DNA of 64,000 bases from Acidobacteriota bacterium (GTDB taxonomy: Bacteria; Acidobacteriota; Thermoanaerobaculia; Thermoanaerobaculales; Thermoanaerobaculaceae). Both the position numbers and the translations under genes were made by a program. The stretch is from the NCBI GenBank assembly GCA_003133645.1, contig PKYI01000087.1:1-64000 (forward strand), given 5' to 3'. The notes under the pieces were generated by a model, which saw nothing but the letters and a program-made list of their open reading frames with translations, made no database searches and had not been told where the DNA came from. This document shows positions 1-64,000 of the stretch, one piece after another; the first letter of the stretch is position 1, and the number at the start of each line of letters is the position of its first letter.

Positions 1-597
1 CTGGCCCTGCTCGCGGCCGCGGCGGGCCGCCCGCGCCAGGCGCTGGCGGCGGCCCACCGCTTGCTGCGCCTCGGTGGCCGGGGTGCGCCGGTGCTCGCCG
101 CGTGGACTGCGCTGCTCGAGACGATGCGGGCGGCGAAGCGGTTCGCCGTCGTCGAGCGGTTCGGCGGCCGGCTATTCGCCGATGGCCCGGGGCCGCTCGA
201 GCGCGGGATCGCGGCGTACGAGCTGGCGCTCACCGAGGTCGAGCGCGGCGGCGACTCGGCGCGGGCGCTGGAGTTCGCGCACGCGTCGCTCGAGCTGATC
301 CCCCGCGAGCTGCGCGCCTACCCGCTCGCCGCGCTCGGCCGGATCCACACGGCGCGCGAGGAGTACTCGGACGCGGTGGACTACCTCGAGCAGGCGGTGG
401 CGATCTCCTCGTCGCCGGCTATCCTGACGCAGCTCGGTCTCGCCCTGCTTGAGATGGGCGACGACGAGAGGGCGCGCGAGGTCCTGCAGCGGGCGCGCCA
501 AGGCGCGGCCCGCGACCTCAAGACGGACGTTCTGACCCACCTCGCACGGGTGGGGTGGCTGGCCGCGCGCGAGGCGCGGGGCCGGCGGAAGGGCTGA
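1..597 (+). CDS. TPR-repeat protein, C-terminal part (5' end outside window)
   Basis: Frame 1 open from base 1; helical TPR-like repeats (ARALEFAHASLELIPRELRAYPLAALGRIHTAREEYSDAVDYLEQAVAI). Confidence 0.6.
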   Translation: MALLAAAAGRPRQALAAAHRLLRLGGRGAPVLAAWTALLETMRAAKRFAVVERFGGRLFADGPGPLERGIAAYELALTEVERGGDSARALEFAHASLELIPRELRAYPLAALGRIHTAREEYSDAVDYLEQAVAISSSPAILTQLGLALLEMGDDERAREVLQRARQGAARDLKTDVLTHLARVGWLAAREARGRRKG

Positions 598-599
598 TC

Positions 600-2312
<1,713 letters not shown>

Positions 2313-2417
2313 GGCCGTTGGCCTTTCGCACCTCGGAGATTGTCGCGCGTTCGATTCCTCAATCGAGTAGCCTCCGTCCGGAGGCGGAGAGCTGCAGCAT
2401 CGCGATGGACGCGGCTC

Positions 2418-2446
2418 TTGACGACTGCCCTTACTGATCGTACAGT
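2418..2446 (+). promoter_or_regulatory. Putative promoter of the vapBC-like pair (TTGACG-N17-TACAGT)
   Basis: -35 at 2418..2423, -10 at 2441..2446, 17-nt spacer; flanked by CCTTAC/GTAAGG inverted arms. Confidence 0.5.
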
Positions 2447-2462
2447 TCCGTAAGGAGGGCGC

Positions 2463-2699
2463 ATGCCGAAGTCCACCATCACGAGCAAGGGTCAGACGAC
2501 GGTGCCACGGGAGGTCCGCCAACGCCTTGCGGTCGGGGAAGGGGACGTCCTGGAGTGGGAGTTGGTCGGAAACACCGTCCGCATCGTGGTACCTGACCGG
2601 GCGTTCCTCCGCCGCCGTGGGACGATCTTGACGGGCAAGGGATCGGCCGTGCGCGATGTCCGCATTGCGCGGGAGCGGCGCGGAGCGGAGCGGACGTGA
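2463..2699 (+). CDS. AbrB/MazE/SpoVT-fold antitoxin (VapB-like)
   Basis: MPKSTITSKGQTTVPREVRQRLAVGEGDVLEWEL swapped-hairpin signature; SD aaggagg upstream. Confidence 0.85.
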   Translation: MPKSTITSKGQTTVPREVRQRLAVGEGDVLEWELVGNTVRIVVPDRAFLRRRGTILTGKGSAVRDVRIARERRGAERT

Positions 2700-3109
2700 A
2701 GCGGGTTGCCGTCGACACCAACGTCATCGCGTCGTTCCTCACCGATCGCAACCCCTCCCAGCAGGTGAGGGCGGCGGCGCTGTTCGAGGCGGCCCAGGCG
2801 GGGCGAATCGAGGTCATCGTGCCCCAGCTTGTGCTCGCGGAGCTGGTCTACGTCCTGAAGAACCTCTATGGCGTGTCGCGCGACGAGACTGCCGCGACAC
2901 TTCGGGACCTGCTCGCGTTGCCCGGAGTACGGACGTCAAACGCCCTGCCGTGGCCTCGTGTCTTCGACCTATGGCCTGCTGTTCTCCCAGACTTCGCGGA
3001 TGCGGCGCTCGCCGCGATCTGCGAGGACGGGGGATTCGACTCCGTTGCGACGTTCGACGCCGGCTTCCGCCGGCGCCTCGCGCGCGTAGGCCTGACGTCG
3101 TTCTGGTAG
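2696..3109 (+). CDS. PIN-domain ribonuclease toxin (VapC-like)
   Basis: VAVDTNVIASFLTDRN...; GTG start overlaps antitoxin stop (GTGA); later acidic residues present. Confidence 0.85.
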   Translation: MKRVAVDTNVIASFLTDRNPSQQVRAAALFEAAQAGRIEVIVPQLVLAELVYVLKNLYGVSRDETAATLRDLLALPGVRTSNALPWPRVFDLWPAVLPDFADAALAAICEDGGFDSVATFDAGFRRRLARVGLTSFW

Positions 3110-3208
3110 TGCGGGGGCTCGATCCTTGCCGTCGATGCCAGGAGGCCGGAGCGGCCCGCGGGCTAGCTTTTTGATTATGACCTGCCACCTCTCTGATTGG
3201 GTTTGTCG

Positions 3209-3240
3209 TATACGCTTGATCTGTAAACCGAGCGTATAAT
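3209..3240 (+). promoter_or_regulatory. Perfect 8-bp inverted repeat TATACGCT-N14-AGCGTATA overlapping a TATAAT -10 box
   Basis: Arms 3209..3216 and 3231..3238; TATAAT 3235..3240; ATG only 6 nt later at 3247. Confidence 0.6.
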
Positions 3241-3246
3241 TCAGTC

Positions 3247-4278
3247 ATGGAGATCGACCGCCTGCCGGCGAGCGTCGCGACCTTGTACGCGGAGTTGCTC
3301 GAGCAAGCGCTCGTCCGCGAACGAACGGCGGGCGTCGAGGGGTCGCTTCCTGGTGGGCTCGTCACGAAAGCTATTCGCGGCCGGCGGTACCTCTACTGGC
3401 AGGTTCGCACGGGCGGTCGGGTGGTCCAGCGCTACCTCGGGCCCGACACCGGCGATCTTCGCGCCGCGATCGAGAGAATGGCTGAGCGCCGCCAGGACGC
3501 CGCTGCGCAACAGGCATCCCTCGACCGCCTGGCGGCGATGGTGATCAAGGGCGGCGCGCTGCGAGAGCAGCCGGCGGTGGCGTCCGTGATCCGCCTCCTT
3601 GCCGACCTCGGGCTGTTTCGCCGTGGTGCGGTCCTGGTCGGGACCCAGGCGTTCCGTGCGTACGGCAACCTGTTGGCCGTTCGCCTTCCGGCGTCCGCGC
3701 TGCGCACGCAGGACATCGACGTGGCCCACGAGATCGATATGGCGCTCGCTGCGGCCGGGGAGCCGGGAACCCAAGTGGAGCCGTCGCTCGCGGCCCTTGG
3801 CCTTCTGCCGGTGCCTGGCCTCGACCCCCGTCAGCCCTCGACGTCATTTCACATGCGCGGTCGTGAGCTGCGAGTCGATTTCCTCACCCCGGCGCGAAGA
3901 GGGGCCGGCGAAACCCCGGTGGAGGTCCCGGGCCTCGGTGTCTGCGCGTGGCCTCTGCGATTCCTGGACTACCTCATCGAGGAGCCGGTGCCCGCCATGG
4001 TTCTGGACGCAAAGCCGGCGCTCGTTCGTGTGCCGCGCCCGGCGCGCTTCGCTCTCCACAAGCTGTGGACGGCGGCGGCGCGCGGGGTCTCCGAGCAGGC
4101 GAAGGCGGTGAAGGACCGGGCGCAAGCGGCGGCCATCATCACGGTGCTCGCCGCCGAGCGGCCGGACGATTTGCGCGAAGCGATGGCCGCGCTGGCCGCG
4201 CGGCCTTCCGCGCGCCGCAAGGTGATGACCGAACTCGACCGTATCGGCGCGCGCCAATCCAGCTGGGTCGCGCGATGA
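3247..4278 (+). CDS. GSU2403-family nucleotidyltransferase-fold protein
   Basis: VLVGTQAFRAYGNLL...RTQDIDVAHE plus ELRVDFLTP: minimal-NTase GT + DxD + third Asp pattern; N-terminal YWQVRTGGRVVQRYLGPDT. Confidence 0.75.
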   Translation: MEIDRLPASVATLYAELLEQALVRERTAGVEGSLPGGLVTKAIRGRRYLYWQVRTGGRVVQRYLGPDTGDLRAAIERMAERRQDAAAQQASLDRLAAMVIKGGALREQPAVASVIRLLADLGLFRRGAVLVGTQAFRAYGNLLAVRLPASALRTQDIDVAHEIDMALAAAGEPGTQVEPSLAALGLLPVPGLDPRQPSTSFHMRGRELRVDFLTPARRGAGETPVEVPGLGVCAWPLRFLDYLIEEPVPAMVLDAKPALVRVPRPARFALHKLWTAAARGVSEQAKAVKDRAQAAAIITVLAAERPDDLREAMAALAARPSARRKVMTELDRIGARQSSWVAR

Positions 4279-4454
4279 CGTACAACTTCGACGCGGAGAA
4301 GTGGTACGAGAACCAGAAGGCGCTCCTCACCGCGCGGCGGGAGCGCGGCGAACTCTCGGACGCCGAGTTCGCGCTCGCGATCGAAGACCTGGACCGGAGG
4401 TTCGACGAGATGATCGCGCGCCTCGACGGCACCTTCCAGCTCCCCGGGCGGTGA
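4275..4454 (+). CDS. 59-aa hypothetical protein translationally coupled to the nucleotidyltransferase
   Basis: MTYNFDAEKWYENQKALLTARRERGELSDAEFALAIEDLDRRFDEMIARLDGTFQLPGR; ATGA overlap with upstream stop. Confidence 0.65.
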   Translation: MTYNFDAEKWYENQKALLTARRERGELSDAEFALAIEDLDRRFDEMIARLDGTFQLPGR

Positions 4455-4460
4455 GGAAAC

Positions 4461-5120
4461 CTACGCCTTCGGCTTGTAGAGGCCGTCGGGGTTGGAGCCG
4501 AACAGCCCGCTGACGTAGCGCCGCTCGTCCACCGGCGCGAGGCCCCTCGCCTGCCGAGGCGAGAGCGCCTGGAAATGCCGGGCCGAGTCGAGGCGGGCCG
4601 CGATGGCCTCCAGCGCCCCATCGTCCGTTTCCCAGGCGAGGTGATCGAAGGCCGCGAGGTCGAGCGGTACGGAATACGCGCGTAGCGTCTTCTCCCGCGC
4701 CACGTTGTAGAAGTCCTCGAAGTAGGAGAGCACCAGCTCGCGCAGGGTGCGGAAGATCGGCTCGCGGTACCGCAGCCCGACGAAGTTCGACTTGGCAACC
4801 GCGCCGATGCCGGCGCCGCGCCGGAAGATTGCGATCACGTGGTCGTCGTCGTTGACCGCGCGCATGTCCAGTATCCTGGGCCGATCCCCAAGGTTTCGCA
4901 ACGCAGCCGCCGCGAAGACGGCGCCGTCGAAGCACTGGGCGCGTCCGTCGCGAAGGATGCTGCAGGGCGAGCGGTAGAAGGGGTCGGCGCCGTACTCGAC
5001 GCCATCGAGAAAGGCCTGGATCGCGGCCGGGCTGTTCAGCCCTGCGAGGATCTCCCGCTCAGCGCGCGCCCACCCAGCGTCTTGGCGGCCGCTGGACCCA
5101 CGCCGCGTCTTAGGCCCCAT
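4461..5120 (-). CDS. Transglutaminase-like (cysteine peptidase fold) hypothetical protein
   Basis: GRAQCFDGAVFAAAALRNLG ... NDDDHVIAIF resembles Cys and His/Asp blocks; overlaps upstream cytochrome gene by 11 nt. Confidence 0.55.
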   Translation of the reverse strand: MGPKTRRGSSGRQDAGWARAEREILAGLNSPAAIQAFLDGVEYGADPFYRSPCSILRDGRAQCFDGAVFAAAALRNLGDRPRILDMRAVNDDDHVIAIFRRGAGIGAVAKSNFVGLRYREPIFRTLRELVLSYFEDFYNVAREKTLRAYSVPLDLAAFDHLAWETDDGALEAIAARLDSARHFQALSPRQARGLAPVDERRYVSGLFGSNPDGLYKPKA

Positions 5121-6975
5121 GCGCAGCCGCTGCCGCCGGTGTGGCCGGCGCGTTTCCGCCCGAGTCCGTCTTGAAGTCGTGGCACGAGGCGCAGGCGCCG
5201 CCGTCCTTGTGGTGGTTGACCTTGTCGTCGTGGCACGCCAGACAGGTGTCGCGTCCGGCCACTTTCCAGACGTGCGGCTTGTGGCAGTCGGTGCACGCGG
5301 CGTCGGGGTGGCCGCCTTTGTTGTGCAGGCCGGGGAGCGTGTCGTGGCAGCCCTTGCAGTCGTTGAGCGGCTTGACCTGCTGCTCGGCGGCGTGGCAGGT
5401 GTCGCACCCGCCGTCCATCATCGGCGCCTTGGTGTCGAGCTTGTGGCACTCGGCGCAGCCGGACGGCGCCCTAAAGCCGGCGGCGTGGCAGCGGTTGCAG
5501 AGGATTACCGCGTGCTTGCCCTTGAGCTCCCAGGGGTGCCAATTCTCGGTGCTGGCCGGGAGCGAGGTGCCGATCGGCGTAAGCGGCCCGCGCTGCGGCA
5601 TCGTGTGACAGGCGGTGCACTCCCGGGTGAGCACCTTGCCGCCCGCGGTGACGTGCTTGCCGTCGTGGCAGCGGAAGCAACCCGGCCAGTTGCGGTGGCC
5701 GATGTTGGATGCGTACGTGGTCCAGTTCACCTTCATCGCCGGGAAGACGCTGCGGCCGTAGATATCGACGACCCGCTGCACGGCGGCCCCGAGGTCGCCC
5801 TTGCGCCCGCTGCTCACCGCGGGGTAGTTTTTCTCGTAGAAGCCGAGGATCTCGGCCCGCAACCCCGCGTCGGCGGCCGCGCGGGTCGGGTAAGAGCGGA
5901 CCAGCGCGTCCACGGCCACCTTCTTGAACCACGGCAGGTTGCGGGGAATCTGACCGGATGCCAGGGCGCGGTCGACCGCCCCGTCCGGCGTCTGGAAGAT
6001 GTGGGTCGGCCGGTTGTGGCAGTCCATGCAGTCCATGACGTGCCGCTTCATCGCCGCGAGCTTCTCGGGCGGCAGCTTGGCGTCGGTGCTCGTGTACTCG
6101 CGGCGCTTGCCGTCGGGCCCGGTCGCCTCGACCCAGGGGATCTCCTCGAGCTGCTCGTCGAGCGCGACGTACTCGACCTTGTTCTCGATGATCATGTGCC
6201 AGTGGATGCCGGCGTTCTGGCCGAGCTTCGCGCTGCCGCCGCCGGTCTTCACAAGCAGGGAGATCTGCTCGGGGGTATTCGCCTCGTCGTAGCCGAAGTG
6301 GGGGTTCTGGATGAGCTGCGCGCCGTAGAACTTCTGTGGCCAATGGCACTCCTCGCACGTCTCGCGCGCCGGCCGCAGGTTCTTGACCGGGACCGGGATC
6401 GGGGTGGGGTAGGTGTGGAAGATGACGGCGAGGACCTGGCGGGCGCCCGAGAGTTTCGATTTGACGTACCACGACGCGCCGGAGCCGACGTGGCAGTCCA
6501 CACAGCGGACGCGGGCGTGGGGGGAGGCGAGGTAGGCCGTGTACTCCGGCTCCATCACGGTGTGGCAGACGCGACCGCAGAACGTGACCGACTCGGTGAA
6601 GATGAAGGCGTGGTAGGAGACGAACGCGAGCAGGACGAGGAAGAAGAAGCCGGCGAAGAGGGCATAGGCGAAGCGCTTGCGCTGCGCGGGATCGTTGAGG
6701 TCCACCGAGGGATAGGGCGGCGGCGCGCCGGCTCCGAGCCGCCTGCGGCGCCTGCTTTCGCGGCCCATGCCGAGGAGGAAGATCAGCCCCCCGAGCGCCA
6801 TGAACGCGGGGAATACCAGATAGGTCAGGATGCCGAGGTACGGGCTGCCCTGCTTCATGGCGAGCGACAGCACGAGCGAAAAGACGCTCAGCAGCGCGCT
6901 GCCGATCGCCACGAGCCCACCGAAGTAGCTCAGCGGGTTCCTGTACAGCGACGCTCGCACGTGTTCTTTTGTCAC
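5110..6975 (-). CDS. Membrane-anchored NapC/NirT-type multiheme c-type cytochrome (13 haem-binding sites)
   Basis: N-terminal TM segments; CGRVCH (CX3CH) followed by 12 CXXCH motifs counted in the translation; GTG start. Confidence 0.9.
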   Translation of the reverse strand: MTKEHVRASLYRNPLSYFGGLVAIGSALLSVFSLVLSLAMKQGSPYLGILTYLVFPAFMALGGLIFLLGMGRESRRRRRLGAGAPPPYPSVDLNDPAQRKRFAYALFAGFFFLVLLAFVSYHAFIFTESVTFCGRVCHTVMEPEYTAYLASPHARVRCVDCHVGSGASWYVKSKLSGARQVLAVIFHTYPTPIPVPVKNLRPARETCEECHWPQKFYGAQLIQNPHFGYDEANTPEQISLLVKTGGGSAKLGQNAGIHWHMIIENKVEYVALDEQLEEIPWVEATGPDGKRREYTSTDAKLPPEKLAAMKRHVMDCMDCHNRPTHIFQTPDGAVDRALASGQIPRNLPWFKKVAVDALVRSYPTRAAADAGLRAEILGFYEKNYPAVSSGRKGDLGAAVQRVVDIYGRSVFPAMKVNWTTYASNIGHRNWPGCFRCHDGKHVTAGGKVLTRECTACHTMPQRGPLTPIGTSLPASTENWHPWELKGKHAVILCNRCHAAGFRAPSGCAECHKLDTKAPMMDGGCDTCHAAEQQVKPLNDCKGCHDTLPGLHNKGGHPDAACTDCHKPHVWKVAGRDTCLACHDDKVNHHKDGGACASCHDFKTDSGGNAPATPAAAAAHGA

Positions 6976-7047
6976 CGCGGTATCTCCCCCGGTACGCTCG
7001 GGTGAAGTGTACCGTCATTTGTGTGGGTTGTGTATGCGGCCCCGCGG

Positions 7048-8043
7048 TCAGGTCAGGGACGGGTCCCCGATCCCCGCGGCTTCGAGGGCGGCGCCGAGCA
7101 GGCCGGTCCTCTCCTCGAGCACCACCACCAGCGGGATCCTGCGCATGAGGTCGCCCATCCGCCCCTTGCGCGTGAACGCCTCCAGGAACGTCCCGTCCCG
7201 CAGCTTCGGCAGGATCTTGGGGGCGATCCCGCCCGCCACGTAGACGCCGCCGGTCGCGAGCGAGCGCAGGGCGAGGTTGCCGGCCTCGGCGCCGAACGCC
7301 GCGGCGAAGAGGTCGAGCGCCTGCTCGCAGGCGGGGTCGCTGTGGGCGAGCGCGTGCCGGGAGATGACGGCGCCGGGGTCTTCGTGCTCCACGCTGCGGG
7401 CAACCTCGGCGGCTGACGGCACGCCGCGGCCGACGAGGAACTGGTAGATACGCGCCAGGCCAGGCCCCGACACGACTCGCTCGACGGAGACCGGGCTGAA
7501 GCTCTCCTCGAGGTGCGCAAGCAACTCCCGCTGCAGCTCGCCCTCGGGCGCGAAGCCGCCGTGCCCGCCCTCGGTCGGGTGGACGCGGTAGCGCCGCCCG
7601 TCCCAGAGCAGCAGCGCCTGGCCGAGGCCGGTGCCGGCGCCGAGCACCGCCATGGTCCCGTGCGCCGCCGGCGTCCCCCGCTGCAGGGTGGCGAGGCTCG
7701 CGGACGGCGTCGCCAACACCCCTACGGCGGCCGCCGCGAAATCATTGATCAGGCGCACCGCCGGCACGCCGGTGGCCGCGACCAGCTCGCGCTCCGTCAG
7801 GACCCACGGCAGGTTCGGCGTCGTGCAGGAGCCGTCGAGCACAGCGCCGGGAACGCCGAAGCAGGCCGCGGCGACCGGCGTCCGCACTCGCGTCAGGAAC
7901 TCGGCCACGATCTCCGCGAGGCCGGCGTACTCACGGCTCGGGAAGCGCTCCTCCTCGAGGACCTTTACGCCCGTCCCGTCAAGTTCCGCCAGGGCGAGCA
8001 ACGCCTTGGTCCCGCCGACGTCACCCGCGAGAACGACCGTCAC
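7048..8043 (-). CDS. glk: Glucokinase
   Basis: MTVVLAGDVGGTKALLALAELDG...LINDFAAAAVGV...LGAGTGLGQALL...TEGGHGGFAP; GTG at 8043 preceded by GGAGGT. Confidence 0.88.
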   Translation of the reverse strand: MTVVLAGDVGGTKALLALAELDGTGVKVLEEERFPSREYAGLAEIVAEFLTRVRTPVAAACFGVPGAVLDGSCTTPNLPWVLTERELVAATGVPAVRLINDFAAAAVGVLATPSASLATLQRGTPAAHGTMAVLGAGTGLGQALLLWDGRRYRVHPTEGGHGGFAPEGELQRELLAHLEESFSPVSVERVVSGPGLARIYQFLVGRGVPSAAEVARSVEHEDPGAVISRHALAHSDPACEQALDLFAAAFGAEAGNLALRSLATGGVYVAGGIAPKILPKLRDGTFLEAFTRKGRMGDLMRRIPLVVVLEERTGLLGAALEAAGIGDPSLT

Positions 8044-8110
8044 CGCGACCTCCGATCCGGATCGTGACAAGCACGATTATCGCCCAGCTTTCCCCCGTCT
8101 CTTGCGACCG

Positions 8111-9256
8111 TCATCCGAGCCGCCGGCGGAAGCGAAGCCGGGCGAGGCCGAGGATCGCCACGCCCATCGCCACGAGGATGAGCCCCTCGGGCCACAGCAC
8201 GGCAAACCCGATGCCCTTGAGGAAGACGCCGCGCAGGATCACGAGGTAGTAGCGGAGGGGGATGAGGTAGGTGACGAGCTGGAAGATCCGAGGCATGTTC
8301 TGGATCGGGAACGCGAAGCCGGAGAGGAGCATCTGCGGAAGGATGAAGACGAACGCCGTCAGCATCATCGCCTGCTGCTGGGTCTGCGCCATGGTCGAGA
8401 TGAACAGGCCGAGGCCGAGCGTGCAGAGCATGAACGGCAGCGTCAGCGCGAGCAGCGTGAAGAACGAGCCGCGCAGCGGCACCTTGAACACGAACAGGAC
8501 TACCGGCAGCGCGGTGAGCACTTCGACGAGGCCGACGAGCGCGAACGGGATCAGCTTGCCGACGATCAGGTGGCCGGGCGCGAGGGGCGTCACGAGCAGC
8601 TGCTCCATCGTGCCCAACTCGGTCTCCCGCACCAGCGCCATCGCCGTCAGCATCATCGTCATCACCATGATGATCATTGAGAGCGTGGCGGGGACCATGT
8701 AGTCGCGGCTGACGAGGTCGGGGTTGTAGAGCACGACGGGTTGCAGGTCGATGAGGGGGCGGACGCCGGCGCCAGCCGACGCGTCCTGCAGCACGCCGGT
8801 GGCATAGGAGAGTCCGAGCGTGCCGGTCATCGCGTCCGAGCCGTCGGCCAGGAGCTGGACATGGCTCGGCCGCCCGGCGGCGCGCTCAGCTGCGAACCCG
8901 ACCGGAATCGTCAGGGCGACCCGCGCCGCGCCCGATTGGAGGAGCGGGTCGAGGCCGGGCTGCGAGTCCACCACCCCCGTGACCTTGAAGTACGTGGACT
9001 TCGTGAAGCTGTCGACCAGCATGCGGCTTTCCGCCGTGCGGTCGAGGTCGCACACCGCCAACTCGACCCGGCGGACGTCGGTGGTGGCGGCGTACCCCAG
9101 GATGATGAGCTGCATCACCGGCGCGATGAACAGGATCGGGAGGATCTTCGGGTCCCGCCGCAGCTGCAGCAGCTCCTTCACCAGGATGTTCCCCAGCGTC
9201 CGGAAGGTGGCCCTGATCCCGCCTCCCCGGCGGTCCGCACGATCGCCGCCATTCAT
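8111..9256 (-). CDS. ABC-2 type transporter permease
   Basis: FRTLGNILVKELLQLRRDPKILPILFIAPVMQLIILGYAATTDVRRVELAVCDLD; six TM segments; alternative ATG at 9298. Confidence 0.88.
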   Translation of the reverse strand: MNGGDRADRRGGGIRATFRTLGNILVKELLQLRRDPKILPILFIAPVMQLIILGYAATTDVRRVELAVCDLDRTAESRMLVDSFTKSTYFKVTGVVDSQPGLDPLLQSGAARVALTIPVGFAAERAAGRPSHVQLLADGSDAMTGTLGLSYATGVLQDASAGAGVRPLIDLQPVVLYNPDLVSRDYMVPATLSMIIMVMTMMLTAMALVRETELGTMEQLLVTPLAPGHLIVGKLIPFALVGLVEVLTALPVVLFVFKVPLRGSFFTLLALTLPFMLCTLGLGLFISTMAQTQQQAMMLTAFVFILPQMLLSGFAFPIQNMPRIFQLVTYLIPLRYYLVILRGVFLKGIGFAVLWPEGLILVAMGVAILGLARLRFRRRLG

Positions 9257-9260
9257 CTCC

Positions 9261-9295
9261 TGTGCCCTGTGCCCTGTGCTCTGTGTCCTGCCTTC
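9261..9295. repeat. Heptanucleotide-phased tandem repeat, locus A (TGTGCCC TGTGCCC TGTGCTC TGTGTCC ...)
   Basis: Four consecutive 7-mers 9261..9288 plus degenerate fifth, at a permease/permease gene junction. Confidence 0.8.
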
Positions 9296-9297
9296 CA

Positions 9298-10401
9298 TCA
9301 CAGGCTCCTGACCGTGCGGAACGTTGCCAGGCCGAGCACGACCGCGCCGTAGACGAGGAGCCCGGCGACCTGGTTCCACCAGACCTCGGGACCGGCGCCC
9401 TTCAGCAGGATCTCGCGCAGTGCCACCAGGAAGTAACGCGCCGGCACGATGTGCGTGACCAGTCGCAGCGCCGCCGGCATCGAGGAGATGGGGAAGATGA
9501 AGCCGGACAGCAGCAGCGTCGGCAGCATCGAGGAGAGCAGCCCGAGCTGGAACGCCACCTGCTGGGTGTCGGCCAGGGTCGAGATCAGGATCCCCCAGCT
9601 GAGGCTGACCGCCAGGAAGACGAGCATCACGAACGCGAGCCAGAACATGGATCCCCGGACCGGGACGGCGAACAGCAGGTGGGCGAGCAGAAGCGAGCCG
9701 GAGGCCGCAGCGAACGAGACCACCAGGTAGGGGAGCGTCTTACCCGCGAGAAGTTCGATGGCGACCAGAGGCGTCGCCCGCAGCGATTCCATCGTGCCGC
9801 GTTCCTTCTCGCGCACGACGGCGAGGGCGGTGGCGATCACGGCGGTGACCATCATGATGAACGCGAGCAGGCCGGGGACGAGAAAGCGCGCGGAGGTCAG
9901 ATCGGGGTTGTACCAGACGAGCGGCACGCCGCCGACCGCGCCCTCGCTGGCGCCGCTGCGCACGACCGGCGAGATCGAGGCCACGGTCTGGCGCGCGTAG
10001 CCGAGGATGGTGTTCGCGGTCTGGGAGTCCGACCCGTCGAGCACGAATTGCAGCTTCGTCGACCGGCGGGCCGCGAGGTCGTCCCCGTATCTGGCGGGGA
10101 CGACCAAGGCGGCCTGCGCCTCGCCGCAGTCGAAAAGCGCGTCGAGCACCCGCACGTCGCTGCCGTGCGCCACCAGGTCGAAGTACCCGCTGCGCAGGAA
10201 CGCCTCGGCCACGTCCCTCGACGCGCGGCTGCCGTCCTCGTCCACGATCGCCAGGCGGATGTGCTGCACGTCGAAGGAAAGGGCGTACCCGTAGATGAAG
10301 AGCAGGAGGAGCGGCATGGCGAGCAGGGTCAACGCCGTGCGCGGGTCGCGCCTGAGCTGGAGCAGTTCCTTCACGGCGATCGCGAGGGTGCGGCGGATCA
10401 T
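9298..10401 (-). CDS. ABC-2 type transporter permease
   Basis: MIRRTLAIAVKELLQLRRDPRTALTLLAMPLLLLFIYGYALSFDVQHIRLAIVDED; YhhJ/YbhS/R-like. Confidence 0.88.
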   Translation of the reverse strand: MIRRTLAIAVKELLQLRRDPRTALTLLAMPLLLLFIYGYALSFDVQHIRLAIVDEDGSRASRDVAEAFLRSGYFDLVAHGSDVRVLDALFDCGEAQAALVVPARYGDDLAARRSTKLQFVLDGSDSQTANTILGYARQTVASISPVVRSGASEGAVGGVPLVWYNPDLTSARFLVPGLLAFIMMVTAVIATALAVVREKERGTMESLRATPLVAIELLAGKTLPYLVVSFAAASGSLLLAHLLFAVPVRGSMFWLAFVMLVFLAVSLSWGILISTLADTQQVAFQLGLLSSMLPTLLLSGFIFPISSMPAALRLVTHIVPARYFLVALREILLKGAGPEVWWNQVAGLLVYGAVVLGLATFRTVRSL

Positions 10402-11348
10402 CGCGCGGCTGCGCCTTCCGCCTCGGCGATCACGTGGATGAACACGTCCTCGAGCGACGGTTCCACGGGCGCGATGACCGCGTCCGCGCAGCCCGCCTCG
10501 CGGATGCGCGCGGCGATGCCGGCGCCGTCCGCCGGCGAGGCGAGCACGACGCGGAGCCGCTCGCCGAAGAGCGCGACCTCCTCGATCCCGGGGAGCCGCT
10601 CGATGGCTGCGACCGCCTGGGCCGGCCTCGAGCAGGCCACCTCGACGACGGTCCCGGGCGGAAAGATGCGCTTGAGCGCCGGCACGCTGTCGAGCGCGAG
10701 CAGCCTGCCGGCGTGCATGAGGGCGACGCGGTGGCAGCGCTCCGCCTCGTCCATCGAGTGCGTGGTGACAAACACCGTCGTGCCGGACCCTGCCAGCGCG
10801 TCGATCAGGTCCCAGAAGCGGCGGCGCGCCTCGGGGTCGACCCCTCCGGTCGGCTCGTCGAGGAACACGATCGGCGGCTCGTGAATGAGGGCGGCGACGA
10901 GCGCGAGACTCTGGCGGAACCCCCCGGGCAGCTCCCGCACGAGGACGCGCCGCTCGCCTGCGAGTTCGGCGGTGGCGATCGCCCACGCCAACCGGTCCGC
11001 GAGGCGCTGGCCGAACAGCCCGTAGGTGCCGCCCCAGAAGCGGAGGTTCTCCTCCACGGTGAGGTCGGAGTAGAGCGAGAACCGCTGCGACATGTAGCCG
11101 ATGCGGCGCTTGATCTCGCCCGCCTCGCGGGCGACGTCGAAGCCAAGCACGGTGGCGGTGCCGGAGGTCGGGGCGAGGAGGCCGCAGAGCATGCGAATGG
11201 TCGTGGTCTTGCCGGCGCCGTTGGAGCCGAGAAACCCGAAGATCTCGCCGTGCTCCACCTCGAACGACACGCGGTCCACGGCCACGAACGGCCCGAAGTT
11301 CCTGGAGATGTCGCGGGCGACGACGGCCGGGCGGTCCGCCTGGCTCAC
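10398..11348 (-). CDS. ABC transporter ATP-binding protein
   Basis: Walker A GSNGAGKTTTIRML, Walker B PPIVFLDEPTGGVD; GTG start with GTGA overlap. Confidence 0.9.
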   Translation of the reverse strand: MSQADRPAVVARDISRNFGPFVAVDRVSFEVEHGEIFGFLGSNGAGKTTTIRMLCGLLAPTSGTATVLGFDVAREAGEIKRRIGYMSQRFSLYSDLTVEENLRFWGGTYGLFGQRLADRLAWAIATAELAGERRVLVRELPGGFRQSLALVAALIHEPPIVFLDEPTGGVDPEARRRFWDLIDALAGSGTTVFVTTHSMDEAERCHRVALMHAGRLLALDSVPALKRIFPPGTVVEVACSRPAQAVAAIERLPGIEEVALFGERLRVVLASPADGAGIAARIREAGCADAVIAPVEPSLEDVFIHVIAEAEGAAAR

Positions 11349-12667
11349 CGGCCGACCGCCCTGGCGAGCGCGGCGTCGGCGAGCCATGCCGCCGCGCGGA
11401 CGTTGATCTGCTGCTGCTCGGCGCCGGCGAGCTGGGCCTCGGCGTCGAGGATCTCGACCATCGCCGCGAGCCCGGCCGCGTGCCGCTCGCGTGCCGCGGT
11501 CTCGCGCTCGCGGGCGGCGGCGCGTGCGTCGTCGGCCGCGCTGACGGCGGCGAGGGCACTCTCGAGGTTGCGGCGCCCGGTCTCCACCTCGAGGGCGATC
11601 CGGCGGGCGAGTTCGTCGCGCTCCCGGGCCGCGGCGCGTTGACCGGCCTGCGACGCCGCCGTGTCGGCGCGCGACTTGCCGCCGTCGAACAGCGTCCAGC
11701 TCGCGGCTACGCCCACGCTCCAGGACTCCTTCCACTCGTCCTGTTGCGGGAAGTAGCGCTGGTTGGGGCGGCTGTAGTCCCACTGTGCGAGCGCCGCGAG
11801 GTCGGGCCGCGCCGGCGCCCGCGCGAGCTGCTCGCGCGCCGAGGCGGCGGCGATCTGCGCGGCGGCCACAGCCAGCTCGGGCCGGTCGGCGAGCGCCCGC
11901 CGGCGGAGCACCTCGAGGGGAGGCGGGGCGTCCGGCAGCGCGCCGGCGAGCGAGTCGGCGAGTTCGACCGTGGCGTCGGGATCGAGTTGCAGGAGCGAGC
12001 GGAGCTGAGCGATGGCGTTGGCGGCGGCGGCCTCGGCCGTGATCCGGCCGACGCGGGCGCTGGCGAGACGCTCCTTCGCCGCGAGGACGTCGGCCTTGAC
12101 CGCCATTCCGGCGTCGAGCAGTGCCGAGGTGTCGCTGAGCAGGCGCTGGGCGCGCTGCTCCTGCGCGGCGGTTACGTCGATGGCGGCCGCGGCGCGCACC
12201 GCATCCCAGTACGCCTCCCGCGCCGCCAGGCGGAGGTCGGCGGCGGTCTGCGAGCGCGCGGCGGCCGACGCCTCGCCGTCGTGGCGGCTGGCGAGGCGCC
12301 GGGCGGCGATCGCGCCGCCGGCGTAGAGCGGCTCGGCGACCTGCACGCCAGTGCCGTACGTGGTGGTGATGTCGGGGACGAGCACGAGGGCCGGCTGGCC
12401 GGGCGCCGCGAACGGCAACTGAAACTCGGGCACCGAGCTGCGCCGGGCCAGCGCCGCGCTGGCCGTGACCTGGGGCAGGGCGGCGCCGTCGGCGGCCCTC
12501 ACCGCTTCCTGGGCGGCGGTGAGCCGCTCGCCGGCCGCGGCGGCGACGGGCGAGACCGCGACGGCCCGCGCGGCAGCGGTTTCGGCGGTCAGGCGGAGCG
12601 TCGCGACCGCCGCTCCGGCGCCGAGCACGACCAGCAGCGCGGCGGCGGCGGCGCAACGCCATGCCAT
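11345..12667 (-). CDS. TolC-family outer-membrane efflux protein
   Basis: Signal-like MAWRCAAAAALLVVLGAGAAVA, TolC repeats; alternative upstream ATG at 12730 would translate a repeat island. Confidence 0.82.
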   Translation of the reverse strand: MAWRCAAAAALLVVLGAGAAVATLRLTAETAAARAVAVSPVAAAAGERLTAAQEAVRAADGAALPQVTASAALARRSSVPEFQLPFAAPGQPALVLVPDITTTYGTGVQVAEPLYAGGAIAARRLASRHDGEASAAARSQTAADLRLAAREAYWDAVRAAAAIDVTAAQEQRAQRLLSDTSALLDAGMAVKADVLAAKERLASARVGRITAEAAAANAIAQLRSLLQLDPDATVELADSLAGALPDAPPPLEVLRRRALADRPELAVAAAQIAAASAREQLARAPARPDLAALAQWDYSRPNQRYFPQQDEWKESWSVGVAASWTLFDGGKSRADTAASQAGQRAAARERDELARRIALEVETGRRNLESALAAVSAADDARAAARERETAARERHAAGLAAMVEILDAEAQLAGAEQQQINVRAAAWLADAALARAVGR

Positions 12668-12679
12668 GTGCGCCGGAGC

Positions 12680-12730
12680 GGGTTGGGGAGCCGGCAACGT
12701 CCGGCTGTGGACTCTCGGCTGTCCTCTCAT
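12680..12730. repeat. Heptad-phased repeat, locus E (minus strand GACAGCC GAGAGTC CACAGCC GGACGTT GCCGGCT)
   Basis: CAGCC recurs at 14-nt spacing in a 7-nt register at an ABC/TolC gene junction. Confidence 0.5.
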
Positions 12731-13665
12731 GCGGCCTCCCTGGCGGCGGTGCTCCTGGTCAGGTGGAGGAAGGCGTCCTCGAGGGTGGTCGGGATGACGC
12801 GCACGTCCCCGACGGTCGCCCCGGCGTGCTCGAGCGCGCCCCGGATCACCTCCTCGGCCCCTGCGATCGCCTTGACCCTGACGTGGAAGCGCGCCGCGAA
12901 CGGCCGCACGTCCACGACGCCCTCGAGACCGCCGAGCGCACCGGCGACCACCGTGCGGGGCTCGGCCGCGACCTCGACGATCGCGCCCGGAAGCAACTTC
13001 GGGATCTCGCGCGGCGCGGCGTCGGCGAGCACGCGCCCCTCGTGCATGAGCACCACCCGCGAGCAGCGCTCGGCCTCGTCGAGATAGGGCGTGGCGAGGA
13101 CCAGGGTGAGTCCCTCGGCGACCAGGTCGGCGAGCAGTCGCCAGAACTCGCGCCGGGTGACGGGGTCCACGCCCGTGGTCGGTTCGTCGAGCAGGAGCAC
13201 CTCCGGCGAGTGCATCAGGCTGCACGCGAGGGCGAGCTTTTGCTTCATGCCGCCGGAGAGGCGGTCAGCCTGGCGGGCGCGGAACGGCGTCAGACCGACA
13301 CGGCCAAGGAGCGTGTCGCGGCGGGCGCGCCAGCCTTTGACGCCGAGCAGCAGGGCGAAGAAGCGGACGTTCTCGTCCGCCGTGAGGTCGCCGTAGAGGG
13401 CGAAGCGCTGCGCCAGGTAGCCGAGGCGGTGGTGAAGGGCGCGGCGGTGCAACCACGCGTCCTCACCGAGAACCCGCACCTCGCCCCGGGCCGGACGCAG
13501 GAGGCCGGCGAACGCCCGCAGCGTTGAGGTCTTGCCTGCGCCGTCCGGGCCGATCAGTCCGACCACCTCGCCGCGCGCGACGGCGAGGTCGAGGCCGGCG
13601 ACCGCCGTGGTGCGCCCGTAGCGGACGACGAGGCCGCGGGCCGAGAGGACGCTTGCCGCGCTCAT
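12727..13665 (-). CDS. ABC transporter ATP-binding protein
   Basis: MSAASVLSARGLVVRYGRTTAVAGLDLAVARGEVVGLIGPDGAGKTSTLRAFAGLL; LLLDEPTTGVDP. Confidence 0.9.
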   Translation of the reverse strand: MSAASVLSARGLVVRYGRTTAVAGLDLAVARGEVVGLIGPDGAGKTSTLRAFAGLLRPARGEVRVLGEDAWLHRRALHHRLGYLAQRFALYGDLTADENVRFFALLLGVKGWRARRDTLLGRVGLTPFRARQADRLSGGMKQKLALACSLMHSPEVLLLDEPTTGVDPVTRREFWRLLADLVAEGLTLVLATPYLDEAERCSRVVLMHEGRVLADAAPREIPKLLPGAIVEVAAEPRTVVAGALGGLEGVVDVRPFAARFHVRVKAIAGAEEVIRGALEHAGATVGDVRVIPTTLEDAFLHLTRSTAAREAA

Positions 13666-14642
13666 GGCTTGCCCGGGCCGCCGAAGTAGGCGTCGGCCGG
13701 CATCCCGGGCTTGAACACACTCGAGGCGTTGTCGAGGCCAACCTTGATGCGGAAGACTAGCTTGGCGCGCTCCTCCGGCGTCTGCACGTTCTTCGGGGTG
13801 AACTCTGCGACGTCGGCGACGAAGGTCACCTTGCCGGTGAACTCCTCGGAACGGCCGTCCACGCGCACTCGTACGGGATCCCCGAGGCGGATCCGCGACA
13901 GCGACGGCTCGTCGACGTAGACGTTGAGCCATGGGTGGAGGATGTCGGTGAGCACGTAGAGGAGCGCCCCGGGGGGCAGGACCTCGCCGGGCTCGGCGAC
14001 GCGCTGCGTGATCAACCCGTCGCGAGGCGCCGTCACCGTCGCGTCCGCGATGTGCTGCCGGATGGCGGCGATGGCAGCTTCGGCGGCCGCCCGCTGGCCG
14101 CGGGCCTGCTCGATGTCCTGCGTGCGGGGGCCGGCCACCAGCTCGGCGAGCCGGGCGCGGCCGGCCGCCACGGCGCTCGCGAGCATTTCCTTGCGCGTGC
14201 GCGCGTCGTCGCGGGCCTTGAGCGTCGCGGTGCCGCGGTCCGCAAGGCCCTCAAGGCGATTGAGGTCGAGGACCGCGCCCGCGAGGTTGGCCTCGGCGCT
14301 GGCCAGATCGGCCTCGGCGCGCTGGATGTCCTCCTTGCGCGACCCGGCGAGGAGCAAACGCAAGCGGGCGTCCGCGGCATCGAACTCGCCGCTGGCGCGG
14401 GCGAGGTCGTTCGTCGCGTCGGTGGTGTCGAGCTGCGCGATCACCACGCCGGCCTTCACCGCATCGCCCTCCCAGAACGGCTGGACGAGCAGCCTCCCGC
14501 CGACCTTGGCGCCGAGGCGGACTTCGGTGGCCTCGATATGGCCGGAGGCGTGGATGACGCCGCGGTCCGCTCCGGCGCCGCAACCGGCCAGCGCCGCGGC
14601 GGCGGCGAGCGTCACGACAAGGGGGGCGAGGGCGTTGCGCAT
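13662..14642 (-). CDS. HlyD-family periplasmic adaptor (membrane fusion) protein
   Basis: Lipobox LAGCGAG; GHIEATEVRLGAKVGGRL; biotinyl-lipoyl-like and coiled-coil segments. Confidence 0.9.
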   Translation of the reverse strand: MRNALAPLVVTLAAAAALAGCGAGADRGVIHASGHIEATEVRLGAKVGGRLLVQPFWEGDAVKAGVVIAQLDTTDATNDLARASGEFDAADARLRLLLAGSRKEDIQRAEADLASAEANLAGAVLDLNRLEGLADRGTATLKARDDARTRKEMLASAVAAGRARLAELVAGPRTQDIEQARGQRAAAEAAIAAIRQHIADATVTAPRDGLITQRVAEPGEVLPPGALLYVLTDILHPWLNVYVDEPSLSRIRLGDPVRVRVDGRSEEFTGKVTFVADVAEFTPKNVQTPEERAKLVFRIKVGLDNASSVFKPGMPADAYFGGPGKP

Positions 14643-14652
14643 TGCGGCCTCC

Positions 14653-15291
14653 TCAGGCTTTCTTCACTGCGATCCCGTCGAGGGCGATGGCGACCATCGT
14701 GTCCGAGAGGGACTCGAGGCCGCCGGCCGCGGCGGCCGGGATCGGAAGCTTGTTCGCGAAGCGGTCCTTGAGCCTCACGGAGTTCGCCATGAACATGAGC
14801 GCGCCGACCAGCATGAGGTGGGTGACGAACGGGTCCACACGGCGGAAGGCCCGGCGCCGGGCGCCGTCGTCGAGGGTGGCGGCGGTGAGCCGCATGACCT
14901 CCGCCATTTCGGCGAGCGCCGCCGCCGGCAGGTTCGGACCGCCGGCCGCGATCTCGCGCAGCATGAGCTGGGGCAGGTAGGGGTGCTCGCGCACCGTCGC
15001 CACGAACGCCCGCGGGATCGCCTTGAAGCGCTCGCGCGGGTCGGTGTGCGCGGCGACGGCCGCCGCCACCGCCGCGTGGATGCGGCCGAGGTTGGCGGTG
15101 ACGGTCTCGCCGAAGAGGGCCGCCTTGTCGCCGACGTGGTAGTAGAGCATCGCCTTGTTGACGCCGGCACGGCGCGCGATCTCGTCCACGCCGGCGCCGC
15201 CGAAACCGCGCTCGGCAAAGACCTCGCCCGCGGTCTCGAGGATGTGCGCTCGCACCTCGGCGCTGTGCTGCGCGACTCGGGTTGGCTTCAT
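14653..15291 (-). CDS. TetR-family transcriptional regulator
   Basis: HSAEVRAHILETAGEVFAERGFGGAGVDEIARRAGVNKAMLYYHVGDKAALF HTH. Confidence 0.92.
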   Translation of the reverse strand: MKPTRVAQHSAEVRAHILETAGEVFAERGFGGAGVDEIARRAGVNKAMLYYHVGDKAALFGETVTANLGRIHAAVAAAVAAHTDPRERFKAIPRAFVATVREHPYLPQLMLREIAAGGPNLPAAALAEMAEVMRLTAATLDDGARRRAFRRVDPFVTHLMLVGALMFMANSVRLKDRFANKLPIPAAAAGGLESLSDTMVAIALDGIAVKKA

Positions 15292-15302
15292 CGCTCTCCT
15301 GG

Positions 15303-15333
15303 ACTAACCAGTCGGTTAAACCGACGGGTTAGT
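15303..15333. promoter_or_regulatory. 31-bp palindromic operator candidate for the TetR regulator
   Basis: ACTAACCAGTCGGTT-A-AACCGACGGGTTAGT, 14 of 15 arm positions complementary. Confidence 0.82.
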
Positions 15334-15360
15334 TATATTCGTGATCGTGGACCTTGTCAA
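15332..15360 (-). promoter_or_regulatory. sigma70-type promoter of the tetR/efflux operon (TTGACA-N17-TATAAC)
   Basis: Minus-strand -35 at 15355..15360, -10 at 15332..15337, 17-nt spacer. Confidence 0.78.
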
Positions 15361-15403
15361 GCCTTACTGCCGACGGGGGTGTCGCGGTTGGGTCGGCGGC
15401 GGG

Positions 15404-17716
15404 CTACAGCCGCGCGCGGCGCAGCACGAGCGTCACGTCGCCGGCGTTGATGGGCACTGCGCGTTCCGGCCGGGCCGCCAGGATCGCCTTGCCCGCCGGG
15501 GGCAAACCCGATGACTGGTCCACCACCAGCACTTCGACTGGCTGCTCGCCGGTGAAGACGAGCGTGACGTCCACCCCGGCGGCCGGCACCGCCACGAACG
15601 CGATGCGGCGGTAGGGGATGCGCCCTCTGCCGGGATGCCCGAGCGCGACCGGCCTGCCGCCCGCAGTCATGGCAGTAAGCGTTGCGTCGCTCGGCACGAA
15701 GATGGCGAGGTTGGGCGCGCCGCGCTCCGAGCGCAGCGTCGCGGTGACGGATCGTCCGCCGGCGGCCGGCTCCGTCCTGACGACCGTCAACTCCGGGGCC
15801 GGGAGCCCGGACGCCGGGGCCGGCGCCACGAACTGCCGCTGCTCAGACCACGGGTAGGGGAGGGCGGCCTCGGCGGCGAACCTCGCGGCCGCTCGCAGGC
15901 CGGCCGGTAGGCCGTCTCCCTGGCCGCCCGCAACCCAGCTGCAGACACCGGTGTCGTGGTCCTCGGCGTAGGCGATGTTGAGGGGTTGCGGCCTCTGGGC
16001 CGAGTACTTCGGCATGAAGCAGGCCGTCACCGCCGCCAGAGCCGCCACGCAAGCCAACGCGCCGAGGACCCACACCCGCGCCCGCCGCCACCGCGGCCCC
16101 AGCGCGAGCAGCGGCGCCACGGTGGTGATCACCATCGCCAGTGGGACGGTGACGGCGAGGCCCCGCGCGAGTCCGAACGTGGACTCGAGGAGGAAACCCA
16201 GCGGCATCCAGGTCACGGCGGCGATCGGGACGAGCGCCGCGGACGCCGCCGCGAGCGCGGCGCCAGGTGCGGCCGGGGGAAACAACTCCGCGGCAGCGAG
16301 GAAGACGGCCGCGGCGAGCGCTGGGATGAGGAACATCGTGCTGGCGCCCGGGGCGAGAGCCGCAACGCCGACCGCGAGCCCGCTCCACCCGAGCCACGTC
16401 CCGGCCAGCAGCCCGCGGAAACCTGCGCGGCGCGCCGCCAGGCTCGCGACCGCGCCGCCGGCCGCCAGCGCCCCCGCCCAGAGCGAGAGCTGCGCCGGGA
16501 GCGGATGGGCGAGCCAGGGATCGGCGGTTCCCGCGATCGTCTCGATGAACCGCGTCAGGACGAGGCCCGCGCCGGCAGCCGCGAGGGCGATACCGGCGAA
16601 ACCGCCAAGCCCCCACAGCACCGCGGCGGCCGTGGTCCTTCGCCTGCGGATCGCGACCAAAACCGTGAGCAGCAGCAGCGCGGCCGCTCCCGCCGCAAGG
16701 GGCACAGTGAGCCCGGCCGGCCAGCGCAGCAACGCGAAGCCGAGCAGGTCCTGATAGCAGGATCGCCCGGGCCGGGGGTGCGCCAGGTCGGCGCCCGCCA
16801 GCGTGCGCGCCACGGCCAGCGCGTTCTCCCCCTGGTGCTGGAGGCTGCCGAGGTCGAGGTGGGCGAGGTCGTCCAACGGCGTGTGGTAGTGCGAGAGCTC
16901 GTCGATGAAGGCGAAGTTCATCCCCGCCATCCCGGCGCGCTTGAACACCGTGAGGTCGGTGTCGTTGGGGAGGCGCTTGTACGCCTCGTAGGTGAGGGAG
17001 AGGGCGGCCGGGCGCCGCACCGAGCGGCCGTAGGCGTCCACCAGCCACGCGTTCTCGTCGCTGGTCTCGAACATGATGCTCTCACCGCCGGTGCCGCGGG
17101 CCTCGAGGTTGACGACCGCCCCGACGTCCCGGGCCAGGGGGTCGTCGGCGACGAACGCCTCGGCGCCGAGCAGGCCGGCCTCCTCGCCGTCGTCGACCAG
17201 GAGGACGACCGGGTTGGCCGCCGGCGGGTCGGTCTTGAGGGCGCGGGCGACCTCAACGAGCGCCGCGACGCTGGCCAGGTCGTCGGCGATCCCCCCGCCG
17301 GCCCCGACCGAGTCGTAGTGGGCCACGAGGAGGACCGCGCGCCTTCCCGAACCGCCCGGCAACCGGGCGATCACGTTCTCGACCGTACCGCAGACCGGCG
17401 CCGCGCCGGAGCAGACGAACGACGTGCGCACCGCGACGGGAACGCCGAGCGCTTGCAGCCGGGCGACGAGGCGGGCTTGCACGGCGGCGTGGGCCGCGGA
17501 GCCAACGGGGTGCGGCGCACCGTCCCCGGCCAGATCCCGCAGCACAACCGCGGCCCGGGCGGCGGAGAAAGCGCTCGCGGGGGCATCGACTTGAAGAGGC
17601 GCCGGAGGCCGGAGACGGACCAGCACCAGGCCCAGGACAACCGCTGCCAGCGCCAGCGCTACGACGAGCCAGACGGACGATCCCGCCGCCGGCGCATCCG
17701 GCGGCGGGATCGGCAT
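15404..17716 (-). CDS. M28-family metallopeptidase with C-terminal multi-TM region
   Basis: VLLVAHYDSVGAGGGIADDLASVAALVEVARAL...VVLLVDDGEEAGLLGAEAFV; TM segments. Confidence 0.88.
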   Translation of the reverse strand: MPIPPPDAPAAGSSVWLVVALALAAVVLGLVLVRLRPPAPLQVDAPASAFSAARAAVVLRDLAGDGAPHPVGSAAHAAVQARLVARLQALGVPVAVRTSFVCSGAAPVCGTVENVIARLPGGSGRRAVLLVAHYDSVGAGGGIADDLASVAALVEVARALKTDPPAANPVVLLVDDGEEAGLLGAEAFVADDPLARDVGAVVNLEARGTGGESIMFETSDENAWLVDAYGRSVRRPAALSLTYEAYKRLPNDTDLTVFKRAGMAGMNFAFIDELSHYHTPLDDLAHLDLGSLQHQGENALAVARTLAGADLAHPRPGRSCYQDLLGFALLRWPAGLTVPLAAGAAALLLLTVLVAIRRRRTTAAAVLWGLGGFAGIALAAAGAGLVLTRFIETIAGTADPWLAHPLPAQLSLWAGALAAGGAVASLAARRAGFRGLLAGTWLGWSGLAVGVAALAPGASTMFLIPALAAAVFLAAAELFPPAAPGAALAAASAALVPIAAVTWMPLGFLLESTFGLARGLAVTVPLAMVITTVAPLLALGPRWRRARVWVLGALACVAALAAVTACFMPKYSAQRPQPLNIAYAEDHDTGVCSWVAGGQGDGLPAGLRAAARFAAEAALPYPWSEQRQFVAPAPASGLPAPELTVVRTEPAAGGRSVTATLRSERGAPNLAIFVPSDATLTAMTAGGRPVALGHPGRGRIPYRRIAFVAVPAAGVDVTLVFTGEQPVEVLVVDQSSGLPPAGKAILAARPERAVPINAGDVTLVLRRARL

Positions 17717-17810
17717 CTCACTTCGGGTCCTTCCTTCCACGGTCACCATCCAGAAGACAGGTTCACGACGATTGAACGGAGAACCGCTGACGCCGCCTCG
17801 CCAGTCTCTC

Positions 17811-18707
17811 TCATCGGCCGGCGAGGCTCCCGAGCAGCTCCCAGCAGGCGTGCTGTACCCGCCAGAACCCCACCTCCTGGGGCACGAGCCAGCGGAGTTG
17901 GGGCTCCGGCGCACTCAGCGTCTCAGCCGGGAGCGGCGTGACCTCGAGGCCGCGCCGGGCGCACAGTCCCATCGCCCGCCGCATGTGCCACGCGGAGGTC
18001 ACCAGGCCCACCCTTCGCCACCCGCGCTCGGCGACGAGCCGTGCGAGCGCCTCGATCTCGTCGGTGGTGGTGCGCGGGCCCTCGATCAGCACGATGCTCG
18101 CCCGCGGCACGCCGAGCTGTTCCCAGAGGGCCGCGGTCGCCGCGGCGTTGCTGGTCGCGCCTCCGCCCGCGATCGGTTCGTAAGGGCCGGACGCCACCAA
18201 CCGCGCCGTCCGCCCGGCCCGCCAGAGGAGCACCCCCAGGACGACTCGCTCGCCCGCGGCGGTGAGGTCGGGGCGGCCGTCGTTCCGGACCTCGACGCCG
18301 CCGCCGAGCACGGCCACGGCGTCGAACGAACCCTGGGCGAGGGGATCGATCCGCGCGTACGGGCGCTGCAGCCAGGCGATCAGCGCGCTGCCCACCCAGG
18401 CGTTGCCGGCCATCGTCGTAAGGAGCCAAAGCGCTGCGGCGACCGTGGCAAACCCCCGAAGCCGGCGGCGGCGCAGGCCGCAGCTGAAGGCCAGCAGGCC
18501 GAGCCACGCCAGGCCGGCCGGCATCAGGCACAGGGCGACGAACTTCCTCAGCTCGAACCGTCCCGGCGACAGCGCCACCGCGAGCGCCAGCAGCACCGCC
18601 GCGCCGGCCCAGGCCAGCGCCATGCGGGAGCGGGGCCACGCCGCGCGGCGGGTGAGCGCGGCGTTGCCGAGGAGGACCGCCGCGACGATCAGCGCGAGGG
18701 AGACCAT
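17811..18707 (-). CDS. YdcF/SanA-like (DUF218) membrane protein
   Basis: FDAVAVLGGGVEVRNDGRPDLTAAGERVVLGVLLWRAG...TTTDEIEALARLVAERGWRRVGLVTSAWHMRRA. Confidence 0.82.
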   Translation of the reverse strand: MVSLALIVAAVLLGNAALTRRAAWPRSRMALAWAGAAVLLALAVALSPGRFELRKFVALCLMPAGLAWLGLLAFSCGLRRRRLRGFATVAAALWLLTTMAGNAWVGSALIAWLQRPYARIDPLAQGSFDAVAVLGGGVEVRNDGRPDLTAAGERVVLGVLLWRAGRTARLVASGPYEPIAGGGATSNAAATAALWEQLGVPRASIVLIEGPRTTTDEIEALARLVAERGWRRVGLVTSAWHMRRAMGLCARRGLEVTPLPAETLSAPEPQLRWLVPQEVGFWRVQHACWELLGSLAGR

Positions 18708-18720
18708 GGCGCCGGAGCCG

Positions 18721-19071
18721 TCACCGCATCTCGTCTCTGAACGCCTCGATTTCGCTCCTGAGTTGGTCGGCTTTCGCCTGCAGCGCACCGCCGAGGTGCG
18801 CGCGCAGGTCGGCAATGTCCGCATCGGCCTTGTCGATGTCGCGCCGGGCCGCGTCCGCGTCCGCCGTCGTGTCGGCCCCGGCGAGGCCGGCGGCGCGGCC
18901 GGCCGCCTCGAACTGCCGCCGCGCCGTGTCGAACCGCTCCTCGATGCGCTGCAGCGCCTGCTCGTCCCGCGACAGCGACGACGGGATGAGCGCGAGCCTC
19001 CCGGTGTGGACGTAGTTGTACGCGAGTAGTGCCACAACTGCGATTGCGACGAAGGCTAACAGACCCTTCAT
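18721..19071 (-). CDS. Hypothetical membrane-anchored coiled-coil protein
   Basis: N-terminal TM MKGLLAFVAIAVVALLAYNYV then charged helical region. Confidence 0.5.
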   Translation of the reverse strand: MKGLLAFVAIAVVALLAYNYVHTGRLALIPSSLSRDEQALQRIEERFDTARRQFEAAGRAAGLAGADTTADADAARRDIDKADADIADLRAHLGGALQAKADQLRSEIEAFRDEMR

Positions 19072-19160
19072 GGCCGCCTCCAGTTCCGCTGGTGCAGTGA
19101 GAGCCTAGAGTCCCGGCCGGAGCGCCGTCAAGGGGCGGCGCCGGCGTCGCGGCGCGCGGG

Positions 19161-20288
19161 TCAGCCGACGGAGATGCCGATCAGCCGGCCGATGCCGAAC
19201 GTGACGCCGCCGGCGGCCATCCCGATGAGGAGCTGGCGCGTCCCGGAGAAGAGGACGCCGCGGCCGGTCATCAGCGTGATGACCGCGCCGGTCGCGAAGA
19301 GCGCGAGGCCGCTGGCGGCGAGGCTGGTGACGACCGCCGTCGCGCCGGAAAGGAAAAGGAACGGGGCGACCGGGGCGATCGCGCCGCAGAAGAAGAGGAA
19401 GAACGACGTGATCGCGGCTTCCCACGCCGAACCGCCGAGCTCGGCGGGGTCGAGGCCGAGTTCCTCGCGGGTCAGGGTGTCGAGGACGTTGTCCTTGTCG
19501 GTCATCAACTTTGCGGCGAGGACGTCGGCCTCCTCGCGGCCGAGGCCCTTGGCCTGGTAGATCAGCGAGAGTTCCTCCTGCTCCTCCTCGGGCGCCTCGG
19601 CCAGCTCGTCGCGTTCGATTGCGATCTGTCGCTGGGCGAGTTCCCGGGCGCTCTGCACCGAGAGCCACTCGCCCATTGCCATCGCGCACGCGCCGGCCAG
19701 GGTGCCCGCCAGGCCGGCGACGAGGATCGCCTTGTTGGACGAGTGCGCGCCGGCCACGCCCATCACCAGGCTCAGCACCGAGACGAGGCCGTCGTTGGCG
19801 CCCAGCACGGCGGCGCGCAGGGCGTTGCCCCCGACGGCGCGGTGCCGGCCCTCGAGGCGCGCGAGCAGCCCCCCCTCCATCCCGGAGCCGCGGGCGTGCG
19901 AGATGGTGGAGAGCAGCCGCGCGTGCGAGCTCTCCACCGCCGGGAGGTTGGCGGCGAGCGCATCCGGCTGGCCGTCGTAATCGCTGCGTCCCGCTTGCTC
20001 CTTCATCGCCAGCATCGGGATCACCGACTGCGTCCCGAACCGCCGGGAGAGCCACACGATGGCGCGGGAGCGCACGCTCGGCCGGCGCGCCGGGACGCGC
20101 GCGCCCGCGTCCCGCAGCTTCCCCTCCCAGAACGCGACGTGCGCCTCCTCGGAGGCGGCGAGGCGGCGGTAGACCTCGCCGAGCTTCTCGTTCGCCTCGA
20201 TCTTCGCGATGGCGGCGTAGATCGCGGCGCTGTCGATCTCCTCTTGCCGGTTGGTCCGGAAGCGCGCGACGTCGGTTCGGGGGGCCAT
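19161..20288 (-). CDS. Ferritin-like/rubrerythrin domain fused to VIT1/CCC1 iron transporter (Er-VIT, MbfA-like)
   Basis: RQEEIDSAAIYAAIAKIEANEKLGEVYRRLAASEEAHVAFWEGKL plus VIT1 core NALRAAVLGANDGLVSVLSLVMGVAGA. Confidence 0.88.
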   Translation of the reverse strand: MAPRTDVARFRTNRQEEIDSAAIYAAIAKIEANEKLGEVYRRLAASEEAHVAFWEGKLRDAGARVPARRPSVRSRAIVWLSRRFGTQSVIPMLAMKEQAGRSDYDGQPDALAANLPAVESSHARLLSTISHARGSGMEGGLLARLEGRHRAVGGNALRAAVLGANDGLVSVLSLVMGVAGAHSSNKAILVAGLAGTLAGACAMAMGEWLSVQSARELAQRQIAIERDELAEAPEEEQEELSLIYQAKGLGREEADVLAAKLMTDKDNVLDTLTREELGLDPAELGGSAWEAAITSFFLFFCGAIAPVAPFLFLSGATAVVTSLAASGLALFATGAVITLMTGRGVLFSGTRQLLIGMAAGGVTFGIGRLIGISVG

Positions 20289-20419
20289 GACGGGGAATCC
20301 TCCGTGTGGATCGACTCTAGTCCGCCGGGGTGGTGCGCGCAAGGCACCGGCGGCGGTATCCTGGCGGCCCGCCGCAGCTCGGGCCGAAGCCGGGAGCGCG
20401 GCGGGACACGGGAGGGGTG

Positions 20420-21652
20420 ATGCCGTTTTCAGCGATCGAAGTCGAAAGGTGCCGCATGGACTTCCCCGCGCTGGTACGCGCCGAAAACGGCGTGCCGCTC
20501 GCCTTCCTTGACGGCCCTGCCGGCTCGCAGGTGCCGGAGCGCGTGATCGCCGCGGTCGCCCAGTACTACCGCACGTGCAACGCCAACACCCACGGCGCGT
20601 TCGTGACCTCGCGCGAGTCCGACGGGATGATCGCCGGCGCGCGCGCGGCGGTGGCGGCGTTCCTGGGCGCGCCGTCGTGGCGGGAGATCTCGTTCGGCGC
20701 CAACATGACGACGCTCAACTTCGCGCTCGCGCACGCCATCGGCCGGGAAATGGAAGCCGGGGACGAGGTCGTGATCACCGAACTGGACCACGAGGCCAAC
20801 CGCGGCCCATGGCTCGGCCTGCGGGAGCGCGGCGTGGTGGTGCGCGAGGTGGCGCTCCTCCCCGACGGCCGCCTCGACGCCGACGACATGCGCCGCAAGA
20901 TCACGGCGCGGACGCGCGTGGTCGCCATCGGCTACTCCTCCAACGCCCTCGGCACGGTCAACGACGTGCCCCTGGCGCGGGAGCTTGCGCGCGCGGTCGG
21001 CGCCCGGTTGGTCGTGGACGCGGTGCACTACGCGCCGCACTTCCCCCTCGACGTGGCGGCGCTCGACCCTGACTTCCTGCTGTGCTCCGCCTACAAGTTC
21101 TACGGGCCGCACGTCGGGATCCTCTACGCGCGGCCGGGCGCCCTCGATCGCTTGCGGACCGACAAGCTGCGCACGCAGGAAGACGCGGTGCCGTACCGGA
21201 TCGAGACCGGGACCCTGAACCACGCGGCGATCGCGGGGGTCAAGGCGGCGGTCGAGTACATCGCCTCGTGGGGCGAGGGCGCCACGCTGCGGGAGCGGCT
21301 CGTCTCCGCGATGACCGCGATCGGCGCGCGCGAGCACGAGCTGGCGGCGTTCTACTGGGACAGCGTGAGGAAACTGCCCGGGGTCACGGCGTGGGGGCAG
21401 GACTTCTCGTCGCCGCGCCGCGCGCCGACCATCTCGGTCACGATCGCGGGGGTGCGACCGGACGCGGCCGCCGCGGCGCTGGGCGAGAAGGGCCTGCTCG
21501 TGTGGGACGGCGACTTCTACGCGGCGCGGGCGATCGAGGTGCTCGGCCTGGCGGAGCGAGGCGGCGTGCTCCGCACCGGGATCTCGATGTACAACACCAG
21601 CGCGGAGGTCGAGCGCTTGCTCGCCGCCGTGGCGGAGCTGGCGGCACGCTGA
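20420..21652 (+). CDS. Cysteine desulfurase-like aminotransferase class V protein
   Basis: PLAFLDGPAGSQVPERVI...NANTHGAF...VDAVHYAPHFPLDVAALDPDFLLCSAYKFYGPHVGILY. Confidence 0.88.
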   Translation: MPFSAIEVERCRMDFPALVRAENGVPLAFLDGPAGSQVPERVIAAVAQYYRTCNANTHGAFVTSRESDGMIAGARAAVAAFLGAPSWREISFGANMTTLNFALAHAIGREMEAGDEVVITELDHEANRGPWLGLRERGVVVREVALLPDGRLDADDMRRKITARTRVVAIGYSSNALGTVNDVPLARELARAVGARLVVDAVHYAPHFPLDVAALDPDFLLCSAYKFYGPHVGILYARPGALDRLRTDKLRTQEDAVPYRIETGTLNHAAIAGVKAAVEYIASWGEGATLRERLVSAMTAIGAREHELAAFYWDSVRKLPGVTAWGQDFSSPRRAPTISVTIAGVRPDAAAAALGEKGLLVWDGDFYAARAIEVLGLAERGGVLRTGISMYNTSAEVERLLAAVAELAAR

Positions 21653-22695
21653 TGCCCCAGAGTGGTTCGATGCGGCTGCTGCTCGCCGGCTTCGGCAACG
21701 TCGGGCGGACCCTCGCCGGGATCCTCGCCGAGCGCGATGCGTACCCCGGGCTCGCGGACCTCGACGCCGCGGTGGTCGGGATCACAACGGGCTCGCACGG
21801 CGCCCTCGCCGACAGCCGCGGGATCGACCTCGCCTCCGCCCTCGTTTGGTTCCGCGAGCACCGGCGGTTCACCCCCGGGCGCCCCGACTTCGCGACGCTC
21901 GACACGGCGGGAGCGGTCGCCGGGCTCGACTACGACGTCCTCGTCGAGCTTTCGCCGCTGTCGGTGGCGGGGCGGGGCGAGCCGGCGATCACGCACGTCC
22001 GCGGGGCGCTCGAGCGCGGGCGGCACGTGGTCTCGGCGAACAAGGGGCCGCTGGCGTGGGCGTACCGGGAGCTGACGGCGCTGGCGGAGGAGCGCGGTTG
22101 CGCGCTGCTGTACGAGGCGACCGTGATGGATGGAGCGCCGGTGTTCTCGCTCGCTCGCCACGGCCTGCGCGGCAACACGATCGAGCGCATCGAGGGGGTG
22201 CTCAACTCGACGACCAACGTGATGCTCGGCGAGATGGAGCGCGGCGCGAGCCCGGCCGAGGCGGTGGCGGCCGCGCAGCGGGCGGGGGTAGCCGAGGCGG
22301 ACCCCGCCGCCGACATCGAGGGGTGGGACGCGGCGGCGAAGGTCGCGGTGCTCGCGAACGCGCTCATGGGGGCGGAGCTGACGCCGGATCAGGTCGAGCG
22401 CGAGAGCGTGGCCGCCGTCACCGTCACCCGCCTTGCCGCGGCCGGGTCGCGGGGGTGCCGGATTAAGATGGTGTGCGAGGCGTTCCGCGACGGCGGGACG
22501 GTGCGCGGCCGCGTTCGCGCCCGCGAGGTGAGGCGCGACGACCCGCTCGCTCTGGTCGAAGGGACGGGGTCGCTCATTCGCTTCGTCACCGACATCCTGG
22601 GCACGTTTACCGTCGCCGAGGAGCGGCCGGACCTGGCGACCACGGCGTACGGCGTCATCGCGGACCTGTTCGCGGTGCGTCTCAGTCGAGCTTGA
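21652..22695 (+). CDS. Homoserine dehydrogenase (no ACT domain)
   Basis: MRLLLAGFGNVGRTLAGILAER...VVSANKGPLAWAY...GVLNSTTNVMLGEME; TGATG overlap. Confidence 0.88.
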   Translation: MPQSGSMRLLLAGFGNVGRTLAGILAERDAYPGLADLDAAVVGITTGSHGALADSRGIDLASALVWFREHRRFTPGRPDFATLDTAGAVAGLDYDVLVELSPLSVAGRGEPAITHVRGALERGRHVVSANKGPLAWAYRELTALAEERGCALLYEATVMDGAPVFSLARHGLRGNTIERIEGVLNSTTNVMLGEMERGASPAEAVAAAQRAGVAEADPAADIEGWDAAAKVAVLANALMGAELTPDQVERESVAAVTVTRLAAAGSRGCRIKMVCEAFRDGGTVRGRVRAREVRRDDPLALVEGTGSLIRFVTDILGTFTVAEERPDLATTAYGVIADLFAVRLSRA

Positions 22696-22888
22696 AGCCG
22701 AGGTCGAGGGTGACCTGCCACTCCACCGGCTTGGCGTCGCGGACGGAGCCGCGGATCTCCTTGACCTCGAACCACGAGAGACCGCGCACCGACTGCGACG
22801 CCTTGGCCACCGCCAGCGCGACCGCGTTCTCGACGCTCTCGTCCGAACAGCCGACCACCTCGATCTTCTTGTAGACCTTGTCGCTCAT
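22682..22888 (-). CDS. Dodecin-family flavin-binding protein
   Basis: MSDKVYKKIEVVGCSDESVENAVALAVAKASQSVRGLSWFEVKEIRGSV. Confidence 0.92.
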   Translation of the reverse strand: MSDKVYKKIEVVGCSDESVENAVALAVAKASQSVRGLSWFEVKEIRGSVRDAKPVEWQVTLDLGFKLD

Positions 22889-23037
22889 CGTCGCCTCTCG
22901 TTCCGACCATCCGACTGTCATTGTCATGAGTCCGAGCCCAAGTTGCAACTGGCCGGCGCCGCGCGCTATCATCAATCCAACATACGAACCGGATTTCGAC
23001 GTTGACGATACCGGACAATGACGGGGAGGGAAGGGAC

Positions 23038-23835
23038 ATGGCAAGCAACACACCGCAGCCTCCGGCGCCGGTGGCACCGCCGCCGGCTCAACCCGCGGCG
23101 CCGGCGCCGCCAAAGAAGGGCATCAGCCCGCTGGTCTGGATCCTGGGCGGGTGCGGAGGGGTTCTGGTCCTGGCCGTGATCGCGTTCGCCGTGGTGGCGT
23201 ACTGGGGCGTGCACAAGTTCAAGGGATACGCCGACTCCGCCAAGAAGAACCCGGCCGTGTTCGCCGCCAAGCTCGCGGTGGCGGCCAACCCGGATCTCGA
23301 GGTCGTCTCGAGCGACGACGAGGACGGCACCGTGACGATCCGCAACAAGAAGACCGGCGAGGAGATCACGATGAACGCGGCGGACATCAAGAACGGCCGC
23401 CTGAAGTTCAGGAACGAGAAGGGGGAGGAGGTCACCTTCGAGGGCAGCGGGCAGAAGGGGAAGGAGGGCCTCCGCATCAAGTCGAGCAAGGGCACGATGG
23501 CGTTCGGCAACGTCGAAGCAGTGAAGATGCCCGCATGGGTGCCGGTCTACGCCGGGGCCAAGGTGATGGCCTCGACCAAGGAGAAGACCGAGGATGGCTT
23601 CAGTGGAACGGCCTCGTTTCAGACCAGCGACGCGGCCGCAACGGTCCTGGAGCACTACGAGAGCGAGTTGAAGACCTCCGGCTTCGAGGTCGAGAGGACC
23701 GACGCGGGTGGCATGGGCAGCCTGCACGCCAAGGCCGGGGACGGCACGCGAACGGTAGCCGTGACGGCGGTCGCCATCGGCAACCTGACGCAGGTGACGG
23801 TGGAGTACGGCGCCACGGGGGGCGCCAAGGAGTAG
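23038..23835 (+). CDS. Hypothetical single-TM protein with Pro-rich N-terminus
   Basis: MASNTPQPPAPVAPPPAQP...LVWILGGCGGVLVLAVIAFAVVAYW; strong SD. Confidence 0.7.
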   Translation: MASNTPQPPAPVAPPPAQPAAPAPPKKGISPLVWILGGCGGVLVLAVIAFAVVAYWGVHKFKGYADSAKKNPAVFAAKLAVAANPDLEVVSSDDEDGTVTIRNKKTGEEITMNAADIKNGRLKFRNEKGEEVTFEGSGQKGKEGLRIKSSKGTMAFGNVEAVKMPAWVPVYAGAKVMASTKEKTEDGFSGTASFQTSDAAATVLEHYESELKTSGFEVERTDAGGMGSLHAKAGDGTRTVAVTAVAIGNLTQVTVEYGATGGAKE

Positions 23836-23948
23836 CTCCTCCGGCCACCCGCGGGACCGGCAAGCAAGAGGCCACGCAGTGGAACAAGAGGCAAAGCGAC
23901 CGGCCGCAGGCGGCGGGGCAGGAGAAGACAGCTCCTCGGAGTTCCAGC

Positions 23949-24692
23949 TCAGTGCGCGACGGTGGCGAGGAGGGCGATGGCGGCCATGCCGCAGGCGGTC
24001 GCGAAGACGTCGCGCTTGCGGCAGACCGGCGTGGTCACGGCAGGGATGAGGTCGCTGGCGCCCAGGTAGAGGAAGAAACCGGCCATCGCCAGGAGCAGGC
24101 CTCCGAGCTGGTGCTCGTCGAGCTTGACGGCGAGGCCGGCGCCGAACCCCGCCGCCAGGAACGCGACGTTGCCCAGCAGCAAGCGCACCGCCGCGCGGCG
24201 GCGGTGGTGGTGGGCGAGGACGAGGGACACGGTCGTGAGCCCGTCGGCGAACTTGTGCGCGGAGAGCGCCAGGCCGACCGCGAGCGCCGTGGCGGGAGAC
24301 TCGCGCAGGGACGCCGCCAGCGCTAGCCCGTCCACGGCCGAGTGGACGAGGAGGCCGAGGGCGCCGTGCATCGCCAGCGGCGGGTGCTCGTGCTCCACGG
24401 CGGGGCACTCGGCGTCCATCGCGTGGGCGTGGGGGTGAAGCACGTGCAGCTTGTCGAGCAGGAGCGTGGCGAGGAACGCCGCGAGTACGACCAGCAGCGA
24501 GGGTCGGGCGCCGCCCGCCATCGTTTCGACTCCCTCGGGAACCAGTTCGAGCAGCGCGAGCGCGACGAGGGTCCCGGCCGAGAACGAAAGGAAGATCCGC
24601 GCGTGGCGTTCGAGGCGGAGCGGCACGGCTCCGCCCGCCAGCGTGGCGCCGACGACCACCGCCAACACCGCGCTCGCGAGGACGATCGACAT
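23949..24692 (-). CDS. ZIP-family metal transporter
   Basis: HGALGLLVHSAVDGLALAASL...LSAHKFADGLTTVSLVLAHHHRRR. Confidence 0.86.
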   Translation of the reverse strand: MSIVLASAVLAVVVGATLAGGAVPLRLERHARIFLSFSAGTLVALALLELVPEGVETMAGGARPSLLVVLAAFLATLLLDKLHVLHPHAHAMDAECPAVEHEHPPLAMHGALGLLVHSAVDGLALAASLRESPATALAVGLALSAHKFADGLTTVSLVLAHHHRRRAAVRLLLGNVAFLAAGFGAGLAVKLDEHQLGGLLLAMAGFFLYLGASDLIPAVTTPVCRKRDVFATACGMAAIALLATVAH

Positions 24693-24735
24693 GCGGCGAT
24701 TCTAGCCGGGCCGCGGAGGCGGTTACAATCGGCGG

Positions 24736-25134
24736 GTGTCCGACCATGTCCGTCTCGACGTGTGGCTCGACGTCGCGTGCATCGCGCGGACCAGGTCGCA
24801 GGCCAAGGAGCTGTGCGACGGGGGCAAGGTGGAGGTGGCCGGGGCGCGCGCCAAGGCGCACCGGTTCGTCCAGGCGGGGGACCGGATCAACGTCACGCTC
24901 GCACCCGGCCTGACGCGCGAACTCGTCGTGCGCGAAGTGCGCGACACGCACGTCGCCAAGGCCCGGGCGCGCGAGCTCTACGAGGACGTGACCCCGCCGC
25001 CCACCCCTGAGGAGATCGAGCTCCGCAGCATCGAGCGCTTCGCGCCGCCGCCGGCGCCCGAGCGGGGGAGCGGCCGCCCGGAGAAGCGGGCGCGGCGGCA
25101 GATGGACCGCTTCCGCGGCCGCCGGGAACCCTAG
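24736..25134 (+). CDS. S4-domain RNA-binding protein (Hsp15-like)
   Basis: VRLDVWLDVACIARTRSQAKELCDGGKVEVAGARAKAHRFVQAGDRINV; GTG start. Confidence 0.85.
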   Translation: MSDHVRLDVWLDVACIARTRSQAKELCDGGKVEVAGARAKAHRFVQAGDRINVTLAPGLTRELVVREVRDTHVAKARARELYEDVTPPPTPEEIELRSIERFAPPPAPERGSGRPEKRARRQMDRFRGRREP

Positions 25135-26084
25135 CCCCTCGGCTGCCGGTCCTGCCCGGCGCGCGCGGCGAACCAGGCGGCGGTGCGCGCGAGGCCGTCC
25201 TCGAGGGAAACCTGGGGCCGGACGCCGAGCTCGCCGGCGATCAGGTCGGAGGTGATCACCGACCTGCGTTGCTCGCCCGCCTTGGCCGGCCCGTGGACGG
25301 CGGGCCGGGCGACGCCAACGGCCGCGGCGAGGCGATCGTAAAGTTCGACGACCGTGCTCTCGCGCCCGGTACCCACGTTGAAGACCGCGAAGCCAGCGCG
25401 CCCGAGGACGGCCATGTCGGCGGCGACGATGTCGGCGACGAAGACGTAGTCGCGGGTCTGGAGTCCGTCGCCGTTGATCGTTGCCGCTTGCCCCGACAGC
25501 AGACGGTCGAGGAAGATCGCGACCACGCCCGCCTCGCCGTGCGGGTTCTGGCGCGGGCCGTAGACGTTGGCGTAGCGCAGCGCCACCGCGTCGAGCCCGT
25601 ACTCCGCGTGGTAGAAGTAGAGGTAGCGCTCCACCGCGAGCTTGGCCACGCCGTACGGCGAGAGCGGCCTCGCTGGGTGGGTCTCGTCGGCCGGGAAGCG
25701 TTCCTGCTCGCCGTACATCGCGCCGCCGGTGGAGGCGAAGACGACCTGGCGGAGAGCCGCCTTCCGCCCGGCATCGAGGAGGTTCAACGTGCCGAGGATG
25801 TTGATGCTGGCGTCGTTGACGGGGTCGGCCACCGAGCGGCGGACGTCCATCTGGGCGGCGTGGTGGACCAGCACCTCGACCCCCGCGTCGGCGATCAGCG
25901 CCGCGGCCTCGGGGGAGCGGATGTCGAGCTGGTGGAACTCGGCCGCGGCGGGGAGGTTCTCCTTGCGCCCGGAGGAGAGGTCGTCGACAATCACGACGCG
26001 GTGGCCCCGCGCCAGCAGCGCGTCGGCCACGTGGGAGCCGATGAAACCTGCGCCTCCGGTGACGCAAACCGTGCGAGCGATCAT
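25131..26084 (-). CDS. NAD-dependent epimerase/dehydratase (UDP-glucose 4-epimerase-like)
   Basis: MIARTVCVTGGAGFIGSHVADALLARGH...YGVAKLAVERYLYFYHAEYGL. Confidence 0.92.
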   Translation of the reverse strand: MIARTVCVTGGAGFIGSHVADALLARGHRVVIVDDLSSGRKENLPAAAEFHQLDIRSPEAAALIADAGVEVLVHHAAQMDVRRSVADPVNDASINILGTLNLLDAGRKAALRQVVFASTGGAMYGEQERFPADETHPARPLSPYGVAKLAVERYLYFYHAEYGLDAVALRYANVYGPRQNPHGEAGVVAIFLDRLLSGQAATINGDGLQTRDYVFVADIVAADMAVLGRAGFAVFNVGTGRESTVVELYDRLAAAVGVARPAVHGPAKAGEQRRSVITSDLIAGELGVRPQVSLEDGLARTAAWFAARAGQDRQPRG

Positions 26085-26751
26085 GGCAACGCCTCTCTCC
26101 GGCCCGGAGCTGGCGGAACTCGAGCCGCTGGGGAGGCGATTCTACCAGCGCCCGACCCGCGTGGTCGCCCGCGACCTCCTGGGGAAGCTGCTCGTCCGGC
26201 GCCTGCCGGAAGGGACCGCGGCGGTCAGGATCACGGAGGTCGAAGCCTACCTCGGCGTTCGCGACCCTGCCGCCCACACCTACGGGGGAAGGCGGACGCC
26301 GCGCAACGAGACGATGTGGGGGGAGGGCGGGCGGCTTTACGTGTACTTCACGTACGGCATGCACCACTGCGCCAACGTGGTGACGCGCGCGGCGGGCGTG
26401 CCGGAAGCGGTGTTGCTGCGCGGCGCGGTGCCGGTCGCGGGGGAGGAAGTGATCGCGGCGCGCCGCGCCGGTCGCCTCGACGGGCCGGCGAAGCTCTGCC
26501 ATGGGCTTGGCATCGACCGGACGCTCGATGGTACCGACCTCACGGGCGGCGGCGGGGTTTGGCTGGCCGCGGACGCGTTCGTGTGCCGGCAGGTCTGGGT
26601 GCGCCGTCTGCCGCGCGTGGGCGTGGCTTACGCGGGCGAGGCCGCGGGCTGGCCGTTGCGCCTGCTCGTCGACCTCGGGGCGTCGGCGGCGGCGCGGGGA
26701 CGTGCGGGGCCGCGTGGTGCCGGCGCCGGAGCTGCGCCAAAAGCGCGCTGA
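26083..26751 (+). CDS. DNA-3-methyladenine glycosylase (AAG/MPG family)
   Basis: RPTRVVARDLLGKLLVRRLPEG...ITEVEAYLGVRDPAAHTYGGRRTPRNETMWGEGGRLYVYFTYGMHHCANVV. Confidence 0.92.
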   Translation: MATPLSGPELAELEPLGRRFYQRPTRVVARDLLGKLLVRRLPEGTAAVRITEVEAYLGVRDPAAHTYGGRRTPRNETMWGEGGRLYVYFTYGMHHCANVVTRAAGVPEAVLLRGAVPVAGEEVIAARRAGRLDGPAKLCHGLGIDRTLDGTDLTGGGGVWLAADAFVCRQVWVRRLPRVGVAYAGEAAGWPLRLLVDLGASAAARGRAGPRGAGAGAAPKAR

Positions 26752-27637
26752 AGTCGGCGGGCGGTGCCAGCCGGAAGTGGAGCCTCTCGCCCGTGATCGG
26801 ATGGACGAACCCGAGGACGGCCGCGTGGAGTGCCAGCCGCCCGATCGAGAACGGGTCGGTCTCGGGATCCCCGTAGACGGGGTCCCCGAGCACCGGGTGG
26901 CCGAGGTAGGCGAGGTGGACGCGGACCTGGTGCGTGCGGCCGGTGCCGAGCTCAGCCTCGACGAGCGTCGCCGGCCCCAGGCGCTCGAGCGGCCGCAGCA
27001 CCGTGCGGGCGGCGCGGCCGCCGGTCCCAGGGGCGACCGCCGCGCGCCGCGCGCCCGGCCGCGGCCGGCCGATGCTGCGCTCCACCAGCTCCTCCCGCAA
27101 GAAATCCCCGCGCGCCAGAGCGAGGTAGAGACGCTCCACGGTGTGGAACCGAAACTGGCGGTGCAGGTGTTCGGCCGCGGTGTGCGTAATCGCCAGCACC
27201 ATCACCCCCGATGTGGCGCGGTCGAGGCGGTGGACGACGAGAACGCGCCGGTGGCGCCCGGTCCGCCGCTGCAGCTCGGCCGCGGCGCGGGCGAGCACCG
27301 TGTCCTGCTCGCCCTCGATCGTGGGGTGGACGAGCAGCCCGGCGGGCTTGTTGACGACGACGACCTCGTCGTCGGCGAACAGCACCTCAATCGGCGGCGT
27401 CTTGGGCGCGCGCTCGCGCCGGGGCAACGAGGGGGCGTGGGCGACCTCGTCGGCCGGCCCGACGAGCGCGCCGGGGTCGGTCACGACGGCCCCGTTGACC
27501 AGGACGTGGCCGACCAGCACCTCCCGCTTGGCCCGCGAGTAGGAGGTGCCGAGCAGGGCCTCGACGGCCCTGGCGAGACGTCGCGCCGCGCTCTCCACGC
27601 CGGCCAGCGTAGCACCTCGTCCCGGGGCGGTGGACAC
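26540..27637 (-). CDS. RluA-family pseudouridine synthase with basic C-terminal tail
   Basis: VVVNKPAGLLVHPT...VVHRLDRATSGVMVLA...GRTHQVRVHLAYLGHPVLGDPVYG. Confidence 0.9.
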   Translation of the reverse strand: MSTAPGRGATLAGVESAARRLARAVEALLGTSYSRAKREVLVGHVLVNGAVVTDPGALVGPADEVAHAPSLPRRERAPKTPPIEVLFADDEVVVVNKPAGLLVHPTIEGEQDTVLARAAAELQRRTGRHRRVLVVHRLDRATSGVMVLAITHTAAEHLHRQFRFHTVERLYLALARGDFLREELVERSIGRPRPGARRAAVAPGTGGRAARTVLRPLERLGPATLVEAELGTGRTHQVRVHLAYLGHPVLGDPVYGDPETDPFSIGRLALHAAVLGFVHPITGERLHFRLAPPADFSALLAQLRRRHHAAPHVPAPPPTPRGRRAGATASPRPRPRKPRPRAADGAPRPAGTRTRPRPAKPRRRP

Positions 27638-27665
27638 TCGCGCGGCTTCCGGGTAGGGTGGCCGG

Positions 27666-28787
27666 GTGATCGGAGGCGGCCTTCAATCCGACGCGGTGGG
27701 CGGGCTGCTGGGCCGCGCGGTCGATGCCGGCCTCGCCTTGCGGTGGGTGGGTCTCGCCGCGCGCGAGGGCGGGGCGGGGATGTGCTGGTCCGCGGCGGGG
27801 GTCCGGCTGGACGGCGAGGAGGAAGCCGACCTCCGCTTCGACCTGGCCTCGCTCACCAAGCCGCTCGCGACCGCGACGCTGCTGCTCCTGGCGCGCCGGG
27901 ATGGTCTCGACCTCGAACAACCCGTCGCCGAACTCGTGCCGGAACTCGCGGGCTCGGCGTGGAACGGGGTCACGTTCGAGCAGTGCGCGACCCACACCGC
28001 GGGGTTCCCGGCGTGGGCGCCGTTGTACGCCTCCGGCTGCGGCCGCGGCGCCTACCTGGATGCGTTGCGGCGGGTGGAGCCCGTGGCGGCGGCCGGCAGC
28101 AGGGTCGAGTACTCATGCCTCGGCTTCCTCGCCCTCGGCATCGCCCTCGAGCGGGCCGGCGGGGCCGACCTCGGCGTGCTGTTCGCCGATCTCGTGGCGG
28201 AGCCGCTCGGGTTGGCCCAGGAGCTGGGCTTCGCGCCGCCGGCGGACGTGAGCGTGGCGCCCGGGGAGCGGCGCTGGTTCGTCGAGGAGCGCTTGCTGAC
28301 GGCGCGCGGGATTCCCGGCGCGCCACCGCCGGCGCCCGCCGGCGTGTGGCCTTGCGACGACGGCAACGCCCGCGGTCTCGGCGGCGTGGCCGGGAACGCG
28401 GGGTTGTTCGGAACGGCCGCGGCCGTGGCGCGGCTGGCGGCGGAGTACCTTCCTGGCGGCGGTGAGCTCGTGAACGCCGCGGAGGCGGAGCTGGCGACCC
28501 GCTGCCGCACGGACGGCCTCGAGCAGGCGCGCGGGATCGGCTGGCAGCTCGCCTCAAGCCCGGGTTGCTCGGCGGGACCGGCGCTGCCGGCGAGCGCGTT
28601 CGGACACACCGGTTTCACGGGGGTTTCGGTGTGGTCCGACCCCCAGAGCCGGGCCGTGTTCGTGCTGCTCGGCAACCGTCTCCACCCCGGCGGGCGCACG
28701 CCCGACCTCCACCCGCTGCGGAGGCGGTTTCACGCTCTCGCCCGCGAGGCGATCGGAGCCGGGTCCCGTTGGGACGAGGGCGATTGA
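27666..28787 (+). CDS. Beta-lactamase-family serine hydrolase
   Basis: FDLASLTKPLATATLLLLLARRDGL-type SxxK motif, HTAGFPAW, GHTGFTG. Confidence 0.86.
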   Translation: MIGGGLQSDAVGGLLGRAVDAGLALRWVGLAAREGGAGMCWSAAGVRLDGEEEADLRFDLASLTKPLATATLLLLARRDGLDLEQPVAELVPELAGSAWNGVTFEQCATHTAGFPAWAPLYASGCGRGAYLDALRRVEPVAAAGSRVEYSCLGFLALGIALERAGGADLGVLFADLVAEPLGLAQELGFAPPADVSVAPGERRWFVEERLLTARGIPGAPPPAPAGVWPCDDGNARGLGGVAGNAGLFGTAAAVARLAAEYLPGGGELVNAAEAELATRCRTDGLEQARGIGWQLASSPGCSAGPALPASAFGHTGFTGVSVWSDPQSRAVFVLLGNRLHPGGRTPDLHPLRRRFHALAREAIGAGSRWDEGD

Positions 28788-29920
28788 TCCGGGCCGCGGT
28801 CGCGTGGGCGGTTCTGGGCGTTGCGGCGGCGGCCTTCGCCCAGGAGAGCGCGGTGCCGAAGGACCTCGCCGACGCCCGCAGCGAAGTCCGGGCGCTGGAG
28901 CAGCACCTGCGGCAGCTCACGGACCTCCAGGCGGGGCTTGGCCGGCAGCGGGAGCGGTTGGCGCTGGAGGTCAAGGTCGCGATGGTGCGCGTCCGCGAGG
29001 CCGAGGTGGAGCAACAGGAGGCGGCGCGCGCCGTCGCGGCGGCGTCCGCGGCCGCCAAGGCGTCCCAGGCAGAGCTCGATGCGGCGATGGACAGGCTGCG
29101 CCTGCAGCTCTCGCTGCTGGCCGTGCTCGGCCGCGCCGGCCTGGCGCCCCTGGTCGTGCACGCCCTCGGGTCGGGGCAGGACATCCCGGCGCGGGTCACG
29201 GTCGCGCTCGCTCTGGTCCGCGAGGAGAAGCGGCGGCGGGACGAGGCCGCCGGTCTCATGGCGCGGCGGGAAGCGGCGCTGTCGGAACTCTCGGTGCGGC
29301 GGGAGGAACTGGCGGCGACGGCGGGACGTCTCGACGGCCGGCGGCGGGAGCTGGAGCAGACGAGGCAGCGCGTCGAGGCGCAACTCGCCTCGCTCGAGGT
29401 GGAGCGGCGTCACGGCGCGGTGAAGCTGGCGGGCGCCCAGCAGGCCCAGGAGCGGTTGGAGCGCCTGTGGGGCACCGTGACGCAGCAGGACGGGAGCACA
29501 GGCCCGGACGTGCGGCTGCTGCGCGGCGGCCTGCGCTGGCCGGTGGGGTCGAACCGGGTGCTGCAACGGTTCGGGCCGCACCGCGACCCGCAGTACGGCA
29601 CGGTCACCCTCACCCACGGCGTCGTCCTGGCGGCGCAGCCGGGGGAGAGGGTCGTCGCGGTCGCCGCGGGGAAGGTTTCGTACGCGCAGTTCTTCAAGGG
29701 CTACGGCAACGTCGTGATCGTCCACCACGGCGGTGATGTCTACTCGCTGTATGGTGGACTTGCTAGTATGTTCGCCCGCGCCGGGCAGCGCGTCGGCACC
29801 GGCGAGCCCCTCGGCGTGGCCGGGCGGAACGAACAAGGGGTGGCGAGCGTTTACCTTGAGATACGCGTAGGGCAGAACGCCCAGGATCCGCTGGCCTGGC
29901 TCAAGCCGGCGGGGAAGTGA
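28784..29920 (+). CDS. EnvC-like murein hydrolase activator, M23 (LytM) domain
   Basis: Signal-like N-terminus, long coiled coil, LytM GNVVIVHHGGDVYSLYGGL; TTG start overlapping upstream stop. Confidence 0.82.
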   Translation: MIRAAVAWAVLGVAAAAFAQESAVPKDLADARSEVRALEQHLRQLTDLQAGLGRQRERLALEVKVAMVRVREAEVEQQEAARAVAAASAAAKASQAELDAAMDRLRLQLSLLAVLGRAGLAPLVVHALGSGQDIPARVTVALALVREEKRRRDEAAGLMARREAALSELSVRREELAATAGRLDGRRRELEQTRQRVEAQLASLEVERRHGAVKLAGAQQAQERLERLWGTVTQQDGSTGPDVRLLRGGLRWPVGSNRVLQRFGPHRDPQYGTVTLTHGVVLAAQPGERVVAVAAGKVSYAQFFKGYGNVVIVHHGGDVYSLYGGLASMFARAGQRVGTGEPLGVAGRNEQGVASVYLEIRVGQNAQDPLAWLKPAGK

Positions 29921-29927
29921 GGGTGCG

Positions 29928-31064
29928 GTGAAGCATCGGTGGCTTTTCCTTGCGGTTTCGCTGGTCATGATCGTCGCGGTTGGGGCGCTCGCATTCGGTT
30001 CGGCCGGTGGTCCCGGCAGGAGCCTGTACCGGCTCGTGGGAATGTTCGGGCAGGTGGTGTCGCTGGTCCGCTCCTCGTACGTCGAGGAGGTCCCGGTCGC
30101 CAAGCTCGAACTCGGCGCGATGAACGGGCTCGTGCAGGCGGCCGACCCGGGGGGGCTCTGGGCCCCGGAGGACGTTGCGGCCCAGTACGCCAGGGTCCGC
30201 GGCCGCGCGCTGCCGCCGTTCGGGCTCGTGCTCGGACAGCGCTCGTCCTACCCGTTTGTCGTCCAGGTGGTGGCGGGCTCGCCGGCGGCGAAGGCGGGGA
30301 TCGTGCCCGGCGAACTGGTGGAGAGCATCGGAGCCGAACCGGTGCGCGCCCGGGCCCTCTGGCGAGCGCTCACGCTGCTCGACGACGCCGAGCGCAAGGG
30401 CGCCGACGTGACCCTCGACGTCATCGATCGCCAGCTCGACGGCAAGCGCCCGGTGACGCTGAAGCCGGCGTCGTTCGCGGCGGGCGGGCCGTCGGTCGAG
30501 ATGAAGGAGGGCGCTGCCGTGGTGAGGGTGCCGGTCGTCGATGCCGCGGCGGCCGCCGCGTTGGGCGACGCTTTGCGCCCGAGCGAGGGCGCGAGCGCCC
30601 TCGTGGTCGACCTGCGCGGGGTCGCGCTTGGCACCCCCGAGGGGGCGGCGCGGGTGGCGGCGCAGCTCGCGGGCGGGGCGGTCGAGCTCAAGATGGGCGC
30701 GAGCGGCGACAAGGGCGAGACGGTCAAGGCGCAGGGCCCGGCGCGCTCGTGGAAGGTCTTCGTCTGCCTCGATGCCACCACGGCCGGGCCGGCCGAGCTG
30801 CTGGCAAGCGCGTTGAAGAGTCGCGGCGCCACCCTCGTGGGGACGGAGAGCTATGGCGACACCGGGCAGCGGCGGGCGATCAAGGGCGCCGGCGGCGAGG
30901 TGTGGCTGGCGTCGGCGTGGGGCATCGGACCGGACGGCAAGCCGATTCTGGGGGCCGGTTTGAAGCCGGACGAGCGGGTGCGGCCGCGCAAGGGCGGCGA
31001 CGCCGTCCTCGACCGTGCGTTGGAGCTGGCTGGTGGCCGCGCCGCGATCGGCCAGGCGGCGTAG
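29928..31064 (+). CDS. S41 (CtpA-like) family protein with PDZ, probably catalytically inactive
   Basis: Signal anchor, PDZ-like VVAGSPAAKAGIVPGELVESI, S41-like VVDLRG and DATTAGPAELLASALKSRGATLVG. Confidence 0.75.
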   Translation: MKHRWLFLAVSLVMIVAVGALAFGSAGGPGRSLYRLVGMFGQVVSLVRSSYVEEVPVAKLELGAMNGLVQAADPGGLWAPEDVAAQYARVRGRALPPFGLVLGQRSSYPFVVQVVAGSPAAKAGIVPGELVESIGAEPVRARALWRALTLLDDAERKGADVTLDVIDRQLDGKRPVTLKPASFAAGGPSVEMKEGAAVVRVPVVDAAAAAALGDALRPSEGASALVVDLRGVALGTPEGAARVAAQLAGGAVELKMGASGDKGETVKAQGPARSWKVFVCLDATTAGPAELLASALKSRGATLVGTESYGDTGQRRAIKGAGGEVWLASAWGIGPDGKPILGAGLKPDERVRPRKGGDAVLDRALELAGGRAAIGQAA

Positions 31065-32196
31065 CCGGCCCGGGGGGGCGCGCGGCGGCCGGGCGCGAGG
31101 GCTCGTCGCTCTCGCACTCGTGCTGCTCGCGGTGGCTGCCGTGATCTACCTCGGCTGGCGTGCGGCGAGACCGCGGCCGGTTCCGGCGGTGCCGAATGCG
31201 GTCGCGGTGGTGCGCGAGGTGGCGGCACGTTTCCGTTGCGGCCCCGCACGGGTCACTTCCGAGACGATGCGGGACAGCGCGGGACCGCTCGCGCTCGTGA
31301 CGGTCCACGCGCCGCGGGGGTTCCAGGTCGAACCGTTTGTGCTCGACCTGGAAGCGGCGGCACACAACCTCGGCGGGCGCCTGGAACCGATGCCGCTCCT
31401 GGAGAAGGGCGGGTACGGCCTGGCTCGTCTCGACGGCGAGGTCGGCGGGGTGCGGTGGCGCGTGCTGGTGCTGGGCGAGGAACTGCCGGCGCCGCCGAAG
31501 GCGGGAGCGGGACGCGGGGCGGTCCGCGGCGCGCGCCTCGCCATCGTGCTCGACGACGCCGGCGCCTCGATCGAGGTGGTGCATGAGGTCGAGCATCTGC
31601 CCCTTGCGGTGGCGGTCGCGGTGCTGCCGAACGCGGCGCGCTCGGCCGAGGTCGCCCGGGGCCTCGGCGCGCAGGGGCGCGAACTCCTGCTGCACATGCC
31701 GATGGAGCCGGTCGGCAATTACGGGCCGGGTCCGGGGGAAGGCGCGGTCGAGGTCGGGCTCGGCGCCGCCGAGATCAGGTCGCGCGTGGAGCGGGCGCTC
31801 GCAGTCGTGGCGGGGGCACGTGGGGTCAACAACCACATGGGCTCGCGGGCGACGGCGGATGCCGCGGCGATGCGCGCGGTCATGGACGTGCTGCGCCCGC
31901 GCGGGCTGTACTTCCTCGACTCGCGCACGACCGCGGACACCGTCGCGGAGGAGATCGCGCGCGCAAGCGGCGTGCCGGCCCTCCGGCGCGACGTCTTCCT
32001 CGACGTCGTCTCCGAGCCGGAGGCGATCCGGCGGGCGCTCGATCAGGCGGTGGCGCGAGCGCGGGCGGACGGGTCGGCGGTCGCGATCGGCCACGTGCAC
32101 CCGATCACCATCGAGGTGCTGGAACGGGAGTTGCCGCGCATCGGCGGGGAGGTCCGCCTGGTGCGTCCGTCGCAACTGCTGAAGCCGGCGGGTTAA
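31015..32196 (+). CDS. Divergent polysaccharide deacetylase family protein (YibQ-like)
   Basis: LAIVLDDAGASIEVVHEVEHLPLAVAVAVLPNAARSAEVARGLGAQGRELLLHMPMEP...VNNHMGSRAT; start uncertain. Confidence 0.82.
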   Translation: MRWSWLVAAPRSARRRSRPGGARGGRARGLVALALVLLAVAAVIYLGWRAARPRPVPAVPNAVAVVREVAARFRCGPARVTSETMRDSAGPLALVTVHAPRGFQVEPFVLDLEAAAHNLGGRLEPMPLLEKGGYGLARLDGEVGGVRWRVLVLGEELPAPPKAGAGRGAVRGARLAIVLDDAGASIEVVHEVEHLPLAVAVAVLPNAARSAEVARGLGAQGRELLLHMPMEPVGNYGPGPGEGAVEVGLGAAEIRSRVERALAVVAGARGVNNHMGSRATADAAAMRAVMDVLRPRGLYFLDSRTTADTVAEEIARASGVPALRRDVFLDVVSEPEAIRRALDQAVARARADGSAVAIGHVHPITIEVLERELPRIGGEVRLVRPSQLLKPAG

Positions 32197-32615
32197 CCTT
32201 CGGAGATCTCGATCGCGGTGGTCACCGCGCAGTCGGGGCGGAGGGAAGCCAGAGCGGAGCAGTAGGTCGAGTGCGAGAGTTCGACGGCGCGCTCGACCTT
32301 GCTGCGGTCGAGTCCCTTGCCTCGCAGCCGGTACGTGAGGGTGATCGCGGTGTAGTACTTCGGGTTTACGGCGGCGCGCTCGCCCGCGATCTCGACGTCG
32401 AGGCCGGCGAGCTTCTCGCGCATCTTCTCGAGGATCGCGACGACATCCATCGCAGTGCAACTGGCGACGCCGATCAGCAGCAGCTCCATCGGCCCAGCGC
32501 CGGCGTGACCGGGGCGCCCGGGCGAGTCCACGGTGAGCGCGTGCCCGCTGGCGGAGTGCGCCTCGAACCTCATCCCCGACTGCCACACCAATTTCGTGGT
32601 CGTCCGCTCCGCCAT
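32193..32615 (-). CDS. OsmC-family protein
   Basis: GPMELLLIGVASCTAMDVVAILEKMREKLAGLDVEIAGERA. Confidence 0.88.
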   Translation of the reverse strand: MAERTTTKLVWQSGMRFEAHSASGHALTVDSPGRPGHAGAGPMELLLIGVASCTAMDVVAILEKMREKLAGLDVEIAGERAAVNPKYYTAITLTYRLRGKGLDRSKVERAVELSHSTYCSALASLRPDCAVTTAIEISEG

Positions 32616-32707
32616 TGCGTCCTCCAGGGGCGCCGCCCCGCGCGGGAGTCTAGCAGGCCGTCAAGGGAGGAGCGCGGAGAGCAGTAACAGGCGGGTATAC
32701 TTTCGAC

Positions 32708-33763
32708 ATGAGTCGAGAGGAACTTCTCAAGCTCACGCACCTCGTAAGCTGCGCGGGTTGAGCGTCGAAACTGGGTCCGGCGGACCTGCACGCGGTGCTC
32801 GCGGCGCTCCCGGTGGTGAACGATCCGCGCTTGCTCGTGGGCGCAAGGACGTTCGACGACGCGGGCGTGGTGCGTCTGTCCGACGATCTGGCGCTGGTGC
32901 AGACGGTCGATTTCTTCACGCCGGTCGTGGACGAGCCGTTCGACTTCGGGAGGATCGCCGCCGCGAACGCGCTCTCGGACATCTACGCGATGGGCGCTCG
33001 CCCGTTCTCGGCGCTCGCCGTGTGTGCGTTTCCGCAGGGGACGCTGCCGCTTCAGGTGCTGATCGACACCCTCGCGGGGGGCCTGTCGGTCCTGCGCGAG
33101 GAAGGGGTGCTGCCGCTCGGTGGCCACACCGTCAAGGGGCCGGAGTTCACCTACGGCCTCGCGGTCACGGGTCTCGTGCACCCCGACCGGGTCTTGACCA
33201 ACGCCGGGGCCAGAGCGGGCGACGTGCTGGTGCTGACGAAGCGGATCGGGACCGGCGTCCTGGCGACGGCGCTCAAGCGCGGGGAGCTGGAGGCTGGCGC
33301 GCGCGACGCGATGGTGGCCTCGATGGCGGCCACCAACCGCGCGGCCGCCGAAGCGTTGGCGGAGCTTGGCGTGCATGCGCTCACGGACGTCACGGGCTAC
33401 GGCCTGCTCGGCCACGCCCTCGAGCTGGCCGAGGCCAGCGGGGTGGCGCTCGAGATCGCCGCCGCCGCCGTTCCTTTCCTCGACGGCGCCCGCGAGGCGG
33501 CGGAGTCGGGGGCAATCCCGGGCGGCCTGGTGGCGAACCGAGACTGGGTCGCGGGCCGGGTCGAGTTCGATGGCGTGGACGACGCCACGGCCACGCTGCT
33601 GTTCGACCCGCAGACCTCGGGAGGGCTGCTGGTCGCGCTCGCGCCCGCGGAAGCGGCGGTGCTGCTCGATCGCTGCGCGCAGCGCGGCGTGACGGCGGCG
33701 GTCATCGGGCGCGTGGTGGCGGGGCGGGCCGGCACCGCGGTGGTTCGCGCCGGGGCCCGGTAG
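32708..33763 (+). CDS. selD: Selenide, water dikinase; predicted selenoprotein (UGA at 32759..32761 read as Sec)
   Basis: MSREELLKLTHLVSCAG[U]ASKLGPADLHAVLAALPVVNDPRLLVG... aligns with SelD AGCGCK catalytic loop; TGA in frame with the 32795..33763 ORF. Confidence 0.9.
32774..32786 (+). promoter_or_regulatory. Candidate bacterial SECIS apical stem-loop GGTCC-GGC-GGACC
   Basis: Stem starts 12 nt after the UGA; 5 bp plus two possible wobble pairs. Confidence 0.5.
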
Positions 33764-33773
33764 GGAGGACACG

Positions 33774-35183
33774 ATGACAACGCGGCTCGGCTGGGGTCTC
33801 ATCTTGGTGGTGTCGGGGAGCCTGGCGGCGGCGAACCCTCCCGTGCTGGTGTCGGAGGCCGGACCGGGCCGAACGCTGTCGCTGACGGTCTACAACGTCG
33901 GCCGGGCGCTGGTGCGCGACGCCAGGCCGGTCTCGCTGCCCGCCGGCGCGTGCGCGCTCGAGTTCCGCGACATCGCCGAACGCGTGATGCCGGAGACGGT
34001 GGCAATCACCGGGGACTCCGTCGCGGTGCTTGAGCAGAACTACGAGTACGACCTGCTCTCGCCGCAGACCCTCCTCGCCAAGTACCTCGGGCGCGACGTC
34101 ACCCTGGTGACCGAGGAGCCGGGCGGCGCGCCGGGTGCCGTCGTTCGCAAGGAGATGGTCGGACGCCTCCTCTCGATCGAGAACGGCACTGTATGGCGCA
34201 TCGGCGACCGGATCGTCTCCAACCCGCCATACCGCGAGCTGGTCTTCGGCCAGCTCCCGGAGAACCTGCGCGAGCGTCCCACCCTGGTCTGGCTCCTCGC
34301 CTCTGAGCGCGCCGGCGAGCGGCGCCTCGAGGCGACCTACCTCACCGGCGGCGTCAGCTGGAAGGCGGACTACGTTCTCACCCTGGACGCCGCCGGGGAG
34401 AAGGGCGGCCTGATCGGTTGGGTCACGCTGGACAACACCTCGGGCGCCTCGTACCCGGACGCCACCCTGCAGTTGGTCGCCGGCGACGTCCACCTCGCCC
34501 CGGAGCCGCGGCCCGGCCCGCAGCCGCTGATGATGGCCGCCAAGGCGATGACCGGCGGAATGAAGGAAGAGGCGTTCGCCGAGTACCACCTCTACACACT
34601 GGAGCGCCCGACCACGGTCAAGGACAGGCAGAAGAAACAGGTCGCGCTCTTGGAGGCCGACGGCGTCAGGGTGACGAGGCGGTACGTGGTGGAGAGCCCG
34701 CAGTGGTGGTACCTACAGCGGATCGGGATGCAGAAGCAGGATGTCCGGGTCGACGTCGAAATCGCCAACCGGGCCGAGAACCATCTCGGCATGGCGCTCC
34801 CCGCGGGCGTCGTGAGGTTATACCAGCAGGACCGGAGCGGGCGGGCGCAGTTCGTCGGCGAGGACCGCATCGAGCACACCCCGAAGGACGAGACGGTCAA
34901 GGTCACGATGGGCAACGCGTTCGACATCGTGGCGGAGCGCCGGCAGACCGACTATCGCAAGCTGGCGGACAACCTCTACGAGGACGCCTTCGAAGTGACG
35001 CTGCGCAACCACAAGGACGCCGCCGTGACCGTCGAGGTGCGCGACCAGCTCGGCGGGGATTGGGAGATGCTGGCGAACTCGCACCCGTTCGAGAAGCGGT
35101 CGGCCTCGGGCGTTGCCTTCGCGGTGCCGGTGCCGGCCAACGGCCACGCGGTCCTGACGTACCGGGTGCGGGTGCGGATCTGA
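33774..35183 (+). CDS. DUF4139 domain-containing protein
   Basis: LSLTVYNVGRALVRDARPVSLPAGACALEFRDIAERVMPETVAI...LTGGVSWKADYVLTLD. Confidence 0.78.
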   Translation: MTTRLGWGLILVVSGSLAAANPPVLVSEAGPGRTLSLTVYNVGRALVRDARPVSLPAGACALEFRDIAERVMPETVAITGDSVAVLEQNYEYDLLSPQTLLAKYLGRDVTLVTEEPGGAPGAVVRKEMVGRLLSIENGTVWRIGDRIVSNPPYRELVFGQLPENLRERPTLVWLLASERAGERRLEATYLTGGVSWKADYVLTLDAAGEKGGLIGWVTLDNTSGASYPDATLQLVAGDVHLAPEPRPGPQPLMMAAKAMTGGMKEEAFAEYHLYTLERPTTVKDRQKKQVALLEADGVRVTRRYVVESPQWWYLQRIGMQKQDVRVDVEIANRAENHLGMALPAGVVRLYQQDRSGRAQFVGEDRIEHTPKDETVKVTMGNAFDIVAERRQTDYRKLADNLYEDAFEVTLRNHKDAAVTVEVRDQLGGDWEMLANSHPFEKRSASGVAFAVPVPANGHAVLTYRVRVRI

Positions 35184-35198
35184 CGGCGGCCCCGAGGC

Positions 35199-36353
35199 TC
35201 AGGCGCGGGCGCTGACCGCCCCGCAGTAGAAGCCGGGGTAGATCGACGCACAGCGCTCGAACTGGGCCGGGATCACCGCGATCTCGCTGAAACCGGCGGC
35301 GTCAAGGGCCCGCATCCAGCCGCTCGCGCTCATGAAGCCCGGGCGCTCGCGGATCCCCTCGGACAGTGGGACATGACCGTACTCCTCGAGCAAGGTGAAG
35401 GGGAGCTCGAGGTGGACGGGCGCCGTTGGCGTCGGGCGCAGCAACTCGCCAACGATGAGCGCGCCGCCGGGCGCGAGGAGGGCGCGCAGGTTCACCAGCG
35501 TCGCCGTGAGGTCGTGCGCCAGGTGCAGCGTGTTCACGCCGAACACCACGTCGAAGCGGGCGCCGTCGAGGCCCTGCGGCGCCGGGTCGAAGTTGATGTC
35601 GAAGCGCAGCGAGCGCACCTCGCACCCTTCCGGGAGCACCCGTTGGACCGCCCGGGTGCCGCGGCGCAGGAACGCGGGCTGGAGTTCGGTGAAGACGTAC
35701 CCCGAGGGCGGCTTGCCGGCCTGCGTCAGCGCGGCGAGCGCTGCTTCGGCCGCGCTTCCGCCTCCGCCGCCGACCTCGAGGACGCGGGCGCCCGTGCCCG
35801 CCGCCCGCGCCACCGCAACGCCGGCGATGATGTTATTCAAAGCGTAGTGGGGGTTCGTGTTGGAGAAGTAGTCGAACCAGAGGCCCAGTGTCGTCGGCCC
35901 GAAGAGGGCGTCCTGGCCCCGCAGCTCGCCGCGCAGCACCGCCGGCAACGCGGCCGCGCAGAGCGCGAGCACCTCGTACGCGGGAGCGGTCGCCGGGACG
36001 AGGCGCTCGGCCTCGGCACGGAGCTCGGCTGCGGGCGCCGTGGCAGGGCCGGGGACGAGTCGCCATCCGCCGGAGGTGGGCTCGGTCAGCCCGTACAGCT
36101 CGAGGGTCTCGACGAGCCAGCGGACCGCCAGCCTCCCGCCGTCGCTCCAAGCGCGCTCGGCGACGAGGCGGTCGGGGTCGGGCTGCTCGCCCGAGGCCAG
36201 GTCGAGCGCGGACGCCATTTCCCGGATCAGGGCGCCGATGTAGCGGTCCAGGCGCTCCGACGCCGCACGGAACGTCTCGTCGAGCACGCCCGCCGGAAGG
36301 TCGGGCGCGAGCGCCTCGAGAGAGCGGGGAATGGTCATCGGCAGGCTGGGCAT
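35199..36353 (-). CDS. Class I SAM-dependent methyltransferase
   Basis: ARVLEVGGGGGSAAEAALAAL...FDVVFGVNTLHLAHDLTATLVNLRALLAPGGALIVGE. Confidence 0.85.
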   Translation of the reverse strand: MPSLPMTIPRSLEALAPDLPAGVLDETFRAASERLDRYIGALIREMASALDLASGEQPDPDRLVAERAWSDGGRLAVRWLVETLELYGLTEPTSGGWRLVPGPATAPAAELRAEAERLVPATAPAYEVLALCAAALPAVLRGELRGQDALFGPTTLGLWFDYFSNTNPHYALNNIIAGVAVARAAGTGARVLEVGGGGGSAAEAALAALTQAGKPPSGYVFTELQPAFLRRGTRAVQRVLPEGCEVRSLRFDINFDPAPQGLDGARFDVVFGVNTLHLAHDLTATLVNLRALLAPGGALIVGELLRPTPTAPVHLELPFTLLEEYGHVPLSEGIRERPGFMSASGWMRALDAAGFSEIAVIPAQFERCASIYPGFYCGAVSARA

Positions 36354-36354
36354 C

Positions 36355-37329
36355 TCAGGCGGCTCCCTGGGCGAGGAAGTAGTCCTCGACGGCGCCGAGC
36401 ACGGCCTGGGCGGAGGCCAACTCGGAGAGGCGGCGGCGCAGCGTGCGGCCGTCGGGGAGGCCGTGCGTGTACCAGCCGGTGAACCGCCGCAGCTTGTGCA
36501 GGGCGGTGCGTTCGTCCTCCCGGCCAATCACCTCGTGGAAGTGAGCCCGCATCAGTGTGCGCCGTTCGGCCAGGGACGGCTCCGCGTACGGCTCGCCACC
36601 GAGGAGCGCGGCGGCCTGCGAGAAGATCCACGGGTTGGTCAGGCTCGCCCGGCCGATCATGACCGCGTCGCATCCGGTTTCGCGCCGCATCGCGACCGCT
36701 TGCTCCGGCGTTGTCACATCGCCGTTGCCGACCACCGGGATGGCGAGCGAGCGCTTGAGCGCCCCGATCGCTCCCCACTCCGCGCGCCCGGTGAACTGCT
36801 GCCGGGCGGTCCGAGGGTGGAGGGTGACGGCGTCAGCCCCCTCATCCTGGCAGATCCGCCCGACTTCGAGGAACGTTGCGGCATCCTCGCGCAGGCCGAG
36901 GCGAAATTTGACCGTGAGCGGAACGGAAACCGCCGCGCGAACGGCGCGGACGATGCGCCCGGCCAGAGGGAGGTCGCCGGTGAGCGCCGCACCCGCGCAC
37001 CCCTTGAGGACCTTGTTGGCGGGGCAGCCCATGTTGATGTCGCACACGTCCGCCCCCATGCCCTCCACGAGCCGTGCGGCCTCGGCCATCTTCTCCGGGT
37101 CGGAGCCGAAGATCTGGATCGCGATCGGGCGCTCCTCGTCCACGAAGTGCAGCATCTTGAGGGTGCTGGGGCGCTGTCGCGTGAGGCCCTCGCTGGAGAT
37201 GAACTCCATCGACACGAGGCCGCAGCCGCCCAACCGGCGGATGAGCAGGCGAAAGTCCCTATCCGTAATGCCCGCCATCGGGGCGAGGACCAACGGTGGC
37301 TCGACGGCGACGTTTCCGATACGCAGCAC
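36355..37329 (-). CDS. dusB: tRNA-dihydrouridine synthase (DusB-like)
   Basis: LAPMAGITDRDFRLLIRRLGGCGLVSMEFIS...DVCDINMGCPANKVLKG...HPRTARQQFTGRAEW...GNGDV. Confidence 0.93.
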   Translation of the reverse strand: MLRIGNVAVEPPLVLAPMAGITDRDFRLLIRRLGGCGLVSMEFISSEGLTRQRPSTLKMLHFVDEERPIAIQIFGSDPEKMAEAARLVEGMGADVCDINMGCPANKVLKGCAGAALTGDLPLAGRIVRAVRAAVSVPLTVKFRLGLREDAATFLEVGRICQDEGADAVTLHPRTARQQFTGRAEWGAIGALKRSLAIPVVGNGDVTTPEQAVAMRRETGCDAVMIGRASLTNPWIFSQAAALLGGEPYAEPSLAERRTLMRAHFHEVIGREDERTALHKLRRFTGWYTHGLPDGRTLRRRLSELASAQAVLGAVEDYFLAQGAA

Positions 37330-37350
37330 GCGACCGAGTATACCTTCCGG

Positions 37351-38292
37351 TCAGGACGCGCCCGGGCCCGCCGCTTCCAGGCGGGTTAGCAGCTGGCCAC
37401 GTGACGTGATCCCGAGCTTCGCGTAGGCGTGCTTCAGGTGGTCCTTCACCGTGTACTCGGTGATGCCGAGCCGTGTCGCGATCTCGCTCGCCTTCTGGCC
37501 GCGCAGCAGGAAAGCGAGGACCTCCGCCTCGCGGTGCGAGACCTGAACCCCGGAGCAGCGCTGCCGGATCTCCTCGGGCTGCAGGAGGCGGATGGGGGAC
37601 AGCACGACCAGCGAGTAGCCGGCGCCTCCGAGCCCCGCCAGCGCGACGATCTCGAGGCGCCAGCGGCCGCCATCGCCGGTCGTGACGGCCTGCCGGCGCA
37701 CGCGCTCGCTCGACTTCACCAGCGCGGCGATCTCCGACACGATCAACGAGAGCAGCGGGGCCGTCTCGCCGTTGGCGAGCCGGGCCTGGGGTTGTTCGGT
37801 GTGGAGCGCGAGGAGTTCCTCGCCGGGGGCGTTGGCGAAGAGTATCTCCCCGCGCTCGTCCATGAGGAGGTGGGCCTCGTTGGCGACGCCGAGGATCTGC
37901 ACCAGGATGTCGATCTGGCGGCTGGCGTTGCTGCGGTCGATGAGAGCGAGCAGCGCGCCTTCGATCAGCGGCCGCAGACACTCGATCACCGCCAGGCTGG
38001 CGGCCGGCCGCGTCCCCGCGTCGAACAACCGGAGCAAGCCGCGGAAGTTCTCCGCTTCGAGGCGGGCCACGAGGGGCGCGCTCGGGCTTTGAGGTCCGAA
38101 CTGATAGTCGGCTTCCGGCCCGTCGGGGAGGATCTGGAGGGAAAGCCGGCACCCCGATGCTCCGGTCGCCTGCAGGAGCCCGCGCAGAATCGCGACCACC
38201 GCCGGATCATCGGCGGGGGGTGGAAGCTGAGCGAGCAGGACCGGCGGCCGCCACACCAAATTGAGTCTAACCGCAAGCTTCCCATGGGGCAA
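37351..38292 (-). CDS. LuxR-type HTH transcriptional regulator with PAS-like region
   Basis: C-terminal VSHREAEVLAFLLRGQKASEIATRLGITEYTVKDHLKHAYAKLGITSRGQLLTRL; start uncertain (TTG 38292 or GTG 38256). Confidence 0.82.
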   Translation of the reverse strand: MPHGKLAVRLNLVWRPPVLLAQLPPPADDPAVVAILRGLLQATGASGCRLSLQILPDGPEADYQFGPQSPSAPLVARLEAENFRGLLRLFDAGTRPAASLAVIECLRPLIEGALLALIDRSNASRQIDILVQILGVANEAHLLMDERGEILFANAPGEELLALHTEQPQARLANGETAPLLSLIVSEIAALVKSSERVRRQAVTTGDGGRWRLEIVALAGLGGAGYSLVVLSPIRLLQPEEIRQRCSGVQVSHREAEVLAFLLRGQKASEIATRLGITEYTVKDHLKHAYAKLGITSRGQLLTRLEAAGPGAS

Positions 38293-38415
38293 ACTGGCGG
38301 CGGCCTCGTGGCGGCGGCCTCGGGGGTTCCGGAAGCCCTGCCTGTGGTAACGTTCCCGAGCCGGCTGCCGACCGCGGGCGCACAGCCGGCGGCGGTCGGC
38401 GGAGGAGCCTGAACC

Positions 38416-40452
38416 GTGTACGAGCTGCCTGGGGGTCCGCCGGGTCTGGACGAGCCGGTCGACGCAGGCCGAGGGGTTTTCGCCCGCCTGGGCCGGCTCG
38501 TCGTCGGCAAGCCCAAGGACCCGACCGACCCCGACGTCTTCCACAAGCTCTCGCTGGTCGCATTCCTTGCCTGGGTCGGCCTCGGCGCGGACGGGCTCTC
38601 GTCGTCGTCGTACGGCCCCGACGAGGCGTTCCGCGCGATCCTGGGACACGAGTACCTGGCGCTCTTCCTGGCGGCGTTGACGACCCTGACGGTCGTCCTG
38701 CTCTCGTACTCCTACACGTTCGTCGTCGAGCACTTTCCCAGCGGCGGCGGCGGCTACGTGGTGGCGAGCAAGCTCCTCGGGCCGCTGCCCGGCGTCGTCT
38801 CCGGCTCCGCCCTGGTCGTGGACTACGTCCTCACGATCACCATCTCGATCGCCTCGGGGGTGGACGCGATCCTGAGCTTCGTCCCGATCGGCTGGCACCA
38901 CCTCAAGATGCCGCTCGATCTCGCGATCCTGCTGCTGCTCGTCGTATTGAACCTGCGCGGGGTCAAGGAGTCGGTAAAGGTGCTGTTGCCGATCTTCCTG
39001 GTTTTCATCGCGATGCATGCGCTGTTGATCCTCTACGGCGTTGCCACCCAGCTTTCGGTGTGGCCGCAGGTGATGCAGGCCACGCACGCGGCGGCGTCGC
39101 GGGATATCGGCGTGCTCGGCTTCTGGGCCGTGTTCCTGATCTTCATGCGGTCGTACTCGCTCGGCGCCGGCACCTACACGGGCATCGAGGCCGTCTCCAA
39201 CGGGCTGCAGATCCTGAAGGAGCCGCGCGTGGCGACGGCCAAACGGACGATGTTCTACATGGCGGCGTCGCTGGCACTCACCGCCGGCGGGATCCTGGTC
39301 TGTTACCTCCTCTGGCACGCGTCGCCGGAAGCGGGCCGGACGATGAACGCCGTGCTGCTCGACAGGGTCATGGGGTCGTGGGTGCTGGGGGGCTGGCGGA
39401 TCGGCGCGTGGCTCGTCGTCATCACCCTGGTATCGGAGGGAGCACTCCTGTTCGTGGCCGCCCAGACGGGGTTCATCGACGGCCCGAGGGTGCTGTCGAA
39501 CATGGCGATGGACTCGTGGATGCCGCACGCGTTCGCGAACCTCTCGGAGCGGCTCGTCACCAAGAACGGCATCATTCTCATGGCGGGGGCCTCGGCGAGC
39601 CTGCTGATCTACTCGAAGGGGAAGGTGTCGTTCCTCGTCGTGCTGTACGCGATCAACGTCTTCATCACGTTCAGCCTGACGCAGATCAGCATGGCGCGGA
39701 TGTGGATCACCGAGCGGCACCTCCACCGCGGTTGGGCCGCCAAGGTGGTCCTCCACGCGGTGACGCTCGTCCTTTGCATTGCGATCCTCGTCATCACCAC
39801 GTTCGAGAAGTTCACCGAGGGCGCCTGGCTGACGTTCGTCATCACATCCGGCCTGATCGCGGTCTGCATCCTCGTACGCCGCCACTACCTTGGCATCCAG
39901 CGCGAGATCGGCGGGCTGGACGCAATCCTCTCCGAGATTCCGACCGAACCGGTGGCGGCGCCGGCGCCTCCGGTCGACCCCGCCGCTCCGGTGGCGATCC
40001 TCATGGTGTCCGGGTATGGCGGCCTCGGCGTGCACGCCCTGTTGACGATCCAGAGGCTATTCCCCGGGTATTACAAGAACGTGGTCTTCCTCTCCGTCGG
40101 CGTCGTGGACTCCGGGCACTTCAAGGGGAGGACCGAGGTGGACTCGCTGATCGCCAGCACCGAGAGCAGCCTGCGGCGCTACGTCGACTTCGCGCACCGG
40201 CTCGGGCTCGCGGCCGAATCGCGCTACCGGGTCGGGACCGACGTCGTCCTCGATGCCGAGCAGCTCTGTCACGAGGTGCGGCGGGAGTTCCCAAAGGGGG
40301 TTGTCTTCCTGGGAAAGCTCGTGTTCGCGCAGGAGAAGTTCTACTACCGCTTCCTCCACAACGACACCGCGTTCGCGATTCAACGGAGGCTGCAGTTCTC
40401 CGGTCTGCCGACGATCGTCCTGCCGATCCGGATGGGTATTGCCAGAAGGTGA
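38416..40452 (+). CDS. APC-superfamily permease with cytoplasmic C-terminal domain
   Basis: GADGLSSSSYGPDEAFRAILGHEYLALFLAALTTLTVVLLSYSY; about 12 TM segments. Confidence 0.84.
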   Translation: MYELPGGPPGLDEPVDAGRGVFARLGRLVVGKPKDPTDPDVFHKLSLVAFLAWVGLGADGLSSSSYGPDEAFRAILGHEYLALFLAALTTLTVVLLSYSYTFVVEHFPSGGGGYVVASKLLGPLPGVVSGSALVVDYVLTITISIASGVDAILSFVPIGWHHLKMPLDLAILLLLVVLNLRGVKESVKVLLPIFLVFIAMHALLILYGVATQLSVWPQVMQATHAAASRDIGVLGFWAVFLIFMRSYSLGAGTYTGIEAVSNGLQILKEPRVATAKRTMFYMAASLALTAGGILVCYLLWHASPEAGRTMNAVLLDRVMGSWVLGGWRIGAWLVVITLVSEGALLFVAAQTGFIDGPRVLSNMAMDSWMPHAFANLSERLVTKNGIILMAGASASLLIYSKGKVSFLVVLYAINVFITFSLTQISMARMWITERHLHRGWAAKVVLHAVTLVLCIAILVITTFEKFTEGAWLTFVITSGLIAVCILVRRHYLGIQREIGGLDAILSEIPTEPVAAPAPPVDPAAPVAILMVSGYGGLGVHALLTIQRLFPGYYKNVVFLSVGVVDSGHFKGRTEVDSLIASTESSLRRYVDFAHRLGLAAESRYRVGTDVVLDAEQLCHEVRREFPKGVVFLGKLVFAQEKFYYRFLHNDTAFAIQRRLQFSGLPTIVLPIRMGIARR

Positions 40453-40594
40453 GACAGCCCGCGAGCTCGCCCGCGCCGCTCCGGCGCGCACACAACAACC
40501 TTGCCGATAAGGACATCACTGGCATATGCGGCGCTGTTGCGCGAATCATTGACAATCCCTTGTGTCGGGTTTGCTGAATGATGTATGATTGAAC

Positions 40595-42433
40595 ATGTCC
40601 GTGGGGGTGGCGATGGTTCTGCTCGCGGTGGAGTCTGAGAATGGAGCCGTGCTCAATTACCGGCTCGAGAAGAACCAGATTACGGTCGGTTCCTCGAGCA
40701 GGAACGACGTCGTCGTGCGATCCCCGGCTGTCGCGGAGCGCCACCTGGTCATGCACCGGAACGGGGATAGGTTCACATTCGTGACGGTCGATCGCCAGAC
40801 CGTGGTCCTCAACGGCGAGCGGCGATCGCGGGGCGTGCTCTATCCGGGCGACCGGATCCGGCTCGGGCCGATGACGCTGGTGTTTCGCGGCTCGGAGACC
40901 GGCGGCGCCGAGGCCATCCCGAATGCGGTTCCGCCCGAGCAAGACGCGTCGTCGTCTCCGGCTCGGGACGGCGCGCCACAGTTGGCGTTCCTCTCCGACC
41001 CGGCCGGCTTCGCGACGGCGCGTTTGGAGCTCATGGCGGCGTTGGCGACGCCCCACAGCGACTGCTTCCGGAGGGTCATCGCGCTGATCCGGGACGCGCT
41101 CCCGGGTGTTGAGCTGGCAGTGCTGGCGCCGGACGGGGGCGGTGGTTTGGCGGCACTGGCTTCGGTGTGGGAGGGCGACCTGCCCCGGTTTCCTCCGGCG
41201 GGTCTCTCCGACCTGACGACCCCCGGACGGTACGCCCAGATCGGCAGCGGGGGCTCCGCGACGGTCGTCTATCCGATCTCGGCGCTCGAGGGCGAGCCGG
41301 TGGGCGCGATCGCCGCCCGGCCCGCGGGGATGCTCGGCAACGAGGGTGTCGGGCTGCTGGGCGAGACGGCCCGGCTGCTCGGCCTGCGCTGGCGCGAGAT
41401 CGGCCGTGCGGACACCGTCGTGCCGGGCTCGGACGTGGACGCGCGTCAAGCGCTGGGCGCCCGGGTCCCGGGCACCTCGCAGGCGGTCCAGGTGCTGCGG
41501 GCGGGGATGGTGGCCGCAGCAGTCGGGAACGATCCAGTCCTCGTCTGCGGCGGCGAAGGGGTCGGGCGCACCGAGATGGCGCGCCTGCTTTCATCCATCG
41601 GCCCCGACCGGGGAAGGCGGGTCGTGGTCGTAGATGGGGGTGGTGCCGACGACCGCGCGGTGCGGCGGGAGCTGTTCGGACCTACCGGGGTCCCGAGCCT
41701 CGCCGACAGGGTCGAGGGCGCGGTCGATCGGGCGCGCGGTGGCGTCCTGATCCTGCGCAACGTGGACCGCCTTCCGCTGCCGCTGCAAGCCGAGCTCGCG
41801 GGCTTGATCTCGGCGCAGCAGCGTGAGCCGGCGGGCGCCGGCTCGGTGCGCTGGGTCGTCACCTGTGGCGAGGACCCGCTCGCCCTCGTGCAGCAGGGCA
41901 AGCTGGAACCGGCGTTCTTCCTGGTCTTCTCGCGCCGGATGCTGCGCGTGCCGCGCCTGGCGGAACGCCGCGAGGACCTGCCGCTGTTGATCGCCGGGAT
42001 GCTCGCACGCGTCGCCCAGGACCAGCAGAAGAGCATCCGCGGGATCACGCTGGAGTGTCTCAACACGCTGCTAGCGCAGCCGTTCCCCGGCGAGATGGCG
42101 GAGCTGGTCGGGGCGATCAACCGGTTCGTCACGGCGACCCCCGACGGGGAGATGGTCAGGTGCGAGGAACTTTCGGGGAGCGGCGGGGACCCCCTGGCCC
42201 GCGGGTCCCAGGCGGCCACCAGCCTCGCCGACGTGCTGGCCTCCGACAACCTCAAACAGGTCGTGCCGCGCGTCGAGCAGCTCATCATCGACCGCGTGAT
42301 GCGGCAGGTGAAGGGCAATCAGTCAAAGGGTGCGCGCGCGCTCGGGATCTCCCGCGGCGCCCTGATCGCCAAGCTCAAGGAGTACGCGGTGCCCGACTAC
42401 CGGTTCCTGCGCCGGAGGCAGGGCAGGGCGTAG
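40595..42433 (+). CDS. FHA + degenerate sigma54-activator-type AAA+ + Fis-type HTH regulator
   Basis: FHA ITVGSSSRNDVVVRSPAVAERHLVMHRN; AAA+ VLVCGGEGVGRTEMARLL, ELFGPTG, LILRNVDRLPLPLQAEL; C-terminal NQSKGARALGISRGALIAKLKEY. Confidence 0.85.
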   Translation: MSVGVAMVLLAVESENGAVLNYRLEKNQITVGSSSRNDVVVRSPAVAERHLVMHRNGDRFTFVTVDRQTVVLNGERRSRGVLYPGDRIRLGPMTLVFRGSETGGAEAIPNAVPPEQDASSSPARDGAPQLAFLSDPAGFATARLELMAALATPHSDCFRRVIALIRDALPGVELAVLAPDGGGGLAALASVWEGDLPRFPPAGLSDLTTPGRYAQIGSGGSATVVYPISALEGEPVGAIAARPAGMLGNEGVGLLGETARLLGLRWREIGRADTVVPGSDVDARQALGARVPGTSQAVQVLRAGMVAAAVGNDPVLVCGGEGVGRTEMARLLSSIGPDRGRRVVVVDGGGADDRAVRRELFGPTGVPSLADRVEGAVDRARGGVLILRNVDRLPLPLQAELAGLISAQQREPAGAGSVRWVVTCGEDPLALVQQGKLEPAFFLVFSRRMLRVPRLAERREDLPLLIAGMLARVAQDQQKSIRGITLECLNTLLAQPFPGEMAELVGAINRFVTATPDGEMVRCEELSGSGGDPLARGSQAATSLADVLASDNLKQVVPRVEQLIIDRVMRQVKGNQSKGARALGISRGALIAKLKEYAVPDYRFLRRRQGRA

Positions 42434-42489
42434 CGCCGGGCCGGAGCCGGCGGCGTCACGGCTGCGCCGGGACCCCGGTGAGACGGCGG

Positions 42490-42891
42490 CTACGGTCTTT
42501 TGAAGACGAACGCCCCCGGCAGCAGGACGTCGAGCGAGGTGACCTGCCGGTCCCCGCCGGCGGACGTGGCCAGGATCACCGGCATCGCCGCAGCGAACTC
42601 CGCCAGGACCTGGCGGCATGCGCCGCATGGCGCGACCGCCGTGCCGTTGGCCACGACCGCCACCGCCGTCGGCCGCGCGCCGGTGACGACCGCCGCCGCA
42701 ACCGCATTACGCTCGGCGCAGACCGTGAGGCCGAACGAGCTGTTCTCGACGTTGCACCCGGGAAAGACCCGCCCGTCCTCGGCAAGGACCGCCGCGCCGA
42801 CGGGAAACTTCGAATAGGGAGCGTACGCCATCGCCTGGGCGCGGCGTGCCGCCTCGACCAACCGCTCGATGACCACCGGCGCCAGTTCCAT
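42490..42891 (-). CDS. cdd: Cytidine deaminase
   Basis: AMAYAPYSKFPVGAAVLAEDGRVFPGCNVENSSFGLTVCAERNAV...APCGACRQVLAEF. Confidence 0.94.
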   Translation of the reverse strand: MELAPVVIERLVEAARRAQAMAYAPYSKFPVGAAVLAEDGRVFPGCNVENSSFGLTVCAERNAVAAAVVTGARPTAVAVVANGTAVAPCGACRQVLAEFAAAMPVILATSAGGDRQVTSLDVLLPGAFVFKRP

Positions 42892-43038
42892 GCCGGCACC
42901 ATAGACGCCAAGCGCGGCGCACACAAGAGGTCCCGGCTCGGCGGCCTCGGATCGGCGGGAAAGCACGCGCGGCTTTCCGAGCGCTCGGGGCCGCCGGTTC
43001 GGAATCTGACCGTGTAAGATGCCGCTCCGGAGGCGGGA

Positions 43039-43917
43039 ATGGAAGCCGGCCAGGCACGCACGCTCGAACGCCCCAGGATTTCAGCGGTCGTCACGACCTT
43101 CAATGAGGAGCACAACGTCGGCGACTGCATCGCCTCGCTGGAGTGGTGCGACGAGATCGTGGTGGTGGACTCGTACTCCACCGACCGGACGCCCGAGATC
43201 GCCCGTGGCTGCGCCAAGGTGCGCTTCTTCCAACGGCCGTACCGGGGTTCTGCCTCGCAGAAGAACTGGGCGATGGACCAGACCCGCTTCGAGTGGATTC
43301 TCATCTTCGACGCGGACGAGCGCTGCACGCCCGAGCTCCAGGCCGAGATCACGTCGCTGCTCGCCTCTGGCCCGAGTGCGGAGGCGTACGTCATCAAGCG
43401 CCGGGCATACTTCATGGACCGCGTCATCCGCTACTCGGGGTGGCAGCACGACCGGGTGGTGCGTCTCGTCAAGCGTGGCGCGGGCCGCTACCCGAACAAG
43501 CGCGTGCACGCGGACATGCAGACGAGAGGCACGGCGCCGGTGCTGAAGAGCCCGATGCTGCACTTCATGATCGAATCGTTCGACCAGTACCTGCCGCGCA
43601 TCGTCAAGTACGGGTTCTGGGGCGCGGCGCAGGGATGGAAGACGAACCGGAGCGCGGGCCTCGCCGGGGTGTTCGGGCGCCCGCTCTGGCGGTTCGTGCG
43701 GATGTACTTCCTCCAGTTCGGTTTCCTCGACGGCATGGCGGGGTTGGTCTTCTGCATGCTGCAGGCGTTCGGGACCTACCTCAAATGGGCGATCTTGTGG
43801 GAGTGGTGCGCCAACGCCGCCCGCGGCCGCATGCCGAAGTTGCCCGAGTTCGACGACGACGAGTCGGTGTGGGCGTGGGGCGAGGAGCCGGACGGCGGGA
43901 CGACGCCCGGGACGTGA
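43039..43917 (+). CDS. Family 2 glycosyltransferase (WaaE/KdtX-like)
   Basis: ISAVVTTFNEEHNVGDCIASLEWCDEIVVVDSYSTDRTPEIA...DADERCTPEL. Confidence 0.9.
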   Translation: MEAGQARTLERPRISAVVTTFNEEHNVGDCIASLEWCDEIVVVDSYSTDRTPEIARGCAKVRFFQRPYRGSASQKNWAMDQTRFEWILIFDADERCTPELQAEITSLLASGPSAEAYVIKRRAYFMDRVIRYSGWQHDRVVRLVKRGAGRYPNKRVHADMQTRGTAPVLKSPMLHFMIESFDQYLPRIVKYGFWGAAQGWKTNRSAGLAGVFGRPLWRFVRMYFLQFGFLDGMAGLVFCMLQAFGTYLKWAILWEWCANAARGRMPKLPEFDDDESVWAWGEEPDGGTTPGT

Positions 43918-43935
43918 CGGCCCGCGGCCGCCCCG

Positions 43936-45687
43936 TCACTCGCCCGCGACGCGCCGCAGACGCGCGAGGAAAGCCGCGGGGGGCTCGAAACCGGTGAGGC
44001 GCGTCGCGGCGACTTCCTTGCCGGCGCGGAAGAAGGCGACCGTCGGCACCCCGGCCACGTCGTAGCGTTGGCGCAGCCGGTCGGTCTCGGGGTCGTTCCG
44101 GGTGAGGTCCACCTTGAACCTGGCGAACGGGGCGAGCTGCGCCGCGATTTCGGGCGACGAGAACGTCTTCTCGTCCAGTTCCTTGCAGGGCACGCACCAG
44201 GTCGCATAGAAGTCGAGGACCACGCTCCGGCCGCTCGCCATCGCCTGGTTGACGGCGCCCTCGTCGTACGCCCGCCACGTCAGGCCGGCCGCCCCAGTTG
44301 GCGCCTTGGCCGGCACGAGGAGGACCCCGGCGACGAGCACCGCGGCGCTCGCGAGGCGCATGAAGCGATCGATCCAGGGATGCTCGTGCCCGGGGCGCGC
44401 GACGAGGAGCAGGTAGAGTCCGCCCGCCACCAGCAGCCCGGCGAACACGGCGTCCCCGGTGACCGGCGGGAAGAACGGCCTGGCGAAGTACCCGGCGAGC
44501 GCGACGAGCAGGACCCCAAAGAGCTGCCGCACCCCGACCATCCACGCGCCGGAGTTGGGCAGCCGTTCGATGGCGCCCGTGAAGACCCCCAGCAGCAGGT
44601 AGGGGAGGCCAAGACCGAGCGAGAGGACGAAGAAGAGCGCGAAGCCGAGCAGGACGTCCTGGCGCTGGCCGACGTAGGTGAGCAGGCCGAGGACGAACGG
44701 CCCGATGCACGGCGCCGCCACGAGGCCGACGACGAGTCCCATCAACAGGGCGCCCAAGGCGCCGGAACGCCCGCCGGAGGCGCGCATCGCCCACGACGGC
44801 ACGCGCAACTCCCATAGGCCGAACATCGAGGCGGCGAGCGCCAGCAGGACGGCCACGATGAGGCCGACGACCCACGCCGACTGCAGCGCCGAGCCGAACA
44901 GCCGTCCGGAGAGCGCGGCCAGCACCCCGAGCGCCGAATACGTCACGCTCATCCCGAGGACGTAGACGGTCGCCAGGAGCCAGGTCCGCGACCGCTTCCC
45001 GCTGTCCTGGGCGGTGAAGAACCCGATGGTGATCGGGATCAGCGGGTATACGCACGGCGTCAGGTTGAGCGCCAACCCGGCGAGGAACACGATGGCGAGC
45101 TGGAGGAGGAGGCCGTGGGAGGCGAACCCGGAGGGGGGGCCGCCGGGTACCGGTTGGGAGGGGGCCGGCACCGAGCCGGTGGTCGCCGCCGTTGGCGGAG
45201 CGCCGGCCGGAGCCGGGCTCGCGAGGGCGAGCGCGACCACGAACGGCGCTTCCGCCGGCGCCACGCAGACCTGGTTGTTGCACGCCTGCGCCTCGACGGC
45301 GCCGCGCAGTTCGGCGGCGGGTGCGGCGCCTTCGCCGGCCGCGACCGCCACCGTAATCGCCACGCGACCCTCGAACACCGCGAGCTTGTCCTCGCTGAAC
45401 GAAAGCTTGACCAGCTGGGCGGGCGGGTAGGTTGGCGCCCCGGCGGTCCATCCGGGGGGGAGGTCGAGGCGGAGCTTCGTCGGGATCAGGTAGGGGTCGA
45501 GGGGGGCGTTCGAGTTGACGTGCCAGCCCGGCTGGACGGTCAGGACAACCGTGAGGACCCCGCTGCCGCCCGGTCGCGGCGGCGCTGACTGCCACGCCGC
45601 CGCCGCTGAGAACACGGGTTCCGCCGCGGCCGCCGGCCAGGCTGCACACACGATCAAGGCACCCGCGAGGAGAAGTGACCGCCGCAC
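43936..45687 (-). CDS. dsbD: Thiol:disulfide interchange protein DsbD
   Basis: N-terminal domain, CcdA-like TM core with LTPCVYPLIPI and APCIGPF, C-terminal thioredoxin FYATWCVPCKELDEKTF; start uncertain. Confidence 0.9.
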   Translation of the reverse strand: MRRSLLLAGALIVCAAWPAAAAEPVFSAAAAWQSAPPRPGGSGVLTVVLTVQPGWHVNSNAPLDPYLIPTKLRLDLPPGWTAGAPTYPPAQLVKLSFSEDKLAVFEGRVAITVAVAAGEGAAPAAELRGAVEAQACNNQVCVAPAEAPFVVALALASPAPAGAPPTAATTGSVPAPSQPVPGGPPSGFASHGLLLQLAIVFLAGLALNLTPCVYPLIPITIGFFTAQDSGKRSRTWLLATVYVLGMSVTYSALGVLAALSGRLFGSALQSAWVVGLIVAVLLALAASMFGLWELRVPSWAMRASGGRSGALGALLMGLVVGLVAAPCIGPFVLGLLTYVGQRQDVLLGFALFFVLSLGLGLPYLLLGVFTGAIERLPNSGAWMVGVRQLFGVLLVALAGYFARPFFPPVTGDAVFAGLLVAGGLYLLLVARPGHEHPWIDRFMRLASAAVLVAGVLLVPAKAPTGAAGLTWRAYDEGAVNQAMASGRSVVLDFYATWCVPCKELDEKTFSSPEIAAQLAPFARFKVDLTRNDPETDRLRQRYDVAGVPTVAFFRAGKEVAATRLTGFEPPAAFLARLRRVAGE

Positions 45688-45813
45688 GCGACCTCCAGCT
45701 CCGGCTGCGAGCCGGGGCAGGTACTTTATCACCGCTCCCCAGCGCCGGCGTCCCCGAACGGTACTTGACCGGCGCCGTTGGATGGACGAACATGACGAAC
45801 GAAGGGGAGCGTA

Positions 45814-47055
45814 ATGGAATCGAAACGTTTCATTAGTACACTTCACTGTTTTGCGGGCGTTGGATTTGCTCTGGTCCTGAGCGCGCCGACGCTGGCAGCG
45901 GATGACTCCGCGTGCCTGGAGTGCCACGGTTCCCGCCAGCAGGTCACCGATGCGGCCTCGGCGATGGACCTCAAGCTCACCGCGGACCGGATCGGGAAGC
46001 TCGTGGTGCAACCGGCCCAGACCGGGACCGTGCACGATGGCATCGGTTGCACCGATTGCCATCCGAAGGCAACCGAGGTCCCGCACCCGGCCGGGATGCT
46101 GCAGGACAACCCTTGCGCCACCTGCCATGACGACGCCCTCAAGCAGCTCAACAAGAGCTCCCACCGCGACCCGGCGGGCGGCAGCCAGTTGCGGGCCGAG
46201 TGCTGGGCCTGCCACGGCGCCCACAACGTACGGTCCGTCAAGGACCCGCAATCGGCGGTGGCGCCGATCAACGTTATCGGCCGCTGCCTTGCCTGCCACA
46301 ACAAGAGGGCGTACCTGGTGGGCGTCCACGGCCAGGCGGTCCAACTGGCGGGGCTCGACGTCGCGGCGACGTGCGTCTCGTGCCACGGCGCCCACGACAT
46401 CCTCGCGCCCTCCGAGGCCGGGTCGCGGGTCGCTCGGCGCAACATCTCGTTCACCTGCGGCAAGTGCCACGGGCGAGTGGCGGAGATTTACCGCAAGAGT
46501 GTGCATGGGGCTGCCCTCATGGCCGACGACAACCCGGACGTCCCGACGTGCGTGGACTGCCACGAGGCGCACGGGACCCCCGACCCGACGACCCCACGCT
46601 TCCGCCTCGCCTCGCCGCAGATCTGCGGGCGTTGCCACAACGACCGCACGATGATGGCCAAGTACGGTCTCTCCACGAACGTCTACAAGACCTACGTGGC
46701 GGACTTCCACGGCACCACCGCCGAGCTCTTCCGGGCGACCTCGCCGGACCAGCCGCTCAACCAGGCGGTCTGTTACGACTGCCACGGGTACCACGACGTC
46801 GAGTCGGTGCGCAAGGTCGGTCAGGCGCAGATCGACAAGCGCCTGCTCGTGCGCTGCCAGGTGTGCCACAAGGGCGCGACCGCGAGCTTCCTGAGCGCCT
46901 GGACCGGGCACTACATCCCGTCGCCGACCAAGTACGCCCCGATCTACTGGGTGAGGGTGTTCTACCGCCTCGTCATCCCGGGCACGATCGGCTTCTTCCT
47001 TCTCTACATCGCGGTCGACGTATGGGGCCGCCGCCGGAATCGGAGGTCCTCGTGA
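45814..47055 (+). CDS. Multiheme c-type cytochrome (11 CXXCH) with C-terminal TM anchor
   Basis: Eleven CXXCH motifs counted; signal peptide; C-terminal IPGTIGFFLLYIAVDVWG. Confidence 0.92.
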   Translation: MESKRFISTLHCFAGVGFALVLSAPTLAADDSACLECHGSRQQVTDAASAMDLKLTADRIGKLVVQPAQTGTVHDGIGCTDCHPKATEVPHPAGMLQDNPCATCHDDALKQLNKSSHRDPAGGSQLRAECWACHGAHNVRSVKDPQSAVAPINVIGRCLACHNKRAYLVGVHGQAVQLAGLDVAATCVSCHGAHDILAPSEAGSRVARRNISFTCGKCHGRVAEIYRKSVHGAALMADDNPDVPTCVDCHEAHGTPDPTTPRFRLASPQICGRCHNDRTMMAKYGLSTNVYKTYVADFHGTTAELFRATSPDQPLNQAVCYDCHGYHDVESVRKVGQAQIDKRLLVRCQVCHKGATASFLSAWTGHYIPSPTKYAPIYWVRVFYRLVIPGTIGFFLLYIAVDVWGRRRNRRSS

Positions 47056-47867
47056 ACGCTCAGGTTGAGAAGGTCGGGCGGTTCACGACCCGTCACATCG
47101 CGAACCACTGGCTGATGCTGGCTACGTTCCTCGGCCTGGTGATCACCGGCATGCCGCAGAAATACGCGGCCGCCATGTGGGCCAAGGGGATCGTGCTGAT
47201 CATCGGCGGGGTGGAGCGGGTGCGCTTCATCCATCACATGTTGGGCACGATCATGGCGCTGCAGCTCCTCTGGCACGTCGTCGAGGGGGTGTGGCTGCAC
47301 CTCGTCCGGCGGCGGGCGATGCCGATGGTGCCGTGGGTCAGCGACGTCAAGGACTTCGTGCAGCAGGTCAAGTACAACCTGGGGATGGCGAAGCAGCCGC
47401 CCCGCATGGACCGGTACACCTTCGCCGAGAAGCTCGAGTACCTGGCGCTGGTCTGGGGCACGGCAGTGATGGTGCTGACCGGTCTGGTGTTGCTCTACCC
47501 GGTGCGGTGGTCGTCGTTGTTCCCGGGCGAGTGGATCCTGGCGGCGAAGGCCGCCCACGGCGGCGAGGCGGTGCTGGCGTTCCTGTCGATCCTGACGTGG
47601 CATGTCTACTTCGTCCACGTGCGCCACTGGAACACGGCGATCTTCACGGGCAAGCTGGACGAGGAGGCGTACGCCGAGGAGCACCCCCTCGAACTGGCGC
47701 GCATCCGGCGCTCCGAACCCCCGCCGCCGGCGCCGCGTCAGCGCTGGAGGGTCGTGCTGTTCGCGGTGGTGACCGTCGTCCTCGTCGCGGGCGTGGTGGC
47801 GCTCATGGTCTGGCTGCGCGGCACCGGGGCCGGACTGGGGGCGTTCAAGGCGGCGCGCTTCTCGTGA
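47052..47867 (+). CDS. Di-haem b-type cytochrome (FDH-gamma/b561-like)
   Basis: RHIANHWLMLATFLGLVITGMP, conserved TM His residues (HHMLG, LLWHVVEG, HGGEAVLAF, WHVYFVHV); GTGA overlap. Confidence 0.86.
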   Translation: MNAQVEKVGRFTTRHIANHWLMLATFLGLVITGMPQKYAAAMWAKGIVLIIGGVERVRFIHHMLGTIMALQLLWHVVEGVWLHLVRRRAMPMVPWVSDVKDFVQQVKYNLGMAKQPPRMDRYTFAEKLEYLALVWGTAVMVLTGLVLLYPVRWSSLFPGEWILAAKAAHGGEAVLAFLSILTWHVYFVHVRHWNTAIFTGKLDEEAYAEEHPLELARIRRSEPPPPAPRQRWRVVLFAVVTVVLVAGVVALMVWLRGTGAGLGAFKAARFS

Positions 47868-47967
47868 GCGCTCGGGGACCGTTCCCGTCTCGTGTCAGAG
47901 TTGCGTCAGGAGCCAATGCGGCCTATCATCGCGTTCAGCCCGTCAAGCGGGGCGAAGGGAGGGATCG

Positions 47968-48414
47968 ATGAAGGGATCTTTCGTTTCGGTGGCAATAGGG
48001 GTGGCTATCCTTGGGCTGGGGGCCCTGGCGGCCAGTGCGGCCCCGACCTACGTCGGCGCCGAAAAGTGCAAGATGTGTCACAAGTTGCAGTACGACTCTT
48101 GGGCTCAGACAAAGCATGCCAAGGCGACCGCGGACGCCAAGGCGGCGACGGATCGGAAATTTGACGCAGCGTGCCTCACCTGCCATGCCACGGACAAGAG
48201 CGAAGCGATGGCGGGCGTGCAGTGCGAGGCGTGCCACGGCGCCGGCTCCGACTACAAGACCCTGTCCGTGATGAAGGACCTGGCGAAGGCCAAGGCCGCC
48301 GGTCTCGTGATGCCGACTCAGGAGACCTGTAACGGTTGCCACGACGGCAAGGACCACCACAAGCACAAGGAATTCACGAAGGACGTCCACGCCCACAAGG
48401 TCGCCGCCAAGTAA
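47968..48414 (+). CDS. Tetrahaem cytochrome c (c554-like)
   Basis: Signal peptide; YVGAEKCKMCHKLQYDSWAQTKHAKA; CXXCH x4 (CKMCH, CLTCH, CEACH, CNGCH). Confidence 0.88.
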   Translation: MKGSFVSVAIGVAILGLGALAASAAPTYVGAEKCKMCHKLQYDSWAQTKHAKATADAKAATDRKFDAACLTCHATDKSEAMAGVQCEACHGAGSDYKTLSVMKDLAKAKAAGLVMPTQETCNGCHDGKDHHKHKEFTKDVHAHKVAAK

Positions 48415-48434
48415 CCCCAACTCTGCCGACGTTC

Positions 48435-48461
48435 AACGGGCGGCCTTCGCGGCCGCCCGTT
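48435..48461 (+). terminator. Hairpin terminator after the cytochrome operon
   Basis: AACGGGCGGCC-TTCGC-GGCCGCCCGTT, 11-bp perfect stem ending in TT(TC). Confidence 0.75.
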
Positions 48462-48473
48462 TCATATTCAAGG

Positions 48474-48604
48474 ACAGTGAACAGTGAAGAGGTGAAAGAC
48501 GGAAGACGGAAGAGGAGAGAAGGAAGGAAGACGAGCCTTGTCTTTCTTCCTTCTGCCCTTTCCCTTTCTTCAACTTTTCACTCTAAACTCTTCACTGTTC
48601 ACTT
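48474..48604. repeat. Heptad-phased polypurine/polypyrimidine inverted element, locus D
   Basis: ACAGTGA ACAGTGA AGAGGTG AAAGACG GAAGACG GAAGAGG...; 16-bp perfect terminal arms AGTGAACAGTGAAGAG 48476..48491 and its complement 48588..48603. Confidence 0.8.
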
Positions 48605-48608
48605 GTTC

Positions 48609-49220
48609 TTACCACTCCACCTCCACCTTGATCGGGCCGCCGGAGAAGCGGGACACCAGCACGTGGCGGTTGCGCCTGCCGAAGAGGTAGAGGTCGCGTG
48701 TGATCCGGACGTCCTCGGTGCAGTACTTCTCGATGAGGTCGAGCCGCCCCTCCTTCCACCACGCGAGGGCCTGCAGGCCGTCGGCGCTCTTGGCGGCGCC
48801 GAGCGTGGCCTGCGCCACCGAGTCGAGCTTGGGGCGGAAGCCGAGGCGGTCGTGCAGCTGGAACATGATGTCGAGGGTGGGGACGGTGTCGAACGGGACG
48901 TCGCGGTACCCCTTGAGGACTTCGTAGTCGAAGCCGAGAAGGTTGAAGCCCACGACGAGTTCCGCCGCGCGCAGGTCGTCGATCAGTTGGCCCGCCTCGG
49001 GTTCGCCGTAGCTGCGGAAGCGGTCGTCATTGAAGGAGTACACCACGCCGATCGACATCCCGAGTTCCCGCATCCCGGAGCGGCCGCCGACGTCCTGAAA
49101 CGAGCGCTGCGTCTCGAGATCGAAGACCAGGATGTTGCGGCCGGCGGGCGCCTGGCGCGCCGAGTCGTCCTCGAAAAGGCTGAGCTGGCCGCTCCACTCC
49201 TCGCGTTCGGTGTGTCGCAC
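48609..49220 (-). CDS. Ribonuclease H-like/DEDD 3'-5' exonuclease-fold protein
   Basis: NILVFDLETQRSF...ELVVGFNLLGFDYEVLKGY...PTLDIM...YCTEDVRITRDLYLFG; GTG start inferred. Confidence 0.75.
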   Translation of the reverse strand: MRHTEREEWSGQLSLFEDDSARQAPAGRNILVFDLETQRSFQDVGGRSGMRELGMSIGVVYSFNDDRFRSYGEPEAGQLIDDLRAAELVVGFNLLGFDYEVLKGYRDVPFDTVPTLDIMFQLHDRLGFRPKLDSVAQATLGAAKSADGLQALAWWKEGRLDLIEKYCTEDVRITRDLYLFGRRNRHVLVSRFSGGPIKVEVEW

Positions 49221-49326
49221 GCCGTCGTCCTCCCCGGGGCGGTCAGTGTACCATGCGGATCGCAATGAGGCCCGACCCTTTCTCGGCGGACGTAGCTGGG
49301 CGTTCGGTGCCGGCGGGGGAAGGCGC

Positions 49327-50193
49327 GTGACCCCGGAACGGCGCAAGATCGCCGCGGCGTCGGTGGCGACCTGCACGGCCCTCGCACTGACGGCCGCCAA
49401 GACCGCGGTCGCCGTCACGACGGGGTCCCTGGCGGTAATGGCGGCTGCGGTCGACTCGTTGATGGACGTCGCCTGCTCCGGGCTCAACGCCTACTTCTTG
49501 GGCATCGCGGCCGACCCCCCGGATGCGGAGCACGCGTACGGCCACGGCAAGGCCGAGGCGCTGTCGGGTGTGATTCAAGCGGTGATCATCGCGGTGGGCG
49601 GTCTCTGGCTGGTGGGCCGCGGCATCTGGCGTCTGGCCAAGCCCGAGCGCATCAGCAGTCCCGAAGCCGGCATCGCGGTCGCCGCCGTGGCGCTCCTGGT
49701 TTCGCTGGTGCTCGTCGCCTACCTGCGGCACGAGGCCCGGGCGACGCGCTCGCTCGCGCTGCGGGCGGACGCGTTCCACTACGTCACGGACATTCTCACC
49801 AACGTGGTGGCCGGGGCCGCCCTCGTCCTCTACCGGGTGGTCGGGTGGCGCTGGCTGGACCCTGTCGCCTCGATCGTGATCGCGGTCTACATCGTCGTCA
49901 GCGCGGTGAGGATCCTGCGCGACGCAGGTGACGAGTTGCTCGACCGCGGCCTGCCGCGCGAGGCCGAGGACGAGGTCAACGCCTTGCTGCAGGGGTTCGC
50001 GCCGGAGATCCGCGGCTACCGCGCCTTCCGCTCGCGCCGGGCGGGGGGCACGACGTTCCTCGAGTTCCGGCTCCTGGTGGACAGGGGGGTGTCGTTCGAG
50101 CGCTCGCACGAGATCACCGAGGGGGCGATCCGCCGCATCCGCGAGCGCCACGGCCCGCACACCGAGGTCATGATCGACACCGATCCAGTGTGA
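49327..50193 (+). CDS. Cation diffusion facilitator family transporter
   Basis: TGSLAVMAAAVDSLMDVACSGLNAYFLGIAADPPDAEHAYGHGKAEALSGVIQA...ADAFHYVTDILTNV. Confidence 0.9.
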   Translation: MTPERRKIAAASVATCTALALTAAKTAVAVTTGSLAVMAAAVDSLMDVACSGLNAYFLGIAADPPDAEHAYGHGKAEALSGVIQAVIIAVGGLWLVGRGIWRLAKPERISSPEAGIAVAAVALLVSLVLVAYLRHEARATRSLALRADAFHYVTDILTNVVAGAALVLYRVVGWRWLDPVASIVIAVYIVVSAVRILRDAGDELLDRGLPREAEDEVNALLQGFAPEIRGYRAFRSRRAGGTTFLEFRLLVDRGVSFERSHEITEGAIRRIRERHGPHTEVMIDTDPV

Positions 50194-50197
50194 AGCA

Positions 50198-50267
50198 GGG
50201 CACGCAGGAACCGGGGACCGGGATCCGGGCACAACAAAGTCGTGGCCCGTGGTCCGTGGTCAGAGGA
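50198..50267. repeat. Heptad-phased repeat, locus C
   Basis: GGGCACG CAGGAAC CGGGGAC CGGGATC CGGGCAC AACAAAG TCGTGGC CCGTGGT CCGTGGT CAGAGGA in one 7-nt register between convergent stops. Confidence 0.75.
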
Positions 50268-50750
50268 CTACATCCCGTACAAGCCGTCGTCGTGGGTGGG
50301 GGCGGCGCCGCCGCCCTCGCCCTCGGCGCCGGTCTCGGCTTCGAGCTGGGGGCCGAGTTCTTCCTCGAGCGCGTCGGGGTCCTCTCCGGCTTCGAGGCGG
50401 CGGAACATCTCGTCCATCGTCGGGGTCATCGGCTCGCCGGAGGCCTCGGCCATCCGGCGCATCATCCGCGCCATGACGCGCGGATTCTCGGCGTCCTTCT
50501 CGTCGAGGCCGTCCGCCATCCGCATGACCTCGCTCTCCATGCGCGAGAGCGCCGCCTCGTCGGGTTGGCTTCCCCGGGGTGTCTCAGGCTTCTCCTTGGC
50601 TCTGCCCGCGACCGCGAACGCCGAGGGGACGCGGGTGAGGCCGGGGGCGCCGCACTTCGGGCAGACCGGCTGCCGCGCGGCCGACGGCGCCAGCGACAGG
50701 AAGCTGTAGATCCGGTTGCAGGCAGGGCAAAGGTACTCGAAGATCGGCAC
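50268..50750 (-). CDS. FmdB-type zinc ribbon protein
   Basis: MPIFEYLCPACNRIYSFLSLAPSAARQPVCPKCGAPGLTRVPS; GTG start. Confidence 0.85.
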   Translation of the reverse strand: MPIFEYLCPACNRIYSFLSLAPSAARQPVCPKCGAPGLTRVPSAFAVAGRAKEKPETPRGSQPDEAALSRMESEVMRMADGLDEKDAENPRVMARMMRRMAEASGEPMTPTMDEMFRRLEAGEDPDALEEELGPQLEAETGAEGEGGGAAPTHDDGLYGM

Positions 50751-50831
50751 GTTGCACCTCACGACTCGTCCAGAGCAGCGCCATTCTAGCCGAACGCCTG
50801 ATCCGATGTTGGAGCGGTAGAATGCCGAACC

Positions 50832-52409
50832 ATGGGGTCCAAACCGATCGTCCGCCTTGTGGCGGCGTTTCCGCACCCGCTCGACACAGCGGTGGCGGCG
50901 GCCCGCACCTGCACCTCGTCCGCCGGGGCGATCGTGCCGGAGGCGGTCGCCGCGGGGGCGGCCGCGGTGGGCGAGGCGGGGGACACGGCGCGCGAGCGGC
51001 GCGACGCGCTGGCTCGCTCGCTATACGCCGCCGGCCATCACACGACGTTCCAGCACGCCCACTTCCTGTTCGTGCTGGAGCGGGTGAGCCGCCAGTTCGT
51101 GTGGTCGTTCCTGCACGCGCACCCGTTCGCGAACTCGGAGCAGGTGTCGCAACGCTACGTGAAGGTGTCCCCGGACGCCGTTTTCATCCCCGAGATGGGC
51201 GGCCCGGAAGCGGCCGCGTTCGCCGCGACGGTCGCGGCGCAGCACGAGGCGTACCGGCGGCTGGTCGAGCTGCTGTCACCGGTCGCCGAGGCGGAACTGC
51301 TCGCGCGCTTCCCCAACTGGCGCCGCCACCCGAAGCGGCTGGCCCGGCAGACCGAGCGCAAGGCGCAGGAGGTCGCGCGGGCGGTGCTCCCGGTGGCGAC
51401 GCACACCTCGTTGCTGCACACCGTCTCGTGCCTGACGCTGTTCCGCTACCGGCGGCTCTGCAACCAGCTCGATGTCCCGTCCGAGACCCGCCTCGTAGTT
51501 GACGCGATGGTCGCGGCCGCGCTGGCCCGCGACCCCGACCTTGCCGGTGTGCTCGAGGACCCGATCCCGCTCGAGGCGACGCCCGAGTACGCACTGTTCG
51601 CCGAGTTCCACGGCGGGGCGGCGCAGCCGGCCGCGTTCAGGGAGGAGTTCGACCGCGACCTCGGCGGCCTGACCTCGAAGCTCCTCGGCGGCGGTCGCGA
51701 CAACGTCGAGACCGTGGCGCGGGCGGTGCGCGCGGTGCTCGGGCTGCCAGCCTCCCGTCTCGCTTCCGAGGAGGCGGTCCGGCTCGCCCTCGACCCCGGC
51801 GTGAACCGCCTGCTCGGCGAGGACCTGAACCTCTCGACGCTCTCCAAGCTCGGGCGCTGCCTCCATCACGCGCACTACACGTTCGCCAAGAAGCTGTCGC
51901 ACGCCGCCGACTCGCAGGACCAGCGCCATCGGATGACGCCCGCGGCGCGGCCGCTGCTGGCGGCGGTTGTTGACGACGAACCCGACGTCGTGGTGCCGCG
52001 CCTCGTGACCCATGCGGGCGGCGAGGCACAGACGGTGTTTGACGCGGCCGTGGCGCGCGCCTGGCAAGGGGCGGCGGCGGTGCGGCGCCTCGGCGGGAGC
52101 GGGGAGGCGGCGGGTTACCTGCTGCCCAACGCCCTGGCGATCCGCATGGTCGAGTCGTCCGACCTCCTGAACCTGCACCACAAACACCGGATGCGCCTCT
52201 GCTACAACGCGCAGGAGGAGATCTGGCAGGCGTGCCTCGACGAGGCGCTGCAGATCCGCCAGGCGGAGCCGGCGATCGGGCGCTGGCTGCTGCCGCCGTG
52301 CGCGGTGCGCCAGCGGGCGGGGCGCAAGCCGTTCTGCCCCGAGGGTGACCGCTTCTGCGGCATCCCGGTGTGGCGGCTCGATCCGTGTGACTACCGCCGC
52401 ATCATTTGA
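50832..52409 (+). CDS. Long ThyX-like protein (tandem FAD-dependent thymidylate synthase fold)
   Basis: GHHTTFQHAHFLFVLERVSRQFVW...ANSEQVSQRYVKV and second copy HHAHYTFAKKLSHAADSQDQRHRMTPAARPLL. Confidence 0.72.
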   Translation: MGSKPIVRLVAAFPHPLDTAVAAARTCTSSAGAIVPEAVAAGAAAVGEAGDTARERRDALARSLYAAGHHTTFQHAHFLFVLERVSRQFVWSFLHAHPFANSEQVSQRYVKVSPDAVFIPEMGGPEAAAFAATVAAQHEAYRRLVELLSPVAEAELLARFPNWRRHPKRLARQTERKAQEVARAVLPVATHTSLLHTVSCLTLFRYRRLCNQLDVPSETRLVVDAMVAAALARDPDLAGVLEDPIPLEATPEYALFAEFHGGAAQPAAFREEFDRDLGGLTSKLLGGGRDNVETVARAVRAVLGLPASRLASEEAVRLALDPGVNRLLGEDLNLSTLSKLGRCLHHAHYTFAKKLSHAADSQDQRHRMTPAARPLLAAVVDDEPDVVVPRLVTHAGGEAQTVFDAAVARAWQGAAAVRRLGGSGEAAGYLLPNALAIRMVESSDLLNLHHKHRMRLCYNAQEEIWQACLDEALQIRQAEPAIGRWLLPPCAVRQRAGRKPFCPEGDRFCGIPVWRLDPCDYRRII

Positions 52410-52489
52410 CCAGGCCAGGCGAACGACCGCGCGCCCGGCGGTCGCGCCACACATTCGCGCAACGGTCTCGCGTGCTAGCATCCGGACTC

Positions 52490-53425
52490 GTGAGCACAGC
52501 TGCGAAAACAACTGAGCGGGGCCTGCTGGTCCTCGCTGACGGAGCGCAGGCCGCGTTCGCGGCAGGCGCGGTGGCCGAAATGGCGCGCGCCGGGGTGAGG
52601 TGGCGGTGCGGCGCCGGGGCCGGTCTTGGCGCCCACGTCGCGCTGCTGGCGCTCCTCGGTGAGGCGGCGGAGGCCGAGCGCCGCTGGCGGCGGCAGGCCG
52701 AGCTCGGGTGTCCGCTGTTTCGGTCGCGCCTCGCCGCGGTCCGCGAACGCCTCGGAGAGGCACAGGGTGTCGCGGTGACCCTCGATGCATGGACCTTCGC
52801 CGGTTGGCTCGACGACGCTTCGCTGGCGGAGCACCTCGCGCCGGAGATGGCGGGGGTGCCCGAAAGGCTGAGAGGTTCAGGCGCAACCCTGGCGGTGGCC
52901 GTCGAGGATCTCGGCGCCGGCCGCTCGGCATGGGTCGAGCTGGCCGGTGTCGATGCGTCCGAGGCCGGTGAGGTCGTGCACGCGGCGGCGGCGTTCCCGG
53001 GCGGATGGGGCCCGCGGGCGGTGGCCGGCGGGTGCTGGGCCGGCCCCGTGTGGGGCGGGGTCGGGGCCGCGTTCGGCGGCGACGCGCCGTGGGCCGGGGA
53101 CGCCATCGGGTGGGACGTGGTGTGCGGTTTCCCGGTGCCGGCGCTCGCCCGGCCCGCCCTGGGGGGTTCGCTGGTTGAGCTGATGCAGCGGCGCAGCGAG
53201 GCGCGGGCGGGCGCCGAGGTCGAACGGTGGCTGGCTGCGGGGGCAGGTCGCCCCCTGCGCATCATCGCGCCGGGCGTGGCGGTGTGGCGGGCGTGGTCGG
53301 AGCGTGAGGCAGCGGAGATCGGCGTCGAGTACCCACTGCCGTGGGAACGCAACGGCGAACTGACGGCCGGTGTGCTCGCGTGCGGCGCAGCCGCGGCGAG
53401 AGCCGCAATCGGTCGTGGGTTGTAG
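52490..53425 (+). CDS. Patatin-like fold protein lacking catalytic residues (putative)
   Basis: GLLVLADGAQAAFAAGAVAEMARAGVRWRCGAGAGLGAHVALL ... VVHAAAAFPGGWGPRAVAGGCWAGPVWGGV; GTG start. Confidence 0.5.
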   Translation: MSTAAKTTERGLLVLADGAQAAFAAGAVAEMARAGVRWRCGAGAGLGAHVALLALLGEAAEAERRWRRQAELGCPLFRSRLAAVRERLGEAQGVAVTLDAWTFAGWLDDASLAEHLAPEMAGVPERLRGSGATLAVAVEDLGAGRSAWVELAGVDASEAGEVVHAAAAFPGGWGPRAVAGGCWAGPVWGGVGAAFGGDAPWAGDAIGWDVVCGFPVPALARPALGGSLVELMQRRSEARAGAEVERWLAAGAGRPLRIIAPGVAVWRAWSEREAAEIGVEYPLPWERNGELTAGVLACGAAAARAAIGRGL

Positions 53426-53471
53426 CGCGGGTAGATTTGCCGGGCCCGGTTGCGGGCTCGCGGAGGATGCG

Positions 53472-56400
53472 ATGCGAAGGTTCATCCTGGTTCCGTTCCT
53501 GTCCCTGTGCGCCGGCGTTGCCTTTGCGGTCGCCCCGGCGATGCCGCGGTACCCCGCCCTGGCTCCCGACGGCAGTCGGATCGCGTTCTCCTGGCAGGGC
53601 GATATCTGGGTCGCGCCCGCGACGGGCGGGACGGCGCAGCGGATCACCGCCAACCCGGGCTACGACCACCACCCGGTCTGGTTCCCGGACGGGAAGCGCC
53701 TCGCCTTCACCTCGAACCGCGAAGGCTCGGACGAGGTGTTCGTCGTCGCGCTCGGCGGCGCGGCGCCGCAGCGGCTGACCTTCCACGAGGCGCCCGACCT
53801 CGCCCAGGGCGTGCTCGGCGGCGACGTGGTGTTCACCTCGCGCCGGCACGAGGCGTGGAGCCGGATGCCGGCGGTCTACCGGATCTCGGCGGCGGGGGGC
53901 ACGGAGCGGCTGGCCTGCAAGGTCCTGGCGCTGGAGGCGATACCCTCGCCCGACGGGCGCTACCTCGCGCTGGTGCGCGGCGACACGCCGGCCGACCGCC
54001 GCCACTACCGCGGCGCGGCCAACCGCGACATCTGGCTGTACGAGCTTGCTACCGGCCGGCTCGATCGCCTGACGTCCACGGCGTGGGACGAGGACGGCGT
54101 GGCGTGGGCCGGCAACGGCGTGCTCGTCTTCCGCAGCGACAACGGCGGCCCTGACCGGAACCTGTTCCGACTCGACCTGACGACCCGCAAGGTCACGCAG
54201 CTCACGCACCACGAAGGCGCCGACATCCGTGGCCCGAGCGCCTCGACGGATGGCACGCTCGCGGCGTACGAGCTGTGGGATGCGGTGTGGACGGTGAGGA
54301 CGGACGGCTCCGCCGAGCCGCACAAGCTCGCCTTCGACGTTCCGGCCGATGCGCTGGAACCGGCGGTGACGCGGGCCGACGTCAGGGATGAGGCGGAGCA
54401 GGTGGCCGTGTCCCCCGACGGCGCGCAGGTCGCCCTCGTGGTGCGCGGCGACGTCTTCGTCGTGGCGAGACGCGGCAAGGACCTGACGTCCGTGGCGCCG
54501 CCGCCGACGGTGCGGGTGACCGACACGACCGCGCGGGAGCGCGACGTGGCCTGGAGCCCGGACGGGAAGGAGCTCGTCTACGCCTCGGACCGCTTCGGGC
54601 AGCTCGACCTCTTCAGCGCGCGGCCGGCCGACCGCAACGACGGAAAGTTCTACCGTGCGTCGAGCTTCGTCGAGAGGCGCCTGACGAACTCCCCCGAGGA
54701 CGAGCAGCAGCCCGCATTCTCGCCGGACGGCACGCTGCTCGCGTACGTGCGGGGCAAAGGCGATCTCGTCGTCGCCCGGGCCGACGGGTCCGACCCGAAG
54801 GTGCTGTTCCGGCACTGGGGGCGGATCGAGTTCTCCTGGTCGCCGGATTCCAAGTGGATCGCGTTCTCGCGCGAGGACCAGGCGTTTAACGAGGAGGTCT
54901 GGATCGCCCCGGCGGCGGGTGGCGACGCGGTCGACGTGTCGCAGCACCCGAGCCAGGACACGCGGCCGGTGTGGTCGCCGGACGGACGCCGCCTGTACTG
55001 GCTGTCCAAGCGCCACGCCAACCGGGTCGGCCTCTGGGCGGTGTACCTGACCAAGGCCGACGACGAACGCACCCCCGAAGAGTGGCTCGAACTGTTCGAG
55101 GACGAGGGCGCAAGGAAGCCGGCCGCGCGGGAGGCCGCCGCGGGCGACGAGGAGCGCGGCGAAAAGACCGAACGCCCCGAGCGGCGCAAGCCCAAACCGG
55201 AGGCGAAACCGGTGGCGATCGACTTCGCCGCGATCTACGAGCGCGTGCGGAGTGTGACCGACGTGCCGGGCGACGTCGGCGAGTTCGCCGTGGGGCCCGA
55301 CGCCAAGAGCGTGGCGTTCGTGGCGGCGCTGGAGGGGGAGCGCGACCTCTACAAGGTGCGCTGGGACGGGAAGGAGTTGACGCGCCTGACCACCGGCGGG
55401 ACCGGGCCCAGCCAGGTCGAGTTCTCCCAGGACGGGAAGACGGTCTTCTACCGGACGGCCAAAGGCACCGTCGGCAGCGTGCGGCTGGAAGGCAAGCCCG
55501 GTGATCCGGTGCCGTTCTCGGCCCGTGTCGACGTGGACCGTACGGCGATGCGCGCGCAGGTGTTCGACGAGGCGTGGCGTGAGCTCGACCGCTGGTTTGC
55601 GGATCCCAAATTTCACGGCCACGACTGGAAGGCGCTCCACGACCGCTACCGCCCGCTGGCGCTTGCCGTCGTGGCGCGCCGCGACTTCGACGACGTCGTC
55701 AACATGATGCTCGGCGAGCTCAACGCGTCCCACATGGGGTTCCGCCCGCCGATGGCCGGCCATCGGACGAGGACCGGCGAGCTGGGGGTCGAGGTCGAGC
55801 CGGCGGCGGACGGGAAGGGTGTGGTGATCACCGAGGTGCTTCCCGACACTCCGGCGTCGAGGGTGGATACCAACCTGCGGCCGGGCGAGCGCATCGTAGC
55901 GGTCAACGGCCAGAAGATCGGCCCGCGCGACAACTTCTTCGCGGAGCTGACGGACATGCAGGGGCAACGGGTGCTGCTGCGGGTCATGGGTGAAAAGGGG
56001 CAGCGCGACGTGACCGTCACCGCGGTCGGCCTCGACGACGGGCGGCAGGCGCGCTACCGGACGTGGGTGAAGCAGCGCCGCGCGATCGCGGAGAGACTCT
56101 CGGGCGGGAAGCTCGGGTACATCCACATCCAGGGGATGAACGAGCCGTCACTTGAAGATTTCGAGCGCGACCTCTACGCGGCGGCCCACGGCAAGGAAGG
56201 GCTGCTCATCGACGTGCGCAACAACGGCGGCGGCTGGACCACCGACTATCTGATGGCGATCCTCTCGGTCAAGCGGCACGCCTGGACGCTGCCGCGCGAC
56301 GGCGACCCCACGGTCAGGGCGTACCCCACGGCCGAGCGGCTGCCGCTGCCGGCGTGGACGCGCCCGGCGGCCGCGCTATGCGACGAGGCGAGCTACTCGA

Positions 56401-56711
56401 ACGCCGAGATCTTCTCCTGGGCGTTCAAGACCCTCGGCCGCGGCCCGTTGGTCGGCATGCCGACGTTCGGGGCGGTGATGTCCACCGGCGGCGCGCGGCT
56501 GGCGGACGGTTCGTTCGTCCGCCTGCCGTCGCGGGCGTGGTTCGTCGCGGGCTCCGACGTCGACGAGGAGAACCACGGCTGCATGCCTGACGTCGTCGTC
56601 GAGCAGCCGCCCGCGGACGACTTGGCGCCGGGCGAGGACGCACAGCTCGGCAAGGCCGTGGAGGTGCTCCTGGCGCAGCTCCCGAAGGACTCGTCCCAGT
56701 TGCCGTGGTAG
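53472..56711 (+). CDS. Tricorn-like S41 protease (beta-propellers + PDZ + S41)
   Basis: Repeated PDG.R.AF propeller blades, PDZ, DVRNNGGGWTTDYLM, CDEASYSNAEIFSWAFKTLGRGPLVG. Confidence 0.92.
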   Translation: MRRFILVPFLSLCAGVAFAVAPAMPRYPALAPDGSRIAFSWQGDIWVAPATGGTAQRITANPGYDHHPVWFPDGKRLAFTSNREGSDEVFVVALGGAAPQRLTFHEAPDLAQGVLGGDVVFTSRRHEAWSRMPAVYRISAAGGTERLACKVLALEAIPSPDGRYLALVRGDTPADRRHYRGAANRDIWLYELATGRLDRLTSTAWDEDGVAWAGNGVLVFRSDNGGPDRNLFRLDLTTRKVTQLTHHEGADIRGPSASTDGTLAAYELWDAVWTVRTDGSAEPHKLAFDVPADALEPAVTRADVRDEAEQVAVSPDGAQVALVVRGDVFVVARRGKDLTSVAPPPTVRVTDTTARERDVAWSPDGKELVYASDRFGQLDLFSARPADRNDGKFYRASSFVERRLTNSPEDEQQPAFSPDGTLLAYVRGKGDLVVARADGSDPKVLFRHWGRIEFSWSPDSKWIAFSREDQAFNEEVWIAPAAGGDAVDVSQHPSQDTRPVWSPDGRRLYWLSKRHANRVGLWAVYLTKADDERTPEEWLELFEDEGARKPAAREAAAGDEERGEKTERPERRKPKPEAKPVAIDFAAIYERVRSVTDVPGDVGEFAVGPDAKSVAFVAALEGERDLYKVRWDGKELTRLTTGGTGPSQVEFSQDGKTVFYRTAKGTVGSVRLEGKPGDPVPFSARVDVDRTAMRAQVFDEAWRELDRWFADPKFHGHDWKALHDRYRPLALAVVARRDFDDVVNMMLGELNASHMGFRPPMAGHRTRTGELGVEVEPAADGKGVVITEVLPDTPASRVDTNLRPGERIVAVNGQKIGPRDNFFAELTDMQGQRVLLRVMGEKGQRDVTVTAVGLDDGRQARYRTWVKQRRAIAERLSGGKLGYIHIQGMNEPSLEDFERDLYAAAHGKEGLLIDVRNNGGGWTTDYLMAILSVKRHAWTLPRDGDPTVRAYPTAERLPLPAWTRPAAALCDEASYSNAEIFSWAFKTLGRGPLVGMPTFGAVMSTGGARLADGSFVRLPSRAWFVAGSDVDEENHGCMPDVVVEQPPADDLAPGEDAQLGKAVEVLLAQLPKDSSQLPW

Positions 56712-56768
56712 CACCGCACGCAGTGGCGTGCCTGCGCTAGACTTGGGGTGCAGCCACGGGAGGTGCAG

Positions 56769-56906
56769 ATGAGGATCGAGCGAGTTCGTTCGCGTTCCTG
56801 CGCCGCGGGGCCGGCGTTGATGCTGGGCGCCGCGCTGGCGTGGGGGTGCGCCGCCCTGTTCGCGACCAAGATCGGCGACATCCAAAAGGCGCCGCCGCAA
56901 CGCTAG
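56769..56906 (+). CDS. 45-aa putative membrane/lipoprotein-like peptide
   Basis: MRIERVRSRSCAAGPALMLGAALAWGCAALFATKIGDIQKAPPQR; SD-like GGAGG upstream. Confidence 0.4.
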   Translation: MRIERVRSRSCAAGPALMLGAALAWGCAALFATKIGDIQKAPPQR

Positions 56907-56971
56907 GTCGGGCGCCGCCGGGTGGCGGGCACGGCTGGGGGCGCATCGTACAATCACGGCCGGGAGGCGCG

Positions 56972-58378
56972 ATGCCGCGCGAGATCCATTTTTTCAACAC
57001 GCTGACGCGACGGGTGGAGGTGTTCCACCCGCTCGAGCCTGGCCACGTGCGGATGTACACCTGCGGGCCGACGGTCTACAACTTCGTCCACATCGGCAAC
57101 CTGCGCACCTTCCTCTTCGAGGACGTGCTGCGCCGGACCCTCGCGGCGTTCGGGTACCGCGTCACCCAGGTGATGAACCTGACCGACATCGACGACAAGA
57201 CGATCAAGGGCGCCGCCGCCGAGGGCGTCTCCTTGCGCGAGTTCACCGACCGCTACGTGGCGGCGTTCTTCGCGGACATCGACGCCTTGGGGATCCAGCG
57301 CGCCGAGCACTACCCGCGCGCGACCGACTTCATCCCGCAGCAGGTCGAGCTGGTGCAGAGACTGACCGCGCGGGGGCACACCTACGTGCAGGACGGCTCG
57401 ACCTATTTCCGCATCGCGACGTTTCCGGGCTACGGCAAGCTCTCCGGACTCGACCTCGACGAAGTCAAGGCCGGCGCCCGCGTCGACGCCGACGAGTACG
57501 AGAAGGAGGACGTGCGCGACTTCGTGCTCTGGAAGGCCGCCAAACCCGGCGAGCCGGCGTGGGAAACGGCGCTCGGTCCCGGCCGCCCGGGCTGGCACCT
57601 GGAGTGCTCAGCGATGGGAATGACGCTCCTCGGCGAGAGCTTCGACATCCACACCGGCGCCGTGGACAACATCTTCCCCCACCACGAGAACGAGATCGCC
57701 CAGAGCGAGGGCGCGACGGGCAAGGCGTTCGTCCACACCTGGCTGCACGCCGAGCACCTCGTCGTCGAGGGGCAGAAGATGGCGAAATCGGCGGGGAACT
57801 TCTTCACCCTTCGCGACCTGCTGGAGAAGGGGTACGACCCGCTCGCGATCCGCTACCTCCTCGTCTCGGTGCCGTACCGCCAGAAGCTCAACTTCACCTT
57901 CGACGGCCTGCACGCCGCCGCTGCGGGGGTCGAGCGCATCGGTAACACGCTGCGCCGCCTCGCGCACACCCCGCCGGCCGTCGGCGAGGGGAGTCTGCCC
58001 GCCGAGACCGTCGACGAGTTTTTCGCGGAGTTCGACGGCGGCCTGGCGGACGACCTCAACACCGCGCGGGCGCTGGCCGCGGTCCACACGCTGCTCACCA
58101 AGGTCAACCAGGCGCTCGATGCGGGCGGCATCGGGGACGGCGGGCGCCGCCGCGTCGAGGCGGCGTTCGCGCACCTCGACGCCGTGCTCGGCATCGTCCC
58201 GAAGGCCGCGGCGGCCGACACGGCGGACGCCGACGTCGATGCGCTGATCGCCGAGCGCAACGCGACGCGGAAGACCCGGGAGTTCGCCCGTGCCGACGCG
58301 ATCCGCCAGGAGCTGACCGCGCGCGGCATCGTCCTCGAGGACACACCGCACGGCACCGTCTGGCACCGCACGAAGTAA
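56972..58378 (+). CDS. cysS: Cysteinyl-tRNA synthetase
   Basis: MYTCGPTVYNFVHIGNLRTFLFEDVLRR (HIGN), KMAKSAGNF, zinc-site Cys/His. Confidence 0.96.
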   Translation: MPREIHFFNTLTRRVEVFHPLEPGHVRMYTCGPTVYNFVHIGNLRTFLFEDVLRRTLAAFGYRVTQVMNLTDIDDKTIKGAAAEGVSLREFTDRYVAAFFADIDALGIQRAEHYPRATDFIPQQVELVQRLTARGHTYVQDGSTYFRIATFPGYGKLSGLDLDEVKAGARVDADEYEKEDVRDFVLWKAAKPGEPAWETALGPGRPGWHLECSAMGMTLLGESFDIHTGAVDNIFPHHENEIAQSEGATGKAFVHTWLHAEHLVVEGQKMAKSAGNFFTLRDLLEKGYDPLAIRYLLVSVPYRQKLNFTFDGLHAAAAGVERIGNTLRRLAHTPPAVGEGSLPAETVDEFFAEFDGGLADDLNTARALAAVHTLLTKVNQALDAGGIGDGGRRRVEAAFAHLDAVLGIVPKAAAADTADADVDALIAERNATRKTREFARADAIRQELTARGIVLEDTPHGTVWHRTK

Positions 58379-58440
58379 CGCGGCGCAGGGGGCGGGTCGC
58401 GCCGCCCGACCGGGGGTACACTCGAGTCGAGGAGGTGCGT

Positions 58441-58686
58441 ATGCCATCGCCCGATCCGGTCGGAGAGTTGGTATTGATCGCCCGCGCGGCTGCGGACGCC
58501 GGGCTCGACTGGCAGACGCGTCTGCGCCAGGAGTGGCTGCCGCGCGCCGTGGCCAGGACGCCGCGAGCCGTCCTCGAGGCGGCCGTCGCCGACTGGTCGG
58601 ATGAGGCGCCCGCTGCCGGCGCCGACCTCGGTGGCCGGCTCGAGACCGCCGTCGTCGCGGCAATGGCCGAGAAGGGGTACGACTAG
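58441..58686 (+). CDS. Hypothetical 81-aa protein
   Basis: ATG with GAGGAGGTGCGT SD; plausible codon usage. Confidence 0.5.
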   Translation: MPSPDPVGELVLIARAAADAGLDWQTRLRQEWLPRAVARTPRAVLEAAVADWSDEAPAAGADLGGRLETAVVAAMAEKGYD

Positions 58687-58691
58687 AACCA

Positions 58692-58803
58692 GGGCACCGG
58701 GCACAGGGCACCGGGCACGGAAGAAGCGTGGTCCGTGGTCCGTAGAGACATAGCGCCGGGGTCCGGGCACTGGACACCGGCGAGACGTGGCCGGTGGCCG
58801 GCA
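58692..58803. repeat. Heptad-phased repeat, locus B
   Basis: GGGCACC GGGCACA GGGCACC GGGCACG GAAGAAG CGTGGTC CGTGGTC CGTAGAG ... GCCGGTG GCCGGCA in one register. Confidence 0.8.
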
Positions 58804-58818
58804 CGTCGGTTTCCCTTT

Positions 58819-58918
58819 CGTCATGCCCGCGGACACGGGCATCCAGCCACCGGCGAGGGCCACGATCTGGATCCCTGCCCCGGGTCAACGCCCGGGGCAG
58901 GTTTTCGCGGGGATGACG
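58819..58918. repeat. REP/MITE-like 100-bp element with GTCATSCCCGCG termini and internal hairpins
   Basis: CGTCATGCCCGCG...CGCGGGGATGACG ends; hairpin GCCCG/CGGGC; perfect CTGCCCCGGG-TCAACG-CCCGGGGCAG stem 58875..58900. Confidence 0.75.
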
Positions 58919-58997
58919 CCATACCTCTCACTCTCGACCGGGAATACCGTGACGCGCGCGCGCCTTGAACCGTCCGGAGCGGGGAAGGGGACGGTTC

Positions 58998-59774
58998 ATG
59001 CGCACTCTGGCAACGGTGATGATGCTGGCGCTCGGCGCCTCGGCGGCCAGTGGGGAGGTCCGTACGAAAGTCGTGGAATACAAGCAGGGCAACACGGCGC
59101 TCGAGGGGTTCCTGGCATGGGACGACGCGGTGCAGGGCCGGCGTCCGGGCGTTCTGATCGCGCCCGATTGGATGGGCGTCGGGCCGTTCGCCGATGGCCG
59201 TGCGGAGCAGCTGGCCAAGCTCGGCTACGTGGCGTTCTGCGCCGACATCTACGGCAAGGACGTGCGGCCCACGACGCCGAAGGAGGCCGGGGAGACCGCC
59301 GCGATCTACAAGAACGACCGCCCCCTGACGCGGGCTCGTGTCAACGCCGCGCTTGCCGTGCTGCGCGCCAACCCGCTCGTCGACCCGAAGCGGATCGCCG
59401 CGATCGGCTACTGCTTCGGCGGCATGGTCGTGCTCGAGCTGGCGCGCAGCGGCGCCGATTTGGCAGGCGTGGTCACGTTCCACGGTTCCCTCGACACGCC
59501 CACGCCCGGCGACGCCAAGAACATTCGCTGCAAGGTGCTGGCGCTGCAGGGAGGCGACGACCCGTTCGTCGGACCCGACGTCGTTGCCGCGTTCGAGAAG
59601 GAGATGCGGGACGCGCACGTGAACTGGGAACTCGTCCAGTACGGCGGCGCCGTTCACTCGTTTACCAACCCGGCCGCCGGCAACGACAACTCGAAGGGCG
59701 CGGCCTACAACGCGCAGGCGGACCGCCGCTCCTGGCAGGCGATGAAGGACTTCTTTGCGGAGATCTTCAAGTAG
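58998..59774 (+). CDS. Dienelactone hydrolase family protein, secreted
   Basis: Signal peptide; PGVLIAPDWMGVGPFADGRAEQLAKLGYVAFCADIYG; IGYCFGGMVVLELAR nucleophile elbow. Confidence 0.9.
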   Translation: MRTLATVMMLALGASAASGEVRTKVVEYKQGNTALEGFLAWDDAVQGRRPGVLIAPDWMGVGPFADGRAEQLAKLGYVAFCADIYGKDVRPTTPKEAGETAAIYKNDRPLTRARVNAALAVLRANPLVDPKRIAAIGYCFGGMVVLELARSGADLAGVVTFHGSLDTPTPGDAKNIRCKVLALQGGDDPFVGPDVVAAFEKEMRDAHVNWELVQYGGAVHSFTNPAAGNDNSKGAAYNAQADRRSWQAMKDFFAEIFK

Positions 59775-59798
59775 GGGCGGACTCGCCTGCCGTCACAC

Positions 59799-60935
59799 CT
59801 ACTCGCCGACGGTATACGCCTCCGACGGGTAACCGACGAAGTGGTAGAGGTTGGCCGGCGCAGTCGCGCCCATGCCGATCGTCTTCACCGGCAGCTCCGG
59901 CCCGCCGATCGAGGTGCCGTAGACCAGGGGATGACCGACCGGCGCCGGCAACCCGAGAGCCGCCGTCGCGCGCTCTAGAACCATGAGGCCGAGTGGGATC
60001 GCGAACCTCCCGCACCACGTCAGCCGGTACTCCGACGGCTGCTGCGGGTTCACGCAGGTGGTGTAGAACTGCTCGACCTTGGCGGTCGTCAGCGGACCCG
60101 CGAGCGGCCCGGTCAGCAGCGCCCTGTCCTGCGCGCACGCCTTGACGTAGGCGTCGACGCCGCCCTGGCCGAACGGCACATAGCCAAAATCGTCGCCGTA
60201 GTGCACCGCGTCGGAGGAAATCACGACCGCGACGTCGCGGCCGAGTTTCCAGCCGTGCGCTTTCATCGCCTCGGCAAGCGCGACGCCGAGGTCGCCGGCC
60301 AGCGTCTGCATGCGGTCGAACCCCATCGCCGGCACGATCACCGGGACGAACTGCACGTCGGGCCGGACGTGCTTGAGCCAGAAGAGCAGCGCCTCGAGCG
60401 AGTGCTCCGAGTCGTGGGCGGCGTTGTCCTGGACGAAGTCGCCGTGCGGGAGCCTGGCGAGGAGCTCGCCGCGCAGCGCGGCAACCGGCGCCTCGCCGTC
60501 GGGCGTGTGCCACGCCCGGTAGCTGTCGAACACCAGCGTGTCGTGCGCCCCAAACTTGCGGTACTTGTGAAACACGCCGACCAGCACCACCGTCTTCGCG
60601 GTGACCAGCGGCAATGTCTGCCGGTACACCCGTCCGGCGAACAGGTAGTCGTCGTGCGGGCAGATCACGCCGGCCACTCCGGGAGGCGGCGCTTCGCCCA
60701 AACGCTCCGGCGCGGGCGGGGTTGCCGACAGCTCCCACACCTTGGCCATCTGCTCGGGCTTCGAGGCGAAGCCGACCGCGTCCTGCTGGCCGCGAACGTC
60801 GCCCGCGGAGGGGATCCCCATCGTCGCGCGGACCTCCGCGAGGGTGGGCGGTGTCGTCGCTGGCGGCTGCAGCGCCGCCTGGGCCAGAATGGTGAGAGCG
60901 ATCAACGGCGAAAGGCCAACCACGATTCCGGGCAT
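59799..60935 (-). CDS. MEMO1/AmmeMemoRadiSam protein B family, with signal peptide
   Basis: GVICPHDDYLFAGRVY...HDSEHSLEALLFWLKHV...VVISSDAVHYGDDFGYVPFG. Confidence 0.82.
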   Translation of the reverse strand: MPGIVVGLSPLIALTILAQAALQPPATTPPTLAEVRATMGIPSAGDVRGQQDAVGFASKPEQMAKVWELSATPPAPERLGEAPPPGVAGVICPHDDYLFAGRVYRQTLPLVTAKTVVLVGVFHKYRKFGAHDTLVFDSYRAWHTPDGEAPVAALRGELLARLPHGDFVQDNAAHDSEHSLEALLFWLKHVRPDVQFVPVIVPAMGFDRMQTLAGDLGVALAEAMKAHGWKLGRDVAVVISSDAVHYGDDFGYVPFGQGGVDAYVKACAQDRALLTGPLAGPLTTAKVEQFYTTCVNPQQPSEYRLTWCGRFAIPLGLMVLERATAALGLPAPVGHPLVYGTSIGGPELPVKTIGMGATAPANLYHFVGYPSEAYTVGE

Positions 60936-61009
60936 GGGTCACCTCGCGGGACGAGCGTAGCGCCCGATCGCGCGGCTGGCAACCGGCGAGCGGCGCGCAG
61001 CGGCGATGA

Positions 61010-62383
61010 TCAGCGCCGGGCGGTCGGAGGCCGAGCCGGGGGCGGCCCGGGCTCGACCGGGTCGTTGCCTCGGGCGCCGAGCAGCGTCTCGGCGGCGCGG
61101 TTGCCGGAGCGGACGGCGTAGTTCTGGCCGCGGTCCTCGGGGTAGATCTGCGCCATGCAGGCGTGGAACAGGCCGGGCACAGGCGTCTCGAACTGCGGGA
61201 TCACGCTCGGGTAGTTGCAGGGGATCACCGGCTGCGCGTACGCGGCCTTGAAGTGGTGGCGGGCGAGAACCCAGCTGTCGTCGAAGGCGGGGTTGACGCG
61301 CTGCAGGAACGGCCGGTAGGCGGCCCACACGTCGTCCTCGCGCGCGCTCCAGAGCGGGTTGTCGGTGAACAGGTACTTCGAGATGTAGAGCACGTGGTGC
61401 CCGCTGTAGCGCTCGCGCGGGATGTAGTTGGTATGCTCGATCAACCCCCCGAACGGGAAGGTCGGGTCGGCGATGTTGAGCCAGTAGTACGGCGACAGCG
61501 ACCGCGACAGTTCGAGCACGACGCACAATGCCGCGGTCGAGGCGAGGCCGTCGAGGCGGGCGCGGTAGGCTTCGGGGAGCTGCGCGCCGGCGACCTTGAC
61601 CAGCTCGCCTGGAGCCGCGGTGAAGAGCACCGTGTCGAAGCGCTCGACGCCGGTCCGCGCCTGGAGCTCGAGGCCGTCCTCGCTGCGCCAGACCCGCCGC
61701 ACCGGATTGGCGAGCTCGAGACGTACGCCCAATTCGCGCAGGCGCGCGACGAGCGCGTCCACGAGGCGCGCGAACGAGCCCCTCATGTAGCCGAGGCGCT
61801 CGCCCATGCCGCTCGTCGAGCGCGACCGGCCGCGCAGGTACACCTTCCCCCACAGCCAGACCATCGCCACTTCGTCGGCCTTCTCCGCGAACTTCTGGTG
61901 CAAGAGGGGACCCCAGACGGCGTCGAACGCCTTGCGGCCGGCGTGCGCGAGGATCCAGTCGCGCGCGGTGACGGTCTCGAACCTGTGGTAGTCCGCGGTG
62001 CGGTTGAGCAGCAGCGTGGACGCGCCAAAGCGCACTTTGTCGAGCAACGGCAGCGGGCCGAACCTCAGCAGCGAGACCGGGGTGCCGAAATCCCAGAGGC
62101 GCCCGGACGAGTAGATCCCCATCCGGGAGGGGAGCCACTCGATCTCGGAAGCGAGACCGAGCTCGCCGGCGAGCGCCAGGATGTCGGTGTCGGTGGTGAA
62201 GAGGTGGTGGTAGAAGCACTCCAGCCGCTCCCCGCCGACCGCAAAGCTGGCGACGAGGCCACCGGCCTCTGGGTAGCGCTCGAACGCCGTGACCTTCCAC
62301 CCGGCGCTCGCGAGCCGGTACGCCGCGACGAGCCCGGTAAGCCCGGCCCCGACGACGGCGCAGCGGTTCGTCCGGTCACCCAT
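61010..62383 (-). CDS. NAD(P)/FAD-dependent amine oxidase/protoporphyrinogen oxidase-like protein
   Basis: RCAVVGAGLTGLVAAYRLASAGWKVTAFERYPEAGGLV dinucleotide-binding motif; start at ATG 62383. Confidence 0.87.
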   Translation of the reverse strand: MGDRTNRCAVVGAGLTGLVAAYRLASAGWKVTAFERYPEAGGLVASFAVGGERLECFYHHLFTTDTDILALAGELGLASEIEWLPSRMGIYSSGRLWDFGTPVSLLRFGPLPLLDKVRFGASTLLLNRTADYHRFETVTARDWILAHAGRKAFDAVWGPLLHQKFAEKADEVAMVWLWGKVYLRGRSRSTSGMGERLGYMRGSFARLVDALVARLRELGVRLELANPVRRVWRSEDGLELQARTGVERFDTVLFTAAPGELVKVAGAQLPEAYRARLDGLASTAALCVVLELSRSLSPYYWLNIADPTFPFGGLIEHTNYIPRERYSGHHVLYISKYLFTDNPLWSAREDDVWAAYRPFLQRVNPAFDDSWVLARHHFKAAYAQPVIPCNYPSVIPQFETPVPGLFHACMAQIYPEDRGQNYAVRSGNRAAETLLGARGNDPVEPGPPPARPPTARR

Positions 62384-62479
62384 GGGCAGCAAGGATAGCG
62401 CGATTGCCCGCAGCTCTGTCTGCTTACGCCGGCGAAGGAGGTCCGCATGATCGGACCGAACGGGCACACCGACATCACC

Positions 62480-62508
62480 TTGACAGCGAACGCCCTCGAT
62501 GCGATAAT
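62480..62508 (+). promoter_or_regulatory. sigma70-type promoter TTGACA-N17-GATAAT
   Basis: -35 62480..62485 (consensus), -10 62503..62508 (5 of 6), in a locally AT-rich patch. Confidence 0.75.
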
Positions 62509-62572
62509 ACAAAGTCGATAATATAAAATTAGGGATAGGATTTACTCAGGTCTTCTTGGGGGGGATTGCATG

Positions 62573-63802
62573 ATGACCACACGGATGACAAGAGGATTGC
62601 GCTTTCTTGCGGTCGTGGCGGTGGTGGGGCTGGCGTCAGGCACGGGGTCCATCCTTGCCGCGACCAGAACCTGGACGGGGTTGGGCGGCGACAACTTCTG
62701 GACCACGGCGGCCAACTGGGGGGGCACCGTGCCGGTTGCCGGCGACGACTTGGTGTTCCCCAACGGCGCGGCGCGGCTGACGAACACGAATAACCTGACG
62801 GCGGGAACGTCGTTCAAGTCCATCAGCATCACCGGCCCGGCGGGCGGCTACGCCATTTCCGGCAACGATATCCAGTTGGTAGCAGGTCTCACAGCGGACA
62901 ACAGCGCGACCAACAGCGTCTTTCTATTTATCGTCCTGACGGCGTCGCAGACGTTCACCGTTTCGGGGGACCGATTGAGCCTTGGGCCCATCGACTTGGG
63001 CAGCCACACGCTTACCCTTGCCGGAGCTAGCGGCATCGTCGAACTGAACGGTGTCGTCTCGGGAACCGGCGGCATCTCGTCGTCCGTGAACATCGCCTTC
63101 GTCGACACCAGCGCCTCCTACACCGGGCCCACCACCATCACCGCGGGGTACTTCGTCGTGGGGGGGCCGAGCCTCAGTCCATCCAGCGCGGTGACGGTCA
63201 GTGGCGGCCTCCTCCAGTACGCCAACGGCGGCTCGACCGGCCCGGTCACAGTGAACTCGCCTGCCACGTTGGCCTGCGAGGGTGGCGGGACCCAGGTCGG
63301 CAACCTCACCGACCTGACGATGCACTCGGGGGCCACTCTCAGCATGGGGATGTACAGTCTCTCAGATTACGGCCAGCTCAACGCTTCCGGCGCCGTTGAC
63401 CTGGGTAGCGCGACGCTCAGCTTGGGCTGGCTCTTCACGTCCTCCACCGGCAACGCGTTCATCATCATCAACAACACCAGCTCCAGCGCCGTCACCGGTA
63501 CGTTCAATGGGCTGGCCGAGGGGGCCACGTTCACCCAGGGCGCCCGGACCTATCAGATCACCTACGCCGGTGGCACTGGCAACGACGTGGTGGTCACGGA
63601 CATCACGGCCGGGGGGCCGACACCGACACCCACGCCAACCTCCACGCCGACGGCGACGCCGACACCCACCCCGACCATGACCCCGACGTCGCCTCCCACG
63701 CCTGGACCCGACATTCCGACGACAGGCGGCGGTGGGGCGATCGCGTTCATGATCCTTCTCGCGGTGGCCGGCGTCTTGCTCGTGCGGCGGTACGCGTCCT
63801 GA
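62573..63802 (+). CDS. Secreted beta-strand-rich surface protein with TP linker and IPTxG-TM-RR C-terminal sorting-like tail
   Basis: Signal peptide; autotransporter-like repeats; PTPTPTPTSTPTATPTPTPT linker; DIPTTGGGGAIAFMILLAVAGVLLVRRYAS. Confidence 0.8.
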   Translation: MTTRMTRGLRFLAVVAVVGLASGTGSILAATRTWTGLGGDNFWTTAANWGGTVPVAGDDLVFPNGAARLTNTNNLTAGTSFKSISITGPAGGYAISGNDIQLVAGLTADNSATNSVFLFIVLTASQTFTVSGDRLSLGPIDLGSHTLTLAGASGIVELNGVVSGTGGISSSVNIAFVDTSASYTGPTTITAGYFVVGGPSLSPSSAVTVSGGLLQYANGGSTGPVTVNSPATLACEGGGTQVGNLTDLTMHSGATLSMGMYSLSDYGQLNASGAVDLGSATLSLGWLFTSSTGNAFIIINNTSSSAVTGTFNGLAEGATFTQGARTYQITYAGGTGNDVVVTDITAGGPTPTPTPTSTPTATPTPTPTMTPTSPPTPGPDIPTTGGGGAIAFMILLAVAGVLLVRRYAS

Positions 63803-63829
63803 CCCTAGTGTGATTCCGCTCTTCTTGCT

Positions 63830-63857
63830 GCGCGCCCGGGAGGCGGTCCGGGCGCGC
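63830..63857. terminator. Strong hairpin between convergent genes
   Basis: GCGCGCCCGG-N8-CCGGGCGCGC perfect 10-bp stem, weak T-rich 3' flank. Confidence 0.6.
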
Positions 63858-63921
63858 GGCTTTGCCTGTTATTCCTTGGAGTGTGAGTGGGAGCGTGAGT
63901 ACGGGCTCCGCTTGCAGGAGT

Positions 63922-64000
63922 TCAGTTCACGTCATTCCCGTCGCCGAGGAAACCCGGGAGGCGGTAGAGGCCGCCCTCGGGCAGCTCGGCCGGTGACTCG
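63922..64000 (-). CDS. Possible C-terminal end of a gene entering from the right
   Basis: Minus-strand frame ...ESPAELPEGGLYRLPGFLGDGNDVN* open to the window edge. Confidence 0.3.
   Translation of the reverse strand, partial: ESPAELPEGGLYRLPGFLGDGNDVN

Follow-up and report, generated by a model that had tools for sequence, protein, structure and literature searches.

Tandem repeats with a seven-nucleotide unit are a known bacterial class that has no accepted explanation. Heptamers were reported to be the commonest long simple-sequence repeat (SSR) in most bacterial genomes (Mrazek 2007, cited in PMC4679880); as that report is cited there, it comes with no tested explanation of why the unit should be seven or lie beside genes. 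The size of the polymerase contact has been proposed as the reason for seven (PMC4692102, PMC4679880). The G-rich heptamers described by Rehm et al. (2015) in Xanthomonas (GGGAATC, (GGGANTN)n) and Nostoc (GGGGAYT) are favoured within 50 bp of a stop codon on the sense strand, or antisense upstream of an ORF; they are rare between divergent genes, form convergent inverted pairs in Xanthomonas, and have no known function (PMC4692102). Cyanobacterial heptanucleotide repeats of the STRR type (Calothrix) are cited in the same paper. The marine Beggiatoaceae carry direct repeats of one heptamer only, TAACTGA, which immediately precede start codons; related heptamers are seldom repeated (PMC4679880). 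REP elements, a separate class, are 20-40 bp palindromes with GTAG or CGTC tags (PMC3733652).

The window analysed here, a stretch of 64,000 nucleotides with a GC content of 71%, belongs to the draft genome of an uncultured acidobacterium, of 3.69 Mb (216 contigs, 89% complete), of which about a fifth was read. Two samples of this source genome were used, a smaller one of 371 kb from long contigs (39 kb of it intergenic) and a larger one of 90.5 kb of intergenic and 661 kb of coding DNA. Genes were predicted using a simple codon-usage caller written for this analysis. Acidobacteria MAG contigs similar to stretches of the source genome were found in FW104_bin.1 (L034; 88.5% nucleotide identity) and clean3599 (L032; 86%).

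Five period-7 loci (A to E) had been named in an earlier note on this DNA. At locus B, the heptads written there from 58692 (GGGCACC GGGCACA GGGCACC GGGCACG GAAGAAG CGTGGTC CGTGGTC CGTAGAG) are present and constitute a period-7 composite, (GGGCACN)4 - GAAGAAG - (CGTGGTC)2 CGTAGAG (58692-58747, plus strand), which starts 5 nt past the stop of a small ORF (58474-58686). The single unbroken register claimed for about 110 bp was not upheld, as the second half is a second composite (GGGGTCC GGGCACT GGACACC - GGCGAGA - CGTGGCC GGTGGCC GG; 58758-58801, plus strand) offset by 3 nt from the first (58758-58692 = 66 = 9x7+3). Locus B is thus an ordered composite twice in tandem, (GGGNNCN)n, one A/G heptad and (CGTGGYC)n, each copy in register with itself, and this grammar of G-heptads, one A/G heptad and CGTGGYC heptads gave 0 matches in 20 shuffled windows. 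Copy 2 can base-pair, through its distal block, with the leading block of copy 1 (inverted matches of 58692-58704 to 58787-58799 and of 58706-58719 to 58786-58799; predicted RNA fold z -3.26), and no terminator-like site was found at the locus. Just 3' of it lies a CGTC-type palindromic element with 18-nt arms, CGTCATGCCCGCGG...TTCGCGGGGATGACG (58819-58918). At the corresponding site, the related genome G002 has a shorter CGTGGTC-type array without the CGTC palindrome.

Locus C (50207-50264, plus strand), an in-register composite between convergent genes, does have the block order of locus B, as had been stated: its heptads from 50213 are GGGGACC GGGATCC GGGCACA, then ACAAAGT, then CGTGGCC CGTGGTC CGTGGTC, and the predicted fold is a weak hairpin (z -0.93). 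Locus D (48474-48603, no strand assigned) lies between apparently convergent genes and lacks the composite of B and C. It is one long inverted repeat, a 130-nt hairpin with arms of the ACAGTGA/GGAAGAC type, predicted at -76.2 kcal/mol as RNA (z -8.74) and at z -7.24 as DNA. A GC-rich hairpin with a T-run (GGGCGGCCTTCGCGGCCGCCCGTTTC, 48437-48465) follows the cytochrome c-like gene upstream of this hairpin, and its form is kept in the congeners read. Because this conserved hairpin precedes the array, the array is not the sole terminator of the upstream gene. Locus A is a (GGGCACA)n array (9259-9290, minus strand) within the 41 nt that separate two genes of the minus strand, and lies 12 nt past the stop of the upstream gene. 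Period-7 was recovered at locus A and at locus D (48474-48513 and 48580-48603), and locus E (12680) had no period-7 segment at the threshold applied. The observation was partly confirmed: the heptads were as described, the unbroken register and locus E were not upheld, and locus D lacks the composite. The note had not included the doubled composite of locus B, the gene-end anchoring, the strand polarity, the inverted arms or the REP-like palindrome.

These islands belong to a genome-wide family of period-7 arrays, which number in the hundreds in the source genome. In the 39 kb of intergenic DNA from long contigs, 24 lag-7 arrays were detected against 0.45 in dinucleotide shuffles; across periods 2-28, the harmonic 14 gave 15 arrays and each other period at most 4. 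The excess over shuffled DNA on which the earlier observation depended was likewise found in the 90.5 kb sample, which includes contigs picked for having matches (67 arrays against 0.4 in dinucleotide shuffles, with a comparable excess only at the harmonics 14 and 21). Only 19 arrays occurred in 661 kb of coding DNA, a density of 0.29 per 10 kb compared to 7.4 in intergenic DNA. The pattern CGTGGTCCGTGGTCCGT had 102 matches in the source genome at up to 2 mismatches, versus 3 for the same pattern read backwards.

Six of the seven related genomes sampled also carried arrays (G001 9, G002 14, G006 6, G008 13, G041 42, G077 7), with shuffles near zero; the G040 sample had none. A scatter sample of 34 kb from the phylum held 15 period-7 arrays, with every other period at 4 or fewer. 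The units themselves vary widely. Those of the source genome include GGGCACC, GGGGTCC, CGTGGTC, ACAGTGA, GAGAGTT and others, and relatives and the wider phylum use AGTGCTG, AGCGGGT, AAATTGA, CAGTTGA, AGAGTTG and GGAAGAC. The exact CGTGGTC type is scarce (6 of 297 genomes of the phylum), and a scan of genome contigs for the full composite returned six loci only, all from Acidobacteria or Terriglobia, two of which align to source-genome stretches at 86-88% nucleotide identity. A universal heptad consensus drawn by eye, G-N-R-N-W-Y-N, was dropped, given that a random heptamer often fits it across 14 rotations and strands.

Since a tandem heptad fits any register through rotation, one locus proves little about register. 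Across the intergenic DNA of the genome, the spacing that separates the final GGGNNC from the GTGGYC after it was quantised modulo 7 (class counts 15, 24, 4, 5, 2, 5 and 4; p=2.7e-8), with 39 of 59 spacings in two adjacent classes and peaks at 14-15 and 21-22; the same spacing was flat in coding DNA. In-register block order is consequently a genome-wide property. The ordered composite with 15-nt spacing has 17 intergenic copies. Shared ancestry of the copies accounts for the mode at 15, and the additional 7-nt steps are the trace that slippage or unit insertion would leave. Stepwise growth by 7 nt, suggested earlier from locus B, gains support from this spacing and from arrays of higher order in a congener, of which (GTGGGTCGTGGATC)n is an example. 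That 14-mer array, of about a dozen heptads, follows prmC in G007 (L196); G000 lacks it at this site. A REP-like 31-bp palindrome, GCCGGCTGCGCCGGCCGCAGGCCGCGCAGCC, is present in 36 copies in the source genome (for example L013, 4252-4282), often directly 3' of a CGTGGTC block.

Placement relative to genes was determined with array strand assigned from sequence alone, the G/purine-rich strand being taken as sense. Of 64 source-genome arrays, 55 had the 5' end of that strand as the end closer to the ORF edge (p=3.5e-9), and 31 of the 64 lay within 30 nt of an ORF edge, versus 16.0 under random placement in the same gaps (maximum 27 in 2000). Stop-facing arrays numbered 35, of which 25 were within 30 nt of the stop and often within 10 nt; the remaining 29 of 64 had a start codon behind them, i.e., they are antisense upstream of a gene. 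Divergent gaps held only 4 of the 64 arrays, though they make up 78 of 404 gaps. The arrays are anchored at ORF edges with the G/purine-rich strand leading away, most tightly after stop codons, and this is the rule of placement and polarity reported for the Xanthomonas and Nostoc repeats (PMC4692102).

Some arrays reach coding sequence. One (L018, 7100-7131, with its orthologs L107-L109) apparently lies inside the C-terminal tail of an RpiB-like gene upstream of SHMT, where the congeners have differing heptads (GGGGTCC, GGGCGCA, GGGGCTC); because each carries its own heptad there, the sequence of the tail would differ from species to species. Protein tails can, it appears, arise by capture of such intergenic repeats. 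Past the stop of the methylmalonyl-CoA mutase gene, an array continues into the apparent signal-peptide start of the next gene (L081, L083, L084 and L085, about 3141-3185) and keeps about four units, of the CGTGGTC type in G000, G002, G007 and G008 and CGGGGTC in G001.

Fifteen array-adjacent genes were traced into up to eight congeners, and an array was counted if it lay within 90 nt of the orthologous stop. Several of these comparisons involve few loci, all picked because the source genome bears an array there. Arrays were retained at 11 of 13 orthologous stops in both G002 and G005, 8 of 13 in G008 and 7 of 12 in G001, against a base rate, among stops with a gap of at least 60 nt, of 9-14% in G001, G002 and G008 and 8-14% over the congeners measured; the orthologous stops in G006 and G004 were mostly without an array (2 of 11 and 1 of 11 with one). 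The unit is often swapped at a retained site. Downstream of glmS it is GGGGTCC, GGGCTCC or ACAGTTG depending on the species, and downstream of prmC it is GTGGTCC, (GTGGGTCGTGGATC)n, GGGGCTC or GAGAGTT. Likeness of arrays between species showed little or no excess at the same site in the distant congeners (G008: 6.0 vs 7.5 at different sites), and some memory of sequence in the closest congener, G007 (24.2 vs 11.5). Between G000 and G007, with coding DNA 88-95% identical, the unit was kept at the APC permease and mutase genes, the TnaA-like array was expanded, and the word was changed or the array lost at prmC, EamA, SHMT and GlgA. In the gap after an AAA-domain gene (L094, L097, L098), G000, G005 and G001 bear arrays; in G007, G006 and G004 a dispersed element of a different kind, CGTCATCCTGAG...GAAGGATC, is found there.

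The proposal that unit length is conserved while sequence drifts is thus borne out at orthologous sites, where array position is conserved and the heptad often differs. The comparison of islands between genomes yielded site retention, expansion, word change and loss, all read directly, as were array identity and placement; slippage and copying between islands are inferred. Overall, the earlier interpretation is partly supported.

One positional rule covers two architectures, arrays paired as hairpins and composites that stand alone; they are distinguished because the composite type common in the source genome, unlike the pairs of the locus D type, is not an arm-matched hairpin. The 30 inverted pairs in the genome samples had a median arm-partner score of 18.5 versus 4.0 for random partners, a difference that is partly by construction given that pairs were picked at a score of at least 10. 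The ranking of partners and the flank-complement test are free of this: the true partner outscored every other in 14 of the 30 pairs, and arrays with a top-10% complement in their own flank made up 79% in G041, 20% in the source genome and 7% in G002. A well complementary flank partner was found for 13 of 70 source-genome arrays and 0 of 14 in G002. Among the orthologs of loci C and D (two loci only), where different species use different heptads, arms matched better within species (13.5 and 13.0) than between species (6.2 and 9.2). A swap test gave no sign of hairpin coupling between the composite's two blocks (p=0.82), and the reading of the composite as a selected hairpin between its own blocks was rejected on that result.

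Flanks 3' of genes fold better with arrays than without them in three genomes. Few flanks with an array have a T-tract (15% in the source genome, 0% in G041). A G3 motif, scored with regard to possible G-quadruplex capacity (four G3 runs), occurred in 30% of array flanks in the source genome versus 2% of others, and in 9% and 6% of array-bearing flanks in G008 and G041. A search for known RNA families returned miRNA-model matches only, far below gathering scores; with a single exception they fell on the locus D hairpin, which is of low complexity.

The islands are very probably heptameric simple-sequence repeats at gene ends, as the over-represented 7-nt tandem unit and its location mostly outside coding regions are those of that class. 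Replication slippage in 7-nt steps would homogenise each array, and copying between dispersed islands would spread single units and whole composites (G-block, A/G heptad, GTGG-block and often the REP-like palindrome), so that position and unit length would outlast sequence. Judged from sequence patterns, these two processes together probably generate the arrays. On weaker grounds, the arrays may persist at gene ends because they supply a structured 3' flank, either a hairpin or a G-rich strand, which could pause transcript ends, stabilise them or keep adjacent transcripts apart. Such a role is tentative and has a minority share of our confidence, because T-tracts are atypical, a terminator-like hairpin sits beside locus D, and antisense arrays before starts are common; the 29 of 64 arrays of this last kind disfavour a purely sense 3'-UTR role. 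Enzymology and function are what we infer here, and we lean slightly towards the full account, in which gene-end heptad arrays arise by slippage and copying and serve as structured 3' flanks.

A neutral microsatellite life cycle, in which a 7-nt slip is the easiest replication step and arrays survive without function only where DNA is unconstrained, is possible at rather less than even weight. It fits the fast turnover of arrays, their entry into coding ends where tolerated (such as the RpiB-like tail and the region before the post-mutase gene) and the abundance of heptamers among long SSRs, which the accounts cited here put down to polymerase slippage (PMC4679880, PMC4692102). Constraint alone, however, yields neither strand polarity relative to the ORF edge nor reverse-complement matching of arms, and leaves unexplained why arrays at orthologous stops exceed the base rate several-fold. 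A version in which the arrays arise neutrally and hairpins drive the copying between arms competes seriously with the main account. The ordered composite with its 17 copies at 15-nt spacing, the 36 palindromes often abutting CGTGGTC blocks, the two composite copies at locus B and the Y1 transposase genes in the source genome would instead suit a short mobile or REP-like element that has the heptads as its variable part and reaches new gene ends by copying, for which RAYT/Y1 transposases might be responsible. This is somewhat unlikely, as relatives carry arrays that have other units and no palindrome, the orthologs read have no constant ends and no target duplication, and Y1 matches do not follow those to the CGTGGTC pattern (2 vs 485 in G002, 5 vs 4 in G004). 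RAYT/Y1 transposases were rejected as the driver, being nearly universal and unrelated to abundance of the CGTGGTC type.

Bidirectional intrinsic terminators made of heptads would account for the long hairpins between convergent genes (locus D), for arms that differ between species and match within each, and for the better folding of array flanks. They are an unlikely explanation: locus B has no terminator-like site, T-tracts are rare elsewhere, a canonical GC hairpin with a T-run stands beside or inside some array pairs, and most source-genome arrays are unpaired. The intrinsic (Rho-independent) class, defined by a GC hairpin and T-tract, was rejected for the arrays. Metagenome-bin misassembly, which the 216 contigs and 89% completeness of the source genome might suggest, is already refuted for the array family as a whole, since genomes assembled independently share array positions at orthologous sites and one array-bearing phylum sample comes from a single contig of 7.48 Mb (L265); this refutation does not extend to exact array lengths. 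The reverse transcriptase that had been suggested as a co-occurring gene was not borne out, with no RVT_1 match in the source genome (89% complete), G006 or G077, all array-bearing; it was rejected as the generator, and the arrays seem, from these gene contents, to have no need of one. It is very unlikely that a cellular machine with a 7-nt footprint (a polymerase, ligase or recombination factor) writes and rewrites arrays at ORF edges. If one did, it would swap the unit and keep site, polarity and arm complementarity, and gene-end structure would be inherited as form, not sequence.

With related species keeping an array at one site and often swapping its unit, the long-standing puzzle of why long bacterial repeats come so often in sevens becomes testable. 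Position, unit length and sequence are separable here, as the same gene end is readable in up to nine related genomes, and slippage, copying between islands and selection on structure can therefore be distinguished by experiment.

The analogy drawn earlier with cyanobacterial heptamers is fair, but these are not the closest relatives described: the G-rich heptamers of Xanthomonas and Nostoc are nearer, since they obey an identical polarity rule at ORF edges (PMC4692102). STRR sequences, compared by description, resemble the arrays as dispersed tandem heptanucleotides; they come from another phylum, and the literature compared, in so far as it describes them, gave no account of composite order, gene-end polarity or arm matching. 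The TAACTGA repeats share numerous short intergenic heptamer arrays and a patchy phylogeny (PMC4679880), and differ by their single unit and start-codon placement from the many units and gene-end arrays found here. REP elements are likewise dispersed, mostly downstream of coding regions and often in pairs of opposite orientation (PMC3733652), but are palindromes, not tandem heptads; REP-like and CGTC-type palindromes adjoin the arrays and are separate from them, and the array itself, a tandem heptad, falls outside the REP/RAYT class of 20-40 bp tagged palindromes. The Rehm repeats share the 7-nt unit, intergenic location, degenerate units, many copies and fast length change between species (PMC4692102). 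Source-genome units do not fit their unit definition (GGGAATC/(GGGANTN) or GGGGAYT), and, unlike them, a single genome here has numerous unrelated heptads, arranged in ordered composites that keep register. The unit is swapped at orthologous sites, and arm matching extends over numerous unit types, among them A/T-rich heptads unable to form G-quadruplexes. The heptameric repeat class itself is known; new here are heptad arrays that are site-conserved, unit-swapping and arm-matched.
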